Part shown: positions 1 through 64,000 of the stretch, one piece after another | Numbering within the stretch: position 1 is the stretch's first letter | How the letters are laid out: every line of letters starts with the position of its first letter | Source of the DNA: a virus | Strand: one strand, 5' to 3' | Virus record (IMG/VR): IMGVR_UViG_3300042888_002988 | Location: 124,001-188,000 of that record | Length of the DNA: 64,000 bases | Notes under the pieces: model-generated | The model's database searches: none | What the model was told of the DNA's origin: nothing | What the model saw: only the letters and a program-made list of their open reading frames with translations | Position numbers and translations under genes: made by a program

Positions 1-11
1 AGGCGGAAGTC

Positions 12-275
12 ATGGCCGACCTCTCACTGATCCCGGCCATGAACCAGAAGGGTGTCATCAGCACGGCCGAGCGCGCGAACAGCCGCCTGGGTCGCGCCTG
101 CGAACTGAGGTTGTTCGACATCTACAAAGTCGCCGACCAGATCGCTGGACGCATGAAGCGTGACACGAAAAATGAACTCTCCCTGTATCAGGTCTACCAA
201 ATAGCTGAGAAGTCTGGTATCTTCGAAGCGTTCGACGCCCATTACAGGGAAGAGGACTCCAAGCCGCTGCTATGA
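12..275 (+). CDS. Small protein before the tape measure gene
   Basis: This 87-residue, probably helical protein has no domain I recognise. Its stop overlaps the next start as ATGA at 272, so the two genes are likely translationally coupled. In many tailed phages a small tail-assembly chaperone gene lies directly before the tape measure gene, and position and size fit that role. The sequence itself gives no family match, so this is inference from context. The ATG at 12 is the first in frame inside the window; an earlier start outside it cannot be excluded. Confidence 0.65.
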   Translation: MADLSLIPAMNQKGVISTAERANSRLGRACELRLFDIYKVADQIAGRMKRDTKNELSLYQVYQIAEKSGIFEAFDAHYREEDSKPLL

Positions 276-3200
276 ATCCCTACGACCAATACCCCGTCGA
301 TTACACCGGATACGGCCCCGCCGGCACCGGTGGCGCACCGACGCTGCAGGAGCTGCAGAGGCACCAGCGCAGCCGCCACATGACCACCCGCATGGCCCAG
401 GCGGCCGGGTTCCTGGATCCGGTGGCTCAGGCCGCGGCGATGAAGATCACCAAGGGCGTCATCGGCGGTTCGCCGAGCCCGGACGCGCTGCGGCGCGCCA
501 TGTTCAACTCGTCCACCGGTCAGATGGCGCAGGACGCGGCCATGGTCGGTCGGGCGTCCGGGATGCTGGGTCAGGGTGACCCGATCACCGCCGCATCCAA
601 CATCATGCAGGGCGTGGCCGGTGGTGGCTTCCGCACCACCATGGGCGGAAACAATTCCTACGGCACGGGACCGGTGAGCGGAAATGGCAACATCTCCGAG
701 CATGTGTCCATGGCCTTCATGAAGGGCATCATGCAGGACATGACCGGCGGCAAGGGTGACGGCAGTCGCACCAACGGCTTCAACGTCGAGGAGGTTTCGC
801 AACTGTTCAAGACCTACGCGCAGCGCGGCGGCATCGGTCGCATCGCGCACATCCAGCAGGGGGCCGGCATCGGCACACGACTTTCTTCTGCCGCAGCAAA
901 CGCTGTGGATCCGTCGCTGGCGGCGGACATGAAAGGCATCAAGCTGGAAGGCAGCGAGAAAGACCAGATCGCACAGTTGGAGGGTATCATGAATACCACC
1001 GACAACAAAAAGCTGAAGCAGGAGCTGGACAACGTCCTCAAGGCGCCGGCCGCTCTCATCATCAACAACGACGAGAAGCAGCGCGTCACCGGCTTCATGA
1101 AGAACATGACCGAGAGCCTGGCGGGCATGGCCGACATCTACGGCGAGCTGTCCGCCCCCGAACTGCAGCAAAAGCTCGAATCTATTTCCGGCATGCGCAT
1201 CACCAACCGGGAGCAGCTCGCCAAGGCCACTGCCATGACCAACCAGCTGCGCGGTGCGGCAGTGGTGAGCGGTATGGACCCACGGGCCTTCATGGACTGG
1301 TCCGGCGACATGCAGGCACAGCTCCGCGGCGACGTGGCCAATGTCCTCGGCGCTGACGGCCGCCACAGCGGCATCGTGAGCGGAGCCACCGCCGGCACGC
1401 ACAACCGCCTCATGGTCGACTCGGCCCTCGCCGGTAAAGCGGCGAACCAAGCCGTGGCGCAGGGCAGAGAGCTTGGCCTCAACCTGACAGACGCCCCGGA
1501 CATGACGGAGATCTACGAGGACAAGCGCCAGGGCACCATGCAGTTCATGGAGCGCTACGGCGGCGTGACCGCGGCCCAGGGCGGCCTGCAGTATCTGAGC
1601 GGCGACAAGCGCAAGGAGGTGGAGGGACTGATGGACAAGTTCAAGAATACCACCGACGCGGAGGAGCGCACGAACCTCAACAGCGAGATCGAAGCACTGC
1701 TCGGCGGCGAGAAGGGCTTCGACGCGTTCAAGGCCAGCCGCACCGGCAAGATCATGATGGCCAACTCCCAGAGCGACCCGGCCAATGCCAGGGAGATGGA
1801 GCGTATGGTCTCGGAGGGACGCGGCGACGCTGTGAGCATGGACCTACTGAACGACCAGCTGTCCGAGATGGGCATCAAGGACGCCGAGGGAACCGGCAAG
1901 ACGCTGTTCAAGGGTCTCGGCCTGAAGGGCATGGGCGACTTGCTGCGGACGTCTAAGACGGAGTTCACGCTGGATGAGAACGGCAAGTCCACGGATCGGA
2001 AGCTCACCGGGGCTGATCGTCTGACGATGCAGCGCAATCAGCTCGCCACCGCTGGCATCAAGGGCGCGGAGGCCGACAAGCTGCTGGGTCAGTTCTTCGA
2101 CAAGGACGGACGGGTAAAGGACGAGGAAGGTTTCAACAAGGCCGCCGAGTTGGTGAATATGGCCGGCTACGGTTCGACGGCGTCGGCCTATGACCGCGCC
2201 AACCTCGGCCAATCCAGGTTGGAGATGATCGGCGCAGACGACAACCGCATGAAGATGACGGCGGGCGACAAGGGCATTTCGTTCAACAGCATCGCCACCG
2301 CGATCGCTACCGGCGACGTCAAGAGCAACTCTACGGACCCGGAGGTCATGGCGCTGATGTTGGACTCTCTCGGTGAAGCGAACATGCCGTTGGTGGCGAA
2401 CAAGGATGGCAAAATGGTGGCCGCCGACACCCAATACAAGACCGGCATCAATCTCAAGGACGGCCTCAACAAGGAGAACATGGGCGAGCTTTCCAAGATC
2501 TTCGGCAAGGACCTCAATCTTCACAAGAAGATGACCGATCCGCGGACTGGTAAGAAGTTCGAGAGCGAAGAGGAATTCATGAAGGCGACCCAGGGGGACG
2601 CCGGCAAGAACCTGTTGGCCGACGCGATCGAGGTGATGCAGACCGACAAGGAATACCTGGGTATGAACCTGCGGGGCAAGGTCGACTCGATGAGCGTCAT
2701 GACCGACTCGGCCAAGGACTCGCTGACGAACAGCGGCGCGCTGGAGAAAAAGTTCAAGCAGGCCGGCGGCGCCATGATGCTCGCGCGTGCCAGTGGTTTG
2801 GACGATAAATACAAGACGGGCCTCATGGACTCGTTGCAGGCCGGGAAGGCTCCTGACCTGGGCTTCTACTCCGCCGGCAAGCACGATAAGATCACCGAGA
2901 AAGACGGCGTGAAGGATGCCAAGTTCGGTGGTGAGTCCTTCGGTCGCATGATGAGCATGAGCGGCGCGATCGGCTCGTCGGACGCCGAGGGACTGGCTGC
3001 GCTATCGTCACTCGACGAGGGCGGCGCTATGACCGGCAAGCTAGAAGAGCAGATGGAGGCGCTGAAAGCGGCCAAGAAAGCTGGCGCTACGACGGCTACC
3101 TACAAAGGCATGGATGGTGAGGAGAAGTCCTCCAACATCGACGATCTTATCAAACAATTCAAGGCGACCATCGACAAGCTGGCCGGTCAGCAAATGGCCG

Positions 3201-3286
3201 AGGCGGGCGCAACCGTTACACAGCAGATCATCGTTCAAGGCGACATCCGCGTCACCGGCGAGATCGCCAAAACAGAGAAGGACTAA
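272..3286 (+). CDS. Probable tail tape measure protein
   Basis: This 1004-residue protein is rich in Ala, Gly, Met and Lys and looks mostly alpha-helical, with long amphipathic stretches. No enzyme motif is visible. A tape measure protein runs down the tail tube, sets tail length and is ejected during DNA entry. Length, composition and its place at the head of a run of tail genes support the call. At the usual rough scale of 0.15 nm per residue it would specify a tail of about 150 nm. The C-terminal 25 residues look beta-like. Other large structural roles remain possible because no tape-measure domain is recognised directly. Confidence 0.55.
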   Translation: MNPYDQYPVDYTGYGPAGTGGAPTLQELQRHQRSRHMTTRMAQAAGFLDPVAQAAAMKITKGVIGGSPSPDALRRAMFNSSTGQMAQDAAMVGRASGMLGQGDPITAASNIMQGVAGGGFRTTMGGNNSYGTGPVSGNGNISEHVSMAFMKGIMQDMTGGKGDGSRTNGFNVEEVSQLFKTYAQRGGIGRIAHIQQGAGIGTRLSSAAANAVDPSLAADMKGIKLEGSEKDQIAQLEGIMNTTDNKKLKQELDNVLKAPAALIINNDEKQRVTGFMKNMTESLAGMADIYGELSAPELQQKLESISGMRITNREQLAKATAMTNQLRGAAVVSGMDPRAFMDWSGDMQAQLRGDVANVLGADGRHSGIVSGATAGTHNRLMVDSALAGKAANQAVAQGRELGLNLTDAPDMTEIYEDKRQGTMQFMERYGGVTAAQGGLQYLSGDKRKEVEGLMDKFKNTTDAEERTNLNSEIEALLGGEKGFDAFKASRTGKIMMANSQSDPANAREMERMVSEGRGDAVSMDLLNDQLSEMGIKDAEGTGKTLFKGLGLKGMGDLLRTSKTEFTLDENGKSTDRKLTGADRLTMQRNQLATAGIKGAEADKLLGQFFDKDGRVKDEEGFNKAAELVNMAGYGSTASAYDRANLGQSRLEMIGADDNRMKMTAGDKGISFNSIATAIATGDVKSNSTDPEVMALMLDSLGEANMPLVANKDGKMVAADTQYKTGINLKDGLNKENMGELSKIFGKDLNLHKKMTDPRTGKKFESEEEFMKATQGDAGKNLLADAIEVMQTDKEYLGMNLRGKVDSMSVMTDSAKDSLTNSGALEKKFKQAGGAMMLARASGLDDKYKTGLMDSLQAGKAPDLGFYSAGKHDKITEKDGVKDAKFGGESFGRMMSMSGAIGSSDAEGLAALSSLDEGGAMTGKLEEQMEALKAAKKAGATTATYKGMDGEEKSSNIDDLIKQFKATIDKLAGQQMAEAGATVTQQIIVQGDIRVTGEIAKTEKD

Positions 3287-3288
3287 CC

Positions 3289-3804
3289 ATGGCAATCATC
3301 CTACAAGGTAACGCATTCGTATCCCTCGGCGGAGGTGGGGGAGGTGGCGGCGGCTCGGTCGCGCTCGCCAACTGCAAGGGTCACGTGCACACGTTCGATG
3401 GTCCGTCGAACGGCTTCTACGAAATAGATCCACCGATCCCGGACGCGCAGGACTCCAAGGCGTTGGTGCTGGGCGTTCCGCTTACGTTCACTGAGATCGT
3501 GCAGCCGACCACCACGCTGGACGACAAGCGCGTGCTGTATCTGTTCGGCACCGCTTGGAATGATCTGTCGGTCTCCGGCATCCTGCTGCTCGGAGAAAGT
3601 AAGACCCGCGGCGAGCAGCTGACGAAGCTGATGCAATGGTACAATCAGAACCGGGTCAGCGAGAAGCGTGGGCCGGTTCGGGTATCCCTGGGCACCACCG
3701 GGATTGACGCCTACGTGACCGGACTCCGCCTGGATCAAGCCAACCCACAGACCAACACCCAAATGTTCTCCATCATCATGGTGACAGCCGACGTCGAAGC
3801 ATGA
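3289..3804 (+). CDS. Tail or hub-associated protein, unknown
   Basis: This 171-residue protein starts two bases after the tape measure stop. Residues 14-22 are a run of nine glycines. The rest looks like a compact mixed alpha/beta domain ending in beta strands. The gene overlaps the next one by ATGA at 3801. In contractile-tail phages the genes between tape measure and baseplate usually encode tail-tube initiator or hub parts, so a structural role is likely. I do not recognise the family. Confidence 0.6.
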   Translation: MAIILQGNAFVSLGGGGGGGGGSVALANCKGHVHTFDGPSNGFYEIDPPIPDAQDSKALVLGVPLTFTEIVQPTTTLDDKRVLYLFGTAWNDLSVSGILLLGESKTRGEQLTKLMQWYNQNRVSEKRGPVRVSLGTTGIDAYVTGLRLDQANPQTNTQMFSIIMVTADVEA

Positions 3805-4709
3805 GCACTCCAATCGAAATTCGCATCCGCTCCAATTTCTTCCTGTGGCTTCTCACCGGTCGGTCGAAGGGCTTCGCCAACGCGTCGCTTGCGACGGGCA
3901 TCGACTACGCCGTGGATTCCACACCGCCCGAGGTCAACTACGCACGGAAGTTCTTGGGGCTGGATGTCACCGCGAACGACTTCAACGTGCTGTCGGTGTT
4001 GGCGGCGTCCATGATGTCCAAGGCCATGCTGCGCGAAATGGTCCCGAATGAGGACGCTGTCTTCGTGCCGGGTCTGCTGCGGCTGCCCCGGGTAGCCTGC
4101 TCCGCCACGTTGCTCGGGCCCGACGAACATTCGTGGGCACACATCGACGGCTCGGTAGCCGGCGCGCAGGGTTTTACGACCGTGACGATCACGCGCATCT
4201 CCGCTACGACGGCGCGGATCGAGACAAACAATGGCGCAACGGAGGTCAGTGCCTATTCGCTCACGCCCGTGTCCGGCGGCACGTTCCGGCTTCATGTCGA
4301 AAACGCTAAAAAATACGGCATTTTCGCTGATTTCGGCGTTACAAGCTGGACGGGTAGCGCCTACTTGAACGTCGAGGTCCCGCCGACCAGGTTTCCGTTT
4401 GCGGACGTGGTGAGCCGCCTGAGAACCGATCGCACCATGATGCGCCTCATGAATGCTGAGGGCACCCTGGCTACGTTCGAGGCATCGCCCAACAACCCGG
4501 CGCTGCAGGTCGGCATGGCAGGCCTCGCCATCATACGCCGTATGCTCAAGTGGACGAACGAAGCGCAGGCCGGCTACACCGTCACAGCTGAGGACGGCAT
4601 AGACTTGCGTGAACCACTGGATAAGGTTTACAAATTTGCGCCAGCACTGATCGAGGGTATGCTACCGCCCGCCACCGATCCGGCACAACCCATAGGATTC
4701 GATGTCTGA
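3801..4709 (+). CDS. Tail structural protein, unknown
   Basis: This 302-residue protein overlaps the previous stop by four bases and the next start by eight. It is soluble, of mixed composition and without signal peptide or membrane segment. I recognise no motif. Its position between the tape measure and a larger hub-like protein suggests a tail tip or baseplate hub component. Tight coupling on both sides supports expression as one structural operon. Confidence 0.6.
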   Translation: MSTPIEIRIRSNFFLWLLTGRSKGFANASLATGIDYAVDSTPPEVNYARKFLGLDVTANDFNVLSVLAASMMSKAMLREMVPNEDAVFVPGLLRLPRVACSATLLGPDEHSWAHIDGSVAGAQGFTTVTITRISATTARIETNNGATEVSAYSLTPVSGGTFRLHVENAKKYGIFADFGVTSWTGSAYLNVEVPPTRFPFADVVSRLRTDRTMMRLMNAEGTLATFEASPNNPALQVGMAGLAIIRRMLKWTNEAQAGYTVTAEDGIDLREPLDKVYKFAPALIEGMLPPATDPAQPIGFDV

Positions 4710-6186
4710 AGTAACGACTGCCAAAATCTTCGCAACTGTCAATGGGGGTGAATACTCCGCTGAGGGACTGCGGTTTGAAATGGACGTCAACAGCTTCCCT
4801 ATGGTGAGCGCCAACATCGCCGAGACCAACGGTGCGGAGTCGGTCAAGGTGCCGGTATCGTCCGAGGTGATCGAGCGCATCGGCAAGCTGCAGCAGCAGC
4901 GTCTGGCGGGCCGCACGAAGCCGGACTTCAATGTCGAGGCCGACGACGGCACCGGCGGCAAGATCAGCTACAAGGGTTTTATCTCCTCACCAATTCTGGA
5001 GATCACCAAGGTCAGCACGATTGACAAGATCGCGTCAGTGGGCGAGGCGGCGTTGATCGACGCGCTGGACCTGAGCATCTACAAGGCGGGCTACGTGACC
5101 GAGCGGCTGGAGAACAGCAGCAACGGCGGCGGCGAGCAGCTGAAGCCCATCCCGGCGGCCAAGGACGGCGACGTGCCTGGCACACTACGGGAGATCACCA
5201 ACGTGCTGGTGGATAACTTCGCGGTCACGCGCAACAAGGAGTATCGCGCGCTGTCCAAGCAGCTGCTGGATATCCAACACGGCATCAACACGAACGGTCC
5301 GCTGGATCTGTGGCAGGAACTGCTCGGAGCCAGCGACGTGAAATTCGAGAGCTGGCCGGCCGCTCTGAAAAAAGTTCCGACGATCGCCCGACAGCTGTCG
5401 GAGAACGTGAAGCTTTCGCTGACCGCCAGGACGCCGGGATTCTGGAACACGATCCGCGCGCTCATGTCGAACTTCCAGATGTATTACGTGCCGGAGTTCG
5501 ACGGCGTCGGACGCTTCGAGCGTGCCGACAAGAAGACGGCCGATCCCGAAGTGACGATGGAAGTCAGCGTCTCCGGAATCAGCGTGGCAGACGGTAGCCC
5601 TCGCATCCTGCAGCCAGGCGGCGTCGTAATGATGGGGCCGGCCACTCCAGCTGAGCGCGCCGAGGCCGAAGCGAACCCGCAGATTCCGCGGATCGTAGCC
5701 TACGCCCCGGATCCGCTGCTGCAGGGTTTCATCGAGCAAGCGCCGATTCCATTCTGGTTGGTGCGCGAAGGTGGTATTCCGATCTTCGGCAGCGAGGTGG
5801 ATACCCGCGGGAGCACGGCGGCCGGCGCCGCGACCGGAGTCGATCTCAGCTTGCCCGCGCGCAACATCCGCAAGAAGAAGGGCCTAGCATACAAGCGCGA
5901 AGCCGACACCGTGTCGGAGGGCGTCATGACGGAACTCTGCGAAGTCATGTTCAAGGAGCTGCAGCTGCAGCATGCCACCGCCGGCCTCACGCTGCCGCTG
6001 GATTTCAAGCTGAACTCCAACGTCGGCAAACGCGCCACCATCAAAATCCGCGGCAAGGATGGTAAGGACGGCGGCAGTTTCACAGCCTTCGTGACCGGCA
6101 TCACACATAGTGTTGACCTCCGCGCCGGAAAGCAGCTCAATTCCTACACGCAGGTGCGCCTGAGCCACGCCAAATTCTTCAGCTGA
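4702..6186 (+). CDS. Probable baseplate hub-like protein
   Basis: This 494-residue protein has an N-terminal beta-rich half and a C-terminal segment (about residues 440-494) with strand-rich text such as GSFTAFVTGITHSVDLRAGK. That style recalls late-control-gene-D or gp44-type hub proteins, which typically end in short beta domains. The match is by feel of the fold and by position after the tape measure, not by a catalytic motif. The gene overlaps the previous one by eight bases and is followed after two bases by the next. Confidence 0.45.
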   Translation: MSEVTTAKIFATVNGGEYSAEGLRFEMDVNSFPMVSANIAETNGAESVKVPVSSEVIERIGKLQQQRLAGRTKPDFNVEADDGTGGKISYKGFISSPILEITKVSTIDKIASVGEAALIDALDLSIYKAGYVTERLENSSNGGGEQLKPIPAAKDGDVPGTLREITNVLVDNFAVTRNKEYRALSKQLLDIQHGINTNGPLDLWQELLGASDVKFESWPAALKKVPTIARQLSENVKLSLTARTPGFWNTIRALMSNFQMYYVPEFDGVGRFERADKKTADPEVTMEVSVSGISVADGSPRILQPGGVVMMGPATPAERAEAEANPQIPRIVAYAPDPLLQGFIEQAPIPFWLVREGGIPIFGSEVDTRGSTAAGAATGVDLSLPARNIRKKKGLAYKREADTVSEGVMTELCEVMFKELQLQHATAGLTLPLDFKLNSNVGKRATIKIRGKDGKDGGSFTAFVTGITHSVDLRAGKQLNSYTQVRLSHAKFFS

Positions 6187-6188
6187 CC

Positions 6189-9100
6189 ATGGACCAGGAC
6201 GAACAATTTCCAGAAGAACAGGACCGCCTCTACCGCGAGCGTGAGCGCCTGCGCGGCCAAGATCCAACGTGCGCTACTGGTGCTATCAATCTGCAGCCGG
6301 ACATTGCGCCCGTCATCGCGGTAGGTAAGTGTGACGAACCGACCGAGCCGCAGGTAGCCGTCTTCATCCCGCCCAATCCTCCGCCGCTCGAACCAGTCGA
6401 CCCGGACCTGCTGCCTCCGCCGATTTTGCTGTATAGCCGTGAGGCGTCGGCACAGTGCCCCGCTGAGCAGGCGGATTTAACGCAGCTACCAGGCAACCCT
6501 CCGGTGCCTGTCATCATCGCAGCCGGCGCCGAGGTGCAGGAAGTTTACCTGGATGGAATTCTCGATCCTGGCACCGGACAGCCAGTGATCCCGCAGTCCG
6601 AGTTGTTCCGCATCGCGGTCTACGGTGCGGAGATGCAGGCCTACGTCACGTCGAACCTGATCCCGGCGATCATCTCCGGTGCTTTCGTGACGTTCGAGGC
6701 AGGTTTCGCAACGCTTACCGGCCTGTCAGGTCCGCTGGTCACCGCGATCCGTGAGGCTTTGGTCACTGCGCAGGTGCTGGCGGATGACATTGCGCAAGCC
6801 GCGGCTGAGTCCAGCCTGCTTTGCGGATGGTACAACCGGGAGCTGTGGGTGGTGTGCGATCCGGATCCTAACGGTCCGGGTTACGAGATCAAATATGAGG
6901 AGCCGCCGCCACCGCCGCCCGATTGGGAGCGCCAACCAGCAGGCGAATACTCGTCCACGATCAGCCAGGCAGACGCCGACGCGCTCGCCGCTATCTACGC
7001 AGCCATTCGTTTGAACTGCCTGGTGCCGAACGATGAGCAGACTGCTACCTGCAGCAGCGAGGATATTCTGGACGAGACGACGCCGATTGAATGGCCGTCC
7101 GCGTGGTTGTTCCCAACGATCAATGGCACGACGAAAAATCCCGATCCGCATCCTCTGGAGCTGCAGAACATCGACTCGTGGGAGTTCGCAGAGTGGCAGA
7201 CGGCGGACACTGCGCTGAGCACCGTCCCACTCGACACTCTCAACGGGCAGGAGTTCCTGCAGGTGACGCAGGTCGGTATAGGTCTGCGCCGCACGTTGCG
7301 AACGACCGTAGTCGTTCTGGAGGCCACTCCGGCCGCCGCTGCGCGCACGAAAGACGAAGCCAACGCGATCGCCTACAACTTGGCCGTGTCGCAGCTGGAC
7401 TGCTTCTTCCCCAACCGCCCGCGCGTGATCTCGTGCATGACGGCGGATTACGGCAACCCTGAGGTAAATCTGCGGGCCGATGCTATGGGACGAGACGACG
7501 ACGTCGCCGGTAGACTCGCGATGTATGTGGAGATGCGCGGCGGCGATCCCGACGACTTCGGAGGACCGGCCTACACACGCTTCAACAGCGGCGTAAAGAA
7601 CTTCGCGGCGCCGAATGAACGAGCTGACGAACGTCTCGCGTTTGAAGTCCGCTTGTGGCCCGGGTTCTTTGCGGCCGACAGCGCCGCGGTGGTGGCGGAG
7701 CAGGCCTACCAATACAGCGCTGGTTACCTGCAGTGTGATTGGATATCCCCAATGCACACCTGCACGTGCATCACCGAATTCACCTACGACGTTTCACCGG
7801 CGGGCGGCCTACTGCACCAACAGGGCGAGCCTGAAGACGTCGCGGACTGGAGCGGCATTTACAGGATCGACCCAGCCGACCCGTCGCAGCTTTCAGTACT
7901 CGACCCCGAGACAGGCGAGCCGCTGAATGCCAAGTTGGATCGCTCACGCTCGGTCGACGAAAATGAGCTGCCTCGCGGGCTTATCTTCAGCAACACGTAT
8001 CCCAACGCAGCGCTCGGCTACGGAGGCGACTACGAGTGGCCTGATCTGCCGCAGATCTGCCAAAGCTCACTGCAGTGCCTGTTCGTTTCCTGCAAGATGG
8101 CTTGCTGCGAGCCACGCCCAGACGAACGTCCAAAGATCGTCAACGAAGCGCCGAACTTCGCTTCGACGAACGCTGCTTGGGCAGCCGGAAGACAGTCAAC
8201 CCAAGCGGACCACGCTTCCTTCATGGCGCGTTGGTGGGCCGCATTGTCGCTGCAGGAAATTGAAGCTTGCTCCCTGAGCGCCATCATCAAGTTTCTACCT
8301 AAGCAGTATGACGATTGCACACTGTATGACGGCGACGCTGCGACGGTTATCCTCCCGATCACCACTGTCGCCGACGGCGCGAAGCGCATCGTGCACCCAG
8401 GACCGAACAACGGCGACGGTCCTGGTATGCCGGCCCGCTTCAAGTTCGGTGGCCTGCTGAAATGGGGGCAGACCTGGGCGGAGCCATCAACGATCGGCAC
8501 CGGCGAGACGCCGGGCGATCCTGGCGGCTACACGCCAGGTGGCACCGATCCCGCGAGCCTGGACAACGTCGGCACTGTGAAGGGCTGCCATAACCAGGAT
8601 CCGAACGGACTAGGTTCCTTGGCATACCCGGATCCCTGGGGATTCTATCACTGCGCTGAGGGTGTCGCCGAGGGCTACACGCCCTTCGGGCTGGAGGATC
8701 AAGCTCGTAGTCTGGCAGTCGGCCGCCTAGACTGCACGCACATCGCCTGGCCTCGTCACCTAGTGCTGTGTCCTCAGCACAACCAGCGTCCTTGGGGTCC
8801 GGTATGGAATCTCAATGTGATGATCGAGGGGGCCACCACCGGTGACGCTGACATGACTTCCGAAATGATGCTGCTGCCGCTGCTGGAGTGCCGCGACATG
8901 CACAACTACATGCTGACCTACTTCAACAATCAGCTCACGCTGCCGGGCCCTTCGATGGCGGTGGTTGGTAAGGACGAGTGCCTACCGCTGGGCCTCAGCC
9001 AGGCGGTGCTTTACGAAACCTGCGGGGCGGAGACGGAAGCTGACACCGAGGACATCACTCAGTCGGGCAGCGGACACGTGATCGTTTACTCGGGTTGCTG

Positions 9101-9947
9101 CCCTGACGAACTGGTCAAGAAGTTGTTTTTGGCCATCGTGGAGGAACCGATTTCCTACAACGAGATCCGCGATGCCAAGCAGAAGGGTCAGCTGGGACTA
9201 CCATCCGGCGTAGCCGCCGCTGAGACTTTCCGCCAAACCGGTGACGATGCCAACGAGGTGTATTACATCGGTTCCTTCCTGGTGACTGACGTGGGCGGCG
9301 GACAATACGAAAGGATCACCGTGCAGGCGCACTCCGGCCCCGTGATTCTGTCCGACACGTGTTGCGATAGCTCAAGCAGTTCCGGCAGCGGCAGCAGCAG
9401 CAGCAGCAGCAGCAGCGGTTCCAGCGGTGACAGCTCCTCGGGCGGTAGCAGCGGAGGCAGCGGCAGCGGTTCCGGCGGTTCCGGCGGTTCCGGCGGTTCC
9501 GGCGGTTCCGGCGGCGGATCGGACAAGTCCACAGCGATCGTGCCGGCCTCGTGGCAGAAGCACGGCTTCACCGCCCTGTTCACGGTGGAGAGTCCTGAAG
9601 TCGTATTCCGCGACACGATCCGGGATATTCCGATCAAGAGCCGCCGCACACGCCTACGTCTCGATCGCCGCTTCATAGAAGTCTGCGAGCCGCATACCCT
9701 GCGCGTAGCCAGCGTTTCCGGCGACAAGGTGGTCAACATCGGCGCCGAAATCGACGGCGATTATGTCGTGCTTACCTTACCGCGATTCTACTTCCAGAAC
9801 CTACGCTCGCCGCTGGTGGTGCAGATCGACATCGTCGGTATCCGCAAGGGCTTCTTAGCTACACGCTTCCCGGCGCGTGACTTGGAGCAGTTCGAAGCAA
9901 ACGAAGTCACAATCAACTCCGCTTACCCAGGCAAAGACCTTTCCTGA
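6189..9947 (+). CDS. Giant tail protein with Ser/Gly linker
   Basis: This 1252-residue protein starts two bases after the previous stop. Residues 1 to about 1055 are a multi-domain region with many Cys, Pro and Trp and several acidic loops. Residues about 1058-1112 are a low-complexity Ser/Gly linker, first mostly Ser and then repeated GGS. A final globular domain of about 140 residues follows. The layout resembles a long fibre or adhesin with a flexible tether before a C-terminal head. The many Cys pairs are unusual for an intracellularly assembled virion protein. No enzymatic motif was seen, so function as tail fibre or spike is inferred from size and context. Confidence 0.55.
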   Translation: MDQDEQFPEEQDRLYRERERLRGQDPTCATGAINLQPDIAPVIAVGKCDEPTEPQVAVFIPPNPPPLEPVDPDLLPPPILLYSREASAQCPAEQADLTQLPGNPPVPVIIAAGAEVQEVYLDGILDPGTGQPVIPQSELFRIAVYGAEMQAYVTSNLIPAIISGAFVTFEAGFATLTGLSGPLVTAIREALVTAQVLADDIAQAAAESSLLCGWYNRELWVVCDPDPNGPGYEIKYEEPPPPPPDWERQPAGEYSSTISQADADALAAIYAAIRLNCLVPNDEQTATCSSEDILDETTPIEWPSAWLFPTINGTTKNPDPHPLELQNIDSWEFAEWQTADTALSTVPLDTLNGQEFLQVTQVGIGLRRTLRTTVVVLEATPAAAARTKDEANAIAYNLAVSQLDCFFPNRPRVISCMTADYGNPEVNLRADAMGRDDDVAGRLAMYVEMRGGDPDDFGGPAYTRFNSGVKNFAAPNERADERLAFEVRLWPGFFAADSAAVVAEQAYQYSAGYLQCDWISPMHTCTCITEFTYDVSPAGGLLHQQGEPEDVADWSGIYRIDPADPSQLSVLDPETGEPLNAKLDRSRSVDENELPRGLIFSNTYPNAALGYGGDYEWPDLPQICQSSLQCLFVSCKMACCEPRPDERPKIVNEAPNFASTNAAWAAGRQSTQADHASFMARWWAALSLQEIEACSLSAIIKFLPKQYDDCTLYDGDAATVILPITTVADGAKRIVHPGPNNGDGPGMPARFKFGGLLKWGQTWAEPSTIGTGETPGDPGGYTPGGTDPASLDNVGTVKGCHNQDPNGLGSLAYPDPWGFYHCAEGVAEGYTPFGLEDQARSLAVGRLDCTHIAWPRHLVLCPQHNQRPWGPVWNLNVMIEGATTGDADMTSEMMLLPLLECRDMHNYMLTYFNNQLTLPGPSMAVVGKDECLPLGLSQAVLYETCGAETEADTEDITQSGSGHVIVYSGCCPDELVKKLFLAIVEEPISYNEIRDAKQKGQLGLPSGVAAAETFRQTGDDANEVYYIGSFLVTDVGGGQYERITVQAHSGPVILSDTCCDSSSSSGSGSSSSSSSSGSSGDSSSGGSSGGSGSGSGGSGGSGGSGGSGGGSDKSTAIVPASWQKHGFTALFTVESPEVVFRDTIRDIPIKSRRTRLRLDRRFIEVCEPHTLRVASVSGDKVVNIGAEIDGDYVVLTLPRFYFQNLRSPLVVQIDIVGIRKGFLATRFPARDLEQFEANEVTINSAYPGKDLS

Positions 9948-9952
9948 CTACT

Positions 9953-12613
9953 ATGCCCCCGCCAGTTTCATACGGCAGCGCCAAGTCGTCCGGCTCTTCT
10001 GGATCGCCCAGCGGTTCGTCGATAGGTTCCAGCGCTGGTAGCTCTGGTAGCTCTGGTAGTTCTGGTAGTTCTGGTAGCTCGGGGTCCGGTGGGTCTGACG
10101 GTGGCGGCAGCGATGGTTCTGAAGGGCGTGGATGCTGTCCCGATCTCGGCCCGCTGATCACCATGCTGTATAAGGTCAACGGGCGGACGGATAAAGACTG
10201 CTTTGAGACGTCCCCCGAGCCGCAGTCCATAACGGTAGTAATGAACGGCACGGTCGGTCTACCGCCGTGTCCCGAATGCGAGAACTACTACATCGTGCGA
10301 TTCGGCATCGCCGGGCAATCACGGACGCAGAACCTGGGTATCGGCGGCACGTTCTTTGCGCACGAATTTACTATCGATCCTGCGTTCCCGAACTCGGACT
10401 ACCCGACGTTTGCCTGTATAGAGGTGCAGGGGTCCCCTCCGCCAGCTTTGAATTGCTACGAGGACATCGACTCGAATTGCTGTGTGCACGCGGTGTTCAG
10501 GTCGCCGGATTATTGCGAATTCAGCTCGTCCAGTGATTCATCGAGCGACAGCGGCAGCGGCGCGTGCTGCGTCCAGGTCGAATTTATATCGCCCGTCGAC
10601 GGGCACAAAGTTTGCGAGGAGATGTTCTACGGCGGAGGCGTCTATGGTTACGAAGATATTCAGCTGACGTGGAACCCGAACATTAAAAGATGGATCCTCA
10701 CCATCGGCGGGCCTGGTAGCACGGCTGTGATATTTACGGGCAACGAGTGCCCCCACGGTAATATCGAATACGAGGGGTTGTCGCTCAAGTTTGGTCCGTG
10801 TAACGGTTGCGGATCAAGCAGCAGCAGCGGTAGTTCTGACAGCGGCAGCAGTGCGGGTTCCGGCAGCTCCGCTGGTTCCAACTCAAGTAGCGGCAGCACT
10901 TCTGGTTCCGGCAGCTCCGCTGGTTCCAACTCAAGTAGCGGCAGCACTTCTGGTTCCGGCAGCGTCGGTTGTGACTGTATCCAGCTGCGGTTCATTCCGC
11001 AGGGAGACACAGAAGAGATTTGCATTGAGCTTACCGGGGCGCCGGGGGGCTTTGGTATCGACGACATTTTGTTCGTTATAGGTGAGGCTGGTGTATGGAC
11101 ACTGGCAATCGCTGGCGACGTTTGCACACCGCCCCCTGGCGGTGGTGGTAGTGGCGACTGTCCGGCCTTCGGGGTGTGGACCGACATAGACTTGGGCGAC
11201 ATTCTGGTTGGTCCTTGTGACGGGTGCGGTAGCAGCCCGTCCGACTCTAGCAGCTCCTCTGGCTCCGGCAGTGCTCCCGACTCAACCTCTGGCAGCGGCA
11301 GCTCCGGTAGCTCTGGTGTATCGAGCAGCGGCAGCGGATCTGGTGGCTCTGGTAGTGGGTCTGGCGGATCGGGCAGCGGCAGCTCTGGTGTATCGAGCAG
11401 CGGCAGCGGATCTGGTGGCTCTGGTAGTGGGTCTGGCGGATCGGGCAGCGGCAGCACTTCAGCGTGCTGCGTGCAGATCGAATTTATCTCGCCTGTAGAT
11501 GATCAACGCGTCTGCGCGGAGATGGCTTACGCCGATGGCGTTTACACGTACGAGACCATCACTGTTGAGCACAACGGCACTGCTTGGATCGGCATCTATC
11601 CGGAAGGGGCGAGCTTGATAACCTATGACCCAGATTGCCCCTACGGCAGTTTCTCCATGGGCTTCGCGGACGCGGAGCAAACCGTCGTTACGCTGGGTCC
11701 CTGCGTCGGTTGCGGTAGCAGCTCATCTGGCTCCGACAGCGGCAGCTCATCTGACAGCGGCAGTAACCCTGGCTCCGGCAGTGGCAGCTCATCTGACAGT
11801 GGCAGTAACCCTGGCTCCGGCAGTGGCAGCTCATCTGACAGTGGCAGTAACCCTGGCTCCGACAGCGGCAGTAACCCTGGCTCCGGCAGTGGCAGCTCAT
11901 CTGACAGTGGCAGTAACCCTGGCTCCGGCAGCGGCAGTAACCCTGGCTCCGGCAGCGGCAGTACCCCTGGCTCCGACAGCGGCAGTAACCCTGGCTCCGA
12001 CAGCGGCAGTAACCCTGGCTCCGGCAGTAACCCTGGCTCCGGCAGTAACCCTGGCTCCGACAGTGGCAGTAACCCTGGCTCCGACAGTGGCAGTAACCCT
12101 GGCTCCGACAGTGGCAGTAACCCTGGCTCCGACAGTGGCAGTAACCCTGGCTCCGACAGTAACCCTGGCTCCGACAGTAACCCTGGCTCCGGCAGCAACC
12201 CTGGCAGTAACCCTGGCTCCGGCAGCAACTTTGGCTCCGGCAGTAACCCTGACAGCGGCAGTAACCCTGACAGCGGCAGTAACCCTGGCAGTGGCAGTAA
12301 CCCTGGCAGCAACCCTGGCTCCGGCGGCAGCAACCCTGGCAGCAACCCTGGCTCCGGCGGCAGCAACCCTGGCAGTGGCAGTAACCCTGGCAGCAACCCT
12401 GGCTCCGGCGGCAGCAACCCTGGCAGCAACCCTGGCTCCGGCGGCAGCAACCCTGGCAGTGGCAGTAACCCTGGCAGCAACCCTGGCTCCGGCGGCAGCA
12501 ACCCTGGCAGCAACCCTGGCTCCGGCGGCAGCAACCCTGGCAGCAACCCTGGCTCCGGCGGCAGCAACCCTGGCTCCGGCGGCAGCAACCCTGGCTCCGG
12601 CTCCTACCCATGA
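9953..12613 (+). CDS. Ser/Gly/Asn/Pro-repeat protein with three Cys modules
   Basis: This 886-residue protein alternates Ser/Gly linkers with globular modules. After a Ser/Gly N-terminus (to about residue 58) comes a Cys-rich domain. Three related modules of roughly 80 residues follow, beginning CCVQVEF, CDCIQLRF and CCVQIEF and each ending in GPC-x-GCGSS. They are separated by Ser-rich linkers of variable length. The last 300 residues (from about 11722) are almost pure SGSNPGS-type repeats. No enzyme motif is visible. An extended fibre, whisker or capsule-like appendage is likely. Glycosyltransferase genes start 60 bases downstream, so these Ser residues could be glycosylated; that is inference. 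Confidence 0.6.
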   Translation: MPPPVSYGSAKSSGSSGSPSGSSIGSSAGSSGSSGSSGSSGSSGSGGSDGGGSDGSEGRGCCPDLGPLITMLYKVNGRTDKDCFETSPEPQSITVVMNGTVGLPPCPECENYYIVRFGIAGQSRTQNLGIGGTFFAHEFTIDPAFPNSDYPTFACIEVQGSPPPALNCYEDIDSNCCVHAVFRSPDYCEFSSSSDSSSDSGSGACCVQVEFISPVDGHKVCEEMFYGGGVYGYEDIQLTWNPNIKRWILTIGGPGSTAVIFTGNECPHGNIEYEGLSLKFGPCNGCGSSSSSGSSDSGSSAGSGSSAGSNSSSGSTSGSGSSAGSNSSSGSTSGSGSVGCDCIQLRFIPQGDTEEICIELTGAPGGFGIDDILFVIGEAGVWTLAIAGDVCTPPPGGGGSGDCPAFGVWTDIDLGDILVGPCDGCGSSPSDSSSSSGSGSAPDSTSGSGSSGSSGVSSSGSGSGGSGSGSGGSGSGSSGVSSSGSGSGGSGSGSGGSGSGSTSACCVQIEFISPVDDQRVCAEMAYADGVYTYETITVEHNGTAWIGIYPEGASLITYDPDCPYGSFSMGFADAEQTVVTLGPCVGCGSSSSGSDSGSSSDSGSNPGSGSGSSSDSGSNPGSGSGSSSDSGSNPGSDSGSNPGSGSGSSSDSGSNPGSGSGSNPGSGSGSTPGSDSGSNPGSDSGSNPGSGSNPGSGSNPGSDSGSNPGSDSGSNPGSDSGSNPGSDSGSNPGSDSNPGSDSNPGSGSNPGSNPGSGSNFGSGSNPDSGSNPDSGSNPGSGSNPGSNPGSGGSNPGSNPGSGGSNPGSGSNPGSNPGSGGSNPGSNPGSGGSNPGSGSNPGSNPGSGGSNPGSNPGSGGSNPGSNPGSGGSNPGSGGSNPGSGSYP
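10856..10951 (+). repeat. 48-nt tandem repeat, two exact copies
   Basis: Two adjacent identical 48-base units (10856-10903 and 10904-10951) encode a Ser/Gly/Asn linker. A partial third copy of about 12 bases follows. Perfect identity suggests recent slippage or recombination. Confidence 0.85.
11311..11454 (+). repeat. 72-nt tandem repeat, two copies
   Basis: Two adjacent 72-base units start at 11311 and 11383 and encode a Ser/Gly linker containing GVSSSGSGSGG. They lie between the second and third Cys modules, and their near-perfect identity implies recent duplication. Confidence 0.85.
11722..12606 (+). repeat. Long degenerate array encoding SGSNPGS units
   Basis: About 880 bases consist of 12- to 24-base units built on ggcagtaaccctggctcc and variants with gacagt or ggcggc. 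Higher-order copies of about 60 bases occur toward the end. All units keep the reading frame. Copy number is probably unstable between isolates and hard to assemble, so the exact length here should be treated with care. Confidence 0.85.
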
Positions 12614-12673
12614 GCGTAAGTTTTAGACTTGCGCCGCGACCGGCCACTCAGCATATTCACTACGCAAACCACT

Positions 12674-13429
12674 ATGAGCACCAATAGCAAACCGCACCCT
12701 AAAACACCCAAGAAACAAGCAGCCAGCACACCAGCGGGGGAGATCAACCAAGAGCCCCAGCTACTGACTGACTGGTTCGACAAGGTTTTCATTATCAACT
12801 GCGCGCACCGCCCTGACAGGCTGCAGGCAGTGAAAGAAGAAATTGTGGGTAAAAAACTCGGGGACTGGGACAAGATCACTGTTTCCCCGGCCATTATCGG
12901 TGACTACACCACGCACCCTGCGGGATGGGGAGGGGGCCGCGGCGCATGGGGATGCCTACAGTCGCACAGGCGAATCATGGAGGATCTCATGCACATGCGC
13001 GATGAGCGCGGTGACATGAACTGGGAGCGCGCTTTGATACTGGAGGACGACGTATTTTTCTTGGACAACGCCTTGCGTGACCTGGGTGACTTCATGCGAA
13101 TTGTGCCAGACGGCTGGGGACAAATCTATCTCGGCGGGCAGCATCGTGGCACGCAGCCGGTGCCGGTAATTCCGGGGGTGTTGCAGGGTCACTCGATCAA
13201 TCGCACGCACGCCTATGCCGTCAGTCGTCAGTTTATCCAGAAGATCTACTGCCACATCTCCTACATGATGGATTACAACGGCAACAACAAGCACATCGAT
13301 CACCAGTTGGAGCTGGCGCATCAACGCAAGGACTGGCTAGTATATTGTCCGCCCAAGTGGATCTGCGGGCAACGCGCGGGCGCGAGCAACATCAGCGGCA
13401 AAACTCTCCCTGACCAAATTTGGCAATGA
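12674..13429 (+). CDS. Glycosyltransferase family 25-like
   Basis: This 251-residue protein would transfer a sugar from a nucleotide-sugar donor. Residues 38-50 (KVFIINCAHRPDR) match the start of family 25 transferases. GCLQSHRRI at about 93-101 and LILEDDV at about 121-127 supply the conserved SH and acidic metal/nucleotide-binding motifs. The ATG at 12674 is preferred over an upstream TTG because it follows an A/C-rich leader (cgcaaaccact) like many operon starts here. The gene opens a five-gene sugar cassette and overlaps the next ORF by ATGA. The substrate is unknown; virion protein glycosylation is one possibility. Confidence 0.8.
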   Translation: MSTNSKPHPKTPKKQAASTPAGEINQEPQLLTDWFDKVFIINCAHRPDRLQAVKEEIVGKKLGDWDKITVSPAIIGDYTTHPAGWGGGRGAWGCLQSHRRIMEDLMHMRDERGDMNWERALILEDDVFFLDNALRDLGDFMRIVPDGWGQIYLGGQHRGTQPVPVIPGVLQGHSINRTHAYAVSRQFIQKIYCHISYMMDYNGNNKHIDHQLELAHQRKDWLVYCPPKWICGQRAGASNISGKTLPDQIWQ

Positions 13430-13605
13430 AAACGTCCGTAATACCAGGTCTTATGTTGATGGCGCGCACCGACGCGTCGCCCGATTATCTGCACGCGTTC
13501 CTCAGTCACCATGGTGTCAAGTTCGAGTCTATCAGTAAAACGTCATGGATCAGGCAGTCTGATGTGCCAAAACTCGAATCTGTATCAAATGGAAAATCTG
13601 CATGA
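13426..13605 (+). CDS. Small ORF between two glycosyltransferases
   Basis: This ORF encodes 59 residues starting MKTSVIPGLMLMARTDAS. The start overlaps the GT25 stop as ATGA, and its end overlaps the following glycosyltransferase by 17 bases. The coupling geometry matches real genes nearby, which supports translation. The sequence matches no family I know. It could instead be the remnant of a longer transferase gene. Confidence 0.4.
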   Translation: MKTSVIPGLMLMARTDASPDYLHAFLSHHGVKFESISKTSWIRQSDVPKLESVSNGKSA

Positions 13606-14299
13606 CAGGGTCACTGTGGTGATCAAGACGTTCATCCGTTATCAGACTTTGCGGCGCACCATACGCCGCATTAAGTCCGTGTGGCCGGGTCTTCACATAA
13701 TCGTTGTAGACGACACGCCGTTGAAATTACGCAAGCCTATCGCGATACCTGGCGTGACGTTCGTCGTGACCGAGCCGGACATCGGGCTGTCTGCCGGACG
13801 TAACCGCGGGTTTGCGGAGGCATCGACCGAGTATGTGCTATACACTGACGATGATGCCTTTCCGCATGCGAGCTCATCGCTGGCCGATCTGGAGCACCTA
13901 GTGAAGCAACTGGACGCGGGCCTAGCGGATCTGATTGGGTGGCGAGGATGGACCATCAACGAGAATGGCGGCAGGCTGTCGTTTCGAGGAGTCAGGCCCG
14001 GGGATCTGACGGTGTGTCAAGTCACGGAAAATGCTTACATCGCCAGGCGCGCTGTACTGGTGCAAAATCCGCACCCTGAGGAGATCAAGATTAACGGGGA
14101 GCACTTCTCGTTCTTCTACTTGCTCTACAAGGCCAAGGTAAAAGTGCGTTGCTCCAAGCTTCTGCGCTTCATCAACACCAAGGCCAGAAATCCTGAGTAT
14201 ACAGCTTATCGCAACCGGACGTATCGTAAGGCTGCCAAGCGAGCGACCGGTTACCAAGGCGCGCTATGGCAAGCTCCATCAGCAGACAGTGGATCATGA
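13589..14299 (+). CDS. Glycosyltransferase family 2-like
   Basis: This 236-residue GT-A-fold transferase starts from the ATG at 13589. VTVVIKTFIRYQTLRRTI at about 8-25 is the typical nucleotide-binding first strand. VVDD follows at about 39-42, the GLSAGRNRGF loop at 66-75, and TDDDA at 86-90 is the DxD-type metal site. A longer reading from 13511 is possible, but its N-terminus is unlike the family. The stop overlaps the next start as ATGA at 14296, so the cassette is translated as a unit. Donor and acceptor are not predictable from sequence. Confidence 0.8.
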   Translation: MENLHDRVTVVIKTFIRYQTLRRTIRRIKSVWPGLHIIVVDDTPLKLRKPIAIPGVTFVVTEPDIGLSAGRNRGFAEASTEYVLYTDDDAFPHASSSLADLEHLVKQLDAGLADLIGWRGWTINENGGRLSFRGVRPGDLTVCQVTENAYIARRAVLVQNPHPEEIKINGEHFSFFYLLYKAKVKVRCSKLLRFINTKARNPEYTAYRNRTYRKAAKRATGYQGALWQAPSADSGS

Positions 14300-14889
14300 T
14301 CGTTACCGAGTTGAACCTAGTGTTCCTACACCCCAGTAAGACGGGAGGAACTTCCGTAGAGAAGGCCCTGCTCTCGGCCCTCCTGCGCGGCCCGCTCAGC
14401 GATCTGGAGCGCAAGCATTACGCCATATGGGACAAAGGCAGCTCGCAGCACTGGCCTTTGGCGCACCTGCTGCGCCGTCGCCCGGAGGTTGCTAACTACA
14501 GGCAGGTGATGACGGTTCGCCATCCATACCACAGGTTCGTCAGTGAGTTCAATTATCAAGTGGCTGGTAATCGCTACAAGGTATCCCCATTTGAGCAATT
14601 CTACCGAAGCAATGATGTCAACGGGGCCATCCTCAGCGGCGCCCTGTGGCAGTGCAAGTATCCATGGCACGGCGCCAAGCAATGCGATTATCTGGGGGCA
14701 ACGACCGAGATCATGCGGCTCGAGACATTGTCCCAAGACTGGGCTCGATGCTTTCCGGAATTCGAAGCGCTGCCGCACGAAATGAAGTCTCGGTCGGTCG
14801 TCACTGTCGCCGACTTGGACGACGAAGCGAAGGCGGAGCTAGTGAGGCGCTACGAGGAGGACTTTAGAGTGTTTAATTATGAGCCATGA
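14296..14889 (+). CDS. Sulfotransferase-like protein
   Basis: This 197-residue protein would transfer sulfate from PAPS to a sugar or other hydroxyl. FLHPSKTGGTSVEKAL at about 10-25 is the 5'-phosphosulfate-binding loop of the carbohydrate sulfotransferase family. TVRHPYHRFVSEF at about 73-85 supplies the Arg and Ser of the 3'-phosphate-binding motif. The ATG at 14296 is chosen because it overlaps the previous stop (ATGA); a start at 14266 would add ten residues. The cassette context suggests sulfation of the glycan made by the neighbouring transferases. Phage sulfotransferases are uncommon, so the call rests on the two motifs. Confidence 0.75.
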   Translation: MIVTELNLVFLHPSKTGGTSVEKALLSALLRGPLSDLERKHYAIWDKGSSQHWPLAHLLRRRPEVANYRQVMTVRHPYHRFVSEFNYQVAGNRYKVSPFEQFYRSNDVNGAILSGALWQCKYPWHGAKQCDYLGATTEIMRLETLSQDWARCFPEFEALPHEMKSRSVVTVADLDDEAKAELVRRYEEDFRVFNYEP

Positions 14890-16138
14890 TCTAACTCTGC
14901 AGGCCACGCCGTGGCATATAATCAACCCGACGCACATACCAGTAGCGGCGACGGCCAACCTTGGAGACGCCATACAGAGCGCAGCTGCGCGGAAACTGTG
15001 GCCGACCACGAAGCTCGTACATCGCGATAAGCCGCGCTCGTGGCCCAAAGATGCGATAGTACCACTTGTTGGGTGGTATGGACATCATCGACAACCATTT
15101 CCAGCGTCGGCGAACGTCGTCATAGTAGGCTTTCACTGCAACCCAAAGTCGGCGCGCTGCCTGAAAAATCGCGCGGAATGGTTTAAGTCGCAGGTGCGCA
15201 ATCAGGGCTTCCCAGCGTTCTGTCGTGATATTTACACGCGGGACCTGCTGCGATCGGTCGGTGTTGATGCGGAGTTCGGTGGCTGCGTCACGCTTACGCT
15301 ACCTCCCCATACGGGCCCACGATCGGGGAGTATTGTCATCGATGTAGCCGGAGCCGATCCGCGAGAGTTGAGCACGCACGAAATCGTAGCGCTTAGCAAT
15401 ATCCGGGCAGAGCAGCGCCTGATAGAAGCGAACAAACAGATAGCGCAGCTGGGGAGCGCGTTGACTGTGCGGACCTCCCGCCTCCACGCGTGGTTGCCTA
15501 GCCTGGCCGCGGGAACAAACGCATCGTTGATATTTCCGCCGGCCGCCGGTGACGTCAGGTTCACCGGCTACAACATCAACGCCAAGACCCGGCAGGAGCT
15601 GTTTTCTCAGACGTCGCGCGCAGAGCCGCATCGTTACCGCCTCATCGAGGGGTGGTTTGACTTCGCAGATGTATACCGGGATATCGCCGATCGATTGCCG
15701 ACGGGCGGCACGTTTGTGGAGCTGGGAGTTTACGCCGGAAAGTCGCTTAGCTTCATGGTTGATTATCTGGCGTATCTAGGCAAGGAAGCGCGTGTGCTGG
15801 GTGTCGACCTTTTTGATCGGGTAGCCAAGCCCAAAGTAGAAAGCGCGCTGGGGGACGGCGCAGAGCTGCTGCAAGCTGATTCGGCGGCGGCAGCTGCAGC
15901 ATTTGCCGATGGTTCTGTGGACGCCGTGTTCGTGGACGCAAATCACTCGGCGGACGCCGTGGCAGCGGACATCCGGGCGTGGCTGCCTAAACTGTCCGCG
16001 ACGGGCGTCATTGCCGGCCATGACCTAAGTCCAGGTCACCCGGGTGTGCGGCGTGGGCTGTTGCGCGCTGGTATCCCGTATGAGCCAGTTTCCGCCGCCT
16101 GCTGGATACATGATCGCCGTCAATCTGAAGTTGACTAG
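14879..16138 (+). CDS. Pyruvyltransferase-like/methyltransferase fusion
   Basis: This 419-residue protein appears to join two domains. Residues 1 to about 230 resemble a polysaccharide pyruvyl transferase-like domain, with NLGDAIQSAAARKL at 27-40 matching the conserved N-terminal GD motif of that family. Residues about 245-419 are a class I SAM methyltransferase: GTFVELGVYAGKS at about 277-289 is the SAM loop, VLGVDLFD the acidic strand and VDAVFVDANHS the later core strand. The gene overlaps the sulfotransferase by 11 bases. The protein could add both a ketal-pyruvate and a methyl group to a glycan. The N-terminal assignment is less certain than the methyltransferase. Confidence 0.7.
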   Translation: MSHDLTLQATPWHIINPTHIPVAATANLGDAIQSAAARKLWPTTKLVHRDKPRSWPKDAIVPLVGWYGHHRQPFPASANVVIVGFHCNPKSARCLKNRAEWFKSQVRNQGFPAFCRDIYTRDLLRSVGVDAEFGGCVTLTLPPHTGPRSGSIVIDVAGADPRELSTHEIVALSNIRAEQRLIEANKQIAQLGSALTVRTSRLHAWLPSLAAGTNASLIFPPAAGDVRFTGYNINAKTRQELFSQTSRAEPHRYRLIEGWFDFADVYRDIADRLPTGGTFVELGVYAGKSLSFMVDYLAYLGKEARVLGVDLFDRVAKPKVESALGDGAELLQADSAAAAAAFADGSVDAVFVDANHSADAVAADIRAWLPKLSATGVIAGHDLSPGHPGVRRGLLRAGIPYEPVSAACWIHDRRQSEVD

Positions 16139-16165
16139 GTGGCCCCTCAGGATTAGCCATAGCTC

Positions 16166-16549
16166 ATGCCTCTTTCGCTGGTAGCGCTCATCGCCCTCAT
16201 CGTCCTGCTGGTCGCCGGCTGGACTGCCGCCTGGTTGTATTGGTTCTTCGAGGGTGATCTGCGTCACGCTCTGTTCGCCTTCGTCTTCCCAGAATCTTGG
16301 CGCGCCGATCGTCACAAGGAGGATCTGCTCACACTCAACCGGGAGGATTTTGAGATGTTCCTGGCTGCCGAATCCGCCGCGCCACCATTCGTCCGCGGCG
16401 TGCTGGGATGCCCTGGTTGCTTTTCCGCCTACGTGTCGGCCTCAGGCACTGCTCTGGGTGTCGCGAGTTTTTTCTTCCCCATCTTCCTGGTGCCGTTGAT
16501 ATGGGCATCGGCGGCATGGGCTGGCCATCGCCTTCTCCACAACACCTGA
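16166..16549 (+). CDS. Small membrane protein with CxxC
   Basis: This 127-residue protein has an N-terminal hydrophobic helix at about residues 4-26. A second hydrophobic region lies at about 92-122, directly after a GCPGCFSAY motif. The layout resembles small phage membrane proteins of the DUF1360 type, which place Cys pairs next to membrane helices. The role is unknown; a holin-like or envelope-associated function is only a guess. It begins after a 27-base gap from the methyltransferase gene, with no clear Shine-Dalgarno. Confidence 0.6.
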   Translation: MPLSLVALIALIVLLVAGWTAAWLYWFFEGDLRHALFAFVFPESWRADRHKEDLLTLNREDFEMFLAAESAAPPFVRGVLGCPGCFSAYVSASGTALGVASFFFPIFLVPLIWASAAWAGHRLLHNT

Positions 16550-16554
16550 GACCC

Positions 16555-16926
16555 ATGAATCGCAAACTCCGAATCTTCCGTATGATGGGTGACAAACGCG
16601 TCCCCTACACCATCGAGCTGGACGAACAGCTCACCGTCATCGCCGAATACGCCGACACCTCCGCGCTGGATCATGTGGCGATGGGGCGGAAGCCCGAGGC
16701 GGAAGCGTCGTCACCCGAGCGCAGGAAAGCCATGCTGGTCGCGCGCTGGACGACGCCGGCCGTGGACGTCAATCCGATCCCCGGCAGCGAGGAGCTCCGC
16801 CAGGAATTCTTCGAGGCGAAGCGGAAGTTGGACGAGCAGCACGGCGTCAAAGGTTGCCCCAGCTGCAAGCTCGGCCCGCTCATTCGTCAATATCGCGAGA
16901 AGCTGGAAAAGGCCAACCTGCTATGA
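16555..16926 (+). CDS. Small protein with C-terminal CxxC motif
   Basis: This 123-residue protein starts at the ATG at 16555, five bases after the membrane protein stop. A longer in-frame ORF runs upstream but lies inside the previous gene. Residues near 99-123 read KGCPSCKLGPLIRQYREKL, a CxxC followed by a basic helix. The next gene carries a similar Cys pair and basic helix. Function is unknown. The stop overlaps the next start (ATGA). Confidence 0.55.
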   Translation: MNRKLRIFRMMGDKRVPYTIELDEQLTVIAEYADTSALDHVAMGRKPEAEASSPERRKAMLVARWTTPAVDVNPIPGSEELRQEFFEAKRKLDEQHGVKGCPSCKLGPLIRQYREKLEKANLL

Positions 16927-17102
16927 GCATCCCGGGTATGTCGCAGTATCCGGACCTTGAGCAGAAATACCGCCATCAACTGGCCGACGCGCGCTCCCAG
17001 CGCTCCTCTTGCTCCTCCTGCGCAGTCAACAAGGTGCACGAGAAATTCAGGCGCTTATTAAGTGAAAGGCTCAAGCGTGACAAAGTGCTGAAGAAGCGGT
17101 AG
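16923..17102 (+). CDS. Very small CxxC protein
   Basis: This 59-residue protein starts at 16923 (ATGA overlap). SSCSSCAVNKVHEKFRRLL at about 27-45 resembles the C-terminal motif of the previous protein: a Cys pair, then a basic amphipathic helix. It may bind one metal with a partner or form a dimer. Function is unknown. It lies directly before the sigma factor gene. Confidence 0.55.
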   Translation: MSIPGMSQYPDLEQKYRHQLADARSQRSSCSSCAVNKVHEKFRRLLSERLKRDKVLKKR

Positions 17103-17111
17103 AGTAGCCGC

Positions 17112-17840
17112 GTGAACCAAGATCTCCCGCCGGTAATTCCGCCAGAAACACCCGAGTCGATCTACGACGCGTGGCGTGTGGATCCCACCCCTGACAACCT
17201 GGGGCGGGTCGTGAAGTCCTTGGACAACACGATCAATTATAAGCTGTCCACCATGGGGATCGGGGACAACCCTCAGATGCGTCACCAGGCCCGCCTGTTT
17301 GCGGCGGACGCGGTCAAGAAGTTCGACCCAGCCTCCGGCACCAATCTCCGCACATGGACGCAGAGCCAGCTCCAGTCGCTGCAGCGCTACCGCCGGGAGT
17401 CGCAGGGGCCGGTGAAGATTCCGGACCGCGCCTCACTGGACGCCTGGACGCTGGAGAAGACCTCGCGCGAGCTGGAGGATGAGCTCGGCTTCGAACCCGA
17501 CGTGAAACAGTTAGCCGACCGTTCTGGGCTTTCGGTCAAACGGATCGCCGCCGTGCGCAAGATCACCCGACCGATGGCCGCCGCCGCGCAGATGTATGAC
17601 GACGGTCAAACGCCGACTGATTTCCTGGGGGAAGCGCTGGAATACATCTACGACACTTCCGACCGCACCGACCGCAAGATCATCGAACTCACGACTGGCT
17701 ACGGCGGCTCACCGGTGATGGCGAAGAATGAGATTGCTCTCAAGCTGGGCATATCGCCGTCGCAGGTCACCCGGCGCGCCGACAGAATTGGCTTCAAGGT
17801 GCAGGAGATGGATCAACAGATCGAGGGGGTGCACGCATGA
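17112..17840 (+). CDS. RNA polymerase sigma factor-like protein
   Basis: This 242-residue protein looks like a compact group 3-type sigma factor that would direct RNA polymerase to phage promoters. The central region, AADAVKKFDPASGTNLRTW (about 56-74) followed by helices rich in Gln and Arg, fits sigma region 2. LGFEPDVKQLADRSGLSVKRI at about 125-145 resembles region 3. The C-terminal LKLGISPSQVTRRADRIG (about 215-232) is a region 4 helix-turn-helix. Start is GTG at 17112. Its place among tail genes suggests control of late genes, or packaging with the virion; both are inference. The stop overlaps the next gene (ATGA). Confidence 0.7.
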   Translation: MNQDLPPVIPPETPESIYDAWRVDPTPDNLGRVVKSLDNTINYKLSTMGIGDNPQMRHQARLFAADAVKKFDPASGTNLRTWTQSQLQSLQRYRRESQGPVKIPDRASLDAWTLEKTSRELEDELGFEPDVKQLADRSGLSVKRIAAVRKITRPMAAAAQMYDDGQTPTDFLGEALEYIYDTSDRTDRKIIELTTGYGGSPVMAKNEIALKLGISPSQVTRRADRIGFKVQEMDQQIEGVHA

Positions 17841-18136
17841 GAGGTCACGCGATCGCCAAGGAGGAAGACCGCACGCGTGCTTTCCAGGAGCACCGGCAGG
17901 AGCTGCAGGGGCGTCTACCCAAGGGGCCGTTCGAGTTCGCGGCAGATCTGGATTTCAAGGACATCAAGCCCGATGATAAGGACCCGCCTGTGGTGCGGCG
18001 TTTCAAGCTGGCTGTGGCGCGCGATGCGCGATACGCTGTGGCTTCAGGCCCCTACCTGCAGATCTTCGGTCTCAGCCAGGGCCTGCGGTCTATCTACGAC
18101 GGTGGTGCTCAAATCCAAGACGGCAGTGCAACATGA
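17837..18136 (+). CDS. Small baseplate-region protein
   Basis: This 99-residue soluble protein is coupled by ATGA overlaps to both the sigma factor gene and the gp25-like gene. The first half is charged and the second half more hydrophobic. I recognise no motif. The position directly before a gp25-like gene suggests a baseplate or tail-tip part. Confidence 0.55.
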   Translation: MRGHAIAKEEDRTRAFQEHRQELQGRLPKGPFEFAADLDFKDIKPDDKDPPVVRRFKLAVARDARYAVASGPYLQIFGLSQGLRSIYDGGAQIQDGSAT

Positions 18137-18534
18137 AAGCTATAAAAGTCATATTCGGGGGGGCCAACAAGGTGGCTATCGACTGGAACGGTTCAGTTGA
18201 CGGATTGACTGCGGTCGCGCAACGCGCCGGCATCTCGCTGATGACGCAGGAAGGCTCGGACAAGTTCCTGCCAGCGCGCGGCACCAACGTGTCGCGGGTG
18301 CTGTTCAGCTACGGCGCGTTCGATGTCATGGGAATGCAGCACGTGCTCAATTTCGGGGCGTTGAAAGCTCGCAGCGACATGCAAGCCTTCGACGAACCTT
18401 CCCGCGCGCCGGAGGACAGGGTCATCGCGATCCGCACGACGCTGATCACCGTGAAGAACAACGCCGCCCAGGTGGGCGTCACCGTATCCAACCAAGCCGG
18501 GCAGACGACCCGGGCCATCACTGAAATCGAATGA
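18133..18534 (+). CDS. gp25/W-like baseplate wedge protein
   Basis: This 133-residue protein fits the size of the T4 gp25 / P2 gpW baseplate family, lysozyme-like fold proteins that anchor the sheath to the baseplate. GSDKFLPARGTNVSRVLFSY (about 41-60) resembles the family's region where the first contacts are formed. The C-terminal half ends in alternating strands. The clearest support is gene order: in contractile phages the W gene directly precedes J, as here, with an ATGA overlap. The sequence match is moderate. Confidence 0.55.
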   Translation: MKAIKVIFGGANKVAIDWNGSVDGLTAVAQRAGISLMTQEGSDKFLPARGTNVSRVLFSYGAFDVMGMQHVLNFGALKARSDMQAFDEPSRAPEDRVIAIRTTLITVKNNAAQVGVTVSNQAGQTTRAITEIE

Positions 18535-20282
18535 ACCTGAGCTTCACCCAAGAATACTACCCGTCCGTCGAGGAACTCACACCAGAGCAGATCACCGCTG
18601 CTCGCGAGCAGATTGTCACCGCCCTGCGGCCGTTCATGCCCGACGTGGACTTGACGCCCGGAACGCCGACGGGTGACTTCGTGGTCACGCCCATGGCGGT
18701 CTACCGCGCCGCAGCTGAGGAAGCCAACAATCGCCTGATGAGCGACCTGGACCTGGCGAACGTCGCGGACGGTCTGATCTACTCGTGCGAGTTCGTCAAA
18801 GCCTACCTCGGCAACTTCGCCGTCTACGATGTCGACAACCTGCGCGCCAGCGGGTTGGTGCGGTTGACTTTCACCAGTCCCCTCGCGAGGGATATCGCCC
18901 GCACCATTCGGTTCCAGTTCAACACCGAGGACGACTGGACGCTGATGGTGGCTGATCCGAATACCACAGTCATCAAGATCCTGCAGGCCGGCAGCGCCCA
19001 TAACGGCCAGCCGGACACCTACGTCCTCGCGCAGACCACAGCGAACACATGGGCCGTTGACGTGCCGGTGGAGGGAGTGCTGAGCGCGCCGATCGAGGCA
19101 GGCACCGCCGGTGCCGCCACCGAAATTGCCACGGATCTCGTCGGGATCGCCGCAGCGATCAAGTTCATGTCCGGCGTGCCGTCCGCGTCGCTCCCCGATC
19201 TGGCCAGGATGGCTCGCAAGATTGCATTCTCAATCACGGCCGGCTCGCGCGCCTCCACGAAAGCACTGGTGTATCGCAACTGGCCCGAGTCCAACATGGT
19301 GTCGCCGGTCGTTCCAGGCGACGACGAGATGCAGCGAATGGCCGCGCTGTCGCCACTGGGACTGCAGTCGCCGGCCGTGGATCTCTACTTCCGCTCGGCG
19401 CGCGACATGCAGCGTGTCACCCAGAACATCCGACTGGATTATGTGAACGCTGCCGGTGCGCCGGCCGCCAAGGTTTTCCGCGGCGTGCTGCCTCTCCTGC
19501 ACCGGCCCTCGCGCATCCTGGGCATCGAGTGGTCCGGAACCTCAACTGAGTCCAAGGTGATCAACTACCGGGTGTTCAGCAAATCCGAGCGCGCCGACCT
19601 TTTCGGAAGTTCGCACTGCGGCACCCGGTTCGAGTCACTGTATGCGCAACTGGTGCCGGTCCTTGACGGCTCCTCCACCCCGCTCATCCCGTTGAGTCAG
19701 GATGTCAACGGGCAATACGCCATCTTCACGATCACCTACGACTGCGACCCGCTGCTGGAGACGGTATCGTCGCTCCTTGAGTCGCCGGAGTATCGACCTG
19801 CGGGCGTGGATGTGCTGGTGAAATCGGGCCCGTTGGTTCTGTTCGAGGACCTGGCCATTACCTACGTCAAGAAACAGGGCGTGAAGACCACGCTCAACAC
19901 CGCGCGTGAACGCATCGTCGAGTATCTGCGCACAGCTGGACACCCGGACGACTTCCGGGTGACGGAGCTTTACGACATCGTCCGCAACGCCGGAGCCGAC
20001 AAGGTGCTGCAGCTGACTGCCTCCGGTCAGATCCTGGTATCGGCCGCGAACAAGCTGTTCCGTGCCGCGGTCACGTCACCGCTGGCGACCGCGAATTGGG
20101 ACACCCCGTCGGACTGGTTGCAGGTCATCCCATTCGTCGCCGTTGAAGAAGTTGCCGCTCCGGCGATCATCATCAACGGTCCCATGTCTCCCGGCGGCCC
20201 GACGGATATCTGGGCGGCCACCAATCGCACGGTGCGCTATGCGACAGACCCCTCAAGCGTGAGATTCATTGAAACCTCCTGA
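18531..20282 (+). CDS. Baseplate J-like protein
   Basis: This 583-residue protein fits the J / T4 gp6-like baseplate wedge family. The N-terminal LTPGTPTGDFVVTPMAVYRA (about 43-62) is the family's signature start. It is followed by a helical stretch and then SGLVRLTFTS, where the beta domain begins. Residues about 70-96 (18738-18818) are nearly identical, also at DNA level, to a stretch of the DNA polymerase gene at 61205-61285; see that repeat. In J the segment fits the family layout, so J is the likelier source. The gene is coupled to its neighbours by ATGA and TGATG. Confidence 0.75.
   Translation: MNLSFTQEYYPSVEELTPEQITAAREQIVTALRPFMPDVDLTPGTPTGDFVVTPMAVYRAAAEEANNRLMSDLDLANVADGLIYSCEFVKAYLGNFAVYDVDNLRASGLVRLTFTSPLARDIARTIRFQFNTEDDWTLMVADPNTTVIKILQAGSAHNGQPDTYVLAQTTANTWAVDVPVEGVLSAPIEAGTAGAATEIATDLVGIAAAIKFMSGVPSASLPDLARMARKIAFSITAGSRASTKALVYRNWPESNMVSPVVPGDDEMQRMAALSPLGLQSPAVDLYFRSARDMQRVTQNIRLDYVNAAGAPAAKVFRGVLPLLHRPSRILGIEWSGTSTESKVINYRVFSKSERADLFGSSHCGTRFESLYAQLVPVLDGSSTPLIPLSQDVNGQYAIFTITYDCDPLLETVSSLLESPEYRPAGVDVLVKSGPLVLFEDLAITYVKKQGVKTTLNTARERIVEYLRTAGHPDDFRVTELYDIVRNAGADKVLQLTASGQILVSAANKLFRAAVTSPLATANWDTPSDWLQVIPFVAVEEVAAPAIIINGPMSPGGPTDIWAATNRTVRYATDPSSVRFIETS
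18741..18819 (+). repeat. 79-bp segment shared with the polymerase gene
   Basis: Compared base by base with 61208-61286, 69 of 79 positions are identical with no gap, and both copies are read in the same frame. The encoded residues are SDLDLANVADGLI...YLGNF in each. Flanking DNA does not match. Confidence 0.9.
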
Positions 20283-21811
20283 TGAAAGCAGACTACGAAC
20301 TTCGGCACAAGCTATACGGGCAGCAGGGATCCCTGTGGGAACGCCAAGTGGACGACGTGACTCGCGGTCGCATCCGCGCGATCGTGTCCGAGGCTGGCCA
20401 CGCCTCCACGCTGGCGACACTTGATCGAGTGGCGGCCGGCGCTGTGAACGAGGGCCAGGTGCTCGTGGAGGATACCTTTTTCCGCTTCGTGGACGGCGAC
20501 TTCGCAGTGGTCGGAAGACGCCAGCGTGATTACAACCACCGCAGTGTGGTGCTGTCCGACGGCTCGCGTGTATACGTGGGCTACCGAGCGGGCGCCGGCA
20601 GCTACAGCGCTGATCCGATCCCCACAATACTGGCGAACGTATCCGATGCTTTCCTGAGTTACATCGACGGCACTCGTATGGGCATCAACGGCGACGCGAC
20701 GCGGGACTGGTATCTCGTGCCGACGCCGTCGACGCTGCGACCCATCGTCATCCAAGGAAAGAACTTCGGTGAGTATCTCATCCAGGGCGTGGACTTCTTG
20801 GCGTTTGACGGCTACATCGCGCTCACCGACTCGCCGACCGAAGTGCTCCCGCTGGGGCTGGTGAAGGTGAACTCGGCCTACCGCAAGGTTTCGTCGCCCA
20901 ACAACTTCGTGCTCTCCGCGCCGGCCCAGCGCACAGGCCACAAGTGGATGGCCGAGTATGCCTACAAGACGCAATCGGTGGAAGCCTGCCGGCGCGCGGC
21001 AGCCGAGTATGCCGGCCTCTACGTTTTCGACGAAGCCGACGTGGCGCTGAGTGTCTATGACATGGGCGGCGTCGCGAGAACCTACAACATGGCCGTGGCC
21101 GGAGTGCTGGAGATCACCTACCCCCACACACCGCTGACGCTGCGACAGACGGTGGAAGCTGGCTTCGTGCTGTGTCGCCGTTTCGATCTGGTGTCAGCGC
21201 GACACCTAGCCGAAGACAACGCCCTGAGAAATGCAGCCAGCGGATGGGATTACCCTTTCGCGCTGGACGGTGTCCTGCCTGTCAACGGTCTCACTTGGGA
21301 CGGCGGCACGGTCACCATCGAAGCCGGCGCCACAGATCCCGGCACCGGTAAAGTGCATGCCCGCATGATGTTTGAAGGCGAGCAGGAAACGCTCGAGGCA
21401 CTATGGCGACTGACCGCCGCGCAGGAACTCGCCACAGGTGAGTTCCTGGTGGACACGCCGCTGCTCAGCGGTGGATTTCCGGGTGTGGTGGACGGGTGGG
21501 ATTTGTTCCAAACCTTCTACGGCTCGCAGCTGCTGCTGGCGCTCGCCTCAAGTCACGATCCAACGATCAACAGCCGGCTGTGGCGTTTCCTGTCCGAGCA
21601 TCACCCGAAGTCATGCAACCTGCTGCTCAGTATAGATCTCGCGGCGGAGACTGTCCCCGTCACCGGCGGCAGCGGCGAGCCGCTGGTGGACGAGGTGGGA
21701 GAGTATGTCGCCGCGCCGCTGATTGAACCGTGCGAGGAGTTCCTGCTGGCCGTCCTCGGTAACCCGCTGTATGTCGTCGGCAATCCGCTGACCTACACGC
21801 TATGCTCCTAA
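20282..21811 (+). CDS. Baseplate-associated protein, unknown
   Basis: This 509-residue protein starts in a TGATG overlap with the J gene. It is soluble, with a helical N-terminal 60 residues and a long mixed region after it. In contractile phages the gene after J often encodes gpI or a larger wedge partner. Size here is larger than gpI, so it may be a distinct wedge or a fibre adaptor. No recognised motif. Confidence 0.55.
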   Translation: MKADYELRHKLYGQQGSLWERQVDDVTRGRIRAIVSEAGHASTLATLDRVAAGAVNEGQVLVEDTFFRFVDGDFAVVGRRQRDYNHRSVVLSDGSRVYVGYRAGAGSYSADPIPTILANVSDAFLSYIDGTRMGINGDATRDWYLVPTPSTLRPIVIQGKNFGEYLIQGVDFLAFDGYIALTDSPTEVLPLGLVKVNSAYRKVSSPNNFVLSAPAQRTGHKWMAEYAYKTQSVEACRRAAAEYAGLYVFDEADVALSVYDMGGVARTYNMAVAGVLEITYPHTPLTLRQTVEAGFVLCRRFDLVSARHLAEDNALRNAASGWDYPFALDGVLPVNGLTWDGGTVTIEAGATDPGTGKVHARMMFEGEQETLEALWRLTAAQELATGEFLVDTPLLSGGFPGVVDGWDLFQTFYGSQLLLALASSHDPTINSRLWRFLSEHHPKSCNLLLSIDLAAETVPVTGGSGEPLVDEVGEYVAAPLIEPCEEFLLAVLGNPLYVVGNPLTYTLCS

Positions 21812-21833
21812 CAACCCAAATACCCTCGAGCAC

Positions 21834-22427
21834 ATGTTCAAACTGATCAGAGACCAGACATCCATCGGCGATGTGCTGAGCAACCGCGGACTGTGGCCGG
21901 TGAGCTACTCTGCCTACTACACGGAGAACAATCAACCGGCCGCCATCTTCGTGATGCATTCATCACCGAGCCCGGATGTATTTGCTGACAGCTTTTCTTG
22001 CGTGGTCAGCGCCATCCAAATGACGGACTTGCCGGCGACGGCTCCGGAATTAGGGAGTCCGTTCTACAGGGTGTCTAGTTTCACCAAGCTTTTCCAGGAC
22101 GCCGTTTCCGCCGTCGCTTTCGATGAGAAGATCAAGGCCCTCACGCAGGACCTGGTAAATAATCTATACGCCGCGGGACAGCTGAGCGAAGTGCAGAACA
22201 CCGTATTCGAGCCTCTGGGCGGTGGTGGCACCGACGTCCCAGCCCCCAGCAGCGGATCTGACCCAGGCAGCGTCGGCAGCGAATCTGACTCTGGCAGCGG
22301 ATCTGACCCAGGCAGCGTCGGCAGCGAATCTGACTCTGGCAGTGGCTCCGACCCAGGCAGCGTCGGCAGCGAATCTGACTCTGGCAGTGGCTCCGACTCA
22401 GGCAGCTTCGGCAGCACGTCAGGCTGA
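21834..22427 (+). CDS. Fibre-region protein with Ser/Asp/Gly repeat tail
   Basis: This 197-residue protein has a globular N-terminal domain of about 130 residues starting MFKLIRDQTSIGDVL. A C-terminal tail follows, made of repeats of GSDPGSVGSESDSGS. The globular part is clearly paralogous to the next gene (MFRLIRDETTPTVMVGSR), with shared AAIFVM, DVFADS and later spacing. The repeat tail resembles that of the 886-residue protein upstream and may be a flexible or decorated linker. The leader before the ATG is A/C-rich. Confidence 0.6.
   Translation: MFKLIRDQTSIGDVLSNRGLWPVSYSAYYTENNQPAAIFVMHSSPSPDVFADSFSCVVSAIQMTDLPATAPELGSPFYRVSSFTKLFQDAVSAVAFDEKIKALTQDLVNNLYAAGQLSEVQNTVFEPLGGGGTDVPAPSSGSDPGSVGSESDSGSGSDPGSVGSESDSGSGSDPGSVGSESDSGSGSDSGSFGSTSG
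22254..22400 (+). repeat. 45-nt tandem repeat
   Basis: Units of 45 bases start at 22254, 22299 and 22344, with a partial fourth copy. Each encodes GSDPGSVGSESDSGS with small variants (ggatct changes to ggctcc in later copies). Confidence 0.85.
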
Positions 22428-22474
22428 CAGTCGCGCGTCTTGTATTTTCGATCCAACTCAAGTATCCTACCGCA

Positions 22475-22867
22475 ATGTTCCGGCTGATCAGAGATGAAAC
22501 GACACCCACAGTAATGGTTGGCAGCCGCCATCAATGGGCCGTGCGCTTCACCGCGAGCCGCACCTTGAATTCTGCGCCCGCCGCGATCTTCGTCATGCGG
22601 AAAGCGCTGGCAACCGACGTGTTTGCTGACAGCCTCATCAGCGTCGCGAACGCGCTGCAGATGAGCGCACTGCCGATAGCTCCGCCAGATGTAGACGATC
22701 AGGTTTACCGGGCGAGCACCGTGACGCACCTCTGCCGCAGCGAAAAAGCCGCGGAAGAGTTCGTCAGCAAGATGGAGTTCGCCGTGCAGTATCTAGTCGA
22801 GGATCTCCACGCCGCCGACGGACTCAGCCAGCCGGAGGAAACACTAATCACGCCCGACAATGACTGA
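22475..22867 (+). CDS. Paralogue of the preceding fibre-region protein
   Basis: This 130-residue protein matches the globular domain of the gene at 21834: the same MF[KR]LIRD[QE]T start, AAIFVM at about 33-38, DVFADS at about 45-50 and similar helix spacing. It lacks the Ser/Asp repeat tail. The pair is a local tandem duplication. The stop overlaps the next start by eight bases. Function is unknown, presumably tail-fibre related. Confidence 0.6.
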   Translation: MFRLIRDETTPTVMVGSRHQWAVRFTASRTLNSAPAAIFVMRKALATDVFADSLISVANALQMSALPIAPPDVDDQVYRASTVTHLCRSEKAAEEFVSKMEFAVQYLVEDLHAADGLSQPEETLITPDND

Positions 22868-23387
22868 TTTCGCCATACCCTACCTGATGGAGATCGAGCC
22901 GCGGCGTGTTGACGGCATGCTGGTGCCTCCCATGCGTCAGGACTTCAACCTGCCTGGGATCATGGTGCTGCAACCGCTGCCGCCGGAATACGATACGGTG
23001 ACCATGGAGCGCGCGCCTTACCTGACCATTCTTGACCTGTGGGCTCGGCAGGGCGACACCTTCCTGTCCCGGGACATTGCTCGTTTCCTGCAGCCGAACG
23101 GCACGCCGGTGGCTGTGCAGTCGGCCCGCATGCAGATACGCCTCGCTGGCGGTGCGGCCCTCTACGAGTGGACCACCGAGGGCGTCAGTCCGAATATGCT
23201 CATCGGAGAGTCGGACAACCTTCTCACGCTGCTGCAGGTTGCGCCGGAAGTCACGGACCTGTGGGTGGCCGGACAGCATCGCTACGATCTCGAAGTGACG
23301 TTCGTGGGCGGGCAAGTATTGACTCCTGTGGGCGGTGCTTTTACTGTAGCCGAGGACGTTACCAACGATGATCCACCGACCCCATGA
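22860..23387 (+). CDS. Baseplate/fibre adaptor-like protein
   Basis: This 175-residue protein is probably beta-sandwich. The C-terminal stretch HRYDLEVTFVGGQVLTPVGG followed by AFTVAEDVT is typical of short phage adaptor domains that carry tail fibres, comparable with the N-terminal part of BppU-like proteins. It overlaps both neighbours and lies directly before the collagen-like fibre, which fits an adaptor role. The assignment is from style and position. Confidence 0.5.
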   Translation: MTDFAIPYLMEIEPRRVDGMLVPPMRQDFNLPGIMVLQPLPPEYDTVTMERAPYLTILDLWARQGDTFLSRDIARFLQPNGTPVAVQSARMQIRLAGGAALYEWTTEGVSPNMLIGESDNLLTLLQVAPEVTDLWVAGQHRYDLEVTFVGGQVLTPVGGAFTVAEDVTNDDPPTP

Positions 23388-24226
23388 GCGACCCTATCGA
23401 AGTCATTGTTCAGGTTCCACCGACAGGCCCTCCCAGCCCGCCGTTGCGGATCGGCATTGGCCCGCCCGGACCTCAAGGGATCCAGGGTGTCAAAGGGGAC
23501 AAAGGTGATACCGGTGACACGGGGTCACAGGGAGCCACCGGACTTCAAGGGATCCAGGGTGTCAAAGGGGACAAAGGTGATACCGGTGCGCAAGGAGCCA
23601 CCGGCCAGCAGGGTATACAGGGGGAACAAGGGCCAGCGCCTTGGACTTTTGTCGGAGCTTACGACAATGGGGCTGACTATGGCTTTAATGCGGCGGTAAC
23701 TTATCAAGGCGGTTTCTACTACAGAACAGGTAACCCAAACAATCCGGGATACCCGCCGACGCCTGGAGCAATCAATGCATCGTGGACGCCTGTTGCCGAC
23801 AGGGGCGAGCAAGGTGCCACTGGTGATGTAGGTCCGCAGGGAGTCAAAGGCGACACTGGCGACATCGGTCCGCAAGGCGCCACTGGCCCGCAGGGTTCCC
23901 AAGGTGACCAGGGTGTCCAAGGAGAGCAAGGTGTCCAAGGAGAACAAGGTATCCAAGGCGACCAAGGCGGTCAGGGTATCCAAGGTGACCAGGGTGCCCA
24001 AGGAGAGCAAGGTGTCCAAGGAGAACAAGGTATCCAAGGCGACCAAGGCGGTCAGGGTATCCAAGGTGACCAGGGCGTGGCTGGGCCAAACGAATTGACA
24101 CAGTATACTTCGAGCGACGGCACTGCTACCTTGCAAATAGATACGCTGGATGCTAATCAAATGACAATAGGCGGACGAGCCGTATCTACCAAGAATTTTA
24201 CCATCGCAATGGCTATCGCATTATGA
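23384..24226 (+). CDS. Collagen-like tail fibre with carbohydrate-binding module
   Basis: This 280-residue protein has Gly-X-Y triplet runs at about residues 27-84 and about 144-236. These would form a trimeric collagen-like shaft. Between them lies a small aromatic domain (GAYDNGADYGFNAAVTYQGG, then a WTPV end) resembling a family 5/12 carbohydrate-binding module, common in phage fibres. The last 40 residues form a short head. The DNA of the triplet region is repetitive (about 23900-24070). It would bind host surface glycan or prolong the fibre. ATGA overlaps on both sides couple it to the adaptor and the next gene. Confidence 0.75.
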   Translation: MSDPIEVIVQVPPTGPPSPPLRIGIGPPGPQGIQGVKGDKGDTGDTGSQGATGLQGIQGVKGDKGDTGAQGATGQQGIQGEQGPAPWTFVGAYDNGADYGFNAAVTYQGGFYYRTGNPNNPGYPPTPGAINASWTPVADRGEQGATGDVGPQGVKGDTGDIGPQGATGPQGSQGDQGVQGEQGVQGEQGIQGDQGGQGIQGDQGAQGEQGVQGEQGIQGDQGGQGIQGDQGVAGPNELTQYTSSDGTATLQIDTLDANQMTIGGRAVSTKNFTIAMAIAL

Positions 24227-24807
24227 AAACACTTTGCCAGACCTATAGTCTGAGCGGATCAGAGCTAACGCTAAGCGTGACTTTTCCGCTCAATCAAGAA
24301 TCGATCTTGCTGATCACTGATGTCGATAATAACGACATTCTCTACAATTTTGCAGATCCAACACGCGGCGGCGTTTTGGTAGGCAACCTCATGATCTTGA
24401 ATTACGTCGGATTGGCAACCGGCACTACACGTTTGCAGATTTACTTGGACGACGGAAATGCACCAGCTTCCGAAGCTGGACTTCAGTCGATCACGAATCT
24501 GTCGACCGACACAAACGCATTACTCAATTCGCTTTCTGAAGCACTTAACGTACTCCAGAGGATCGCCAAAAACTTAGAGTCTCTGCAAGTCGTCGATGCC
24601 AACCAACGCCAGCGGGTGACAGTCGATTCCATCGCCGGCAGCTTGACGCTAGGAACCGTCACGACAGTAAGCACAGTCACCGCAGTCTCCGGAGTCGGGA
24701 GCGTGACGTCATTGAACCAGCTAGGCGGTGTTCCGACCATCTTCCTTCAAACCGACGTAGCCCGACAAGCCTTTGCCACTGGTATCCGCCGAAATCTAAC
24801 CTTCTAA
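24223..24807 (+). CDS. Fibre-associated protein, unknown
   Basis: This 194-residue protein has a beta-rich N-terminal half, a helical middle (about 90-125, likely coiled coil: ALLNSLSEALNVLQRIAKNL) and a Val/Thr-rich strand segment near 145-165. This layout is common in trimeric tail-fibre parts. Start overlaps the collagen-like gene (ATGA). Unknown family. Confidence 0.55.
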   Translation: MKTLCQTYSLSGSELTLSVTFPLNQESILLITDVDNNDILYNFADPTRGGVLVGNLMILNYVGLATGTTRLQIYLDDGNAPASEAGLQSITNLSTDTNALLNSLSEALNVLQRIAKNLESLQVVDANQRQRVTVDSIAGSLTLGTVTTVSTVTAVSGVGSVTSLNQLGGVPTIFLQTDVARQAFATGIRRNLTF

Positions 24808-24813
24808 TAGAAC

Positions 24814-27669
24814 ATGTCATACACAAGCAATCTCAAAAAAGTAGTGGATCTTCCGGTCTGGGAGTGGATGCGCGTCGCTCCTGCCACAACCTCGGCGCTG
24901 ACCTGCCTCACCGCTGCAAACACCCTCAACAACCGTTATCTGTACTACCTGGCGACCAACACACTGTTTCGTTACGACACGCACACAGACTGCTGGCAAC
25001 AACTCGCAAGCTCGATCAACGTCAACATTACATTGATCGAGGCTGGCTACACGTCGGCCATGGGTCACCCGGGTCGCGCGATCGCAGGCGGTGCTTCGAC
25101 GATCACCTTGGCTGGACTTGGTGGTAACGCTCTCGTCGGTCAAAAAATTCGCATTACCGGCGGGACGGGCGCGGGACAAGAGCGGACTATCACAGCTGTC
25201 AGCGCGCCGACCATCCACGATCGCGGTATCGTCGTTGGTTCGTCGACATCCAGCATCATCGATTCCTCATCAGGTATCCTCACCAAGACCTGGCGTCCTA
25301 ACAAGTGGCGTGATTATCAAGTGCGCGTGTTCTTCGGTACGTTTTCCGGGTTGGTGCGTCCCATCCTACAAAACTCAGGAACGACCCTATTCTTCTCTGA
25401 CGCCGGCACGAATGTCATCAACGTGTGGAACGCGCCGACCGCATCAGGCACAGTCCCAGTGAACTCATTTTACCAGATCGAGTCCCACGTCGCAACGGTC
25501 GATTCGCCGTGGGACGTGCAACCTGACAGCACGTCTACGTTCATGATCATGTCTGGCGGGCTGTGGTCGATATCAAGCAATGCCGGCGGATTCTGCATCC
25601 ATTACTACGACGTGCTCGGTGATTACTGGTATCAGAAATCAAACGTCACTGGCCATCTGGGAGCCATCGGAACGGCGATTGCGTTCGAGCGTTTTACTGA
25701 ATCTGGAGGGGCAATTCTGACCGGCCTATCTGCCACTTCAGCTGCCGCAAGAACTCTAACCAATTCGTTAGCGAATATGGGGGTCAACCGTTACGCGAAC
25801 ATGGAGATCCGCATCACCAGCGGCATCGCAAAAGGACAGATCAAAACCATTCTGGCCAACTCACCCACCACATTCTACTTTGCCAGCCCTTTCAACGTGA
25901 CACCCAACGCGGACGACACCTACGAGGTGTGGCGTGACTGTGGAAAGCTACTCGTGGCTGGTATGGCTGGCGCGCCAATTCAAATGTATACTGCCGGCGA
26001 GGATCTCTGGGCGTCCGGTCGAATCTTTGATGTAGGTATTAGTCGCCCGGCGACTGTCACAGGCGCTGGGTTTGCTCCTATGGGTGTGGTCAGTATCACG
26101 AGGACCTCGAATTTGTATGGCGCAACCGCCATCAATCCTATTCCGTCCTCTGGCGGTACCGGTTATCAAGTCGGGCAAATGCTCACGCTCGGAACTCCGT
26201 CTGGAGGTGTCGGGGCCTCTGCGGTGATCACGGATGTTAGCTCCACCGGAGCGGTCACCGGCGTGGCACTCGTCGCGCCTGGCGCTCCTGCCGTCAACGG
26301 ATACATTACCGGTAATAGATCTACAACGGTGACGCCCGTCGGAGGCACCGGCTGTATCGTCAACGTCACGGCCGTCGGAGAAATTGCGACAGTGACATTA
26401 TCATCGAACGCGCCTTTTAAGCTTGGTGATTCTGTTACCATCGCCGGCGCAGTCCAATCGGACTATAACGGCTCGAAATCGATCATTGGTATACCGACTG
26501 CCACGACTTTCAACTTCTCGCTGGGAGTGGCCGCCCCAGTTACGCCAGCAACTTTCACCGCAATACAGTCCACTACGACCGTCGCAGACATTGCCAAGAA
26601 CTGGATTCCAAACGAGCACGTCGGTAAAATTCTGACACTCACGTCAACTGTCGGTCAAACCGTAGCGGCCACGCACCGTGTGATTGCGTCCAACACGTCA
26701 AATACGATCACAGTCGTCGGAACCAACTTCACACCAACAGTCGGTGTGTCGCAGTATTTGATTCAGGACATACGTTGCTTCGGTACTGAAATGTCGGTCG
26801 GCGCTCGCACCGGCGGCGGACGTTCGGGATTTGCCAGCGGCGGTTCCACCTCCACGCTTGTCGACGCGTCCAAAAATTGGCCACCAGCTTACTGGATTGG
26901 ACGCAAGGTCCAAATCGTCGCCGGAACCGGTATAGGTGCTATTCTGACAATCACTGCAAACTCCGCCACGACGCTGACCTACGCGACGCAGACGTTCACC
27001 CCTGACGCAACCACAGTTTACCAAATTCACGACTGCTTCGGAGTGGCGACCGGCGGATCAGGCACGACGCTGGTCGACACCACCCAGAACTGGGGCACCA
27101 ACATCCACGTCGGCAAGCAGGTCAAATACACTATTGCTGCTACCGGTGCGTGGGTATACGCTACCGTGACTTCAAACACATCGAACACGCTGACGTTTGC
27201 GACCGCAACAGCGCCTGATGCGACATCCGCGTATTCGATCCTAGAGTCTCAACTAATGGGCGCTGGTATTCACATGGACTGCGTTACCGGGTGCTCCGAT
27301 CCTAGCATCAACAATCGCTACCTTTACAAGTGGACCGGAGGAGGTTCTGCTCAGCTCACGCGCTATGACTTCACGACTGAGCAATTTGAGACATTGGTTT
27401 ATTTCCCTCAAGGTGAGACGCTAAACGCAGGGTCGATGTTTGCCTACGACGGAGTAGATCGTATCTACTTCACCAAGGACATCTCTGGGCGTGTGTTCTA
27501 CTACGACGTGGTTAAGAACCTCGTCGTGCCGTTCGGAGTCATTCCATACGGCATGGGAGTTGCCGTCATTGGTAACCGCATGGAAGTCATTGAGTCGCCT
27601 GACGGGGTGAGGTTCCTCTACATCATGCGTCACACCGGCGTTGAGATGTGGCGCGCCTTGATACCGTGA
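24814..27669 (+). CDS. Large repeat-containing receptor-binding-like protein
   Basis: This 951-residue protein contains at least four degenerate modules of about 60-70 residues. They have the pattern LVD-x3-NW-x5-VG-x2-V-x-I, then T-x-NT/S-x-TLTF and a TPDAT-x-Y-x-I end. Clear copies lie around residues 685-740 and 750-810, weaker ones at about 95-130, 300-370 and 590-650. The N- and C-terminal parts contain kelch- or propeller-like lines: NNRYLYYLATNTLFRYD near residue 40 and NNRYLYKWTG near residue 830. No catalytic motif was found. A tail tip adhesin or spike is likely. The gene sits six bases after its neighbour. Confidence 0.6.
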   Translation: MSYTSNLKKVVDLPVWEWMRVAPATTSALTCLTAANTLNNRYLYYLATNTLFRYDTHTDCWQQLASSINVNITLIEAGYTSAMGHPGRAIAGGASTITLAGLGGNALVGQKIRITGGTGAGQERTITAVSAPTIHDRGIVVGSSTSSIIDSSSGILTKTWRPNKWRDYQVRVFFGTFSGLVRPILQNSGTTLFFSDAGTNVINVWNAPTASGTVPVNSFYQIESHVATVDSPWDVQPDSTSTFMIMSGGLWSISSNAGGFCIHYYDVLGDYWYQKSNVTGHLGAIGTAIAFERFTESGGAILTGLSATSAAARTLTNSLANMGVNRYANMEIRITSGIAKGQIKTILANSPTTFYFASPFNVTPNADDTYEVWRDCGKLLVAGMAGAPIQMYTAGEDLWASGRIFDVGISRPATVTGAGFAPMGVVSITRTSNLYGATAINPIPSSGGTGYQVGQMLTLGTPSGGVGASAVITDVSSTGAVTGVALVAPGAPAVNGYITGNRSTTVTPVGGTGCIVNVTAVGEIATVTLSSNAPFKLGDSVTIAGAVQSDYNGSKSIIGIPTATTFNFSLGVAAPVTPATFTAIQSTTTVADIAKNWIPNEHVGKILTLTSTVGQTVAATHRVIASNTSNTITVVGTNFTPTVGVSQYLIQDIRCFGTEMSVGARTGGGRSGFASGGSTSTLVDASKNWPPAYWIGRKVQIVAGTGIGAILTITANSATTLTYATQTFTPDATTVYQIHDCFGVATGGSGTTLVDTTQNWGTNIHVGKQVKYTIAATGAWVYATVTSNTSNTLTFATATAPDATSAYSILESQLMGAGIHMDCVTGCSDPSINNRYLYKWTGGGSAQLTRYDFTTEQFETLVYFPQGETLNAGSMFAYDGVDRIYFTKDISGRVFYYDVVKNLVVPFGVIPYGMGVAVIGNRMEVIESPDGVRFLYIMRHTGVEMWRALIP

Positions 27670-27708
27670 CAACCCACTCCTACGAACCGCATACGATAGA
27701 TCAAAATT

Positions 27709-28038
27709 ATGGCTGAAATACTCATCCCAGAAGTAAAGGAAACGCCGCCTTCGGCAGCGCGCGTGGCTGCCGTAGACCTCCTGAAAGACCGGCGCGAGCT
27801 GGCCGTAGCGATTGTCGAAGGGCAGCGACGCCTTTTCGACCGCCTGTGGAAGTCACCGGATGCCACGCCCGAGGACATCCTCCGTGAGCTTGGCACTGAC
27901 GCCTCGGCGTTCTTCACAGAGGGAGGACTGCTCGTGGAGTTTCTGATGGCGACAAAGACGGTCCGGATGTCTGAGGCCGAATACGCCCCGCCAGTGGCTT
28001 ACACCGCGCACGACGACGGGACGGTGACGTTGAATTAG
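27709..28038 (+). CDS. Small protein at the end of the tail operon
   Basis: This 109-residue, mostly helical protein has an Ala/Val-rich N-terminal half and a short strand-rich end. It is the last + gene before the convergent minus-strand gene; the two stops are only three bases apart, with no obvious terminator hairpin between. Function is unknown. Confidence 0.6.
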   Translation: MAEILIPEVKETPPSAARVAAVDLLKDRRELAVAIVEGQRRLFDRLWKSPDATPEDILRELGTDASAFFTEGGLLVEFLMATKTVRMSEAEYAPPVAYTAHDDGTVTLN

Positions 28039-28040
28039 TA

Positions 28041-30506
28041 TCAGCTGACCACGACCGTCACGTCTGGCTCTTGGCCGTAGAACGTCGAAATTGCCGGCAG
28101 CAGCCTCACCGCTGGCGACATGAGCTTGTCTCCTTCAATCGCTACCAGCGTGCCCATGTCGCGCGCCTCGTGCACGATACCGTCATGGTCGCGCTGCAGG
28201 TCACGCAGATCGATGTGGAGATCCTGCCCGTCGATGAGAGTGATGCGGCGGCCGGCCATCTCGTAGGGGATCTGCGCCAGGAGCTGCTCGAGCGCCGTGG
28301 GGGTCTGCTGCGAAATCGTCCAGTCGGTGAGTCCGCACACGTTTTCGATCAACCAGCGACCTTCCCGCAGTAATGAGCGGTGATGCGTCATCGCTGGGAT
28401 CTCACGGAAGGCGTCGCCGCCGGTGCTGAGGCACCAGTCGACCACGCGGCGCAGACAGAACTGAGCTGCTCGTCCGCCGGCCTCCGCTTGGATGGGATCT
28501 GGGTGCGTCGTGAAGCTGTAGCCGCTGTCGGTGAGATGCAGGAACGGCGTCTGGGATCCCACCGGCATGGCGTTCCTGGGGCCGGCGGCGAGCAGCGGAT
28601 AGCCGCAGACCCCTTCCACCCGGCTGCCGTCGCGGGCGTTGGCATTGAGCGCGTGGATCTCCTGCTGGCCCAGCGCTGTGCTGATACGGTCCAGCACCGT
28701 CATGGCCGCCGAACTTTGAGCGATCAGGATCGGTTGCGTCACGCACCGGCGGAAGTAGCGCACGCTGGAAGCCACCAGCATGGCGATCAAGTCGTGGCAC
28801 GATGCGTCCAGGTCCGGCGGGCAGCTGTCCGCCCAGGATTTCATGTCGATCGCCTTGTAGCGCGACAGCACCGGCACCGACGGGCACAGGATCTGGCTGG
28901 TGACCTCTGTGCCGTCCATGGTAGCCACGAAGCCGGGGAACGTGAAGGACTTGCGGTTCTCGCTCCAGCCGAGGATGTCGACGCCGCGCACGGGCCGAGC
29001 CTCGGCCGCCTGCTTCCTCAGGTATGGAATGATGTATTGCCGGAACTTGGTGACTTCGACCACCATCGGTATGCGGCCGGCGGTGGAGACTAGGTCGGCT
29101 ACGGTGATCTGCCGCTGCAGCTCCCCTTCCAGCGCCGACACGCGGTCGTTGAGCATGTTCTGCGGGAAGATGACCTCCATCACCGCCCGGCCGCACTGCA
29201 GCGTCGCCTGGCAATAACGATCGGCCTTGTGGTTCCGGAAGGTGACGTTGGACGTGATGCGGATCGTGAAGTTGGACAGCGACAAGCTGTCCGATCCGCG
29301 GACAACTCGATAATCGTCCGCCGTCTCCTTCACGGTCATGAAGCGTTCTGTGAGAATGTTCCTGTTGCGGGACAGGCGCTCGATGTCCTCCGCGAGCGCG
29401 ATTCGACCTCGCTTCTGGAACCTGGCGATCAGAGCGACAGCATCCTCGTGTCTGGTGCCGGTCTGCTCGAAAATGCTGGCCGCCGCCGGTGGCATCTGCG
29501 TCGCGCTCGGCGGAATCATTTTGGCGATCATCGCGTAGCGCATGGCCGCCCAGGACGGGGCATCCTGACGCGGACTGAGCTGCATGATGTGCTCGATGGG
29601 AAAACACTGCACGCTGCGCTCCAGCCCTGGGAACTGGTCGAGGGCGTGCTGGATGCGTACGATGTCGTCCGGCCCGAAGTATGACGGGTTGGCGTGCAGG
29701 TCGCAGTGGCGAGGGACGGCGGTCAGGAGGTGCTCCTGGACTTCCCATCGCGGGCAGGTGCCGCCGTTGTAGAGATCGAGGTGAATGCTGGCAACCTCCT
29801 CAGGTTTCCCCACTGACGCCAGGTCGTGCTGCATCTTCAGTGCGACATCCATGCCGGCCGCCATGATCCGAGGCTGCCCAGGCCGCAGCCCCAGTAGGGA
29901 GCACACGCCTGCCGCGTAAGCCCGCCAAACGATCTCCTCGCAGCGTCCACTGGCGTTCATCAGAATGATGCGGTCGATGGTGTGCGGGATCGTCTGCACG
30001 CAGAACGCCCGGGAAGCCCCAGGCGGATTTTTTACCCACGTGTCCGGGATCACCGCTCCCGTCGACATCGCCACGGTCACCAGTTCCTTCACCTGCTGGG
30101 AGTCGAGGACGATGGCCCCGAACCGGCTGTGGCGGATGCCGAACCCCTGCCGGTCCAGTCTGCCGACGATTTGCAGGGCCTCGTTGGTGGGCGGAGTAGT
30201 GCAGAACCTCACCCACGTATTCAGCACGAGGCGCTCCGCCGATCGCATGTGCGCCCTGGCCATATCGGGCACGCGCTTGTAGCGGGTCGCGAGCGCCTGG
30301 GCGGCCAGTAGGTGATTCCCGTAATGCTGGGCCAGCAGGTCATCCGATGAGGCTGCTTGGATCCGGCAGGTGGGGTTGAGGCACTGCAGGAATTCGCGGG
30401 AGGCCCAGGCGTCCTCGTGGCACCACGGGCAAATGAGCTTGTGCGTCCAGTCGTTGAGAGAGGATACCGGGATGCCGAGCAGGTCTATGGCGGTGAGGAT
30501 TCGCAC
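28041..30506 (-). CDS. Zinc-ribbon, primase/helicase-like protein
   Basis: This 821-residue protein is on the opposite strand to its surroundings. Residues 26-47 contain C-P-W-C and a second Cys pair (QCLNPTC), like the CHC2-type zinc ribbon of primases. Around residues 490-510, DILGWSENRKSFTFPGF resembles the start of a DUF927-like helicase-associated domain. No convincing Walker A motif is visible, so it may be inactive or use another mechanism. A separate Toprim primase exists at 54208. A role in replication or as a decoy is possible; the function is open. The start at 30506 faces the + gene at 30615 across a 108-base divergent promoter region. Confidence 0.5.
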   Translation of the reverse strand: MRILTAIDLLGIPVSSLNDWTHKLICPWCHEDAWASREFLQCLNPTCRIQAASSDDLLAQHYGNHLLAAQALATRYKRVPDMARAHMRSAERLVLNTWVRFCTTPPTNEALQIVGRLDRQGFGIRHSRFGAIVLDSQQVKELVTVAMSTGAVIPDTWVKNPPGASRAFCVQTIPHTIDRIILMNASGRCEEIVWRAYAAGVCSLLGLRPGQPRIMAAGMDVALKMQHDLASVGKPEEVASIHLDLYNGGTCPRWEVQEHLLTAVPRHCDLHANPSYFGPDDIVRIQHALDQFPGLERSVQCFPIEHIMQLSPRQDAPSWAAMRYAMIAKMIPPSATQMPPAAASIFEQTGTRHEDAVALIARFQKRGRIALAEDIERLSRNRNILTERFMTVKETADDYRVVRGSDSLSLSNFTIRITSNVTFRNHKADRYCQATLQCGRAVMEVIFPQNMLNDRVSALEGELQRQITVADLVSTAGRIPMVVEVTKFRQYIIPYLRKQAAEARPVRGVDILGWSENRKSFTFPGFVATMDGTEVTSQILCPSVPVLSRYKAIDMKSWADSCPPDLDASCHDLIAMLVASSVRYFRRCVTQPILIAQSSAAMTVLDRISTALGQQEIHALNANARDGSRVEGVCGYPLLAAGPRNAMPVGSQTPFLHLTDSGYSFTTHPDPIQAEAGGRAAQFCLRRVVDWCLSTGGDAFREIPAMTHHRSLLREGRWLIENVCGLTDWTISQQTPTALEQLLAQIPYEMAGRRITLIDGQDLHIDLRDLQRDHDGIVHEARDMGTLVAIEGDKLMSPAVRLLPAISTFYGQEPDVTVVVS

Positions 30507-30614
30507 TGGCGGGAGATTATCGCGATTTATTTAGGGAAGTCCACGCTAGGATTTGCGCTTTCAAAAATTGAAAGTAGGGGTTAAGGTGCGGCGAGCATCT
30601 ACGGTGACACGGCC
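30507..30614. promoter_or_regulatory. Divergent intergenic region with inverted repeat
   Basis: The 108 bases between two divergent starts hold a perfect inverted repeat at 30558-30574 (CTTTCAA, three-base spacer, TTGAAAG). It is AT-rich compared with its surroundings and is a good operator candidate. Promoter boxes could not be assigned with confidence. Confidence 0.5.
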
Positions 30615-31682
30615 ATGACACAAGATTATACCACAATCAACAATCCCCGCTTCCTATTTCGTGCAGAGATGCACCAGCCATTTCCGGACTGGGTTGTCTC
30701 GCAAGCCATGCCTGAAGCGGGGGAGTTCACGAAGAAGGCAGCATCCGCTTTTGCCGATCCGAAACGACGACTGCTGCCGATCTGTTCGAAGTCCGCTGCG
30801 TTCCATTCCGCCATCAACATCTTCGCCAAGCCTGACGACTATGATGAGGCCACGCTTGAGCGCGTCAAGGAAGCCTGCGCGTTCTACGGCATCGAGCAGG
30901 AGATCCTGCCGTATGCCGAACTGTTCAGCGAGGAGTTCTCCAAGTCCGCATCGCTGCAGGAACTCGCCGAGGGGCGATACGCCATCCACGATGTGATCAA
31001 CGGCGAAGAATTCAAAATGCTTCCCCTCAATGACTCGGACGACGTGCTGAGCTCTGCTTTCGATCTGGCCAAGATGGCGTCCGACAATCGCATCCACCTT
31101 CTGATGTTCGTGCCGGCCGCGCGCGAAATCATCAAGGCCGCCGCTGACTTCAACCTGGAGCTGCGGTTGCCTGCCCTTATCACGCGCTTCGGCGTGGAGC
31201 GATTCGCTGATGCTGAAAGTGCCGCGAAAAAAATTCAAGGCCGTGAGGATCTGTGCAAGAACGCCGCCATCCGCGCCCGCTTGGCAGCCGACTATCAGGA
31301 AGCCATCGCCAACGTGGAAGCCGATCCGGAAGATGCGATGGCCAAGATCGCCGCGATCGATCACGCCGCCGGCCTCGAGCCCAGTTACCGGCTGTCGTCG
31401 CTGGTGCCGAACCCGTTCGACATCGTCTTCGGCGGTGCGCTGGTCGCGGACGCCGAGAAGGCCGCGCAGGAGAATGTCATGGTGCGGGAGGTATTGATAC
31501 CGCTCGAGGCTGTGCAGAAGATCACGCCGCTGGACGCCGGCTACCGCCTGAGCAAGTCCGCAGCGGAGACGCTTACCAAGCTGCGTGACACGCAGGATGC
31601 CCGGGACCTTAGTCTCGCGATCGAGCATTGGTCGGAACGTGACCAACGCACCCTCCTCCGCCTGGCAGTCGACGCAGCCTAA
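30615..31682 (+). CDS. Conserved-looking protein, unknown
   Basis: This 355-residue soluble protein is rich in Ala, Glu and Asp and appears largely helical. No motif was recognised. The gene starts a new + operon after the divergent control region and is followed after 15 bases by another unknown gene. Its placement between tail genes and the RNA island gives no direct hint of role. Confidence 0.6.
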   Translation: MTQDYTTINNPRFLFRAEMHQPFPDWVVSQAMPEAGEFTKKAASAFADPKRRLLPICSKSAAFHSAINIFAKPDDYDEATLERVKEACAFYGIEQEILPYAELFSEEFSKSASLQELAEGRYAIHDVINGEEFKMLPLNDSDDVLSSAFDLAKMASDNRIHLLMFVPAAREIIKAAADFNLELRLPALITRFGVERFADAESAAKKIQGREDLCKNAAIRARLAADYQEAIANVEADPEDAMAKIAAIDHAAGLEPSYRLSSLVPNPFDIVFGGALVADAEKAAQENVMVREVLIPLEAVQKITPLDAGYRLSKSAAETLTKLRDTQDARDLSLAIEHWSERDQRTLLRLAVDAA

Positions 31683-31697
31683 GCCTATTACCCAGAC

Positions 31698-32330
31698 ATG
31701 AGTATCGATGCGAGGGCACGAATTCCACTCAACGAGGGCGCCATCCGTAAGGCGCTCGGGGACTCGGACACGCCTGGGCTGGTCTTATTCACTATCGCGC
31801 TCTACGAGTTCGGACCGTCCGTAATGGGCGATGAGGACGAGGGCGTGGAGGCAATGGATCCAGCCGAGATGTGGGCCGAGCTGCACTCCCGCTACAACAC
31901 CTGGGTCACCGAGGAGGGCGAGAACAAACTCAACGCCATCGTCACCGGACTTACCGGCGGCAGCTTCTGGTATGACGTGGACATCTTCATGGCCGTCGCG
32001 ACCGCGTTGTTCGACGGCGATCTGGGCGACATGATCGACACCGGCTTCGAAAACCTCAGCGCCACCGAGATCATGTGGGCGGTGCTGGAGATGGGGCTTG
32101 CTTGGGACTCGGACGAGGAGCCGCAGTTCTCCCTAGACGTGCGCCAGTATGTCAACGAGGTGCTGTCCTACGAGCAGGAGGATCAGGATCAGAACGCCGT
32201 CGAGATTGAGAAGGTGTATCTGCTCATGCTGGATCAGATGCGCGAACTCGGAATCCCGGGGTCGTTCATCCGGGTGTGGGATGAGGAGTATGCGCAGGTC
32301 GTGGCGAACCTGGAAGACGGACGCCTGTGA
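31698..32330 (+). CDS. Acidic protein, unknown
   Basis: This 210-residue protein is strongly acidic (many Glu and Asp), mostly helical, with Trp residues in the middle. The leader (ttacccagac) lacks a Shine-Dalgarno. Possible DNA mimic or protein-binding role from charge alone, which is weak evidence. The gene ends 184 bases before the next start. Confidence 0.6.
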   Translation: MSIDARARIPLNEGAIRKALGDSDTPGLVLFTIALYEFGPSVMGDEDEGVEAMDPAEMWAELHSRYNTWVTEEGENKLNAIVTGLTGGSFWYDVDIFMAVATALFDGDLGDMIDTGFENLSATEIMWAVLEMGLAWDSDEEPQFSLDVRQYVNEVLSYEQEDQDQNAVEIEKVYLLMLDQMRELGIPGSFIRVWDEEYAQVVANLEDGRL

Positions 32331-32514
32331 TGGGCGTGCAATTCTCAACGCTTCCGCGTCATAATGATTTGCTAAGGCCGTTCGTAATGCATTACGAGCT
32401 CACTCTACTTAGCACCGCGGCCAACTGCCAATGACGAATAATCACACCCCCGTGTTCTAATTTGTCTACGGCAGTTGGTCGCAACATCTATCGACTGTTT
32501 ACAAAATTTTTACC
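32331..32514. promoter_or_regulatory. Intergenic region with shared motif and palindrome
   Basis: This stretch holds the 17-base motif GTCATAATGATTTGCTA at 32358-32374, repeated exactly at 34452-34468. It also holds a perfect 14-base palindrome CGTAATGCATTACG at 32383-32396. The motif contains a -10-like CATAAT and may be a phage promoter. The last 60 bases are AT-rich and lead to the start at 32515. Confidence 0.5.
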
Positions 32515-33054
32515 ATGCCCGACTGCACGTCACTTCACATTCACATCCTTCCCGAGGACGCCGCCTACTTCGAAGGTCTCACCAGCACTTCGGCGACCAG
32601 CACCAGGTTCCCTGGGCTGCTGGACATCGAATGCGAAGAGCTGGTGCCGGCGGATCTCAACGACTACTGCAAGCGGCCGTTCTTCGGTATGCACGGCAAC
32701 TACTCCGGCAGCTACCACGCGCAGTCGCTCTGCTGTCCAGGCAAGGGATCGGTGTTCACGCACGCCTGCGACGACAACGGCGCGCTCAGCATGTATGCCA
32801 CGGACCCGTGGTCCATCAGCAATGCGCCGCTGCAGATCGCGTCGTTCACGATGCAGTATCTGACGGTGGCCAGGCAGCTCGTCGCCGATATGCTGGACAA
32901 AGCTGCGAAGGCCATGGAAGTCAAGCTCAAGGAGCTCGAGTCCGCGACCGACACTCCGGAGTCTATCGCCGGCCGAGCCGCGAAGCTGTCCGGCGGCAAG
33001 ACCGCCAAGAAGGCGCCAGCGAAAAAGGCTGGACGCAAACCCAAGAAGGGTTAA
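32515..33054 (+). CDS. Protein with basic histone-like tail
   Basis: This 179-residue protein has a globular N-terminal part of about 150 residues. Its C-terminal tail (about 161-179) reads GGKTAKKAPAKKAGRKPKKG. Such Lys/Ala/Pro tails occur in nucleic-acid-binding proteins such as histone H1-like and AlgP-like proteins. The gene ends 13 bases before the tmRNA, so the two may be co-transcribed, and an RNA-binding role is worth considering. The leader at 32497-32514 is AT-rich with no Shine-Dalgarno. Confidence 0.6.
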   Translation: MPDCTSLHIHILPEDAAYFEGLTSTSATSTRFPGLLDIECEELVPADLNDYCKRPFFGMHGNYSGSYHAQSLCCPGKGSVFTHACDDNGALSMYATDPWSISNAPLQIASFTMQYLTVARQLVADMLDKAAKAMEVKLKELESATDTPESIAGRAAKLSGGKTAKKAPAKKAGRKPKKG

Positions 33055-33067
33055 GGTCAAATTTTCA

Positions 33068-33499
33068 GGGGGCGTTCTGGTTTCGACATGATTGTTGAAG
33101 GCATTACCCGCACGTGGTGGTTGATCGGCAGGCCACCTTAAAAGCCGTTCAAAACAAACAAATGCCAACTCCAACGAGTTCGCGATGACCTCCGCCGAAG
33201 CAGACGCTTTGCTCGCCAATGGTATCGCCGCCCCAACGGGCGTCGAAGCCGGCGCGCTCGCAGCTGCCTAAGCAGACTGTCATCCCACGTGGGTTCCGCC
33301 GGTATACCGGGGCCTGCGCAGGACAACCAATGTATTCCTTAGAGCCAGGTAACACTGGCGGGCAGCCCGGGAAGACGGGATAGGTCTCAAGCCCCGAATG
33401 GTGCGATAGGGTGTCTCGGCCCGATAACTGAGACTAAACGTGTAGAAAGTATGCTTGACGTAATTGTGGACAGGGGTTCGACTCCCCTCGCCTCCACCA
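33068..33499 (+). ncRNA. ssrA: Phage-encoded tmRNA
   Basis: tmRNA rescues stalled ribosomes by acting first as tRNA and then as mRNA for a degradation tag. The 5' end (33068) starts GGGGGCG, followed by TTCTGGTTTCGAC, the conserved tmRNA start. The 3' end has GGACAGGGGTTCGACTCCCC, CGCCTCC and an encoded CCA at 33497-33499. The first seven bases pair fully with CGCCTCC (one G-U). A tag frame from GCC at 33164 to TAA at 33269-33271 encodes 35 residues starting ANSNEFAMTS and ending EAGALAAA. The start with Ala and ALAA-type end match known tags, but 35 residues is long. Size 432 nt, one-piece form. Confidence 0.92.
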
Positions 33500-33507
33500 T
33501 TTCCCAC

Positions 33508-33586
33508 GGCAGGGTAGCTCAGTCTGGTCCAGAGCAACGGGCTCATAATCCGTAGGTCGGTGGTTCGAATCCACCCCCTGCCACCA
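33508..33586 (+). tRNA. tRNA with CAU anticodon (Met or Ile2)
   Basis: A full cloverleaf starts eight bases after the tmRNA end. Acceptor stem GGCAGGG (33508-33514) pairs with CCCTGCC (33576-33582), followed by A and an encoded CCA. D stem is GCTC/GAGC. The anticodon stem ACGGG/TCCGT holds loop CTCATAA with CAT at 33544-33546. T arm is GGTGG/CCACC with TTCGAAT. The G1-C72 pair argues against initiator tRNA. Elongator Met and lysidine-modified Ile cannot be told apart from sequence. Confidence 0.92.
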
Positions 33587-33588
33587 AT

Positions 33589-33657
33589 GCCCGCTCAGTA
33601 TCCCCTGCGCCAGTTTACCCCACGGGGTCTAGCAACGCAGGGGGCAACTGAGCGGGC
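33589..33657 (+). other. Long hairpin after tRNA
   Basis: An 11-bp stem (GCCCGCTCAGT with ACTGAGCGGGC) encloses a second stem CCCCTGCG/CGCAGGGG and a small CCCC/GGGG hairpin. This is a strong structured RNA, not followed by a T run. It may be a processing signal, terminator or small RNA. Confidence 0.7.
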
Positions 33658-33667
33658 GCCATTTTCC

Positions 33668-33688
33668 GGACCCCCTTACCACGGGTCC
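33668..33688 (+). other. Short hairpin in RNA island
   Basis: A 6-bp perfect stem GGACCC/GGGTCC with a nine-base loop sits between two larger hairpins. Confidence 0.6.
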
Positions 33689-33699
33689 CCTCCACAAAC

Positions 33700-33760
33700 G
33701 TCACAGCTCCGCCTGGCATGAAGCCGCGGACTGAGACCCGCTTGGGAGCGGGGCTGTGAC
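33700..33760 (+). other. 13-bp stem hairpin in RNA island
   Basis: The 13-base arm at 33700-33712 (GTCACAGCTCCGC) pairs with 33748-33760 (GCGGGGCTGTGAC) with one T-G wobble. The 35-base loop is G/C-rich and may fold further. No T run follows. Confidence 0.7.
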
Positions 33761-33780
33761 ACAAACATCTTCCCGTATGG

Positions 33781-33872
33781 GAGCCAGGGCTGGTTGCCTA
33801 TCCGATTATCCGCCGCCGTGGGACGCCACGACGGACATCGGTGGGGTAGGGTTCGAGTCCCTCCCTTGGTTC
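33781..33872 (+). ncRNA. Structured RNA with tRNA-like T arm
   Basis: A 9-bp closing helix joins 33781-33789 (GAGCCAGGG) with 33864-33872 (CCTTGGTTC). Inside lie CCGAT/ATCGG (33802-33806 with 33837-33841) and an inner CCG.CGTGG/CCACG.CGG hairpin with a GACG loop. A T-arm-like hairpin with TTCGAGT at about 33852-33858 completes it. It is not a normal cloverleaf and the tail is TCA-like rather than CCA. It may be a degenerate tRNA or a distinct RNA. Confidence 0.45.
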
Positions 33873-33878
33873 ACGATT

Positions 33879-33958
33879 TCGCAGGTAGCTCAGACTGGTA
33901 GAGCATCGGTGCCAACACTTACCGAGGGTCGTAGGTTCAAATCCTACCCTGTGATCCA
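33879..33958 (+). tRNA. tRNA-like gene with 10-nt anticodon loop
   Basis: All arms of a tRNA are present. Acceptor TCGCAGG (33879-33885) pairs with CCTGTGA (33948-33954), followed by T and an encoded CCA. D stem is GCTC/GAGC; T arm is GTAGG/CCTAC with TTCAAAT. The anticodon stem TCGGT/ACCGA, however, encloses ten bases (GCCAACACTT, 33911-33920) instead of seven. A G-U closing pair would leave an eight-base loop. The anticodon cannot be assigned. It may be a frameshift-suppressor type, a recently mutated gene or a tRNA mimic. Confidence 0.65.
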
Positions 33959-34090
33959 ATTTCCCCACGTCCCGGACAAACCCTTCCCATTGCCGAACCC
34001 TGGATGGCCTTCTACGGAGGGCGAGAGGGTGTAGGTCGGCGCTCAGGCGTCGAGAGGGGACCGGGAGGTTACGGGACGGTCGTCGCCCGC

Positions 34091-34110
34091 GCTCGCAGTG
34101 CACTGCGAGC
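34091..34110. repeat. Perfect 20-bp palindrome
   Basis: GCTCGCAGTGCACTGCGAGC reads identically on both strands and could be a dimeric protein site or a hairpin with a tiny loop. Confidence 0.8.
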
Positions 34111-34239
34111 ACACGCTGAACGTAAGCGTCCCACAGCGCGGCGGCGACCGACACTTTCTCGAAAAGCCCGTAGGCTCTGAGGGCAACCGCAAACCAGTGC
34201 CTTGGAATGCAACCGCCCGACAGGTGGCCCAAGAGAAAA

Positions 34240-34267
34240 GCCGGCGGGGTAGCGCTACCCCGCCGGC
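34240..34267. repeat. Perfect 28-bp palindrome
   Basis: The left arm GCCGGCGGGGTAGC is followed directly by its exact reverse complement. It is preceded by an A-rich stretch (aagagaaaa), so on the minus strand it would read as a terminator followed by T residues. Confidence 0.8.
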
Positions 34268-34269
34268 AC

Positions 34270-34322
34270 CCACCGCTCGGATCGCGACATTTATCAACAT
34301 GGTGTCGCGATCCGAGCGGTGG
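34270..34322. repeat. 20-bp perfect stem, 13-nt loop
   Basis: Arms 34270-34289 and 34303-34322 (CCACCGCTCGGATCGCGACA and its complement) are perfectly paired. This is far longer than a usual terminator stem. It starts three bases after the 28-bp palindrome. Confidence 0.85.
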
Positions 34323-34378
34323 TTCGGTGTTCATAGCTCCGGAGTATTTCCGGAAAGATCGATCGCTCGATCTGCGGC

Positions 34379-34414
34379 GGAAGACGGCGGGGGCCGAGGT
34401 CCCCGCCGTCTTCC
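34379..34414 (+). terminator. 14-bp hairpin, terminator-like
   Basis: GGAAGACGGCGGGG pairs with CCCCGCCGTCTTCC around an eight-base loop, followed by gtctgttta, a weak T-rich tail. It lies before the next operon start at 34468 and would end transcription from the RNA island. Confidence 0.55.
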
Positions 34415-34451
34415 GTCTGTTTACCTATCGCGCAAGTTCTGACTCTTCGGT

Positions 34452-34468
34452 GTCATAATGATTTGCTA
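34452..34468 (+). promoter_or_regulatory. Second copy of the 17-base start motif
   Basis: GTCATAATGATTTGCTA is identical to 32358-32374 and its last base is the A of the start codon at 34468. A near match (tgtcataatgaattgca) lies just before the ATG at 63972. It could be a promoter or a translation-initiation element. Confidence 0.5.
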
Positions 34469-34815
34469 TGAACCAACCGTTTATTACCGCACAAAACATC
34501 AGCAGCAGTGGAGCCAGACCGTCAACGATCTGGGCCTCTGCGGCCAAGACGCTCAGAAGTTTGCAAACTGCCGATCTGCAGCAGCACCACGTTCGCTCGT
34601 GGGATGCCTACCCCAGCAACCGCTGGGGCTGGGTAGCCGACAGCGGACGACTGCTTGGTGTCGGTCACTGCGCCAAGTCGCAGGGCCGGCAGGGAGAACG
34701 CATCGCCCGGATCGACCTGCCCTACTACGGTAGCGGCCGGGAATTGAGGGAGGACGTGCGCAAGTATCTCGCCAAGATCGACAGAAAATTCCGCGTGGTC
34801 CGCAAAGCAGCGTGA
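34468..34815 (+). CDS. Small basic protein, unknown
   Basis: This 115-residue protein has a Trp-rich middle (WDAYPSNRWGWVADSGRLLG) and a basic C-terminal helix. Its leader is the repeated 17-base motif. It is followed by a strong terminator at 34873. No known motif; possibly nucleic-acid binding from its charge. Confidence 0.6.
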   Translation: MNQPFITAQNISSSGARPSTIWASAAKTLRSLQTADLQQHHVRSWDAYPSNRWGWVADSGRLLGVGHCAKSQGRQGERIARIDLPYYGSGRELREDVRKYLAKIDRKFRVVRKAA

Positions 34816-34872
34816 CGCGCCTTCCCCGCGCTGCAAGTTAATCCCCCGCTCATACATCAAGATTAGCAGCGC

Positions 34873-34904
34873 ACCGCGCGGCTTCCTTCGGGGAGCCGCG
34901 CGGT
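34873..34904 (+). terminator. Rho-independent terminator with TTCG loop
   Basis: A 14-bp stem (34873-34886 with 34891-34904, one T-G) closes a TTCG tetraloop and is followed by ccatcttcttt. This is a classical intrinsic terminator for the gene at 34468. Confidence 0.85.
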
Positions 34905-34932
34905 CCATCTTCTTTACCTAACACATAATACA

Positions 34933-35136
34933 ATGAAAGTATACGAACTAATCAGACTACTGGAAGAAGCACCCGCCGGATTGGAAGTTCAAGTTGTCCT
35001 ACCCAACACGCTGGCTACACACATCAAGAAGGTCGAAAGTGACGAGGAGGCCTTTTACATCATAGGCCTAGATGCCGAAATCGTGAGCGACGCGAATGGC
35101 GAGAGTTTAGGAATGCTTTCAGCGCTCCAGTTCTGA
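34933..35136 (+). CDS. Small conserved-looking protein
   Basis: This 67-residue protein starts MKVYELIRLLEEAPAGLEV. The leader (acctaacacataataca) is A/C-rich without Shine-Dalgarno. Its stop is followed at once by the terminase gene on the opposite strand, so the two are convergent. The helix-then-strand pattern is seen in many tiny phage proteins. Function unknown. Confidence 0.6.
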   Translation: MKVYELIRLLEEAPAGLEVQVVLPNTLATHIKKVESDEEAFYIIGLDAEIVSDANGESLGMLSALQF

Positions 35137-37113
35137 TCACCCGCCCACGTAGCCGCCATCGAACATGTCGCCCATCCGGGTGCCAAGGTCGTTGGGGATC
35201 GCGATGCCAAACATGGTCCGCAGCTCGTCCATGATCTGCTTGTTCGGGATCAGCGGCTCCTGGTTCACGATGCGCTTCATCATGCAGGCGTAGTTGGTGG
35301 CCATCAGGAAGTCATCCGCCCGAGCCCCGTGCTTGATGTAGCGCATGATCGTCCGGCCCGAGGGCGCCTCGGTGATGTTCCGGCGGACGTTCAAGCAGTC
35401 CAGAGCAAACGAGCTGGAGTCATCCCACCGCGGCCAGGTGATCATCCCGTCCTTGATGTCGGCCAGCACGGCTGAGATCGAGTCCGACCGGTGAAGCGAC
35501 ATGATGTTCGACTCCGGGTGTGGAATGCGATCGAGCATCAGCTTGGTGTCGGTGTATTGGAAGTGGATCAGCATGTTTGTGGGGATCGCGCCGCAGTCCC
35601 GCATGAAGGCATTGTAGTAAGCGCCTCCGCCGTTGTCGGTGCCCATGGCGAACGACTTGAACCGGTTGTGGGCGGCCACGATGGTCTGAGCGACATCGCG
35701 GTAATTCATCCCAGCGTAGCGGTGAGCGTAGAGCAGGTCCATCCGACCCTCAGGAGTCATCCCGTAGATCACGTGCACCGTGTAGGAGAGCTTCGACCGG
35801 TAGGCCGGCTCCCAGTCAGAACCTCCCCAGTCGACGCCGGAGAACACCCTGGTGTAGCGCACGGTCTCCTCGAAGTAATCCGACTGGGTCTTCTTGAAGG
35901 TCTTGTCGGTGCAGCACTTCTTCAGATCCGCCTCGCTGAGCTCGGTCATCCCGGACTCCACCGCGATTCCCCAGATTTCCTGGAGGAACTTTTTGAACTG
36001 ACCATTCTGGGTATACCGTTGGTAATACTGCCAGATGTCCATGAAGCGCTTGCCCTGCGCATACTCCGGCACGATCACCTGCGGAAGGTGGAAGCTCGGC
36101 ATGTTGACGTTGAGCCTTGATCGATCCTCGTGGACGAACTCGCCGGCCATCGGGTTGAGCTTGATATGCTTGTTGTCCGGGCAGCGCAGGCCTTCCGGTG
36201 AGACCATCATGTTCGGAATGATTTCCGGATCCCCCAGGGAGTGGAACTTCTTCGGGCAGGAACAGGGGATGTGCCATACGCCACGGCTGCCTAGCCGATA
36301 CTGTGCTTCGAGGCAGGTATCGAGGTCCTTGGAGGTGCCGGCGAAGATGGTGAGCCGGTCGTCGGGGAAGGCTTTCTGGACCTGCTCGATCTCAGGTAAA
36401 TGCTCGGCATCGAAATCCTGCGCTTCGTCTATCAGGACTGATGGAACCGAGTTGCCCCGAATTTTACTGGGGTCAGTTAGAATGTGCATTAACTTCAGAG
36501 AACCGCCGGACGGTGCCTCTTTGTAATACATGTTATTGCGGTAGCCGCGGCTCGCAAAGTAGGACGGAGGACATACTGATCCGCGCTGCATGTCGAGCAT
36601 TTTATCAGCGATCGTCTTGCTCTGCTCCTTGAGCGGAGTCAGGTAAATCGCGCGGTAGTTCGGGAACACGCAGAACTTGAGAAGCTCCGCTCCGCACAGC
36701 CCAGTCGAATTATGACTGGCGATCCCGGACGTGAAATACGTGTGCTCTTTGGAATCCACCCGCAGATCGAACAGCTCGCGCAGTTCCCCCAGGGGCTCGC
36801 AGCTGGTGACCATCTGCCAATCGTGCTCAGTCAATACCCAGTCACCCACCAGGATCTGATCCACCTGCGTGAAGCCACTCGTCCCGTTCACCAAATGCTT
36901 GCCGGCGCACTCCAGCGTGAATTCACGCGTCTGGAGTCGCCATACCGGCATGGGAATAGTGCGATAGGCATGTGTGACTTTTACAAAACCACCCCCAGGA
37001 GCGGCGACTTTTATGTCAAGATGCTCCAAGGATCGTTCCTCAGCTATTTCGTTTTCCAGCAGCACGGAGTCCACCGTAAGCCGCGAACGGAGCAGCGTCA
37101 AGATGATGACCAC
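35137..37113 (-). CDS. terL: Large terminase C-terminal half with C-intein
   Basis: This 658-residue precursor would contribute the C-terminal part of the ATPase-nuclease that packages DNA. Residues 1 to about 135 are a C-intein: TLECAGKHLVNG and VGDWV form block B-like text, and FDLRVDSKEHTYFTSGIASH then N135 form blocks F and G. Ser136 is the +1 residue. The extein resumes STGLCGAELLKF, completing Walker A begun in the other half. VLIDEAQDF is Walker B. SGVDWGGS, GTDNGGGAYYNAF and ADDFLMATNY supply nuclease Asp residues. Start is GTG at 37113, though a later GTG is possible. The N-half lies upstream at 38170-38601, with an unrelated gene between. Confidence 0.85.
   Translation of the reverse strand: MVIILTLLRSRLTVDSVLLENEIAEERSLEHLDIKVAAPGGGFVKVTHAYRTIPMPVWRLQTREFTLECAGKHLVNGTSGFTQVDQILVGDWVLTEHDWQMVTSCEPLGELRELFDLRVDSKEHTYFTSGIASHNSTGLCGAELLKFCVFPNYRAIYLTPLKEQSKTIADKMLDMQRGSVCPPSYFASRGYRNNMYYKEAPSGGSLKLMHILTDPSKIRGNSVPSVLIDEAQDFDAEHLPEIEQVQKAFPDDRLTIFAGTSKDLDTCLEAQYRLGSRGVWHIPCSCPKKFHSLGDPEIIPNMMVSPEGLRCPDNKHIKLNPMAGEFVHEDRSRLNVNMPSFHLPQVIVPEYAQGKRFMDIWQYYQRYTQNGQFKKFLQEIWGIAVESGMTELSEADLKKCCTDKTFKKTQSDYFEETVRYTRVFSGVDWGGSDWEPAYRSKLSYTVHVIYGMTPEGRMDLLYAHRYAGMNYRDVAQTIVAAHNRFKSFAMGTDNGGGAYYNAFMRDCGAIPTNMLIHFQYTDTKLMLDRIPHPESNIMSLHRSDSISAVLADIKDGMITWPRWDDSSSFALDCLNVRRNITEAPSGRTIMRYIKHGARADDFLMATNYACMMKRIVNQEPLIPNKQIMDELRTMFGIAIPNDLGTRMGDMFDGGYVGG
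36709..37113 (-). other. C-intein (IntC) segment
   Basis: Codons for about 135 residues end at Asn (36709-36711), directly before the +1 Ser. The His-Asn end, the block B and block F/G text and a Walker A interruption identify it. It has no endonuclease domain. It resembles the atypically split terminase inteins known from environmental viruses, such as AceL-TerL, in which the N part is very short. Confidence 0.85.
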
Positions 37114-37304
37114 GCAAGCAGATGCGGCGTGGTGTCACTTATAAAGCGCAGGAAGAACGGCTCGCGCTGGAGCGACCGTGCGCACCAATCCCCATTACGG
37201 ACGAAGGGGGCGCCGCATGTTTCCATAGGCTTGCAGCCTACTCATGCCGTGTTATTGTCGTCCTCAGCCACACATTGAACGCTACCCAACCACTACCCAC
37301 ACAC
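37114..37304. promoter_or_regulatory. Divergent region between terminase half and inserted gene
   Basis: About 190 bases separate the minus-strand start at 37113 from the + start at 37305. An in-frame extension of the + gene covers it but is less likely coding. It contains tataaa at about 37140 and an A/C-rich leader. It presumably holds promoters for one or both genes. Confidence 0.4.
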
Positions 37305-38189
37305 ATGCAATGGGCTCCTCGCCCAGCTCCCTACCTGCCCGGGCTTCACAGCGCCCAGGCGACGAACAGCAACGAGCGGATACCGTTCGTCTCTGTGTAT
37401 CGCACCAAAGCCAAGGCCGCAGCGGATTGGATCCGTGGCTGCAAGCTTGCCACCGGCACATCCTCGTTCTTCCTGCGCAGCGACGAGCAGGACGTGAAGC
37501 TCTACGATTACCGCGGCAGGTTCGTGAAGAACCTGGAGGCACCCACGTTCAAGGCCACGCCGGAGCTCGAAGACAGCATCCCAGTGGATCGCGATTTCAT
37601 GGTGCATGAGGCGCGGGAGGCCACCAAGCAGCCTCAGCTGTCGCTGCTCGTCTGCGCGGAAGACCACGCCGGCGCCAGCGCTGCCGACCATTCGAACTTC
37701 GTCATTGTCTGCAGGCGCATGCTCATCGAGGCCTCCGCCGCGGACCTGGAGCATTTCTATGTAGTGGAGAGCCAGCGCTGGCCGTGCCGCATGACGGGCA
37801 TCTACGCAAACGTCTCCGCGCTGTCGCCGGCCATGCAGGACATCTACCTGGAGCGATTCAAGTGGCTCAGCAACAGCTGGCCGCTGAATGCCCGGCACCA
37901 CCTGGACATGCTGGCCGACCGGCTGGTGCGATCCAGGTCGCGCTACGTGACCGACCTACTGCAGGACTGCGGACACGCCGCCCGTATGCCGCAGGACCTG
38001 ATTCTGACCCTGCAGTCGAAGTGGATGCTGGCGTCGCCGGGATCCAAGTATCGGTTCGCGCAGCACTTGGTGGAGACGCTCCGGGAAGGTCTGCTGTTCG
38101 AAATCAACCAGGCTGAGGTGTTCGCGCCGTCCATCGTGGACAGCCACGGGGCGGCGGTCGTCAAGGAATTCAGGCAAATCCTGCGCTGA
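37305..38189 (+). CDS. Unknown protein inserted within the split terminase
   Basis: This 294-residue protein is encoded opposite to the two terminase halves and lies between them; its last 20 bases overlap the end of the N-half. The ATG at 37305 follows the A/C-rich leader caaccactacccacacac, like other genes here. The sequence has no HNH, GIY-YIG, LAGLIDADG or VSR-like motif that I can see. In other fractured genes the gap holds a free homing endonuclease, so this could be a new nuclease family or an unrelated passenger. It has mixed helical content and several Cys. Function unknown. Confidence 0.65.
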   Translation: MQWAPRPAPYLPGLHSAQATNSNERIPFVSVYRTKAKAAADWIRGCKLATGTSSFFLRSDEQDVKLYDYRGRFVKNLEAPTFKATPELEDSIPVDRDFMVHEAREATKQPQLSLLVCAEDHAGASAADHSNFVIVCRRMLIEASAADLEHFYVVESQRWPCRMTGIYANVSALSPAMQDIYLERFKWLSNSWPLNARHHLDMLADRLVRSRSRYVTDLLQDCGHAARMPQDLILTLQSKWMLASPGSKYRFAQHLVETLREGLLFEINQAEVFAPSIVDSHGAAVVKEFRQILR

Positions 38190-38268
38190 CCGGCAGTCCC
38201 TGATCGAAAATTGCGCGCAGAGTCACACGTCCGTGATTGGTCTCCACGGGCGTGTCGCCGTCGGCGCA
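38170..38268 (-). other. N-intein (IntN), 32 residues
   Basis: The segment runs from Cys112 (codon 38266-38268) to the stop. The very short length, the block A sequence and insertion inside a P-loop fit atypically split terminase inteins. Confidence 0.85.
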
Positions 38269-38601
38269 CTTGCCCACCTGCCGGCCCGCTTTCAGGGTGA
38301 TCACACTGCCCGGGGTCATGGCTGTCATGGCGAACATGAAGGGGCGGGAGCTGAAATCCAGTGGTGTGTCGAACGGATACCTGGGGAAGAACCTGGGGAT
38401 CAGCAGACCGAAGTTGAAACCGCACAGCGGCAGCAAAGCACCCTCGGCATCCATGATGTCCTGGCGAGTGGCCTTGCCATTTGAGTAGTCCGCTGATACT
38501 GTGTCGATGCGCTTCATGGCGGCGGTGACCAACGCCGCCTGCTGGGGGTCCTTCCTCAGCTCGCTGATGAGGTCATAAACAAATTTACCTTGTGCCGCCA
38601 T
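38170..38601 (-). CDS. terL: Large terminase N-terminal half with N-intein
   Basis: This 143-residue precursor has an N-extein (1-111) that ends in LKAGRQVGK, the first part of the Walker A motif. Cys112 begins CADGDTPVETNHGRV, a typical intein block A. Only 32 intein residues follow before the stop (38170-38172). Splicing with the C half would give GRQVGK-STGLCG, a complete Walker A, and a terminase of about 634 residues. Neither half can work alone. Its start codon at 38601 overlaps the start of a + strand ORF at 38600 (shared CATG), so regulation of the two may be linked. Confidence 0.88.
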   Translation of the reverse strand: MAAQGKFVYDLISELRKDPQQAALVTAAMKRIDTVSADYSNGKATRQDIMDAEGALLPLCGFNFGLLIPRFFPRYPFDTPLDFSSRPFMFAMTAMTPGSVITLKAGRQVGKCADGDTPVETNHGRVTLRAIFDQGLPVSAGFA

Positions 38602-38791
38602 GCCTGAATCTAAATCTACTGTGTTGCTGGAGAATGAGCGAGCTGACCGCTTCGGCTCGGCCCGCGCAGGAGCTTACTTGATCTGGACACGCGAGCAAGG
38701 GGAGAAACTACGAGAAATTCAAGATGAGCAATCCCAACCAGAACCCGAATCCCCAACCGCCCAAGAAATCCGCCAAAAATTCAACTCCTGA
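38600..38791 (+). CDS. Small ORF divergent from terminase N-half
   Basis: This 63-residue ORF starts in the CATG shared with the minus-strand terminase start, so there is no space for a separate leader. It overlaps the next gene by 68 bases in another frame. The middle (AGAYLIWTREQGEKLREIQ) looks protein-like. Real expression is uncertain. Confidence 0.4.
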   Translation: MPESKSTVLLENERADRFGSARAGAYLIWTREQGEKLREIQDEQSQPEPESPTAQEIRQKFNS

Positions 38792-39368
38792 AACACCGGA
38801 GACGCCGCCCGATCCCGCGTTGCTCGCCATGGCCGCTTTGCAGCAGGCTATGGAGGTCATCCAGGACTCGCGCAAAGTCATCCAGGACGCCAGCGAGCTG
38901 AACGACCGAATGCTGGAGCGTGAGAAACCGCTCATTGATTTCCACGAGGCCATCGAAGGCACCACCGAGAACGACATGCGTATCTGGTGGGACGTCCGCG
39001 TCATCCGCGGGCGCAACACGCCTTTCACCCAGAGCACCGGCACTTCCTACCTGCCGGGCTTGCTGAGCGACAAGCTCAGGCAGCACGCCATCGCGACGAT
39101 CCAGCAGGAGATCAACGACAAGATCGCGGCCCCCATCGGCTCGGCCTTCATGGAGGAAACCGAGCGCGTGACCATCGCCAACACGAGCCGTATCGCCAAC
39201 CGTCCGCTCGTGGACCACGAAGACGGCGCTTCGCTGTTGCCGGCCCCGGACGCCGACGGAGGCTCCTCGAAGCTGCTGAGCATGGCTCGGGAGCACGAGG
39301 AGGAGACCGCCAAGAATGCGGACGTTTACGTTCCGGAAGACGACGAGGAGGAGGATGACCATGCGTGA
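38724..39368 (+). CDS. Soluble protein with Pro/Asn-rich start
   Basis: This 214-residue protein starts MSNPNQNPNPQPPKKS, a disordered lead. A helical middle follows, then a domain with IWWDVRVIRGRNTPF and a very acidic tail (EDDEEEDDHA). It resembles an accessory replication or packaging protein only in general character. The stop overlaps the RNase H-like gene, whose start is preceded by gaggaggagg inside this coding region. Confidence 0.6.
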   Translation: MSNPNQNPNPQPPKKSAKNSTPETPETPPDPALLAMAALQQAMEVIQDSRKVIQDASELNDRMLEREKPLIDFHEAIEGTTENDMRIWWDVRVIRGRNTPFTQSTGTSYLPGLLSDKLRQHAIATIQQEINDKIAAPIGSAFMEETERVTIANTSRIANRPLVDHEDGASLLPAPDADGGSSKLLSMAREHEEETAKNADVYVPEDDEEEDDHA

Positions 39369-40143
39369 TCCTAACCAGGACGCATGGAACAAACACGAAT
39401 GGCGAAAAGAAACAACTTGGTGGGACTTGCTGGAAGTCGACACCGAGCTGGTAGGTAAAAATTACGCCGACGTGTTTGAGTGGCTGGAGGAGGTCGCCCC
39501 CGATCCCTACGAGCATGACTACATCCTCTACACGGACGGCTCCGGCTGCACCGAAGGCTGGGGAGGATACGCCGCTGTCTGGGAAAGGATTGACCTCCTG
39601 GGTCAATTCCGGGCGCCGATATCCACGGGGTTGCTGGTATCCAGCACGTATGGCTCCACCGTCCAGCGGTGCGAGTTCAATGCCTTGCTGGACGGCGTGC
39701 ACGCCATCCTCACTGAACGTGGGCGCGAGCTGCAGGAGCAGGCCAAGTTGGTCAAGGATGACGAGCTGCTCTACCGATTAGGGACGCAGGGAATCCTAAA
39801 CCAGTTCACAGGGCCCGACCGGATATCGATACTTTGGTATACCGACCGTGCCAACCTCGCACAATCGATGCTGCACGACGAGGCGGGTGATCCGCTGTTC
39901 TCACGCGGCAAAGAACGTGACCTGTGGCTTCGCTGGTCGTTCATGGCCAAACACGTCTGCCTCACACCCATGTGCCGTCCGCGGAACGTGGTGGCCGGGC
40001 AGGCGCTCTGCGACAACCTAGCCGGGCAAGCGCGTGCGCTGCTCAAAGGAGCTCAAGAATCAATGGCCGCGGCTACCTCCGCGGCCCAACTATATCCAAT
40101 CGAATCATGGCAAACCAAGCAACCCCAGACAGCGATCTTCTGA
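39361..40143 (+). CDS. RNase H-like nuclease
   Basis: This 260-residue protein contains an RNase H fold that would degrade RNA in RNA-DNA hybrids or act on related substrates. YILYTDGSGCTEGWGGYA at about 54-71 gives the first catalytic Asp and the second-strand glycines. RCEFNALLDGVHAIL at about 101-115 gives the catalytic Glu helix. SILWYTDRANLAQSML at about 155-170 gives a third acidic residue. An N-terminal extension of about 50 residues precedes the fold. ATG at 39361 is favoured; 39355 is also in frame. It may remove RNA primers in the phage replication fork. Confidence 0.75.
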   Translation: MRDPNQDAWNKHEWRKETTWWDLLEVDTELVGKNYADVFEWLEEVAPDPYEHDYILYTDGSGCTEGWGGYAAVWERIDLLGQFRAPISTGLLVSSTYGSTVQRCEFNALLDGVHAILTERGRELQEQAKLVKDDELLYRLGTQGILNQFTGPDRISILWYTDRANLAQSMLHDEAGDPLFSRGKERDLWLRWSFMAKHVCLTPMCRPRNVVAGQALCDNLAGQARALLKGAQESMAAATSAAQLYPIESWQTKQPQTAIF

Positions 40144-41312
40144 TCGCCCACATCGGTGACACGCACTTGCGCGACACTCAATATGCCACCAGCCGGCGAG
40201 GGCTGGACTTCTTCGAGGGCTTTGCGCACGCGGTTCAAATCGCGTGCCGCTACGCCGACATCGTGGTCATCACCGGAGACATCTTCGACCGGCCGCGGCC
40301 GAGCCCGAAGGTCATCGGACAGCTCATGCAGATCGATCAGATCCTGCAGCGGGCCGGCAAGGTGGCGCTCGCCATCACCGGCAACCACGACTGGAGCGAT
40401 CCGACCTGGCTGCAGACCCTATTCCCCGGGCGCAGTCCTCGGGAGGGCGGCACCGGTCCTTGCTTCCTGGCAGACGACGCGTCCGGTATCATCCCCATCG
40501 ACGACGCCGAGCTGACCTTCCGCGGTTACAAGTTCGCGGGGCTGGTCCCTCACTCGGCCGGCACGTTCAGGGCTTCCCTGGCCGACATCACCGTGCGGGT
40601 GCGGGAGGCGGACGTGGTGCTGTTTCACGGGCTGGTCGACGGCGTGGTGAAGTTCCCCATCCACTTCGCCGATCCGCTGCACGTGCGCGAATTCCCCATC
40701 TCCAGGAACAACAAGGCCTGGTTGCTGGGTGACGTTCACTTGCAGGGGTTCGTCAGCGTTGATCGTCCCGGCGGCGGGCAGTGCCTCGTCGGCTACCCGG
40801 GGTCCACGGAGATGTGCTCCGCGGCCGAGCCGGTGGAGAAGGCGGTGCCGATCATCCGCCTGACCAAGGACGGCGCCTCGGTGGAGCGCACAGCTTCCTT
40901 CCCGATCCGCCCGTTCATCAAGGCGGAGGTGCGGGACGAGGAGCAGCTCGAAGCGCTCATGAGGCGTATCGAGCCGGTCGCCGATCAGCACCCGGTCGTG
41001 GTCGTGCAGTTCAAGCGTGATCTGCCTCAAACGATCAATCGCCTGCACTCCATGCTGGATGCGCAGCGCGCAGTCATTCGGTGCTACCCGCTGCCGGAGA
41101 CCAAGACCTACACGGAGCGGGAAGTCAGCGACGAAGACGATCAGCACCTCGGTATGGAGCATTTCGTCAGTCGCCGGTTTGACGGCCGCGAGGACTTGCA
41201 GAAGTTCGCGCTGGATCTGCTGGTGCGCGGTGAGAGTGATGCTAACAACCTCATCGCCACGCTGATCGAAACCCGCCTGGCTGCTACAGGTATACGCGAA
41301 GATGAGGAGTAA
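40107..41312 (+). CDS. sbcD: SbcD/Mre11-like nuclease subunit
   Basis: This 401-residue protein has the metallophosphoesterase motifs of SbcD, Mre11 and T4 gp47: HIGDTHLRD at 15-23, DIVVITGDIFD at 51-61, ITGNHDW at 90-96 and VLFHGL further on. It would form a complex with the SbcC-like ATPase encoded at 41888 and resect DNA ends for recombination. The ATG at 40107 is chosen over an upstream start because the longer ORF lies inside the RNase H-like gene. An HNH-like gene separates it from sbcC. Confidence 0.88.
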   Translation: MANQATPDSDLLIAHIGDTHLRDTQYATSRRGLDFFEGFAHAVQIACRYADIVVITGDIFDRPRPSPKVIGQLMQIDQILQRAGKVALAITGNHDWSDPTWLQTLFPGRSPREGGTGPCFLADDASGIIPIDDAELTFRGYKFAGLVPHSAGTFRASLADITVRVREADVVLFHGLVDGVVKFPIHFADPLHVREFPISRNNKAWLLGDVHLQGFVSVDRPGGGQCLVGYPGSTEMCSAAEPVEKAVPIIRLTKDGASVERTASFPIRPFIKAEVRDEEQLEALMRRIEPVADQHPVVVVQFKRDLPQTINRLHSMLDAQRAVIRCYPLPETKTYTEREVSDEDDQHLGMEHFVSRRFDGREDLQKFALDLLVRGESDANNLIATLIETRLAATGIREDEE

Positions 41313-41317
41313 TACGG

Positions 41318-41866
41318 ATGCCCAAGCCCAGTGCCAAGCTGCTCGCAGAAGGATTCTTCGACTTCAAAAAGCACTCCCCTGATGGGAGGTGCTGGGTCAA
41401 AGGATGCCAGCGCGCGTCTCAGCATGACCTGTCGTTGTGCCATATGCATGAGATGCGTCGCTGGCGTGCCAGCAAGAAGAAGACTGCGGATTACTGCACG
41501 TTGCGCGACCATGCGCAGGCGAGGGGCATCAAGTTCGAAATCACGCTGGATTACTGGCGTGGACTGGTGGACGCATTCGGGTTTTACAACAAGGAGAATG
41601 ACGACCTGGTGCTCTCGATCGACCGCGTGGATCCCACGCGCGGCTACGTCGAGGGCAACATGCGCGTCATTACGACAGACCTGAACGTCTACAAATCGCA
41701 CCGGGAGCGATACCTGCCGGAGCACGTGCAGCACATGCTTGAACGCAAGCGTGATCAGCTGCGCGCGGAGCAGGCCAAGTATTTGGCGCTGGACGCCCCC
41801 AACGAAGAGTATTGGGAAGAACCGGACGAGAGCCCGGAAGTAAACGACGATAACTGCCCGTTTTAG
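41318..41866 (+). CDS. HNH-like endonuclease-like protein
   Basis: This 182-residue protein starts five bases after the sbcD stop. CWVKGC at about 25-30, with C-x2-H near 41-44, forms a possible zinc site. LVLSIDRVDPTRGYVEGNMR at about 96-115 is typical of HNH nucleases (SIDR-D-x3-GYV-x-GN). The usual HNH His pair is not obvious. It could be a homing-type endonuclease inserted between sbcD and sbcC, or a structural DNA-binding relative. Function as an active nuclease is uncertain because key residues may be missing. Confidence 0.6.
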   Translation: MPKPSAKLLAEGFFDFKKHSPDGRCWVKGCQRASQHDLSLCHMHEMRRWRASKKKTADYCTLRDHAQARGIKFEITLDYWRGLVDAFGFYNKENDDLVLSIDRVDPTRGYVEGNMRVITTDLNVYKSHRERYLPEHVQHMLERKRDQLRAEQAKYLALDAPNEEYWEEPDESPEVNDDNCPF

Positions 41867-41887
41867 GGCCGCAAACCACACATCACC

Positions 41888-44407
41888 ATGATAGAAATCA
41901 AATCAATCGAAATCATCGATTTCGGCCGCCACAAGAAGATCAAGTCCAAGCTGAAGGGTCACAGCATCGGCTTGGCCGGCCCCAACGGGCGCGGCAAGTC
42001 CACCGTTCTGCAGGCCGTCCAGTTCGCCCTTACCGGCACCATCGATCATCCGGATCCGCTGAAAGCATTCATCCGGCGGTCGAGCGGCGACAACCCGCCG
42101 GCCGCTGCGGAGGTCACACTGGAGTTCGTCGCCGACGGCAAGCCAGGCAAGATCCAGCGCCGCATCACCCGGACGACCGTCACGCGCAAGCTGTGGTGGG
42201 ACGGGAACGAGAAGCCCATCACATCCGAAGGGCAAGTCAGCGACATCCTGTTCAACATCCTGGGTGTGGACAAGAAGGCCATCAACTCGACGGTGTTCAT
42301 CCGCCAGGGTGAGATGGCCAGCATGTTTGGCGGCGACGTCGATCGCCGGGACTTCTACACGCGGCTGCTGATGCTGGGTCACCTGGCCAAGATCGCCACG
42401 ACGTTAGAGAACTTCCGCGCGACGACGGCGGCCAGCGTACAGGATCTCGGCGCGGTGCGTGACGCCGCCCAGTCCACCTACGAAGGCGCCCGTATCTACT
42501 TCGAGCAGTGTGAGCGCGAGCTGGAGGACACGCCTACGGTCGCTGAGTCGCTCACCAAAGCACGCCGCGTGGTCGCTGCGTATGCTGATTACTCCGAGGC
42601 GTCCGAGGCGCTGAAGCGTGCGCTGGCTAAGCTGGAGAAATACATCTTCGGCGACACCGAGGTCACGGCGTGGCTGGATCACCAGCGCCTGCAGGTGCAC
42701 AGCTGGAAAGCGGAAGCCGATAAATTGCAGAAGCGTCGAGGTCAGCACCAGGAAGTGTCCAAGGCGCTGGCTGAATCGACGCTGCGGTTCCAGAACCTGA
42801 AGGCCCTCGCGGAGAAATTCGAAGCTCTGCGTAAGGCCGAGGCGGACCTCGCCGCGCTGGGTGACATCGGAGTGGATCCCGAGCCGGGCATCAAGCGGAA
42901 CGAAGGCTACATCACCAAGCTCGATCGAAAGGCGGCTCTGGAAGTCAGCGCCCCCGTCGTCAAGCAGGCAGCAGCCGACGCTCAGGCGAAGCTGGATCTC
43001 GTGGCGGAGTCGCTGGCCGCCATCCAAGAGGTCTACGATGCCAACCGCGAGGTCTACGTGCTGGCCCGCGGGGCGGTGAACATGCGCAAGGATCTTCTCA
43101 AAGGCCTGGAGTCCGGCGTTCCTTGCGCGGAAAGCTGCCCGCTCTGCGGCGGCGAAGCGCCACCGAATCCTGAGCACTTGAAGAAGGAGATCGCGGAATA
43201 CGAGCAGCGCATGGCTGCTGCCGAGCTGAAGGGGCATGAGACAGCCGCGCGCTTGAACGAGCGCAAGTCTGAGCACGCCGCAGCGAAGCGGGTGTTTGAT
43301 GCCGCCGCCGACAAGCTGACCGAGGAGACGCAGGAGTATAAGCGGCTCGAGATCGAGATGCGCCTGACCTCCCGTGAGACTGTGGAAACCATCCTCCGGG
43401 ATCTCCGCGAGAAGGTGCCGACCTACCACGCGAAAGCATTCGAGTTCACTCGCCTGACCGGTGAGATCACCCGCCGCAAGCACGCAGTGGGCCTCAACAC
43501 GCCGCCGACGCAGAATGACATCGACGCCGAGCAGGACCTAGTGACCCGGCTGCAGAGCGATTTGCAGGAGTGCCCCTGGGAGACCACAGACGTCGCGGCG
43601 CTGGAGAATGCCGTTGCGTCTCACAGGAAATCTCAAGACGCCGTGGAAGCAGTGCAGGGCATCGTAGCGGACATCGAGGCGGCCGAGCGTCGCGACGAAA
43701 GTAGCGCCTCACACCTGCAAAACGAGATCGTTGCCGCAGGTCCGACCTTCTGGAAGCGCGAAGACGGAGCCGTCGTGACGCCGGAGATGGCGCAGGCGAA
43801 GCTCACGGAGCTAGAGCAGACCCAGACCAAGCACGACGAGACCCGGGGCCGGCGCGTGGCCGCCAACGAAGCGTTGAAAGCAGCGAGCCGCAAAATCGAT
43901 GAGCTCGACCTGCGCACCGCAGAGCAGAAGCAACGGCTGAAGTTGGTCAAGGATCTGGAGGAGCTGCGCGACACGTTCAAGCCGAGCGGCGCCAGTCTCG
44001 ACTACCTGGACTACAAGTTCGGTCGCATCGCCAGGCTGGCCGCGGATTACCTGTCCGAGAGCGGAGCCGACTTCATGGTCGCCGCCAGCAACGATGTTGC
44101 GCTGTCGTTCGACTTCCTGCGGACCGACCGCGCCGACGAGGTGTGGATGCCTCAGAACCGCATGTCGGGCGGACAGAAAGTCCGTCTGGCTGTGGCAACC
44201 CTGCGGGCGATCCACGCCATGATTATGCCCAACGTGGGGCTGCTCGTCCTCGATGAGCCTACCACCCACCTGGACGAGGAAGCCAAGCGCAGCATGGCCG
44301 ACATGCTGCAGAAGATTGGCGACGAGGGAACGCTGCAAATGATCGTCTGCGACCACTCGCCGACGCTAATTGATGCGTTCAGTGACCGTATCGAGATACC
44401 CGAATGA
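41888..44407 (+). CDS. sbcC: SbcC/Rad50-like ATPase
   Basis: This 839-residue SMC-like protein has Walker A GPNGRGKST at 31-39 and long coiled coils at about 180-640. A zinc hook CPLCGG sits near 417-422. The ABC signature MSGGQK is near 759-764 and Walker B LLVLDEP ends near 791. With the SbcD-like protein it should act as an ATP-gated nuclease on DNA ends, like T4 gp46/gp47. The hook at mid-length and short arms are typical of the phage form. Leader cgcaaaccacacatcacc is A/C-rich. Confidence 0.9.
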   Translation: MIEIKSIEIIDFGRHKKIKSKLKGHSIGLAGPNGRGKSTVLQAVQFALTGTIDHPDPLKAFIRRSSGDNPPAAAEVTLEFVADGKPGKIQRRITRTTVTRKLWWDGNEKPITSEGQVSDILFNILGVDKKAINSTVFIRQGEMASMFGGDVDRRDFYTRLLMLGHLAKIATTLENFRATTAASVQDLGAVRDAAQSTYEGARIYFEQCERELEDTPTVAESLTKARRVVAAYADYSEASEALKRALAKLEKYIFGDTEVTAWLDHQRLQVHSWKAEADKLQKRRGQHQEVSKALAESTLRFQNLKALAEKFEALRKAEADLAALGDIGVDPEPGIKRNEGYITKLDRKAALEVSAPVVKQAAADAQAKLDLVAESLAAIQEVYDANREVYVLARGAVNMRKDLLKGLESGVPCAESCPLCGGEAPPNPEHLKKEIAEYEQRMAAAELKGHETAARLNERKSEHAAAKRVFDAAADKLTEETQEYKRLEIEMRLTSRETVETILRDLREKVPTYHAKAFEFTRLTGEITRRKHAVGLNTPPTQNDIDAEQDLVTRLQSDLQECPWETTDVAALENAVASHRKSQDAVEAVQGIVADIEAAERRDESSASHLQNEIVAAGPTFWKREDGAVVTPEMAQAKLTELEQTQTKHDETRGRRVAANEALKAASRKIDELDLRTAEQKQRLKLVKDLEELRDTFKPSGASLDYLDYKFGRIARLAADYLSESGADFMVAASNDVALSFDFLRTDRADEVWMPQNRMSGGQKVRLAVATLRAIHAMIMPNVGLLVLDEPTTHLDEEAKRSMADMLQKIGDEGTLQMIVCDHSPTLIDAFSDRIEIPE

Positions 44408-45039
44408 ACGCGCCGCCGGTCAGACTGTGCTGTGGTCAGCGCCACTTCGGGCCAGTCTGCCCGGACGGTCTGGTGATGTGCTGCCTTTGTTTTTCGCGAG
44501 TTGAACAGGACGCCTTGCACATCACCAGCGATGGGTCTAAGGAAGATGTCTGCGCCGCGTGTGCGCTTGAGGAAGAAAAGATAATCAAACACCGTATAAC
44601 TAACACAATGCAAACCGAGAAACTGATACCACTGGGCAAGCGACTCCTTGTCCTTCGCGATGAAACCAAGAACATGACCACCGGCGGCATTCTGCTGCCC
44701 GACGTGGCGAAAGAAGCCCCACGTCGGGGTAAGGTGCTGGCGGTTGGCGATGGCTGCGAGGTCAGCCTGGTCGCCGGCGACGAAGTGCTCCTGCCTCGTT
44801 ACGGCGGCACCGACGTTACCCACGACAACAAGGCGTGCCTCCTCATCGAGGAGTGTGACGTCCTCGGGAAGTTCCACGTGGAACAAGACGGAGCCATTGC
44901 GCGTTCTGAGGTCTACGAGACGATCGATAAAACCTCCGTGACAAAGGCCGAAGCGCCGCTCGACGACGACCTCAATGAGACGCTCGGCGAGCGAGCCCCT
45001 GGTGCCTGCGAGGGCGAAGTCTGCGAATCCTGTCAGTAA
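44404..45039 (+). CDS. groES: Zinc-finger protein read in frame into GroES
   Basis: This 211-residue ORF has two parts. Residues 1 to about 57 hold four or more Cys pairs and the line HFGPVCPDGLVMCCLCF, a small phage zinc-finger family that usually ends there. Residues 69-155 (from MQTEKLIPLGKRLLVL) are a GroES co-chaperonin: TTGGILLPDVAKEAPRRGKV is the mobile-loop region and VGDGCEVSLVAGDEVLLPRYGG the core. The linker DNA at 44580-44607 looks like a normal A/C-rich leader, and ATG at 44608 is a good internal GroES start. No stop separates the parts, so read-through fusion or separate internal initiation are both possible. Confidence 0.75.
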   Translation: MNAPPVRLCCGQRHFGPVCPDGLVMCCLCFSRVEQDALHITSDGSKEDVCAACALEEEKIIKHRITNTMQTEKLIPLGKRLLVLRDETKNMTTGGILLPDVAKEAPRRGKVLAVGDGCEVSLVAGDEVLLPRYGGTDVTHDNKACLLIEECDVLGKFHVEQDGAIARSEVYETIDKTSVTKAEAPLDDDLNETLGERAPGACEGEVCESCQ

Positions 45040-45049
45040 GCGAACCATT

Positions 45050-45077
45050 GCCGGCGGCTCCATCTGGGGCCGCCGGC
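45050..45077 (+). terminator. Intrinsic terminator after groES
   Basis: GCCGGCGGC (45050-45058) pairs with GCCGCCGGC (45069-45077) around a ten-base loop, followed by tttgcttcttt. It ends the sbcD-sbcC-groES operon. Confidence 0.85.
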
Positions 45078-45098
45078 TTTGCTTCTTTACGTGGCACG

Positions 45099-45137
45099 CC
45101 TACAAAACACCTACAGGACACCTACAGAACTCCTACA
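45099..45137 (+). repeat. Four CCTACA boxes at exact 11-bp spacing
   Basis: CCTACA starts at 45099, 45110, 45121 and 45132, so the boxes lie on the same face of the helix. They are in the 182-base gap between the groES terminator and the gene at 45222. An operator or activator array is likely. Confidence 0.7.
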
Positions 45138-45221
45138 ATGTAAAGGCATCCGCCATACTTTGCGTGACAGCCTGTAAGAACGGACTTGTCACCCCCGCAA
45201 AGCCGTAGAACGATTATCCCT

Positions 45222-45827
45222 ATGCTACTCACGCGACGCTTCCGACTCATCACCCCACTGCTGGCTGCGCGCCACAATCAGGATCGCGCCGATCCGAAGC
45301 GGGTGTTCAACAGGCTGTCGAAGCCGCCGCTGAACCAGCCCGAGGGGCGTATCTATCTGCACGCTGACCTGGGTCGGTGGGAGTGGGCATTCTTGGAGGC
45401 ACGCGACGCGCTGGAGCTGAGCGACGTCGCGGTCAGCGCCATTCTCGCTGGGCGCTGGTATTCGGTGAAGAACACCACCACCTACCACCGCAAGTTCAAA
45501 CGCGGCAGTCAGATGCTTACCGAGAAGTTTGAGTCGTTGAGTTCCGGTCAGGTGTTCGAGATGCAGTTCACACTATCGCGCCACATACCGCCCAACACGG
45601 ACGGAAACGGACGGTTCACCCGGGCTCCCGATGAGATGGAATTCGACGCGATGCTGACACACATCGGCGACGCCCTGGGCGTTTCGGAGTGGGGACACGC
45701 AAGAGACTTCGGACGGTTTACCATCCAGAGGTTCGGGGAGAGTGACGCAACTATCGACCGCGAGCCGCTACTCAATGTGCTGCTACCGCCGGTCGATCAA
45801 TTTACCAACCTAAGTGAAGCAGATTAA
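45222..45827 (+). CDS. Soluble protein before the SF2 helicase
   Basis: This 201-residue protein starts at ATG 45222 (MLLTRRFRLITPLL) after a short leader. It has a mixed alpha/beta look with several Arg- and Trp-rich stretches. It overlaps the helicase gene by 14 bases, so they are likely coupled. Function unknown; possibly linked to recombination or replication by context. Confidence 0.6.
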   Translation: MLLTRRFRLITPLLAARHNQDRADPKRVFNRLSKPPLNQPEGRIYLHADLGRWEWAFLEARDALELSDVAVSAILAGRWYSVKNTTTYHRKFKRGSQMLTEKFESLSSGQVFEMQFTLSRHIPPNTDGNGRFTRAPDEMEFDAMLTHIGDALGVSEWGHARDFGRFTIQRFGESDATIDREPLLNVLLPPVDQFTNLSEAD

Positions 45828-47322
45828 CCCTATTGAATTTACCATTGCACGCGATGAAGGAGGACTGACGATCATACCGGATCATCCGCTCGTGCGCACG
45901 TTCCTGACGCTGCAGTATCGACAGATGATCAAAGATAAAGGGCGCACGCGTTTCGAGACGCTGAAGGAGCCCATGTTCCAGCTGACGTCGGTGCACGGCC
46001 AGGCTGCCCTGTTCAGCTACCAAGGATTCTGGTTGAAGCTGCGGGAGTTCCTCGTGGAGGCCGGCCACAAGGTGGACGTGCAGGACGTCCGGAGAAATAT
46101 ACTGGGCCACCCGAACTTCCTCTCCGGCATTCCCGGTCTGCGCGAGTTCCAGAAGAAGTGGATCCTGAAGGCGCTCATGAATGGCAACTCCGGACTGTTG
46201 GGCGCACCGACTCGATTCGGTAAAAGCTACGGCATCAAGGCCATCATCAAGGCCTACCCTCGCGCCATGACGGTGGTCACCGCGCCGGGCGTCGATCTGT
46301 GCAAGCAGCTGCTTGTGTTCCTCAAGGCCGAGCTGCCGAACCGCGATGTGCGCGGTGTGTTCACCGGCAGCCGCAACAGCATCCAGTCGGACGACATCAC
46401 CGTGTGCTCGATCGACTCGCTCGACAAGATGGATCCGGACGCCACGGAGCTTCTGCTCATCGACGAGCCGCACGCCGCCGTTTCCGACGAGCGACTGCCG
46501 AAGGTGGCAGCGTTCTCGAAGGCTCGGAAGTATGGGTTCGGCGCCACGCTCAACGGACGCTTCGACCAGAAGGACCGGTTGATCGAGGGGCTGATCGGTC
46601 CGGTGATTTCCAACGTCACCTATCGCGAGGCGGTGGAGTGGGGAGCCATCGCGCCGCTGAAGGTGATCTTCATCAAAGTGCCGTTCAGCAAGGACACGGT
46701 GCCAGGCGGGCGCGTGGATCGGGACACCGTCTACAGGCGCCTGCTGACCGAGTCCTCACGCACCGCGGCGCTGGTCAAGAAACTGGTCGACGAGGTCATC
46801 CCGCAGGACTGGCAGACCATGGCCTTCATCATGAACGAGAAGCAGGCGGAGTTCTACCTGGAGCACGCCATGCCGCCGTGGGGCACCATCGCGATGGCCA
46901 AGCGTATGACCAACAAGGAGCGCGACATCGTCACCAAGAACATCGCCGACGGTAAAACCATCCGGGTGCTCGCGAGCAACATCTACGTCCAGGGACTGAC
47001 GTTCCCGGACCTGAAGGTGGTGCTGAACCTGGCCGGCGGCGGCGCGAACACCACGGCGATCCAGAAGCCTGGGCGTCTGCTGCAGTGCCGACCAGGCAAG
47101 AACTACGGCGTGATGATCGACTTCATGTTCGAGTGCCGCGACAAGGAGCTGGAGATGCGCACGAATCCACCCTATGCTGGCGTCGTCGGTGAATGCTGGG
47201 CGCGCCACAAGGCCTACGTCGACATCGGCTATGACGTCGAGTTCGTCACAGACTCGGCCCGCGCACGGGAGATCGTGCTCGGCTCCTACGCAGAAGATTA
47301 CTCATCCATCATCATACCATGA
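45814..47322 (+). CDS. SF2 helicase (UvsW-like)
   Basis: This 502-residue DNA or RNA helicase has Walker A GAPTRFGKS at 130-138, motif II LLIDEPHAA (a DEPH box) near 217-225 and the SAT-like GATLNG near 240-245. The late motif has the shape IQKPGRLLQ. An N-terminal domain of about 110 residues precedes the motor. The family includes T4 UvsW, which remodels recombination intermediates. Start is GTG at 45814, overlapping the previous gene. Stop overlaps the next start (ATGA). Confidence 0.85.
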   Translation: MKQINPIEFTIARDEGGLTIIPDHPLVRTFLTLQYRQMIKDKGRTRFETLKEPMFQLTSVHGQAALFSYQGFWLKLREFLVEAGHKVDVQDVRRNILGHPNFLSGIPGLREFQKKWILKALMNGNSGLLGAPTRFGKSYGIKAIIKAYPRAMTVVTAPGVDLCKQLLVFLKAELPNRDVRGVFTGSRNSIQSDDITVCSIDSLDKMDPDATELLLIDEPHAAVSDERLPKVAAFSKARKYGFGATLNGRFDQKDRLIEGLIGPVISNVTYREAVEWGAIAPLKVIFIKVPFSKDTVPGGRVDRDTVYRRLLTESSRTAALVKKLVDEVIPQDWQTMAFIMNEKQAEFYLEHAMPPWGTIAMAKRMTNKERDIVTKNIADGKTIRVLASNIYVQGLTFPDLKVVLNLAGGGANTTAIQKPGRLLQCRPGKNYGVMIDFMFECRDKELEMRTNPPYAGVVGECWARHKAYVDIGYDVEFVTDSARAREIVLGSYAEDYSSIIIP

Positions 47323-47738
47323 ATCAAAGCAAACCACCCGAAGACAGATACGACGGCTGCGGACTAATTGCCCGCGCCCGTGAATCCGACAGGAACCTAC
47401 CGCCCATGGAGCGCCCGGCTACTGACGAGCAGCACCGCTACATGCCCATCGAGCGGCTGGTAGCCATCGGCGTGGCGGCGGCGCGCGAGATCGACAACCG
47501 TCGCGACCAGTTCAAGAAGTCCTGCAACCGGCTATCCAAGGCCAAGCTGGGCGTCGTGGTGTTCGATGAGATGGACGCCTACGAGCTGGAAGGAATACCC
47601 TGGATGGACGTGTCGCCCGACTGGTTCCTGAAGGAGCGCTTCGGGAAGGACTACGAACGTCTGGAGACGGAGCATGCGAACCGGCTGGCGGCAGAGAAGC
47701 CCGAGCCCACGGAAGAGGAGGCTGAAGATGGCCGCTAA
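47319..47738 (+). CDS. Small helical protein, unknown
   Basis: This 139-residue protein is mostly helical, with a Glu-rich C-terminal tail (EKPEPTEEEAEDGR). Coupled by overlaps to the helicase and the RecU-like gene. No recognised motif; it may be a partner of one of these. Confidence 0.55.
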   Translation: MNQSKPPEDRYDGCGLIARARESDRNLPPMERPATDEQHRYMPIERLVAIGVAAAREIDNRRDQFKKSCNRLSKAKLGVVVFDEMDAYELEGIPWMDVSPDWFLKERFGKDYERLETEHANRLAAEKPEPTEEEAEDGR

Positions 47739-48582
47739 AAAGAAGGCGCCGACTCCCAAGAAGGACCCTTTCCAGAAGGCGGCCGAGCAGCTGGTATCGA
47801 AACATCCGGATCGGTTCGAGTTTGCTTGCGGTGCCGAATGGCTTATCGCGAAGCACGCGGACCAGAACTTGGTGTTCAAGGGAAGTCCCGCGGGCGTCGA
47901 CGCTTTCTTGGCCAGCTCGTCGCTGTGCTTGAAGCAGCTGGACCTGCAGGAGACCACCGACCTGGGGGATATTCTGCAATTTATTTATACCACGGTCGCA
48001 GCTCTGGATCCAGCGCCGCCGCCTGCCCATCTCGGCGGCAACGGCAAGGACTTCGAGGAATCCCTGATGACCGAAGCTGGAAGGCTGGAAAAGCAGGGCA
48101 TACTCACAATGGGCCGCTACGGCACGATGGTCAGCCTGGTCGACAATGAGTGGCGCCCGATCCCGAGTTACCCGGACTTCGAGGGTGCGCGGCGCAACGG
48201 CCGGCAGTTCATAATCGAGGCCAAGGTGTGCACGCAGCCATCGTTCCGGGTCCGCAACGACAACCTGAAGTTCAAGCAGGTGCGGCACATGATGACGCGC
48301 AGCCGGTTCAGCGTGAGTTGCTATCTCGTCGTCCACTTCAACGCCCGCCTGGGCCGGACGTTCTACGATCCGGCGTTCACAGTCGCCATACCGGTCAAGC
48401 CGGCGGAGCTGGGCGGCTGGCCGGTATGGGACGAGTATGCGCGCTGCAAGGACAAGAACTTCGAGTTCCCACCGATCACCCGAGAGCAAGCGTTGCAGCT
48501 CGGGGAGCTCGTGAAGTGGCACATCCCAGCCCGCTCCACCAATCCTCGCCCTGATCTTCTGGGCATCGTCGACACCCACTAA
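47728..48582 (+). CDS. RecU-like Holliday junction resolvase
   Basis: This 284-residue protein has a basic Lys/Pro/Ala start. The PD-(D/E)XK-type nuclease core lies in the middle: GKDFEESLM (about 104-112), YPDFEGAR (about 147-154) and IIEAKV (about 163-168), with the Asp, Glu and Lys of the active site. These motifs and spacing fit the RecU / Holliday junction resolvase family. It would resolve branched DNA before packaging, alongside SbcCD and the SF2 helicase. The ATG at 47728 is chosen because it follows the overlap with the previous gene. Confidence 0.65.
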   Translation: MAAKKKAPTPKKDPFQKAAEQLVSKHPDRFEFACGAEWLIAKHADQNLVFKGSPAGVDAFLASSSLCLKQLDLQETTDLGDILQFIYTTVAALDPAPPPAHLGGNGKDFEESLMTEAGRLEKQGILTMGRYGTMVSLVDNEWRPIPSYPDFEGARRNGRQFIIEAKVCTQPSFRVRNDNLKFKQVRHMMTRSRFSVSCYLVVHFNARLGRTFYDPAFTVAIPVKPAELGGWPVWDEYARCKDKNFEFPPITREQALQLGELVKWHIPARSTNPRPDLLGIVDTH

Positions 48583-48592
48583 CCCATACGCC

Positions 48593-48787
48593 ATGCACAA
48601 CTACGCATTTTGCTTCGCGGCTGAGATACTCAGTCCGCTACCGTTCGACGAGATTCCCGTCGAGGAGATCTGCGCGGCAATTCGAGAGCGTCTCGAAAAG
48701 GCCTGCGCAGATGGCAATCGAGAGGTCTTCGAATGCTTCGATGAGTTCGACGAAGACGAGCCCGAACCCGCTGCCGGAGATGATTGA
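48593..48787 (+). CDS. Small acidic protein
   Basis: This 64-residue protein is strongly acidic at the C-terminus (ECFDEFDEDEPEPAAGDD). Overlaps the next gene by eight bases. Unknown function. Confidence 0.55.
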   Translation: MHNYAFCFAAEILSPLPFDEIPVEEICAAIRERLEKACADGNREVFECFDEFDEDEPEPAAGDD

Positions 48788-49388
48788 CCAGGACCTGGTA
48801 AGGGATCTCCTCAACAATTACATCTACCAGAAAGAGAAACTCCTAGAAGCCGCCGGGCATCGTGGGAAGCTGGACGCTGGTCGACTGTCGGAATTGGTGA
48901 GGCCGAGGATCGAACGGATGGCGGACGTAATCCGTGACTGGACGGTGGACCCGGACATCGTCATGGAGGCGGTGTTCGACTGGGCCAAATACAACAAGCA
49001 TCCGGACGGACCGATGCCCAACATGCTGTTCTCGTCGAAATACATCACCAAGGCCCTCAGCCATTACCTGCAGGTGCCATACGAGGTAGTGATGGAGAAG
49101 CGCAGCAAGCAACTGTTTCTGGAGCGGCGTGACTTTGAATTCACCCGTATGAAGCAGGAGCTGGAACGGGCCGGGGTGACCGATCTGGTGACCGCCACAT
49201 CCTATCCGGTGGACGTCCGCTACCTGATGGCGTTGCATAAGAACGACATGACCTCCGCATTCTACATGGCGCCGGAAGTTCTGGCGATGATGAAGGATGA
49301 CCGGCGGGTCCGAAGCTGGCTGGAACACCGCGGCGCCAAATACGAGCGCGTCGCGGCTCACTTTAACCGAATGAAAAAATCACTGTAA
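48780..49388 (+). CDS. Replication-region protein, unknown
   Basis: This 202-residue protein starts at ATG 48780 (MIDQDLVRDLLNNYIYQ). Mostly helical, with several aromatic residues. The longer in-frame start at 48711 lies inside the previous gene. The stop overlaps the next start (TAATG). It lies two genes before the DnaB-like helicase, so a helicase-loader or accessory role is possible. Confidence 0.55.
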   Translation: MIDQDLVRDLLNNYIYQKEKLLEAAGHRGKLDAGRLSELVRPRIERMADVIRDWTVDPDIVMEAVFDWAKYNKHPDGPMPNMLFSSKYITKALSHYLQVPYEVVMEKRSKQLFLERRDFEFTRMKQELERAGVTDLVTATSYPVDVRYLMALHKNDMTSAFYMAPEVLAMMKDDRRVRSWLEHRGAKYERVAAHFNRMKKSL

Positions 49389-49666
49389 TGAGCCAAAAAG
49401 ATATTAGAGACCTGATGCATCCCATGCGGCTCCTGTCGCCGGCAGACACGCGCGGGGTCATTGGAAGACTTGAGTTCCCATTGCCGGAAGAGAACGACGC
49501 GTTCCTGGTTGCCGTCAGGGCGCCGATCCTCCACAGCACGCTGCGGGAGATCGACGAGGAACTGCGGCGACTCCTCAAGGACGAGAATCCCAGCGGGAAA
49601 TCCGCTGAGGATCTGGCCGAATGGTTGCGGTCCAAGATCGCGGGAACACTATACCCCCACGACTGA
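49388..49666 (+). CDS. Small protein before helicase
   Basis: This 92-residue helical protein is coupled to the previous gene by TAATG overlap and lies two bases before the helicase start. No known motif; candidate helicase partner. Confidence 0.55.
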   Translation: MSQKDIRDLMHPMRLLSPADTRGVIGRLEFPLPEENDAFLVAVRAPILHSTLREIDEELRRLLKDENPSGKSAEDLAEWLRSKIAGTLYPHD

Positions 49667-49668
49667 CT

Positions 49669-51120
49669 ATGGCTGCGCTGACCAAAGAAATGACCCAGTG
49701 GCTCTCGGACAACCGGGACACCTACGAGTTCTACCTGCTGCACTCGATGTTTCACGACCCGCTCATGCGGGCTTCGATGCTCGGAGTCCCGGTGACGACC
49801 GACGACTTCGGGCTGGAGGAGCACTCGCTGGCCATGGGTGCGCTGGTCAACGCCACCAAGATCTCGAACCACCTTGGCAAGCAAGTGCCGTGTCCGCCGA
49901 CCTACGAGTTCCTCCGGACCTACCTGGAGGTGGCTGCGCGAACGGAGAGCTCAGACGATGAGATCGTCGGCCGAGCCGTGAAGATCATCCGCGAGCTGCA
50001 GGACCCGGCGTTCACGGAGCAGCACTACTGCGTGAAGCCCTACTTCGAAGCTTGGTACAGTGGTAACCGCGCGAAGAAGGCGGCCAAGATGATCATGCGC
50101 TATCCGGTGCCGGACGTGCAGGGTCAGATCGGGGAGATGCAGCGGGCGCTCAACTCGGCATCCATGGCGGTATCCGACGGCGAGGACGACCCGATGGACA
50201 GCTTCCTCACCGGCCAGGAGCTGGTGCGGGTGCTCCGCCGGCCCTCAGGTATCGGCGAGTTCGACACCTGTCTGAACGGCGGCTGGGGCCGCGGGGAATG
50301 CTACCTGCTGTTCGGCGGCACCGGCTCGGGCAAGTCGATCGCCGCCGGGCAGTTCGCCTGGTGGGAAGCGTTCGCCAACGACGGCTGGCCGCTGATCGTG
50401 ACCACGGAGCTGATGCCTCGCGAGTATGCTGCCCGCACGGTGTCCAACGCGGCCGGCATTCCGATCAACATCATCCAGGACTGCGAGAACATCGAGCAGG
50501 TGCGCCAGGACGTGATGAACAACCCGGCGTCCATGTATCGGATCAAGAAGGTCGACGAGGTGCTGGCCAAGTTCTCCGAGCGGATTCGGATCCACAAGGT
50601 TTCGCCGGAGGACGGCATGAACCTGAAGGACCTGCTGGAGCGCGAGTGCATGCGCTACGAGGCCAAGATGGGACGGCGCCCCACGTGGATCTGCCTGGAT
50701 TGGCTGGGAAGCGTCGCCGACGTGAACGGTGCCGGCGGCAAGGGCGGCACTTCGGAGCGAGCCCTAGCATGGGAGATGTCGGCCAACAGCGGTGTGCGGT
50801 TCGCAGACGAGTCCGGGATCCCCACGCTGATCTTGGCGCAGGCGGTCAACGACGCGCAGCTCAAGCGCATCCTGACCATTGGTGACATCGGCATCTCGAA
50901 GGGCATCGGCAAGAACATGGTGCTGGCCGTCGGCGTCACCAACTCGATCGACAAGGCTGGCATTCTGGCCGCCGAACGAGGCAAGGCCGACATGCCCCGC
51001 AGCATGATTCTGGAGAACCAGTTCTTCTGCGTCTGCAAGGCCCGGAAGGGTGAGGGACTCAACATACCTGTGCGCCGGGAGTTCCGGTTCCAGAGATTCA
51101 CATCAGCGCAGAGAGACTAG
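49669..51120 (+). CDS. DnaB-like replicative helicase
   Basis: This 483-residue RecA-fold ATPase unwinds DNA at the phage fork. Walker A is GGTGSGKS at 216-223. A PTWICLDWLG stretch gives the Walker B region and later arginine- and Gln-rich motifs (ILAQAVND) fit DnaB-type helicases. The N-terminal 180 residues are helical, like a DnaB N-terminal domain, but the sequence is divergent. ATG at 49669 is chosen because it follows the previous stop at once. An HTH protein and a repeat array lie just downstream, suggesting an origin. Confidence 0.8.
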   Translation: MAALTKEMTQWLSDNRDTYEFYLLHSMFHDPLMRASMLGVPVTTDDFGLEEHSLAMGALVNATKISNHLGKQVPCPPTYEFLRTYLEVAARTESSDDEIVGRAVKIIRELQDPAFTEQHYCVKPYFEAWYSGNRAKKAAKMIMRYPVPDVQGQIGEMQRALNSASMAVSDGEDDPMDSFLTGQELVRVLRRPSGIGEFDTCLNGGWGRGECYLLFGGTGSGKSIAAGQFAWWEAFANDGWPLIVTTELMPREYAARTVSNAAGIPINIIQDCENIEQVRQDVMNNPASMYRIKKVDEVLAKFSERIRIHKVSPEDGMNLKDLLERECMRYEAKMGRRPTWICLDWLGSVADVNGAGGKGGTSERALAWEMSANSGVRFADESGIPTLILAQAVNDAQLKRILTIGDIGISKGIGKNMVLAVGVTNSIDKAGILAAERGKADMPRSMILENQFFCVCKARKGEGLNIPVRREFRFQRFTSAQRD

Positions 51121-51125
51121 CAGCC

Positions 51126-51608
51126 ATGGATAAGAAGGAAGGACGTCGCAAACCAGGGCGGCCCCTGCTCGACGTCACGGACTTTCCGCACGCCGACTGG
51201 AGCCAGTCAGTGGAGCAGCTTCAGCAAGAGCTGGGCATAGGGCAGCGCGCGGCCTGGCGGCTTCGTCAGGAGGCACGCTCGCTGATCAGGCTACATCATC
51301 CGGAAAAGTTCAAGCCAGCGCGCCCTGGTCGCCGTGGGTATACGGTTGCGGATTTTCCGGGGGTGGACTGGACGTTACCGACAAGCGCGCTGGCTCAGAT
51401 TACCGGGTTGAATCGGGTCATCGTCTACCGTCTACTCAGAGAAGCCGGGGTTGACCCCGGGTCCCGTAAACAGCAACGCCAACACCAATTTCGAAAAGTC
51501 GACAGTCAAACACCAACACCAATCTCGAAAAGTCGACAGTTAAACACCAACACCAATCTCGAAAACCCGGGAGTAAACCACCAAAACGGACAACGCCAAT
51601 CCCGGTAA
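51126..51608 (+). CDS. HTH protein with internal duplication
   Basis: This 160-residue protein has two related helix-turn-helix-like units: DFPHADWSQSVEQL...IGQRAAWRLRQEA at about 19-49 and DFPGVDWTLPTSAL...LNRVIVYRLLREA at about 76-106. Both start DFP-x2-DW. The last 45 residues are Gln/Thr/Asn-rich (NTNTNLENPGVNHQNGQ). They are encoded by three 34-bp repeats that look like DNA-binding sites. It may bind the repeat array in and after its own gene, as an origin-binding or repressor protein. Confidence 0.7.
   Translation: MDKKEGRRKPGRPLLDVTDFPHADWSQSVEQLQQELGIGQRAAWRLRQEARSLIRLHHPEKFKPARPGRRGYTVADFPGVDWTLPTSALAQITGLNRVIVYRLLREAGVDPGSRKQQRQHQFRKVDSQTPTPISKSRQLNTNTNLENPGVNHQNGQRQSR
51481..51582 (+). 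repeat. Three direct 34-bp repeats
   Basis: Units begin AACACCAAT at 51481, 51515 and 51549, exactly 34 bp apart, and continue (T/C)TCGAAAAG or a variant. They lie inside the 3' end of the HTH gene. A fourth variant, AACGCCAAT, is at 51592. Confidence 0.85.
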
Positions 51609-51623
51609 AACGTATGGTGTTTG

Positions 51624-51836
51624 ATTGGTGTTGGTGGTTTTTTGTATTGATTTACAGTGAGTTACAAAAACACCAATCCGGAAAACCCATTTCCTATAGT
51701 AAGAAAAAAAGAATAGACGCGTGCGCGTAGTGTAGGAATTGACTTTTCCGGATTGGTGTTGCTATAAACCCATGGTAATCAACGGATTAAAAAAACCACC
51801 AACGAGCAACACCATACATTTCCGCAGATTGGTGTT
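51624..51836. repeat. Inverted and direct AACACCAAT sites, candidate origin/operator region
   Basis: Inverted sites ATTGGTGTT lie at 51624, 51752 and 51828; a direct site is at 51669 and a partial one at 51808. The pair 51669-51685 and 51744-51760 forms a perfect 17-bp inverted repeat (AACACCAATCCGGAAAA). The spacer at about 51690-51740 is AT-rich. Array, AT-rich spacer and a helicase gene upstream fit a replication origin; an operator region is the alternative. Confidence 0.65.
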
Positions 51837-51884
51837 GGTGTTTCCTATTCGACGTAGTTCCCGGGCCAACAACCGCAAAGCGAA

Positions 51885-51914
51885 GGCGCCGATCCTCGGG
51901 AGAAGATCGGCGCC
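51885..51914 (+). terminator. Intrinsic terminator downstream of HTH gene
   Basis: GGCGCCGATC (51885-51894) pairs with GATCGGCGCC (51905-51914), a ten-base loop between, then ccgttggctgttttg. It likely ends the helicase-HTH transcript. Confidence 0.7.
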
Positions 51915-52149
51915 CCGTTGGCTGTTTTGAGGTATCCCCGGTGAAACACCGCACAATGCGACTCGTGCTCCTCGCTGGCAACTTTACTCCGCTACGGGAG
52001 CAGCGTCAACCTATAAAACCAACGGTATTTCATTAAGTTGAACAAACCGATTGACGGTCGACAGCGCCGCCGCTACTCATCTTTTGTTGACCGCGCGGTT
52101 TGGCTGCCGCGTCGGATTCACCACGAACCAACTATCACAATGCGACAAC
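51915..52149. other. Leader region, no gene seen
   Basis: This 235-base stretch between the terminator and the start at 52150 is of mixed composition. An in-frame extension of the next gene to 52051 exists but reads unlike the gene body. It presumably carries the promoter of the 52150 operon; no box is assigned. Confidence 0.4.
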
Positions 52150-53940
52150 ATGAACCAAACTTCACATGAAGCCCGGGCGTCAATGCTATCGGAGCTGCTA
52201 CTCTATCATGCCTTCTTAGGGAGAGGTTATATCTCCCCATTTCCAGTCACTCGCGGTATCGTATTCTCGTCCGCGACACCGGCCGACGCGCTCAACAATG
52301 TGTTCAGCGTCGAGGCTTTGTTCCACCGCTTTCACGAGCAGGCCATAGCCGAAGACAGGCGAGCGCTTGAGCAAGCCGAGAATCAGCCCGAAGCCCTCGC
52401 GGTGGTCACCGGCATGACCAAGGCCAAGCTGAAGGAGATGAAGGAAAAACTATCCAGGCGGTCACACACTGTGTGGACGGAGGACAATACGTTGAAGTCC
52501 ACGATCGTCGAACTGCTGAAAAACCATTACTATGGGGCGTTCACCTACCTTGACGCCACCGGTTCCCGGTTGGCCGGTAGCCTGGCACACCCGTCCAAGC
52601 TATCAGCTGATCTTGGTTGGCGGTCGCTGCTGGAGGGCACTACCGACGCGACGTTCATTCGGGCCGGCTCAACGGGCGGCGCGCTCATCCACTCGCTCGC
52701 CGGTATGAATCCGATCTTCAACTACTACTCGCATTGCATGGAGCCACAGTTGGAAAAGCTCATCGAGAAGATCAGGAACTCGTCGCAGGGCCAGGTAGGC
52801 CTGGGCACCTCGGTTGTCATCCGCGGACGCCCCGGTATTTTTAGCGGCACGTCGGTCGATACGCTCTACTCGCTGGTCACGCGGGTGTTTGCGCTCGGTG
52901 ATCAGCCGGAGGCAAAACGGGTGCGCGTCCGCTTTGCCCCGGGTCTGGAACGTGCGTGGCATGAGTTTCTCAACTGGCACCTGGGTGACCTGCTGGGTGA
53001 TCCAGATCCGCCGGCATGGCAGGTGAAGCTTGCGCAGGGAGCGCCAACGTCTCCCCGCGTTTCGGTCCTGTTCGCGGCTCGGGCGGCCATGGTGAACGCG
53101 TTTCTGCAGGCAGCGGAAGCCAACCCCGCCGGACCGCTGCGCGAGATCGAGTTGGACGACCGCGCGCTCATGACTGCGCAGGAAATGGCGAAGTTCCTCT
53201 ACCGCACTTCCAGCAACCAGGAGAGCTATGAGAAGCGACTCAAGAACCTGAAAGATCCAAAGGAGGTATTCCTCACTCCGCACAAGCTGGACATCGCCCG
53301 CATCGCAATCATGGAAGCGATCGAGCGTGCACCGCTGCGGAGGCTGTCGCGCGAAAACGTCCGACGTGAAGTGATGGGGGCCACGCTGGGGCTGCTGGAC
53401 GAGCTGGTGAGGCTTGGCGAGATCAACGAGCTGTGCGGCACAGAAGAGTGTCAGATGGGTAAAACCACGCGCGCCTACACACTTCCCAAGTTTGCTCCGC
53501 CTGGCAACATGCAGGACGCGCTGGTGGAATACGAGGAGGCTGTCGCCGACTTCGCTGAACGCCCGGAAGCTTTTCCGGACAGCGATGCATTGATTGCGGC
53601 GCAAAGGCTGCGTGAGAAAGCGGCGATCATGCGTGCGGATCATTTCCTGCCGGTCGTGCCACTGTCTCGGATGTCCAAAGGTGAGATCCGTTCGCTGCCC
53701 AAGGTGCTGGCTATGTTCCCCAGCTCGTTCCTACTCCGCGGCGATGCCACCGACATTCCCGAGCCGAAGGATTTGCTGGATGACGCAGACACTCCGCTGG
53801 ACCGCGGCGGTATCAATCTATGGGTGCGCTACAAACCCGGCGGCGGTGACTTCACTGACTGGCATCGCGCCAAGCAGATGCAGTTGGCACAATACTGGGG
53901 CGAGGATGATGAACAAGCGCCGGGCGTCGTTCCGGCTTAA
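52150..53940 (+). CDS. Replication-region protein, possible divergent ATPase
   Basis: This 596-residue protein starts from ATG 52150 (MNQTSHEARASML), preceded by the A/C-rich cgacaac. The region IRAGSTGGALIHSLAGM near residue 175 looks like a decayed P-loop. GLGTSVVIRGRPGIFSGTSV near 220-240 resembles parts of phage DUF3987-like helicase/primase proteins. Neither is a full motif. It sits directly upstream of the primase operon and downstream of the repeat array, so a replication initiation or partner role is likely but unproven. Confidence 0.5.
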   Translation: MNQTSHEARASMLSELLLYHAFLGRGYISPFPVTRGIVFSSATPADALNNVFSVEALFHRFHEQAIAEDRRALEQAENQPEALAVVTGMTKAKLKEMKEKLSRRSHTVWTEDNTLKSTIVELLKNHYYGAFTYLDATGSRLAGSLAHPSKLSADLGWRSLLEGTTDATFIRAGSTGGALIHSLAGMNPIFNYYSHCMEPQLEKLIEKIRNSSQGQVGLGTSVVIRGRPGIFSGTSVDTLYSLVTRVFALGDQPEAKRVRVRFAPGLERAWHEFLNWHLGDLLGDPDPPAWQVKLAQGAPTSPRVSVLFAARAAMVNAFLQAAEANPAGPLREIELDDRALMTAQEMAKFLYRTSSNQESYEKRLKNLKDPKEVFLTPHKLDIARIAIMEAIERAPLRRLSRENVRREVMGATLGLLDELVRLGEINELCGTEECQMGKTTRAYTLPKFAPPGNMQDALVEYEEAVADFAERPEAFPDSDALIAAQRLREKAAIMRADHFLPVVPLSRMSKGEIRSLPKVLAMFPSSFLLRGDATDIPEPKDLLDDADTPLDRGGINLWVRYKPGGGDFTDWHRAKQMQLAQYWGEDDEQAPGVVPA

Positions 53941-53951
53941 CCAAACAGCAC

Positions 53952-54215
53952 ATGCACACTGATAGAAAATTGATTTCCCTGCACGGGGGACACTGGAACG
54001 GTATATCCATTGAGGACTCCGGAACCGTAGTCGTGAAGCTCGGAATCGCATCCGCTTACGAAGACACACCCAACGGTCGCCGGCCGCTGGTTGGCGCCAG
54101 GGTAGGTCATGCGATCTACGAGTTCGCCAGCCGGTATGCCCGGGATGAAGCGTTTTTCCTAAGCAACCACTGGGAAGGTATTTGTGAGGGCATACAGGAG
54201 GTCGGCGATGAGTGA
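53952..54215 (+). CDS. Small protein before primase
   Basis: This 87-residue protein has leader ccaaacagcac. Mixed alpha/beta with His and aromatic residues, no known motif. Its end overlaps the primase start by eight bases, and the aggaggt in its 3' end probably serves as Shine-Dalgarno for the primase. Confidence 0.55.
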   Translation: MHTDRKLISLHGGHWNGISIEDSGTVVVKLGIASAYEDTPNGRRPLVGARVGHAIYEFASRYARDEAFFLSNHWEGICEGIQEVGDE

Positions 54216-55680
54216 CGACATCCGCACCAATGACAGCGCCGCCCACGCACCGGATGAAGTCCGGCGCTGGGCCAAGCGCATCGTGGAAGCGCAGGGATGC
54301 CCTGCGATTCTGGCCAAGGAAGTGAGTGGCTACCACCTCTACATCCCGTGTCCGGAGTGCCTGGTCACCCACGGCCGCCGTGAGCTGGACGATCCCAAGT
54401 ATGCGATCAACCTGAGCGTGCTGGCCGGGCTCGGCGAGTATCGCGACGAAACCGAAGGTCAGGCGTGGCGTCCCAACCTGTTCGAGGATCGGGAAGAGAT
54501 GCGCAAGAAGAAGGAGTTCGGGGCCGGAGTGTGCATGCGCACCAGGTCGTCGAGAAAACCGCACCTGGTGCCGATGGCCGATATCATGACCATGGGCACC
54601 GTCACGGAGCGTCACCCAGACATCCAGACGCGGGCTGACATGCGCGGCGGCGCTGCCTCTGATAACGTCGAGGAGATGTGGGAGGAGGATCCCGTGTCCG
54701 GCAAGCTGTGCCCGCCTCCTCCTGGAGAGGTGGTACCACTGGGTAGCCTGCCACCGAAGCACCCGGCCATCCAGTATCTGGTGAACCGCGGCTACGACAT
54801 CGCGGCGCTGGAGGACCAGTTCAAGATGGCCTTCTGCGTCAAGGAATACCCCTACGGCCAGAAGAACATCTTCTACCGCAAGATGCCGGGCGGCTGGAAG
54901 GACTCGCCGCAGCATCGGATCGTGTTCTACTCGATGGTGGGCGGGATGCCATTGTCCTGGCAGGCCCGCGTGATCGAGAAGCTGTCCGAGGACGAGCTCA
55001 ACAAATACATGCTGCATCCTTACGCCGGCGGGTTCTATCGCGGTAAGGACACCAGCAGCATCCTGCGCTCGTTCAAGAAGTCGTTCAAGATGGGCAGCGA
55101 CGGTGACAAGGTCCAGCTGGTGTGGGACGACGGCCGCAGCGGTTACTGGCTACACGTGTGGAGCCACACCCACACCAGAGCTAACCCCAAGGCCGCGTGG
55201 TTGCCGATGGCGCCCTACGATGAGATCGGCGAGACCGGGACATTCAAGTTCCGCCCGTCGAAATATCGCACGGCGAAGTATTCCCACCGGCAGTTGATGG
55301 GCTGGGATGCGGCACAGAAACGAGCCGCCAAGGACGTCGAGGAGCTGCGCTGGTGCGTGTTGTGCGAGGGCCCGTTGGACGGCGGTCGAATCGGTGCCGG
55401 CGGACTCCCGGTGACCGGGTCGTCCATCAGCATGGAGAACGCTGCCAAGGTCGTCAGCAACTACCACCTGGTCTTCATGGCCTTCGACGATGACGTGGCC
55501 GGCCGCGAGGCTACCGCCAAGATCACGTCGATCCTGCGGTCTCCGCACCACAAGTCGTCGATCATGCTGGATCTCGTGTTCTTGCCGCTGCCGCAGGGCC
55601 GGGATCCAGGTGACCTGACGCCATTCGAATACTCCACGATCTTCAACCGAGCTTTGAAACGCGCCAAGCGCGACCACTAA
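54208..55680 (+). CDS. Toprim DNA primase
   Basis: This 490-residue protein would make RNA primers for the phage fork. CPECLVTHG at about 48-56 is one half of a zinc site. WCVLCEGPLDGGRIGAGG at about 380-397 is the first Toprim motif (E) and FMAFDDDVAGREATAKI near 426-442 the DxD motif. Domain order fits a T7 gp4-type primase half without the helicase domain; the helicase is encoded separately at 49669. ATG at 54208 is chosen because an AGGAGG lies 8-13 bases upstream. Confidence 0.8.
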   Translation: MSDDIRTNDSAAHAPDEVRRWAKRIVEAQGCPAILAKEVSGYHLYIPCPECLVTHGRRELDDPKYAINLSVLAGLGEYRDETEGQAWRPNLFEDREEMRKKKEFGAGVCMRTRSSRKPHLVPMADIMTMGTVTERHPDIQTRADMRGGAASDNVEEMWEEDPVSGKLCPPPPGEVVPLGSLPPKHPAIQYLVNRGYDIAALEDQFKMAFCVKEYPYGQKNIFYRKMPGGWKDSPQHRIVFYSMVGGMPLSWQARVIEKLSEDELNKYMLHPYAGGFYRGKDTSSILRSFKKSFKMGSDGDKVQLVWDDGRSGYWLHVWSHTHTRANPKAAWLPMAPYDEIGETGTFKFRPSKYRTAKYSHRQLMGWDAAQKRAAKDVEELRWCVLCEGPLDGGRIGAGGLPVTGSSISMENAAKVVSNYHLVFMAFDDDVAGREATAKITSILRSPHHKSSIMLDLVFLPLPQGRDPGDLTPFEYSTIFNRALKRAKRDH

Positions 55681-55689
55681 ACTACCCAC

Positions 55690-56460
55690 ATGTACAGCCC
55701 ATTCAATAAACTGCACCCAGCCCCGCACGAAAACGGGAAACGCTTACACTTCAACGTCAAGAACGCGAAGCTGATCAAAACCCGCACGGCAGCCTTCTCC
55801 CTGCCCGCGGGTTACACTTGCCCCGGAGCGAATGAATGTCTCGCCTGGGCAGACCGAAACGAAAACCGTTTAATTGAGGGACCTAACTCTAAGCATCGCT
55901 GCTTTGCTGCGTCGCTGGAGATTGCGCGAAAGTCTGTTCGTGTCTCCGTCGATCGTAACTTAGCAGCGCTGCAACAAGCGCGGACTGTGGAAAGGATGGC
56001 GGACTTGATCGATATGAATCTGCCTGCCGTGTTCTTCCACCACATCCGAATTCACGCTGACGGTGACTTCTACAACCAGGAGTATTTCCTCGCCTGGCTG
56101 GAAGCTGCTCGACGCAACCCCAGGCGGTTGTTCTACGCCTACACCAAGAGCCTGCCGATCTGGATCAAGTTCAGGGCGGCACTCCCCGAGAACTTCGTAC
56201 TCACGGCTTCTTGGGGTGGCAAATGGGACCATCTCATCGAGCCCAACGGACTGCGCAGCGCACGTGTCGTCTATCACCCGGAGGAGGCTGAGCGCCTCGG
56301 ACTGGAGATTGACCACGATGACAGTTGTGCTCGATCGAAAGACGGCAAAGACTTCGCCCTGCTCCTGCACGGCGTACAAGCAAAGGGATCGGAAGCATCG
56401 GAAGCTCTCAAGCGGATGAAACGCGAGAAGATCAAATTCTCTTACAGCCAAGAGGCATAA
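55690..56460 (+). CDS. Gp88-like protein
   Basis: This 256-residue protein matches a phage family (Gp88) by three conserved lines: TCPGANECLAWADR near 43-56, RIHADGDFYNQEYFLAW near 119-135 and FYAYTKSLPIW near 146-156. The Cys and His pattern suggests metal binding. The family's biochemical role is not known to me; it often sits among replication genes, as here. Leader actacccac lacks Shine-Dalgarno. Confidence 0.65.
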   Translation: MYSPFNKLHPAPHENGKRLHFNVKNAKLIKTRTAAFSLPAGYTCPGANECLAWADRNENRLIEGPNSKHRCFAASLEIARKSVRVSVDRNLAALQQARTVERMADLIDMNLPAVFFHHIRIHADGDFYNQEYFLAWLEAARRNPRRLFYAYTKSLPIWIKFRAALPENFVLTASWGGKWDHLIEPNGLRSARVVYHPEEAERLGLEIDHDDSCARSKDGKDFALLLHGVQAKGSEASEALKRMKREKIKFSYSQEA

Positions 56461-56485
56461 CCAAACACACGCAAACCAAACTGAT

Positions 56486-57202
56486 ATGAATACCACCTGC
56501 ATTCCCACTGACCACAAAGACATGATCAACCGCCTGTTCAAGGGCGGAGACAAGCTGCTGCCGCAAATCATCGATCACGATGTGACGCTGCTGCACGCTG
56601 CCATCGGCATCGCCGGCGAAGCCGCCGAGTTGGAGAAAGCCGTCCTGCCCATGAGGTTGGATATGGCCTACAAGATGGCGCCGATGAAGCGCATCAACGA
56701 CGGCGTCAAGCACTCCCAGTGGGATGGTTACGACGGGTTTTCCGGCGTGCCGGTCGAGAACATCACTGAAGAGCTCGGTGATCATTTGTTCTATGAGGGA
56801 GCGCTGCGTATCGCCACCGAGCTGGAGGAACTGCCGGACGAGTTTCGTCAGCCGAAGCTATGGACAGCCTCCAGCCCGTTATCGCGCGCCAACCAAGGGC
56901 AGCCGCGCAAGCTGGTGCTGTGCGAGCTGATCAGTCTGCACTCGGTAATCGCCGGGGACATTCTGGACGTCGTCAAGAAGCGTGTCATGTATCGCAAAGA
57001 GCTGGACCGTGATAAGCTGACTCACTTGCTGGTGGATGACTGCTGGGTTGTGCAGGGCATCGCCGACATCCTCGGCATCAGCGAGAACGACATTCGCACC
57101 CACAACTTGAATAAGCTCGAGCGCGGCGCCAACGCCCGCTACAAGGACGGCTACTCGGACCAGGCCGCCCAGGATCGCGCTGACAAGAAAGGAGAGGAAT
57201 GA
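56486..57202 (+). CDS. MazG-like NTP pyrophosphohydrolase
   Basis: This 238-residue protein has HAAIGIAGEAAELE near 37-50 and ITEELGDHLFYEG near 92-104. These are the two metal-binding helices of all-alpha MazG-like and dUTPase-like pyrophosphatases. It would hydrolyse nucleoside triphosphates, for instance to change nucleotide pools or ppGpp-related signals. A C-terminal half of unknown fold follows. Leader ccaaacacacgcaaaccaaact is typical of this phage. Stop overlaps the next start. Confidence 0.65.
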   Translation: MNTTCIPTDHKDMINRLFKGGDKLLPQIIDHDVTLLHAAIGIAGEAAELEKAVLPMRLDMAYKMAPMKRINDGVKHSQWDGYDGFSGVPVENITEELGDHLFYEGALRIATELEELPDEFRQPKLWTASSPLSRANQGQPRKLVLCELISLHSVIAGDILDVVKKRVMYRKELDRDKLTHLLVDDCWVVQGIADILGISENDIRTHNLNKLERGANARYKDGYSDQAAQDRADKKGEE

Positions 57203-58932
57203 TGGACTTGGAAGCATTCATGCGTGACATGCTGCAGAAGGACATCAGCCACATCGAAGGCGCGGCGCCGGTCAACCGTCGCAAACGTGCGAGCGTGGAG
57301 GAGCTGCAGGCCAGGCTGGCCTACTACCAGAAGAACAACCCCGACTTCGAAGTAACGGAGGAGCATCTGGAGATTCTGCAGGCCATCTTCAGTGAGCACC
57401 GCAACACGCTCATCACGGGCGGCGCTGGCGTCGGTAAGACATCCTTCGTGCGGACAGTGCTGATCCCGGAGCTGGATCACCGGAACATGCACTGGGCGGT
57501 TACAGCCACCACCGGCATCGCCGGCAGCCACCTAGACGGGAAGACGATGCACTCGTTCTTCGGCATCGGGCTCGGGCCTGACTGGCCGGAGCTCTACCCG
57601 CGCAAGATGTCCGAATACCTCGAAGACATCAGCCCCGGCGACCCAGTTCCGCGTCCGCAGGACATGAGCGTCGAGGAGCGCAACGCTTGGTATCGGATGT
57701 TCTACGATGTGTGGCTGAACGGCCCCAAGGTGAAGAAGGGGCAGCGCAGCGGTGTCATGGCCCGCCTCCGATCGCACGAGATCGTGCTGATCGATGAGGT
57801 GTCCATGATGCACGGCGACGCCATGCTAGGCTATCTGGACTTCATGCTGAAGGAAATCCGCGGCAGCTCCGCCCCTTTCGGCGGTCTGCAGCTGGTGTTT
57901 ATCGGCGACTTCGCCCAGCTGCCGCCGGTGGAAGAAGGCGGCGACCCTGACAAGGCCGACTGGGCATTCATGTCCAAGGCCTGGGATGAGGGCCGGGTAA
58001 AGTGCATTGAGCTGACCAAGGTGTTCCGCCAAGGTGACCAACGGTTCATCCGGTTCCTCAACAATATCCGCAGCGGGCAGCTGACACCAGACGATCGACA
58101 ATACGCCGCGACCTTCGTGCGGACGGACCTGACGCTGGAGGAGACCAAGCACTACACCTTCCTGGTGCCCACCAACGATCAGGCGCGGAGGATCAACCTC
58201 GCGTCGCTGGATCAATACGAAGGTCCGAACTTACCGCTGAACGCCGAGTTCTACGTCTACCCAGAACTGCAGAGGATGAAGGACTGGGAAGCTAGGGACA
58301 TTGGTAAGGTCAAGGAAGAATTGACCAAGGCAATGGGGAGGAGGCTGCTCGCTCCGCGTCACTTCGTGCGGATCGGCTACCCGGTCATGTTCACTGTCAA
58401 CGACCACTTGGAAGGTCAGTTTGTCAACGGCACCAGGGGGTTTGTGCGTGAGGTCAATATCAACCCTCGGTCGGACGAGGTCGGATGGGATGACACTGAC
58501 AATATCGTTGTCGGGATCCCAGGCCGCAAAGAGGGAGATCCGGAGCGCCTGGTGACACTCACGCGTTGGGCCTATAGCCGGGAGCGGGAGCAGGACTCAA
58601 AGGAGCAGGTTGCTGTGGGCACCGAGTGGAATGCCACGCCGGGCAACCCGAAGCTGCCGGAATACATCAGCATATATCCGACGGTGAAGCAGTTTCCTCT
58701 GATCCCGGCCGTGGCCATCACCATCCACAAGTCGCAAGGCATGTCGATGGACAGCGGCATTCTGGCACTGGCTCGCACGTTCGCGGCGGGGCATGTGTAT
58801 GTCGGCTTGTCGAGGTTGCGATCTCCGGAGGGCCTGGTGCTCACGGACCGTGATTTCGATGTGCGTGTGGATCCTATCGTTATGGAATTCTACAGCTCAA
58901 TAAGAGAATCAATATGCCTGACAGTGCCCTGA
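57199..58932 (+). CDS. Pif1/RecD2-like helicase
   Basis: This 577-residue SF1B helicase has Walker A GGAGVGKT at 74-81, motif II LIDEVSMMHG near 197-206, motif III FIGDFAQLPPV near 234-244 and FRQGDQRFIRF near 273-283. The late IHKSQGMSMDSG and YVGLSRLRS motifs V and VI are near 514-545. Members such as T4 Dda unwind DNA and displace proteins at forks. Start ATGATG with aaaggagagg upstream. It overlaps the next gene by 19 bases. Confidence 0.88.
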   Translation: MMDLEAFMRDMLQKDISHIEGAAPVNRRKRASVEELQARLAYYQKNNPDFEVTEEHLEILQAIFSEHRNTLITGGAGVGKTSFVRTVLIPELDHRNMHWAVTATTGIAGSHLDGKTMHSFFGIGLGPDWPELYPRKMSEYLEDISPGDPVPRPQDMSVEERNAWYRMFYDVWLNGPKVKKGQRSGVMARLRSHEIVLIDEVSMMHGDAMLGYLDFMLKEIRGSSAPFGGLQLVFIGDFAQLPPVEEGGDPDKADWAFMSKAWDEGRVKCIELTKVFRQGDQRFIRFLNNIRSGQLTPDDRQYAATFVRTDLTLEETKHYTFLVPTNDQARRINLASLDQYEGPNLPLNAEFYVYPELQRMKDWEARDIGKVKEELTKAMGRRLLAPRHFVRIGYPVMFTVNDHLEGQFVNGTRGFVREVNINPRSDEVGWDDTDNIVVGIPGRKEGDPERLVTLTRWAYSREREQDSKEQVAVGTEWNATPGNPKLPEYISIYPTVKQFPLIPAVAITIHKSQGMSMDSGILALARTFAAGHVYVGLSRLRSPEGLVLTDRDFDVRVDPIVMEFYSSIRESICLTVP

Positions 58933-59948
58933 TAGATACGCTGCTGAAACACCGCGAGGCAATGGACTGTGACTTAGTCACATTGCCTCGCATGGCCTTC
59001 TGGAACAACTCGGTCAAAACGGCCGAGCAGAAGGCTCACATCATTGATCGCGCCCAGACCCTGCAGGCCGGGATCAACCGGCCCTTCGAGGACAAGCTGC
59101 TGCACGCCCGCAAGGTCATAAAGCAGTCCCTGGAGGTGGCCGGTGTCAACTGGGCGGTCAGCTACTCGGCGGGGCGGGACAGCACTGCGCTGTCCCACCT
59201 GATGACGGAGGAGATCGGTATCCGCCACGTTCCGCACATCATGAGCAACACCCGGATGGAATATCCGGAGACGCTACAGATGTTCAAGGTGTGGAAGCTG
59301 TGGCTTGCCGAGCGTGGCGTGGAGTGCCACCAGGTGTTCCCCGAGATGCGCCCCAAGGAATTGTGGCCGCTGATCGGTGTGCCTCTGTGGAGCAAGCAGA
59401 TCGCCTACAAGTATCGTAAGTTCGCGGCATCCAAGAGCGACAAAATTCCGGCCCACACGCCGGAGGACCTGCACGATCAGTTCCGTCAGGCGAAAGCCGC
59501 GGGACTGAAGATCACCGAGAAGTGCTGCGACTACCTCAAGAAGAAGCCCATGAAAAAGTGGGACAAGGAAAACAACGTCCAGGGTCATTTCACCGGCGTG
59601 CGCTGCTCCGAGTCACGCGCACGCCGGCTGGCCTGGATCACGTCGGGGGCGCTATATCAGGCGGTGCACCACGGCGGCCTGTGGATATCGAATCCGCTGG
59701 CGTTCTGGACTGACGCGGACGTGGCACGCTACCTCGACGAGAGGAAGATCCACGTCCTGCGCCCCGACACGCTGAGCGGCGGATCGGGGTGTGTGACCTG
59801 CATGTTCGGCTGCCGTAGCCGGGCGCAGGAAGGGACACCCAACGCCATGCAGGACCTGAAGACCAGGAACCCGAAGATGTGGCAGACCGCCCTGGATGAC
59901 TGGGGCTATCGCGAAGTGCTTGATCAATTAGGAATACCATATGAGTGA
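58914..59948 (+). CDS. PAPS reductase/ATP-PPase family protein
   Basis: This 344-residue protein has VSYSAGRDSTALSHL at about 82-96, a PP-loop of the adenosine-phosphosulfate reductase family. SNTRMEYPETLQMF (about 111-124), TGVRCSESRARRLAW and a C-terminal Cys cluster CVTCMFGC are also family features. Phage members often take part in nucleic-acid modification or sulfur handling (DndC-like), not sulfate reduction. A sulfotransferase is encoded elsewhere in the window, but a shared pathway is speculative. The gene lies among replication genes. Confidence 0.75.
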   Translation: MPDSALIDTLLKHREAMDCDLVTLPRMAFWNNSVKTAEQKAHIIDRAQTLQAGINRPFEDKLLHARKVIKQSLEVAGVNWAVSYSAGRDSTALSHLMTEEIGIRHVPHIMSNTRMEYPETLQMFKVWKLWLAERGVECHQVFPEMRPKELWPLIGVPLWSKQIAYKYRKFAASKSDKIPAHTPEDLHDQFRQAKAAGLKITEKCCDYLKKKPMKKWDKENNVQGHFTGVRCSESRARRLAWITSGALYQAVHHGGLWISNPLAFWTDADVARYLDERKIHVLRPDTLSGGSGCVTCMFGCRSRAQEGTPNAMQDLKTRNPKMWQTALDDWGYREVLDQLGIPYE

Positions 59949-60210
59949 ATCTGAAAATGCAAAGTTAAGGGCAGCCCTCGAGAAGTTCGTGAGCTGCATC
60001 AACGTCACCGGCGGAATGCTGAAATACGAGTCAGGGAACATCGCCGGATGCGGCGGAGACCCGGAGTGGATCGACTTGTCGGATGCCTACGTGGTGGCTT
60101 GCGAGGCGCTGGGTATTGAGCCCAAGACCCAGCTGGTAGCTGACGACGATTACGAAGGCGGCACCGAGAGCATCTTGGATATAGTTTCGAAGGAGGCATC
60201 GGATGAGTGA
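59941..60210 (+). CDS. Small acidic protein before polymerase
   Basis: This 89-residue, acidic protein has two or three Cys. Overlaps both neighbours by eight bases. The polymerase start is preceded by aaggaggc inside this gene. Unknown function, perhaps a polymerase partner by location. Confidence 0.55.
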   Translation: MSESENAKLRAALEKFVSCINVTGGMLKYESGNIAGCGGDPEWIDLSDAYVVACEALGIEPKTQLVADDDYEGGTESILDIVSKEASDE

Positions 60211-63200
60211 TCGACCACAGTCACGCCGGGGCATGACCCTGGAAGAACGGCAGCCCGATTACGAGGACCTGTCGAAGTGCCCCAAGACCCTGACGAAGAC
60301 ACGCCACATCGACGACGTGCTCTACGTCGCCGGCCGAGCCCCGATCGAAGGCCAGGCTGAATACGGCGTCATGTTCGTGACGTCGTCCGTCGAGGAGGAG
60401 GAAGCCACCACCGCTGCCAACTCAGTGTTCGGGATGCGGATCACCCAACCCGCGGAATACCTGAAGGGTGCCACCGGCATCATTAAGGACGTCGCACTGC
60501 GGGCTGGCATCGACCTCGACAAGTGCTACTACACCGCGTGCTGCAAATGGCTACTACCCCGGACGCAGCGGGCCAAGCCGGCGAAGAAGATCATGAAGTG
60601 GGGCATGCCGGTGCTGGAAGACGAGATCAAACGGGTGAAGCCGAAGATTATCGTCTGTCTGGGCAAGCACGTGTTCGACATGGTCAGCCCACAGAAGATC
60701 AGCTTCGACGACGCCCACGGCTGCTGGTTCTGGTCGGAGGACTACCAGGCCCACCTCTACGTGATGTATGCCCCCTTCACGCTGGTCGGCAAGCCCGAGT
60801 TCTACGAGACGTTCCGCGTCGACTTCAAGGAGGTCGCACGGCGGAAGGAGATCCTCGACAACGGTGGCTCGATTACCGGCCGACCCTTCCAGCACCAGGT
60901 CATCCGCGACATGGACGCTCTGGAGGACTGGCTCGACCACATCGAGACGCTTGTGGAGGAAGACCGCTGGCCGGGGCATAAGGACGAGAACGGGCACCCG
61001 CTGCTGGCGGTGGACTGTGAATGGCACGGTCGAACCCACGTCGACGGCAAGCTGCGCACGATCCAGTTCGCCTGGTCGGAGACGGATGCCGTGGTGATCG
61101 AGTTCCGGGACGAGAAGACGGAGTGGAGCTTTGAGATGGGTAGCTGCGAGGACCTGCCGCCGCTCGATCCGGAAAATCCGCTGGCCGTTAAATTGAATGG
61201 AATGCTGAGCGACCTGGATTTGGCGAACGTCGCGGATGGCCTGATCGACTCGCGTGATTTCGTTGAAGCCTACCTCGGCAACTTCGATCCGGAGCTGGAA
61301 ACGAAAAGTAGGAGCGATATTGACAACGGCAAATTGAAGCTGGGGAAGGAGTTCACGGTCCACATGATCACCATGGGAAGCGACACGTGCGCTGTCTGCG
61401 GCGAGGAAGAATGCGACCACCTGCGCGTGAATCGCAACGGCGACGCTATCGCCCCGGATGCGTTCCGGCAGATGCCACGCGGCCCGTCCGAGTATCAGCC
61501 ACCACCAGCCGATCGTATCGCCCAGCGCATGGCAGAACTGGAGCTGGAACACCGCGCCCGCTACAAGGCAATCGGCAAGCGTCTCAACCACACCACGGAG
61601 AAGATCAAAGCCCGTTACATCGGTCACCACTACGCGGCTGACGCCCCGTGGATGAGCCACACCCTGGGGATGGAGATCTACCAACGCTGCGAGCTGGACA
61701 CCGAGTTCGCCCAGCAGACCGTGGACGAGTCCAGCGAGCTGGGACTGGAGCGTGGCATCGCGATGAAGTACACGAACCTGGGTCGCTACGACTATGACCT
61801 GATGATGTGGAAGCGGGAGAACAAGGAACTCTGCAAGGGCGGCTACGGCTTCATCCCGTCAAAGATCATCCACCCATACGGCGCAGCTGACGTCATCACA
61901 CCATACCGGGCCTACCCGATGATCAAGCGGCAGCTGGAGGCCCAACGTCTGTGGGCCTACTACAGGGACATCTTCAACCCGTTCGTCACGGACGTCTTCA
62001 CCGAATTCACGATGACCGGGCTACCGATGGACGTGGACACGATGAACGACCTACGGGACCTGTTCACGTTCACGAAGGACCGCCTCAACAAGAAGCTGAA
62101 GCTCAGGATCGCCAAGGAGGCTACCCAGAAGCTCAAGCGCAAGCTCATGCAGACGTTCGGCGTGATGGCTGCCAAGGTCTGCTCAGTGACGATCGACGCC
62201 CGCAACGCCGAGATGCTCCGCAACACGGTGAAGCAGCTGCTGCTCGATACCGGCAAGCTGGTGGACGTCCCCAAGTGGAACAAGATCATCGCTCACTGGG
62301 AAGAGGCACCAGCGTTCAACATCCGATCCCCTGACCAGATGGCCAGGTGGCTGTTCGACTTCGAGGAGCTCATCCCGATCAAGTCCACCAACCAGAAAGC
62401 CAAGGGCCTTCCCAGCATGGCGTGGGAGAAGGTGCTGGAGCTTCCAGCCGACCGCCAGGCGATGTTCAAGCCGGCCGTAGACAAGCAGACGCTCGCGATC
62501 CTCTCGGAGCAGCTGCCGGCGATCGACGAGCTTCTGAATTTGAATGCCGTCGGCAACTTGTCGAAGGCATTCCTCAAGGAGCCGGACGTTTACGTCGACG
62601 AGGATACCGGTGAGGAAGTGACCGAGGAACACGGGCTGCATGCATGGCTCGCAAGTGATGGTAGGGTGCACGGACAGATGTCGGCCACGGAAACTGGTAG
62701 ACCTCGCAGTTGGGCCCCGAACACACTCAACTGGCCATCCTATGTCAACAAGAGAGTTGCTATATCGGTGGCTACTTGCGTGCAGGAAGCATTCGAAGAA
62801 GGTGACTTGCCGGAAAATCTACTGAAGTGGGTTGGAGCTACACCAGATGACTTGCCTTCTATCAGATCATGTGTTAAGGTGCCCGAGGGATGGATAGCCG
62901 TCGAATCCGATTATGCAACTGCGGAGATGGTTGCACTTGCTATCATATCAGGTGACAAAGACTTAATGCGTATCTTGTTCGATCCGGATCCTGAATGGGC
63001 CGTGTTAAAGCATAAGAAGCACGGAGCGTCGGTGGTGCGAGTAGCATTCACCGATCCAAAACTTTCAGGCGTCCCGGAGAGCGCGCGAAGCAACAAGTTC
63101 CTGATGCATGTGTGGGCGGCAGGTGAATGCCTTGGACCAGTGGATGATTCTGATCTGCTGCGGGACAATGACGGCAACATTGTGCATGCCAAGTATGACA

Positions 63201-63961
63201 TTCACTGGTCGCTGGTGGAGCGCACCTACGGCAAGTATCGCGAGATGATGAAGGCCAAGGTCGATCGCAACGCCGCCAAGGTCCTCAACTTCTCCAGTGC
63301 CTACGGTGCTTCTAGTAGTTCGCTGGAGCGCAAGATCGAATCCGACACAGGCGTCAAGCCCGAGGAAGGAACCGGCGAACGCGGACTGGAAGCCATTCGG
63401 GAACGCCAGCCCCGGGCGACAGAGTTTCTGGAGGAGATGGCCAAGGTGCCGAAGGAGCGCGGAATGTATCGCGCCGCTTCCGGTCGCATCCGGCACTGCC
63501 TGTCACACTCGGCAGGTAGCGGAGTCGGCTGGCGCCAACGCAACTCGATCGACAGCGCGCTGGGCCGGGAGATGCGGAACTTTCCCATGCAGGAGTCCGT
63601 CGGCGCCACGTCGGCTCGGGCGTGCAAATGGCTGCTCAAGGCCTACCGCAAGCTCAAGCTGCAGGCGCGCCCGCTGACCTGTCTCTATGACTCTGTGGTG
63701 ACGATCTGCCCACTGGAGGAACGCTTCTTGGTTGCCCGGCTTCACCAGCTATGCATGTCGGTCCACAACACCTGGGCCTACAGCGATGACTACGGGGATC
63801 GGACGCTGACCTATACGATCGACAACGAGTTCAATTACCGATGGTCCACCCGTCCGAGCGACGAAGACCAGAAGCAGTTGGATGACCGCACCTGGCACGC
63901 GCCGGACAGCAAGTTGACGTTCTTGGAGCAGCACGCAAATCTGTGGCAGTTGGTGTCATAA
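60203..63961 (+). CDS. Family A DNA polymerase with UDG-like N-terminus
   Basis: This 1252-residue protein combines three parts. Residues 1 to about 215 resemble a uracil-DNA glycosylase family domain (VMFVTSS, GIIKDVALRAGIDL, YYTACCKW, KPKIIVCLGK). Residues about 260-560 are a 3'-5' exonuclease (LLAVDCEWHG; GHHYAADAPWM; a later Tyr/Asp helix) with a long insert near 325-430. About 600-1252 is a family A polymerase: motif A VESDYATAEM at 900-909, motif B K1026 with FSSAYG near 1030-1035, and motif C LYDSV with D1163 where HDE is usual. AGGAGG precedes ATG. UDG-polymerase fusions are known in some phages. Confidence 0.88.
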   Translation: MSDRPQSRRGMTLEERQPDYEDLSKCPKTLTKTRHIDDVLYVAGRAPIEGQAEYGVMFVTSSVEEEEATTAANSVFGMRITQPAEYLKGATGIIKDVALRAGIDLDKCYYTACCKWLLPRTQRAKPAKKIMKWGMPVLEDEIKRVKPKIIVCLGKHVFDMVSPQKISFDDAHGCWFWSEDYQAHLYVMYAPFTLVGKPEFYETFRVDFKEVARRKEILDNGGSITGRPFQHQVIRDMDALEDWLDHIETLVEEDRWPGHKDENGHPLLAVDCEWHGRTHVDGKLRTIQFAWSETDAVVIEFRDEKTEWSFEMGSCEDLPPLDPENPLAVKLNGMLSDLDLANVADGLIDSRDFVEAYLGNFDPELETKSRSDIDNGKLKLGKEFTVHMITMGSDTCAVCGEEECDHLRVNRNGDAIAPDAFRQMPRGPSEYQPPPADRIAQRMAELELEHRARYKAIGKRLNHTTEKIKARYIGHHYAADAPWMSHTLGMEIYQRCELDTEFAQQTVDESSELGLERGIAMKYTNLGRYDYDLMMWKRENKELCKGGYGFIPSKIIHPYGAADVITPYRAYPMIKRQLEAQRLWAYYRDIFNPFVTDVFTEFTMTGLPMDVDTMNDLRDLFTFTKDRLNKKLKLRIAKEATQKLKRKLMQTFGVMAAKVCSVTIDARNAEMLRNTVKQLLLDTGKLVDVPKWNKIIAHWEEAPAFNIRSPDQMARWLFDFEELIPIKSTNQKAKGLPSMAWEKVLELPADRQAMFKPAVDKQTLAILSEQLPAIDELLNLNAVGNLSKAFLKEPDVYVDEDTGEEVTEEHGLHAWLASDGRVHGQMSATETGRPRSWAPNTLNWPSYVNKRVAISVATCVQEAFEEGDLPENLLKWVGATPDDLPSIRSCVKVPEGWIAVESDYATAEMVALAIISGDKDLMRILFDPDPEWAVLKHKKHGASVVRVAFTDPKLSGVPESARSNKFLMHVWAAGECLGPVDDSDLLRDNDGNIVHAKYDIHWSLVERTYGKYREMMKAKVDRNAAKVLNFSSAYGASSSSLERKIESDTGVKPEEGTGERGLEAIRERQPRATEFLEEMAKVPKERGMYRAASGRIRHCLSHSAGSGVGWRQRNSIDSALGREMRNFPMQESVGATSARACKWLLKAYRKLKLQARPLTCLYDSVVTICPLEERFLVARLHQLCMSVHNTWAYSDDYGDRTLTYTIDNEFNYRWSTRPSDEDQKQLDDRTWHAPDSKLTFLEQHANLWQLVS
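61208..61286 (+). repeat. 79-bp segment shared with baseplate J gene
   Basis: This segment matches 18741-18819 at 69 of 79 bases, same frame. It encodes polymerase residues about 335-361 in an insert within the exonuclease domain. Flanking DNA is AT-richer than the gene average. Confidence 0.9.
62640..63180 (+). other. Lower-GC patch around polymerase motif A
   Basis: In this stretch the coding sequence has many A/T third positions and rarer codons (ATA, TTA, AGA), unlike the rest of the gene. It covers the region around motif A. A recombination or co-conversion tract is possible. Confidence 0.5.
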
Positions 63962-63971
63962 TGAATTGCAC
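63955..63971 (+). promoter_or_regulatory. Third, variant copy of the start motif
   Basis: tgtcataatgaattgca overlaps the polymerase stop (taa) and directly precedes the ATG at 63972. Compare GTCATAATGATTTGCTA at 32358 and 34452. Confidence 0.45.
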
Positions 63972-64000
63972 ATGAACGACATTATTAAAATGTTACTATG
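63972..64000 (+). CDS. Start of a gene cut by the window end
   Basis: ATG at 63972 begins MNDIIKMLL and runs off the window. The upstream motif and the A/C leader support a real start. Function not visible. Confidence 0.45.

What the first reader, a model, noticed from the sequence alone, without database searches (positions are those of the whole stretch)
33068..33499. Phage tmRNA with a 35-codon tag frame
The 5' and 3' ends form a clear tRNA-like domain with encoded CCA, and a tag frame starting Ala and ending ALAAA fits. Phage tmRNAs are known but uncommon, and 35 codons is longer than the usual 8-20. The phage may bring its own ribosome rescue or redirect tagged proteins.
Basis: partly seen in the sequence, partly recalled or inferred. 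Interest (0 to 1): 0.75.

Follow-up and report, generated by a model that had tools for sequence, protein, structure and literature searches.

The report
Phage tmRNA with long conserved tag
A large bacterial virus carries its own copy of the RNA that frees stuck ribosomes, and its unusually long protein tag belongs to a conserved viral tag family, found in several otherwise unrelated large phages, that I could not find described.

Summary
Window 33068-33499 (+) is a one-piece tmRNA gene of a ~200 kb phage: Rfam RF00023, 127 bits, E 2e-49; 7-bp acceptor stem with G3-U70; encoded CCA.

The tag, ANSNEFAMTSAEADALLANGIAAPTGVEAGALAAA, is not an isolated oddity. I found 20 other viral records with tmRNAs whose tags run about 29-34 codons and share A-[PM]-[ST]-V-AEADA-[ILFV]-L-x-x-x-G-[FYW]-x-x-A-E-x-L-A-A. 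They fall into several phage groups with unrelated flanking genes. Third codon positions are near saturated while amino acids are conserved, also where my search patterns did not select. Selection therefore acts on the peptide.

In this virus's jumbo-phage clade the tmRNA sits next to the terminase gene, so it is old; the nearest relatives lack it. No phage smpB was found. Best reading: a working phage tmRNA using host SmpB, whose tag keeps the host-like start and LAA end and adds a conserved, probably helical, middle of unknown partner. Tags of 8-35 residues are already known.

The parts
33068..33499 (+). one-piece tmRNA (ssrA) gene, 432 nt
   Evidence: ARAGORN; Rfam RF00023 127.2 bits E 2.4e-49; the only tmRNA in the 200,158-base record
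33068..33074 (+). acceptor stem 5' strand GGGGGCG of the tRNA-like domain (G3-U70 wobble, alanyl-tRNA synthetase identity)
   Evidence: 7/7 pairs with 33489-33495
33116..33150 (+). pseudoknot PK1 (GGTGG/CCACC and CGGC/GCCG)
   Evidence: read; aligned to the PK1 positions of RF00023
33164..33271 (+). tag reading frame: resume codon GCC at 33164, 35 codons ANSNEFAMTSAEADALLANGIAAPTGVEAGALAAA, stop TAA 33269-33271
   Evidence: A at -4; homologous to tags of 20 other viral tmRNAs
33185..33217 (+). conserved internal tag motif MTSAEADALLA (family: [PM][ST]V-AEADA-[ILFV]-L-x)
   Evidence: columns 12-22 of the tag alignment; predicted helix at residues 10-18
33489..33499 (+). acceptor stem 3' strand CGCCTCC, discriminator A, encoded CCA
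33508..33586 (+). adjacent tRNA with CAT anticodon and encoded CCA (same small RNA island)
   Evidence: 71 bits
33879..33958 (+). tRNA-like gene with an 8-10 nt anticodon loop (ARAGORN: aaca)
   Evidence: (52 bits)

Best explanation
A real, phage-owned tmRNA that does trans-translation in the infected host. Steps inferred from the established tmRNA pathway: host alanyl-tRNA synthetase charges it (G3-U70), host SmpB carries it to ribosomes stalled on broken mRNAs, and translation resumes at GCC 33164 and adds Ala plus 35 encoded residues. Shown here: the gene, its anatomy, the frame, and selection on the tag peptide across several phage groups. The tag looks like a bacterial tag (ANSNEF...LAA) with about 20-25 extra residues inserted, centred on a conserved AEADA[IL]L segment that probably forms a helix followed by a turn and a second short helix. 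Inferred: the LAA-type end still hands tagged proteins to host ClpXP or a similar protease, and the conserved insert adds a second recognition signal for a protease, adaptor or other partner not yet known, tuning the fate of tagged proteins during infection.
For: tmRNA. Frame: (A at -4 in 21 of 21; A86, the base four before the resume codon, sets the frame, PMC2481249). Tag family. Selection on the peptide: pN/pS 0.45 over all columns; in columns 21-39, which the search patterns did not fix, codon positions 1, 2 and 3 differ at 0.33, 0.41 and 0.69. Tags of phages with unrelated flanks match each other in that unselected half far better than shuffles (flanks). Acceptor-stem pairs change together while G3-U70 is kept in 16 of 16. 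Position next to terL, convergent, in 11 of 12 records carrying both: old and kept. Two helices predicted. Precedents: the Wildcat phage tmRNA is its most highly expressed lytic gene (PMC7474061); the longer Mesoplasma tag is read by Lon rather than ClpXP (PMC9382460).
Against: No transcript or tagged peptide is known. The phage record has no smpB, so function depends on the host. The closest relatives (terL 77% identical) have the same gene order but no tmRNA, so it is dispensable there. The window tag is the most divergent member: its last half matches the others weakly (shuffle p from 0.002 to 0.24) and it ends LAAA instead of LAA. The helix models are of middling confidence (pLDDT 78 and 69, pTM below 0.4), and no fold or sequence match was found in the PDB. 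No binding partner is identified.
Confidence: 0.75

Rival explanations
1. Ordinary captured host tmRNA: a spare copy that adds dosage of normal ribosome rescue. The long tag has no meaning beyond carrying the LAA degron, and the insert is tolerated filler.
For: [quoted passage not shown] coli (PMC2481249). Start and end of the tag look host-like (ANSNEFALAA occurs in three Acidobacteriota). Many phages carry short-tag tmRNAs.
Against: Filler would drift: the insert is conserved at the amino-acid level across groups while silent sites are near saturated. The Acidobacteriota tags sampled are about 8-11 residues, none with the motif.
Confidence: 0.15
2. The long tag comes from an unsampled bacterial lineage with long tags of this type; the phages took it over as it was, so nothing about it is viral.
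For: Only one bacterial phylum was sampled for the motif here.
Against: It occurs in several phage groups with differing tag starts (AN, AE, AK, GK), and next to terL in a whole phage clade.
Confidence: 0.12
3. Decoy or inhibitor: the RNA serves only to titrate host SmpB, as suggested for the tRNA-like-domain-only tmRNA of phage DS6A, and the tag frame is not translated.
For: Precedent in PMC4131195.
Against: Full-length structure with PK1, resume context and stop is kept, and selection acts on the tag peptide.
Confidence: 0.05
4. Conservation reflects RNA structure of the messenger part rather than the peptide.
For: The 3' part of tag frames takes part in helices in many tmRNAs (general knowledge; not a tool result).
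Against: Third codon positions differ in 61-69% of comparisons in the core and the 3' half while first and second positions are conserved.
Confidence: 0.03

Closest known systems
Bixzunavirus (mycobacteriophage Bxz1/I3) tmRNA, tag ATDTDATVTDAEIEAFF[AN]EEAAALV
   Same: One-piece phage tmRNA among tRNAs; long tag (25 codons); AE-x-[ED]-A starts at the same codon (11) as in the window
   Different: AEIEA not AEADA; ends ALV not LAA(A); apart from the motif the similarity is weak, so common origin is not shown
Gordonia phage tmRNAs: BlueNGold EEANAPVVTEADFAEIEAFANSEAAALV, GodonK AEADVVVSDSDIAEIEAYANEAALV
   Same: Long phage tags with the AEIEA motif
   Different: Actinophages, ALV end, motif offset by a few codons
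Viral long-tag tmRNAs found here (L064, L121, L157, L193, L221, L230, L231, L232, L237, L242, L243, L260 and others)
   Same: Tags of about 29-34 codons, same core, same tRNA-like domain, same resume context; many next to terL
   Different: The window tag is longer (35), has MTS not PSV, lacks the G-[FYW] turn and ends LAAA
Bacterial tmRNA of Blastocatellia/Pyrinomonadaceae (Acidobacteriota), tag ANSNEFALAA
   Same: First seven residues ANSNEFA and an LAA-type end
   Different: No insert (10 codons); tRNA-like domain differs in sequence
Mesoplasma florum tmRNA tag
   Same: Long tag read by a different protease (PMC9382460)
   Different: Bacterial; ends NYAFA, read by Lon; no sequence similarity claimed

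Membership tests
tmRNA (one-piece) | match to the tmRNA covariance model | tested here: met
   RF00023 127.2 bits, E 2.4e-49, full length
tmRNA (one-piece) | tRNA-like domain with G3-U70 and 3' CCA | tested here: met
   7/7 acceptor pairs, G3-U70, encoded CCA
tmRNA (one-piece) | resume codon preceded by A at -4, in frame with a stop after a short tag | tested here: met
   AAAT|GCC, 35 codons, TAA
tmRNA (one-piece) | tag ending in a Clp-type degron (LAA-like) | tested here: met
   Ends ...GALAAA; nearly all relatives end LAA, VAA or MAA. Degradation itself not tested
tmRNA (one-piece) | works with SmpB, is charged and translated | not testable with these tools
   No phage smpB; the host would have to supply it
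viral long-tag tmRNAs (APSVAEADA type, defined here) | tag of at least 29 codons with AE-x-[DE]-A at about codons 11-15 | tested here: met
   A11 E12 A13 D14 A15
viral long-tag tmRNAs (APSVAEADA type, defined here) | G-[FYW] turn followed by A-E-x-L-AA in the last third | tested here: inconclusive
   Window has LANGIAAPTGVEAGALAAA; weak match to most members, best to L232 (p 0.002)
viral long-tag tmRNAs (APSVAEADA type, defined here) | position next to terL in the jumbo clade | tested here: met
   tmRNA 1.6 kb from terL, convergent, as in 10 relatives at 4.3-5.4 kb
Bixzunavirus-type tag | AEIEA[FY] core and ALV end | tested here: not met
   Window has AEADA and LAAA

The most novel reading that the evidence does not exclude
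Several unrelated groups of large phages share a virus-specific ssrA tag module, a conserved two-helix insert between a host-like tag start and the LAA end, which a dedicated protease, adaptor or other factor recognises, so that the phage controls the fate of proteins from stalled ribosomes.
Probability: 0.35. Interest if true: 0.85.

Novelty: new variant of a known kind. Interest (0 to 1): 0.6.

Why it matters
Why phages carry tmRNAs is open. A tag peptide under purifying selection in several phage groups says that the tag itself, not only ribosome release, matters to these phages. It gives a concrete sequence to test: which protease or adaptor reads AEADA-type tags, and what happens to tagged host and phage proteins. 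Bixzunavirus in Mycobacterium smegmatis (tag with an AEIEA core) offers a possible laboratory model.

Tried and rejected
tblastn of tags against phage records gave nothing, but the same search missed the Bixzunavirus tag that is certainly in the collection, so it is uninformative (probably low-complexity masking). DNA pattern GACTAAACGTGTAGAA in viral contigs: 38 loci, none a tmRNA. ARAGORN's second, permuted tmRNA at 33407-33850 overlaps the true gene's 3' end and has no Rfam support: rejected. Promoter and terminator scans near the gene are at chance level. Fold and sequence searches of the tag in PDB: nothing meaningful. Acidobacteriota as host: tag start ANSNEFA points there, but the tRNA-like domain differs and tags vary widely in that phylum; a lead only. 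The tag motif in 396 Acidobacteriota genomes: two hits, neither in a tmRNA. Exact tag strings were not found in the paper library, which holds only open papers.

Full report
What was checked. The finding claims a phage tmRNA at 33068-33499 with a 35-codon tag. ARAGORN and Rfam agree on these exact ends, and it is the only tmRNA in the 200,158-base virus record that holds the window. The acceptor stem pairs 7 of 7 with the G3-U70 wobble, and the CCA is encoded. A PK1-type pseudoknot ends 13 nt before the resume codon GCC at 33164.

Which frame is the tag. ARAGORN names another tag, GPAQDNQCIP, at gene offset 243. The base four before the resume codon (A86 in E. coli) is the main determinant of the frame (PMC2481249). 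The 33164 frame has A there; ARAGORN's does not. The 33164 frame is also the one conserved in relatives. A pattern for the tag start ANSNEFA in viral contigs hit a second virus, L064 (IMGVR_UViG_3300009158_000035, 168 kb), whose tmRNA has the tag ANSNEFAPSVAEADAILASFGYQDAEVLLAA, again mis-called by ARAGORN.

A family of long viral tags. Patterns built on AE-x-[DE]-A after a resume codon, and on the preceding residues, found many more tmRNAs with tags of about 29-34 codons. Examples: ANDQSFAMTVAEADALLNSFEFEAAEALAA (L121), ANALDMAPSLAEADAILARFGFVEEALAA (L157), AESFDYAPSVAEADAFLEATGFVGAELLAA (L221), ANSDIDMELAPSVAEADAILAKYGYAEEELQLAA (L230), ANTVNVDFAPSVAEADAVLARFGYVNAEAVAA (L231), ANNVDMAPSVAEADAILAKHGWAEEAAVAA (L242) and GKHQFAPTVAEADAILARFGYAEAGELAAA (L232). 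All 20 of these records tested also match RF00023 above its cut-off. Where the same pattern hit ordinary protein genes, most reading frames ran on past 50 codons and there were no tRNA-like ends.

Selection on the peptide. Because the patterns fix part of the core, I tested the rest separately. In columns 21-39, which were not fixed, positions 1, 2 and 3 of the codons differ in 33%, 41% and 69% of comparisons, and pN is below pS in 66 of 66 representative pairs (pairs are not independent). Between tags whose flanking genes are unrelated, the second halves match far better than shuffled versions, with p below 0.01 in most pairs of the AEADA family. The window tag is the most divergent: its first half is typical, its second half only weakly similar.

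Who carries it. The window virus is a jumbo-type phage with pieces of a multisubunit RNA polymerase, DNA polymerase A, NAD ligase and a terminase. Twelve records, the window's included, share a recognisable terminase (mostly 23-25% identical to the window's) and long-tag tmRNAs. In 11 of them the tmRNA lies 1.6-5.4 kb from terL and convergent to it, so the gene is probably ancestral there. The closest relatives (terL 77%) have the same gene order but no tmRNA in a shorter interval, so it can be lost. Other carriers (L157, L230/L233, L228/L242, L243, L231, L232) share no flanking genes with this clade; some carry T4-like genes.

Comparison with known cases. Phage tmRNAs are known: 402 of 18,146 phage genomes in one survey (PMC9004378), including Bixzunaviruses (PMC4131195). 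Tags of 8-35 residues are known (PMC8012679). Mycobacterium and Gordonia phages have 25-28 codon tags with AEIEA cores; GodonK's tmRNA is not annotated as such in its record. Their relation to the AEADA family is suggestive only. Short-tag phage tmRNAs (9-13 codons) occur in Streptomyces and Enterococcus phages.

Mechanism. No smpB was found in any of the 22 records, so host SmpB is needed. The tag can be read as a host-like tag (ANSNEFALAA occurs in three Acidobacteriota) opened by an insert. AlphaFold2 predicts two short helices around the insert with moderate confidence; no structural relative was found. A known case of a longer tag with a different protease is the Mollicutes tag, read by Lon (PMC9382460). 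I therefore favour rescue plus tagging, with the insert as a second recognition signal. Gene, frame and selection are shown; charging, SmpB use, degradation and partner are inferred.

Limits. The survey of long tags is pattern-based and biased towards AE-x-[DE]-A; counts are lower bounds and include near-duplicates. Bacteria outside Acidobacteriota were not scanned for this tag type. The paper library lacks most subscription journals, so the tag family may have been noted elsewhere, for instance in the tmRNA Website.

Noticed in passing
window 35137-37113 (-) and 38170-38601 (-): The terminase large subunit appears split by an atypical split intein: the N-part ends ...LKAGRQVGK|CADGDTPVETNHGRVTLRAIFDQGLPVSAGFA* (31-residue N-intein), the C-part begins with a long C-intein ending ...SGIASHN|STG. 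An ORF on the other strand (37122-38189) sits between. From memory it resembles the AceL-TerL type.
   Followed up: partly
window 33879-33958 (+): tRNA-like gene with an 8-10 nt anticodon loop (CCAACACT, or GCCAACACTT); ARAGORN gives a four-base anticodon AACA. Possibly a frameshift-decoding or non-decoding tRNA.
   Followed up: partly
window 33783-33876 (+) and L064:7804-7902 (+): Near both long-tag tmRNAs there is a tRNA-like sequence with a possible acceptor stem and T arm but an abnormal, extended anticodon region; the window one does not fold as a tRNA by minimum free energy.
   Followed up: partly
L105:1005-1533 (Gordonia phage GodonK, MK620899): Unannotated tmRNA of 529 nt (RF00023 90 bits), tag AEADVVVSDSDIAEIEAYANEAALV; a tRNA-His is annotated inside its 5' part.
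   Followed up: yes
window 60203-63961 (+): A 1252-aa protein joins an uracil-DNA-glycosylase domain, a 3'-5' exonuclease and DNA polymerase A.
   Followed up: no
L009:6277-8118 (record position about 66277): 613-aa protein with an adenylosuccinate synthetase domain; possibly relevant to modified-base DNA.
   Followed up: no
window 34240-34267: Perfect GC-rich hairpin GCCGGCGGGGTAGCGCTACCCCGCCGGC downstream of the RNA island.
   Followed up: no

What the first reader, a model, noticed from the sequence alone, without database searches (positions are those of the whole stretch)
35137..38601. Large terminase split inside Walker A by a split intein, with an opposite-strand gene between the halves
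The N half ends GRQVGK followed by Cys and an intein block A. The C half starts with intein blocks and ends His-Asn followed by Ser. Joined, the exteins give GRQVGK-STGLCG, an intact P-loop, and a terminase of about 634 residues. The N-intein is only 32 residues, as in atypically split TerL inteins such as AceL-TerL. A 1.06-kb gap holds a + strand gene that overlaps the N-half stop. A packaging motor that depends on trans-splicing, interrupted in its active-site loop, is rare.
Basis: partly seen in the sequence, partly recalled or inferred. Interest (0 to 1): 0.92.

Follow-up and report, generated by a model that had tools for sequence, protein, structure and literature searches.

The report
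Phage packaging motor in two pieces
In this large uncultured phage the DNA-packaging motor gene is cut in two inside its ATP-binding loop, and the halves carry intein fragments that should weld the two proteins together; many other phages do this too, but here the gene between the halves points the opposite way and matches nothing known.

Summary
The large terminase (TerL) is encoded as an N half (38170-38601, minus) ending GRQVGK|C + 32-aa IntN, and a C half (best start GTG 37065, minus, to 35137) beginning with a ~119-aa IntC ending SHN|S. Joined, the exteins give a 634-aa TerL with intact Walker A, Walker B and nuclease acidic residues. Four IMG/VR contigs (two lineages, 77% identical) keep the same layout; both intein pieces are under purifying selection, and IntC matches Walker-A TerL inteins of other phages (E=1e-16), so it is not a sequencing error. 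The framing needs correcting: AceL-TerL is inserted elsewhere in TerL, K|S/T is the classic P-loop intein site, and split short-IntN inteins there are common (about 30 distinct loci in one IMG/VR scan, plus isolates Atu_ph07 and vB_VmeM-32). In 19 of 19 such IMG/VR loci with a gene between the halves, that gene is on the terL strand, and most of those examined look like homing endonucleases. The window's gene is on the opposite strand, co-oriented with the flanking operon, conserved (51% identity, dN/dS 0.35) and without detectable relatives outside this group. Verdict: new variant of a known kind, the 'fractured' split-intein gene. Splicing itself is inferred, not shown.

The parts
38269..38601 (-). 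TerL N-extein, 111 aa, ends at the Walker A Lys (GRQVGK)
   Evidence: ORF list; 69% identical in L002, dN/dS 0.16; only significant window hit of an N-extein+IntN profile
38170..38268 (-). IntN, 32 aa (CADGDTPVETNHGRVTLRAIFDQGLPVSAGFA) plus stop codon
   Evidence: block A CxxGDTxV right after GK; conserved in L002-L005, dN/dS 0.13; alignment with other TerL inteins
37275..38189 (+). intervening gene on the opposite strand, conserved part from TTG 37275 (longest ORF from ATG 37122); function unknown
   Evidence: 51% identical in L002, dN/dS 0.35; this frame scores best of six; no family hits
37190..37209 (+). 20-bp sequence CCCCATTACGGACGAAGGGG, identical in all relatives, between the intervening gene and the C half
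   Evidence: one copy in the window; in IMG/VR only in the four sister contigs; alignment. Function unknown
37073..37101 (-). possible promoter of the C half: TTGACG, 17 nt, TACGGT (weak)
   Evidence: TTGACGCT conserved in L002/L004; read by eye, not reported by the consensus scan
36709..37065 (-). IntC, ~119 aa, ends ASHN
   Evidence: profile of Walker-A TerL inteins E=1.1e-16; tblastn to Vibrio phage TerL inteins E=3e-9; dN/dS 0.22
35137..36708 (-). TerL C-extein, 523 aa from Ser+1 (STGLCG), plus stop codon; Walker B VLIDEAQ and nuclease acidic residues
   Evidence: phrog_2 E=2.8e-10; tblastn to TerL of Salmonella phage Arash E=3e-19; 79% identical in L002; motifs read from the sequence

Best explanation
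A naturally split class 1 intein with a short IntN and long IntC sits at the K|S position of the TerL Walker A motif. The two terL halves are made as separate proteins; IntN (32 aa) docks on IntC (~119 aa) to complete the Hint fold; Cys1 makes the thioester, Ser+1 attacks it, and the terminal Asn (after His) cyclises, joining GRQVGK to STGLCG and restoring the P-loop. Until then neither half should bind ATP, so packaging should depend on trans-splicing. The locus is a 'fractured gene': a mini-intein TerL opened in the loop after the first intein helix, with an extra gene between the halves. In relatives that gene is usually a same-strand homing endonuclease; in this lineage it is an opposite-strand gene of unknown function, probably cargo, a replacement, or an unrecognised homing endonuclease. 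Shown: layout, conservation, selection, IntC homology, one terL per record. Inferred: splicing chemistry, dependence of packaging on it, and the history of the locus.
For: Junction residues and intact joined motifs. Same layout in four contigs, two lineages. Purifying selection on IntN and IntC. IntC profile hit E=1.1e-16 and N half hit E=0.0036. Contiguous mini-intein at the same site in Det7 and relatives and split ones in Atu_ph07 and vB_VmeM-32. About 30 distinct split loci at this site in IMG/VR, 19 with a gene between the halves. Contiguous TerL inteins splice in reporter assays (PMC5050341).
Against: No splicing data. IntN alone is too short for a strong score. Pfam and PDB intein hits are weak. 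Block B lacks the usual Thr (CAGKH), though other Walker-A TerL inteins share this. AlphaFold models were too poor to show the Hint fold. RNA splicing of the gap is not formally excluded.
Confidence: 0.9

Rival explanations
1. RNA splicing: the gap is an intron, as in ICP1 terL, removed from the mRNA to give a contiguous mini-intein TerL that then splices in cis.
For: ICP1 terL is spliced at the RNA level with a homing endonuclease gene next to it (PMC10448857).
Against: No Rfam match in the region. IntN has its own conserved stop and IntC its own conserved start. In vB_VmeM-32 the halves lie ~79 kb apart on opposite strands, so this intein type does work in trans arrangements (splicing there also not shown).
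Confidence: 0.05
2. The halves work as two separate polypeptides without splicing, or the packaging ATPase is supplied by another gene and this terL is decaying.
For: A ribonucleotide reductase split by a homing endonuclease keeps its function as two peptides (cited in PMC10448857).
Against: The break is inside the P-loop; intein residues are conserved and under purifying selection; no other terL found.
Confidence: 0.04
3. Assembly or sequencing error splitting one ORF.
For: None specific.
Against: Same layout in contigs from four other IMG/VR datasets, 23% diverged in protein; all parts under purifying selection.
Confidence: 0.01

Closest known systems
Walker-A (TerL1-a) TerL inteins and the Kuttervirus TerL mini-intein (Maynard PMC3868846, Det7)
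   Same: Insertion between the invariant Lys and Ser/Thr of the TerL P-loop; aligned IntC with the same [CA]AxxH block B
   Different: Contiguous, 159 aa in Det7; here split after the first helix with a gene between
Split Walker-A TerL in Agrobacterium phage Atu_ph07 and Vibrio phage vB_VmeM-32
   Same: Same site, same split position, IntN 42 and 34 aa
   Different: Atu_ph07 halves are adjacent and Ser1/Thr+1; vB_VmeM-32 halves are ~79 kb apart on opposite strands; neither has a gene like this one between them
AceL-TerL and GOS-TerL atypical split inteins (PMC11766414)
   Same: Short IntN (25 and 37 aa), split after the first helix, in TerL
   Different: AceL site is TEFE|C...HN|CEFLGS, not Walker A; +1 is Cys, here Ser; separate intein clade
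Fractured genes with split inteins (Dassa 2009, not held here; MIJ3 PolB, PMC6892783)
   Same: Essential gene split inside an intein with a free-standing gene between the halves
   Different: There, and in the sister loci examined here, the gene is mostly a recognisable homing endonuclease; here it is an opposite-strand orphan

Membership tests
Class 1 split intein | Cys/Ser at position 1, terminal Asn, Cys/Ser/Thr at +1 | tested here: met
   Cys1, HN, Ser+1 in window and L002-L005
Class 1 split intein | Block B Thr-x-x-His | tested here: inconclusive
   CAGKH: His present, Thr absent; same variation in other Walker-A TerL inteins
Class 1 split intein | Sequence homology to known inteins | tested here: met
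   IntC E=1.1e-16 to a profile of Walker-A TerL inteins; weak to Pfam and PDB inteins
Class 1 split intein | Protein trans-splicing | not testable with these tools
   needs co-expression and mass spectrometry
Walker-A (TerL1-a) TerL intein | Insertion between Walker A Lys and Ser/Thr | tested here: met
   GRQVGK|S; same as Det7, Kuja, Atu_ph07
AceL/GOS-type TerL intein | AceL insertion site and clade | tested here: not met
   AceL at TEFE|CEFLGS; separate clade, 100/100
AceL/GOS-type TerL intein | Short IntN split after the first helix | tested here: met
   32 aa, same place in the alignment
Fractured gene with free-standing homing endonuclease | Gene between the split halves | tested here: met
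   37275-38189, conserved
Fractured gene with free-standing homing endonuclease | Intervening gene is a recognisable homing endonuclease | tested here: not met
   no Pfam, PHROG, NCBIfam, PADLOC or PDB hit; no profile similarity to sister-locus endonucleases
Fractured gene with free-standing homing endonuclease | Homing into an intein-free allele | not testable with these tools
   no intein-free close relative found
Large terminase (TerL) | TerL homology, with Walker A, Walker B and nuclease acidic residues after joining | tested here: met
   homology by phrog_2 and tblastn; motifs read from the sequence

The most novel reading that the evidence does not exclude
The opposite-strand gene is a new kind of passenger of split-intein loci: either an undescribed homing endonuclease family read from the strand antisense to its host gene, or a non-endonuclease cargo or regulator whose transcription opposes terL and helps time production of the two motor halves.
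Probability: 0.4. Interest if true: 0.65.

Novelty: new variant of a known kind. Interest (0 to 1): 0.5.

Why it matters
If splicing occurs as predicted, many phages make their packaging motor only after protein trans-splicing across the ATP-binding loop, and this tolerates adjacent halves, a homing gene between them, an opposite-strand gene, or halves tens of kb apart. The dozens of short-IntN Walker-A split inteins found here are candidate protein-labelling tools. The orphan gene raises the question whether something other than an endonuclease can occupy and stabilise such a locus.

Tried and rejected
AlphaFold of the intervening protein (3 sequences, pLDDT 38) and of the C half (7 sequences, pLDDT 34) was too poor to use; a Foldseek search with the first gave nothing. 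Searches for relatives of the intervening gene in phages, GTDB genomes, PDB and IMG/VR found only the four sister contigs. Rfam scan for an intron: none. Promoter and terminator scan: no more than chance. Search for an intein-free close relative of this TerL: none, so homing could not be tested. TerL C-extein against PDB sequences: nothing relevant. Dassa 2009 not held. An HNH/EndoVII-like reading of the EDHAGASAADHSNF motif of the intervening protein was considered and dropped as unsupported.

Full report
What is there. On the minus strand of the window two ORFs encode TerL halves. The N half, 38170-38601, ends KAGRQVGK followed by CADGDTPVETNHGRVTLRAIFDQGLPVSAGFA and a stop. The C half, 35137 to at least 37065, starts with an intein C part ending YFTSGIASHN and continues STGLCGAELL. 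Joining the exteins gives 111+523=634 residues with Walker A (AGRQVGKS), Walker B (VLIDEAQ) and nuclease acidic motifs, read from the sequence. PHROG and tblastn searches identify TerL (phrog_2 E=2.8e-10; Salmonella phage Arash TerL E=3e-19). The whole record is a 200,158-bp virus contig of unknown completeness; neither half has a second copy in it.

It is not an error. Four IMG/VR contigs from other datasets (L002-L005; two lineages, 77% identical to the window in the C half) have the same N half, gap and C half, including the opposite-strand gene and its ~20-nt overlap with the end of IntN. Nei-Gojobori dN/dS between window and L002: N-extein 0.16, IntN 0.13, IntC 0.22, C-extein 0.14, intervening gene 0.35 (dS is near or above 1 in most, so these are rough). 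Identity of the C half starts at a GTG at 37065; IntC is then ~119 aa and the gap 1,104 bp.

It is an intein. A profile built from Walker-A TerL inteins of other phages (Kuja, VPALA, Serratia phage Kevin, Det7, vB_VmeM-32) and run against all 1,368 window ORFs finds the C half at E=1.1e-16 and nothing else of note. A profile of N-extein end plus IntN, which also included Atu_ph07, has the N half as its only significant hit, E=0.0036. IntC also matches Vibrio phage TerL inteins by tblastn (E=3e-9) and, weakly, solved inteins (DnaX mini-intein E=0.017, VidaL E=0.25). Cys1, His-Asn and Ser+1 are class 1 residues. Block B is CAGKH, lacking Thr, but CADDH, CADTH and AADKH in aligned Walker-A TerL inteins suggest a family trait.

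How it probably works. IntN docks on IntC, trans-splicing joins Lys to Ser inside the P-loop, and only then can TerL bind ATP and package DNA. Layout, conservation and homology are shown; splicing and its necessity are inferred from intein knowledge and from reports that contiguous TerL inteins splice readily in reporter assays (PMC5050341). RNA splicing, known for ICP1 terL (PMC10448857), is the main mechanistic rival; it is disfavoured by the absence of an Rfam intron, the separate conserved stop and start, and relatives whose halves are far apart.

Comparison with known kinds. The K|S/T position in Walker A is the 'classic' P-loop intein site, TerL1-a in mycobacteriophages (PMC5050341). Kuttervirus TerLs (Maynard, PMC3868846; Det7) carry a contiguous mini-intein there (159 aa in Det7). 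Using the AceL IntC sequence (written from memory and confirmed by 99% identical hits) I found its IMG/VR loci: the intein sits at TEFE|C...HN|CEFLGS, and two loci have a same-strand GIY-YIG-like gene between the halves. In an intein tree the AceL type separates from all Walker-A inteins (100/100), whereas in the extein tree AceL's TerL groups with those of Atu_ph07 and vB_VmeM-32 (94/99). Intein kinship thus seems to follow insertion site rather than host gene (several branches are long, so only this main contrast should be used).

Split Walker-A TerL is common. Agrobacterium phage Atu_ph07 has terL ORFs of 123 and 602 aa with the split at GRQLGK|S...HN|T; a text search of its genome paper finds no mention of an intein (PMC6102473). 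Vibrio phage vB_VmeM-32 has its C half at 1102-3216(+) and its N half near 80 kb on the other strand. Salicola phage SCTP-2 gene 267 starts with an IntC and ends in what looks like the N part of a second intein at Walker B; its other TerL pieces were not located. With Atu_ph07 added, 28 were contiguous and 41 split with a well-scoring N half (32 distinct by a simple identity rule), with IntN of 30-73 aa, mostly 30-43. Nineteen distinct split loci have an ORF of at least 90 aa between the halves, and in all nineteen the largest such ORF is on the terL strand. Ten of these proteins were scanned against Pfam and sixteen read by eye: most pair zinc-finger-like N termini with REase-like C termini (IIEFDGDYWHGK; MTES_1575/DUF559) or a GIY-YIG-like domain (MUG113), as in homing endonucleases; several have only a zinc-finger hit or none in Pfam. 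The classification is automatic; L083 (N half without the GK motif) and L123 (near-duplicate of L117) are doubtful members.

What is unusual here. The window's intervening gene (37275-38189, plus strand) is opposite to terL but co-oriented with nearly all neighbouring genes. It is coding in that frame (best of six frames) and conserved, but has no detectable relative outside the group, and profile comparison with the endonucleases of sister loci is negative. With only two lineages its profile is thin, so a distant endonuclease could be missed. The last residues of IntN are encoded antisense to its 3' end. This fits insertion of, or replacement by, a gene cassette in the intein loop; that history is inference. 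Whether it is a new homing endonuclease, cargo, or a displaced ordinary gene cannot be decided with these data.

Verdict. The site and the split type are known and frequent; the opposite-strand orphan gene makes it a new variant of the fractured-gene arrangement.

Noticed in passing
KU160494.1 (Vibrio phage vB_VmeM-32): L039 1102-3216 (+) and L045 (record about 80.0-80.3 kb, minus strand): TerL C half with a Walker-A IntC at one end of the record and the N half ending SRQLGK|CVTGDT about 79 kb away on the other strand; the C half also holds a contiguous mini-intein at Walker B (DE|CVSGDT...SHN|CAF). An ORF next to the N half looks TerL-like (NRQLGLTT).
   Followed up: partly
L041 3444-4337 (Salicola phage SCTP-2 gene 267): A TerL middle piece flanked by an IntC (LSHN|TAV) and the N part of a second intein at Walker B (LLY|CLDGETT), so this TerL may be assembled from three pieces; the other pieces were not located.
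   Followed up: partly
L036 4971-6242 (Pseudomonas phage PA5oct) and L035 4725-6695 (SCTP-2 gene 204): RecA-like proteins with inteins at the P-loop; PA5oct's is split, starting with an IntC, with endonuclease-like genes on both sides.
   Followed up: no
L023 891-1478 and L031 4439-5008: AceL-type split TerL loci with a same-strand GIY-YIG-like gene between the halves, while other AceL loci (L021, L022) have the halves adjacent and L028 has a contiguous intein.
   Followed up: partly
window 37190-37209 (+): CCCCATTACGGACGAAGGGG is identical in the window and all four relatives and found nowhere else in IMG/VR; function unknown.
   Followed up: partly
window 38600-38791 (+) and 37030-37065 (-): A small + ORF starting opposite the N-half start (MPESKSTVLLENERADRF, conserved in L002) shares VLLENE with the start of IntC (VLLENEIAEERS); chance or old duplication.
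   Followed up: no
window 41318-41866 (+); L002 239-799 (-): A conserved gene between the SbcD-like and SbcC-like genes looks HNH-like by eye (SIDRVDPTRGYVEGNMRVIT).
   Followed up: no
window 33068-33958 (+): ARAGORN reports two overlapping tmRNA-like calls, a tRNA-Met and an odd tRNA; the tmRNA calls are probably false.
   Followed up: no
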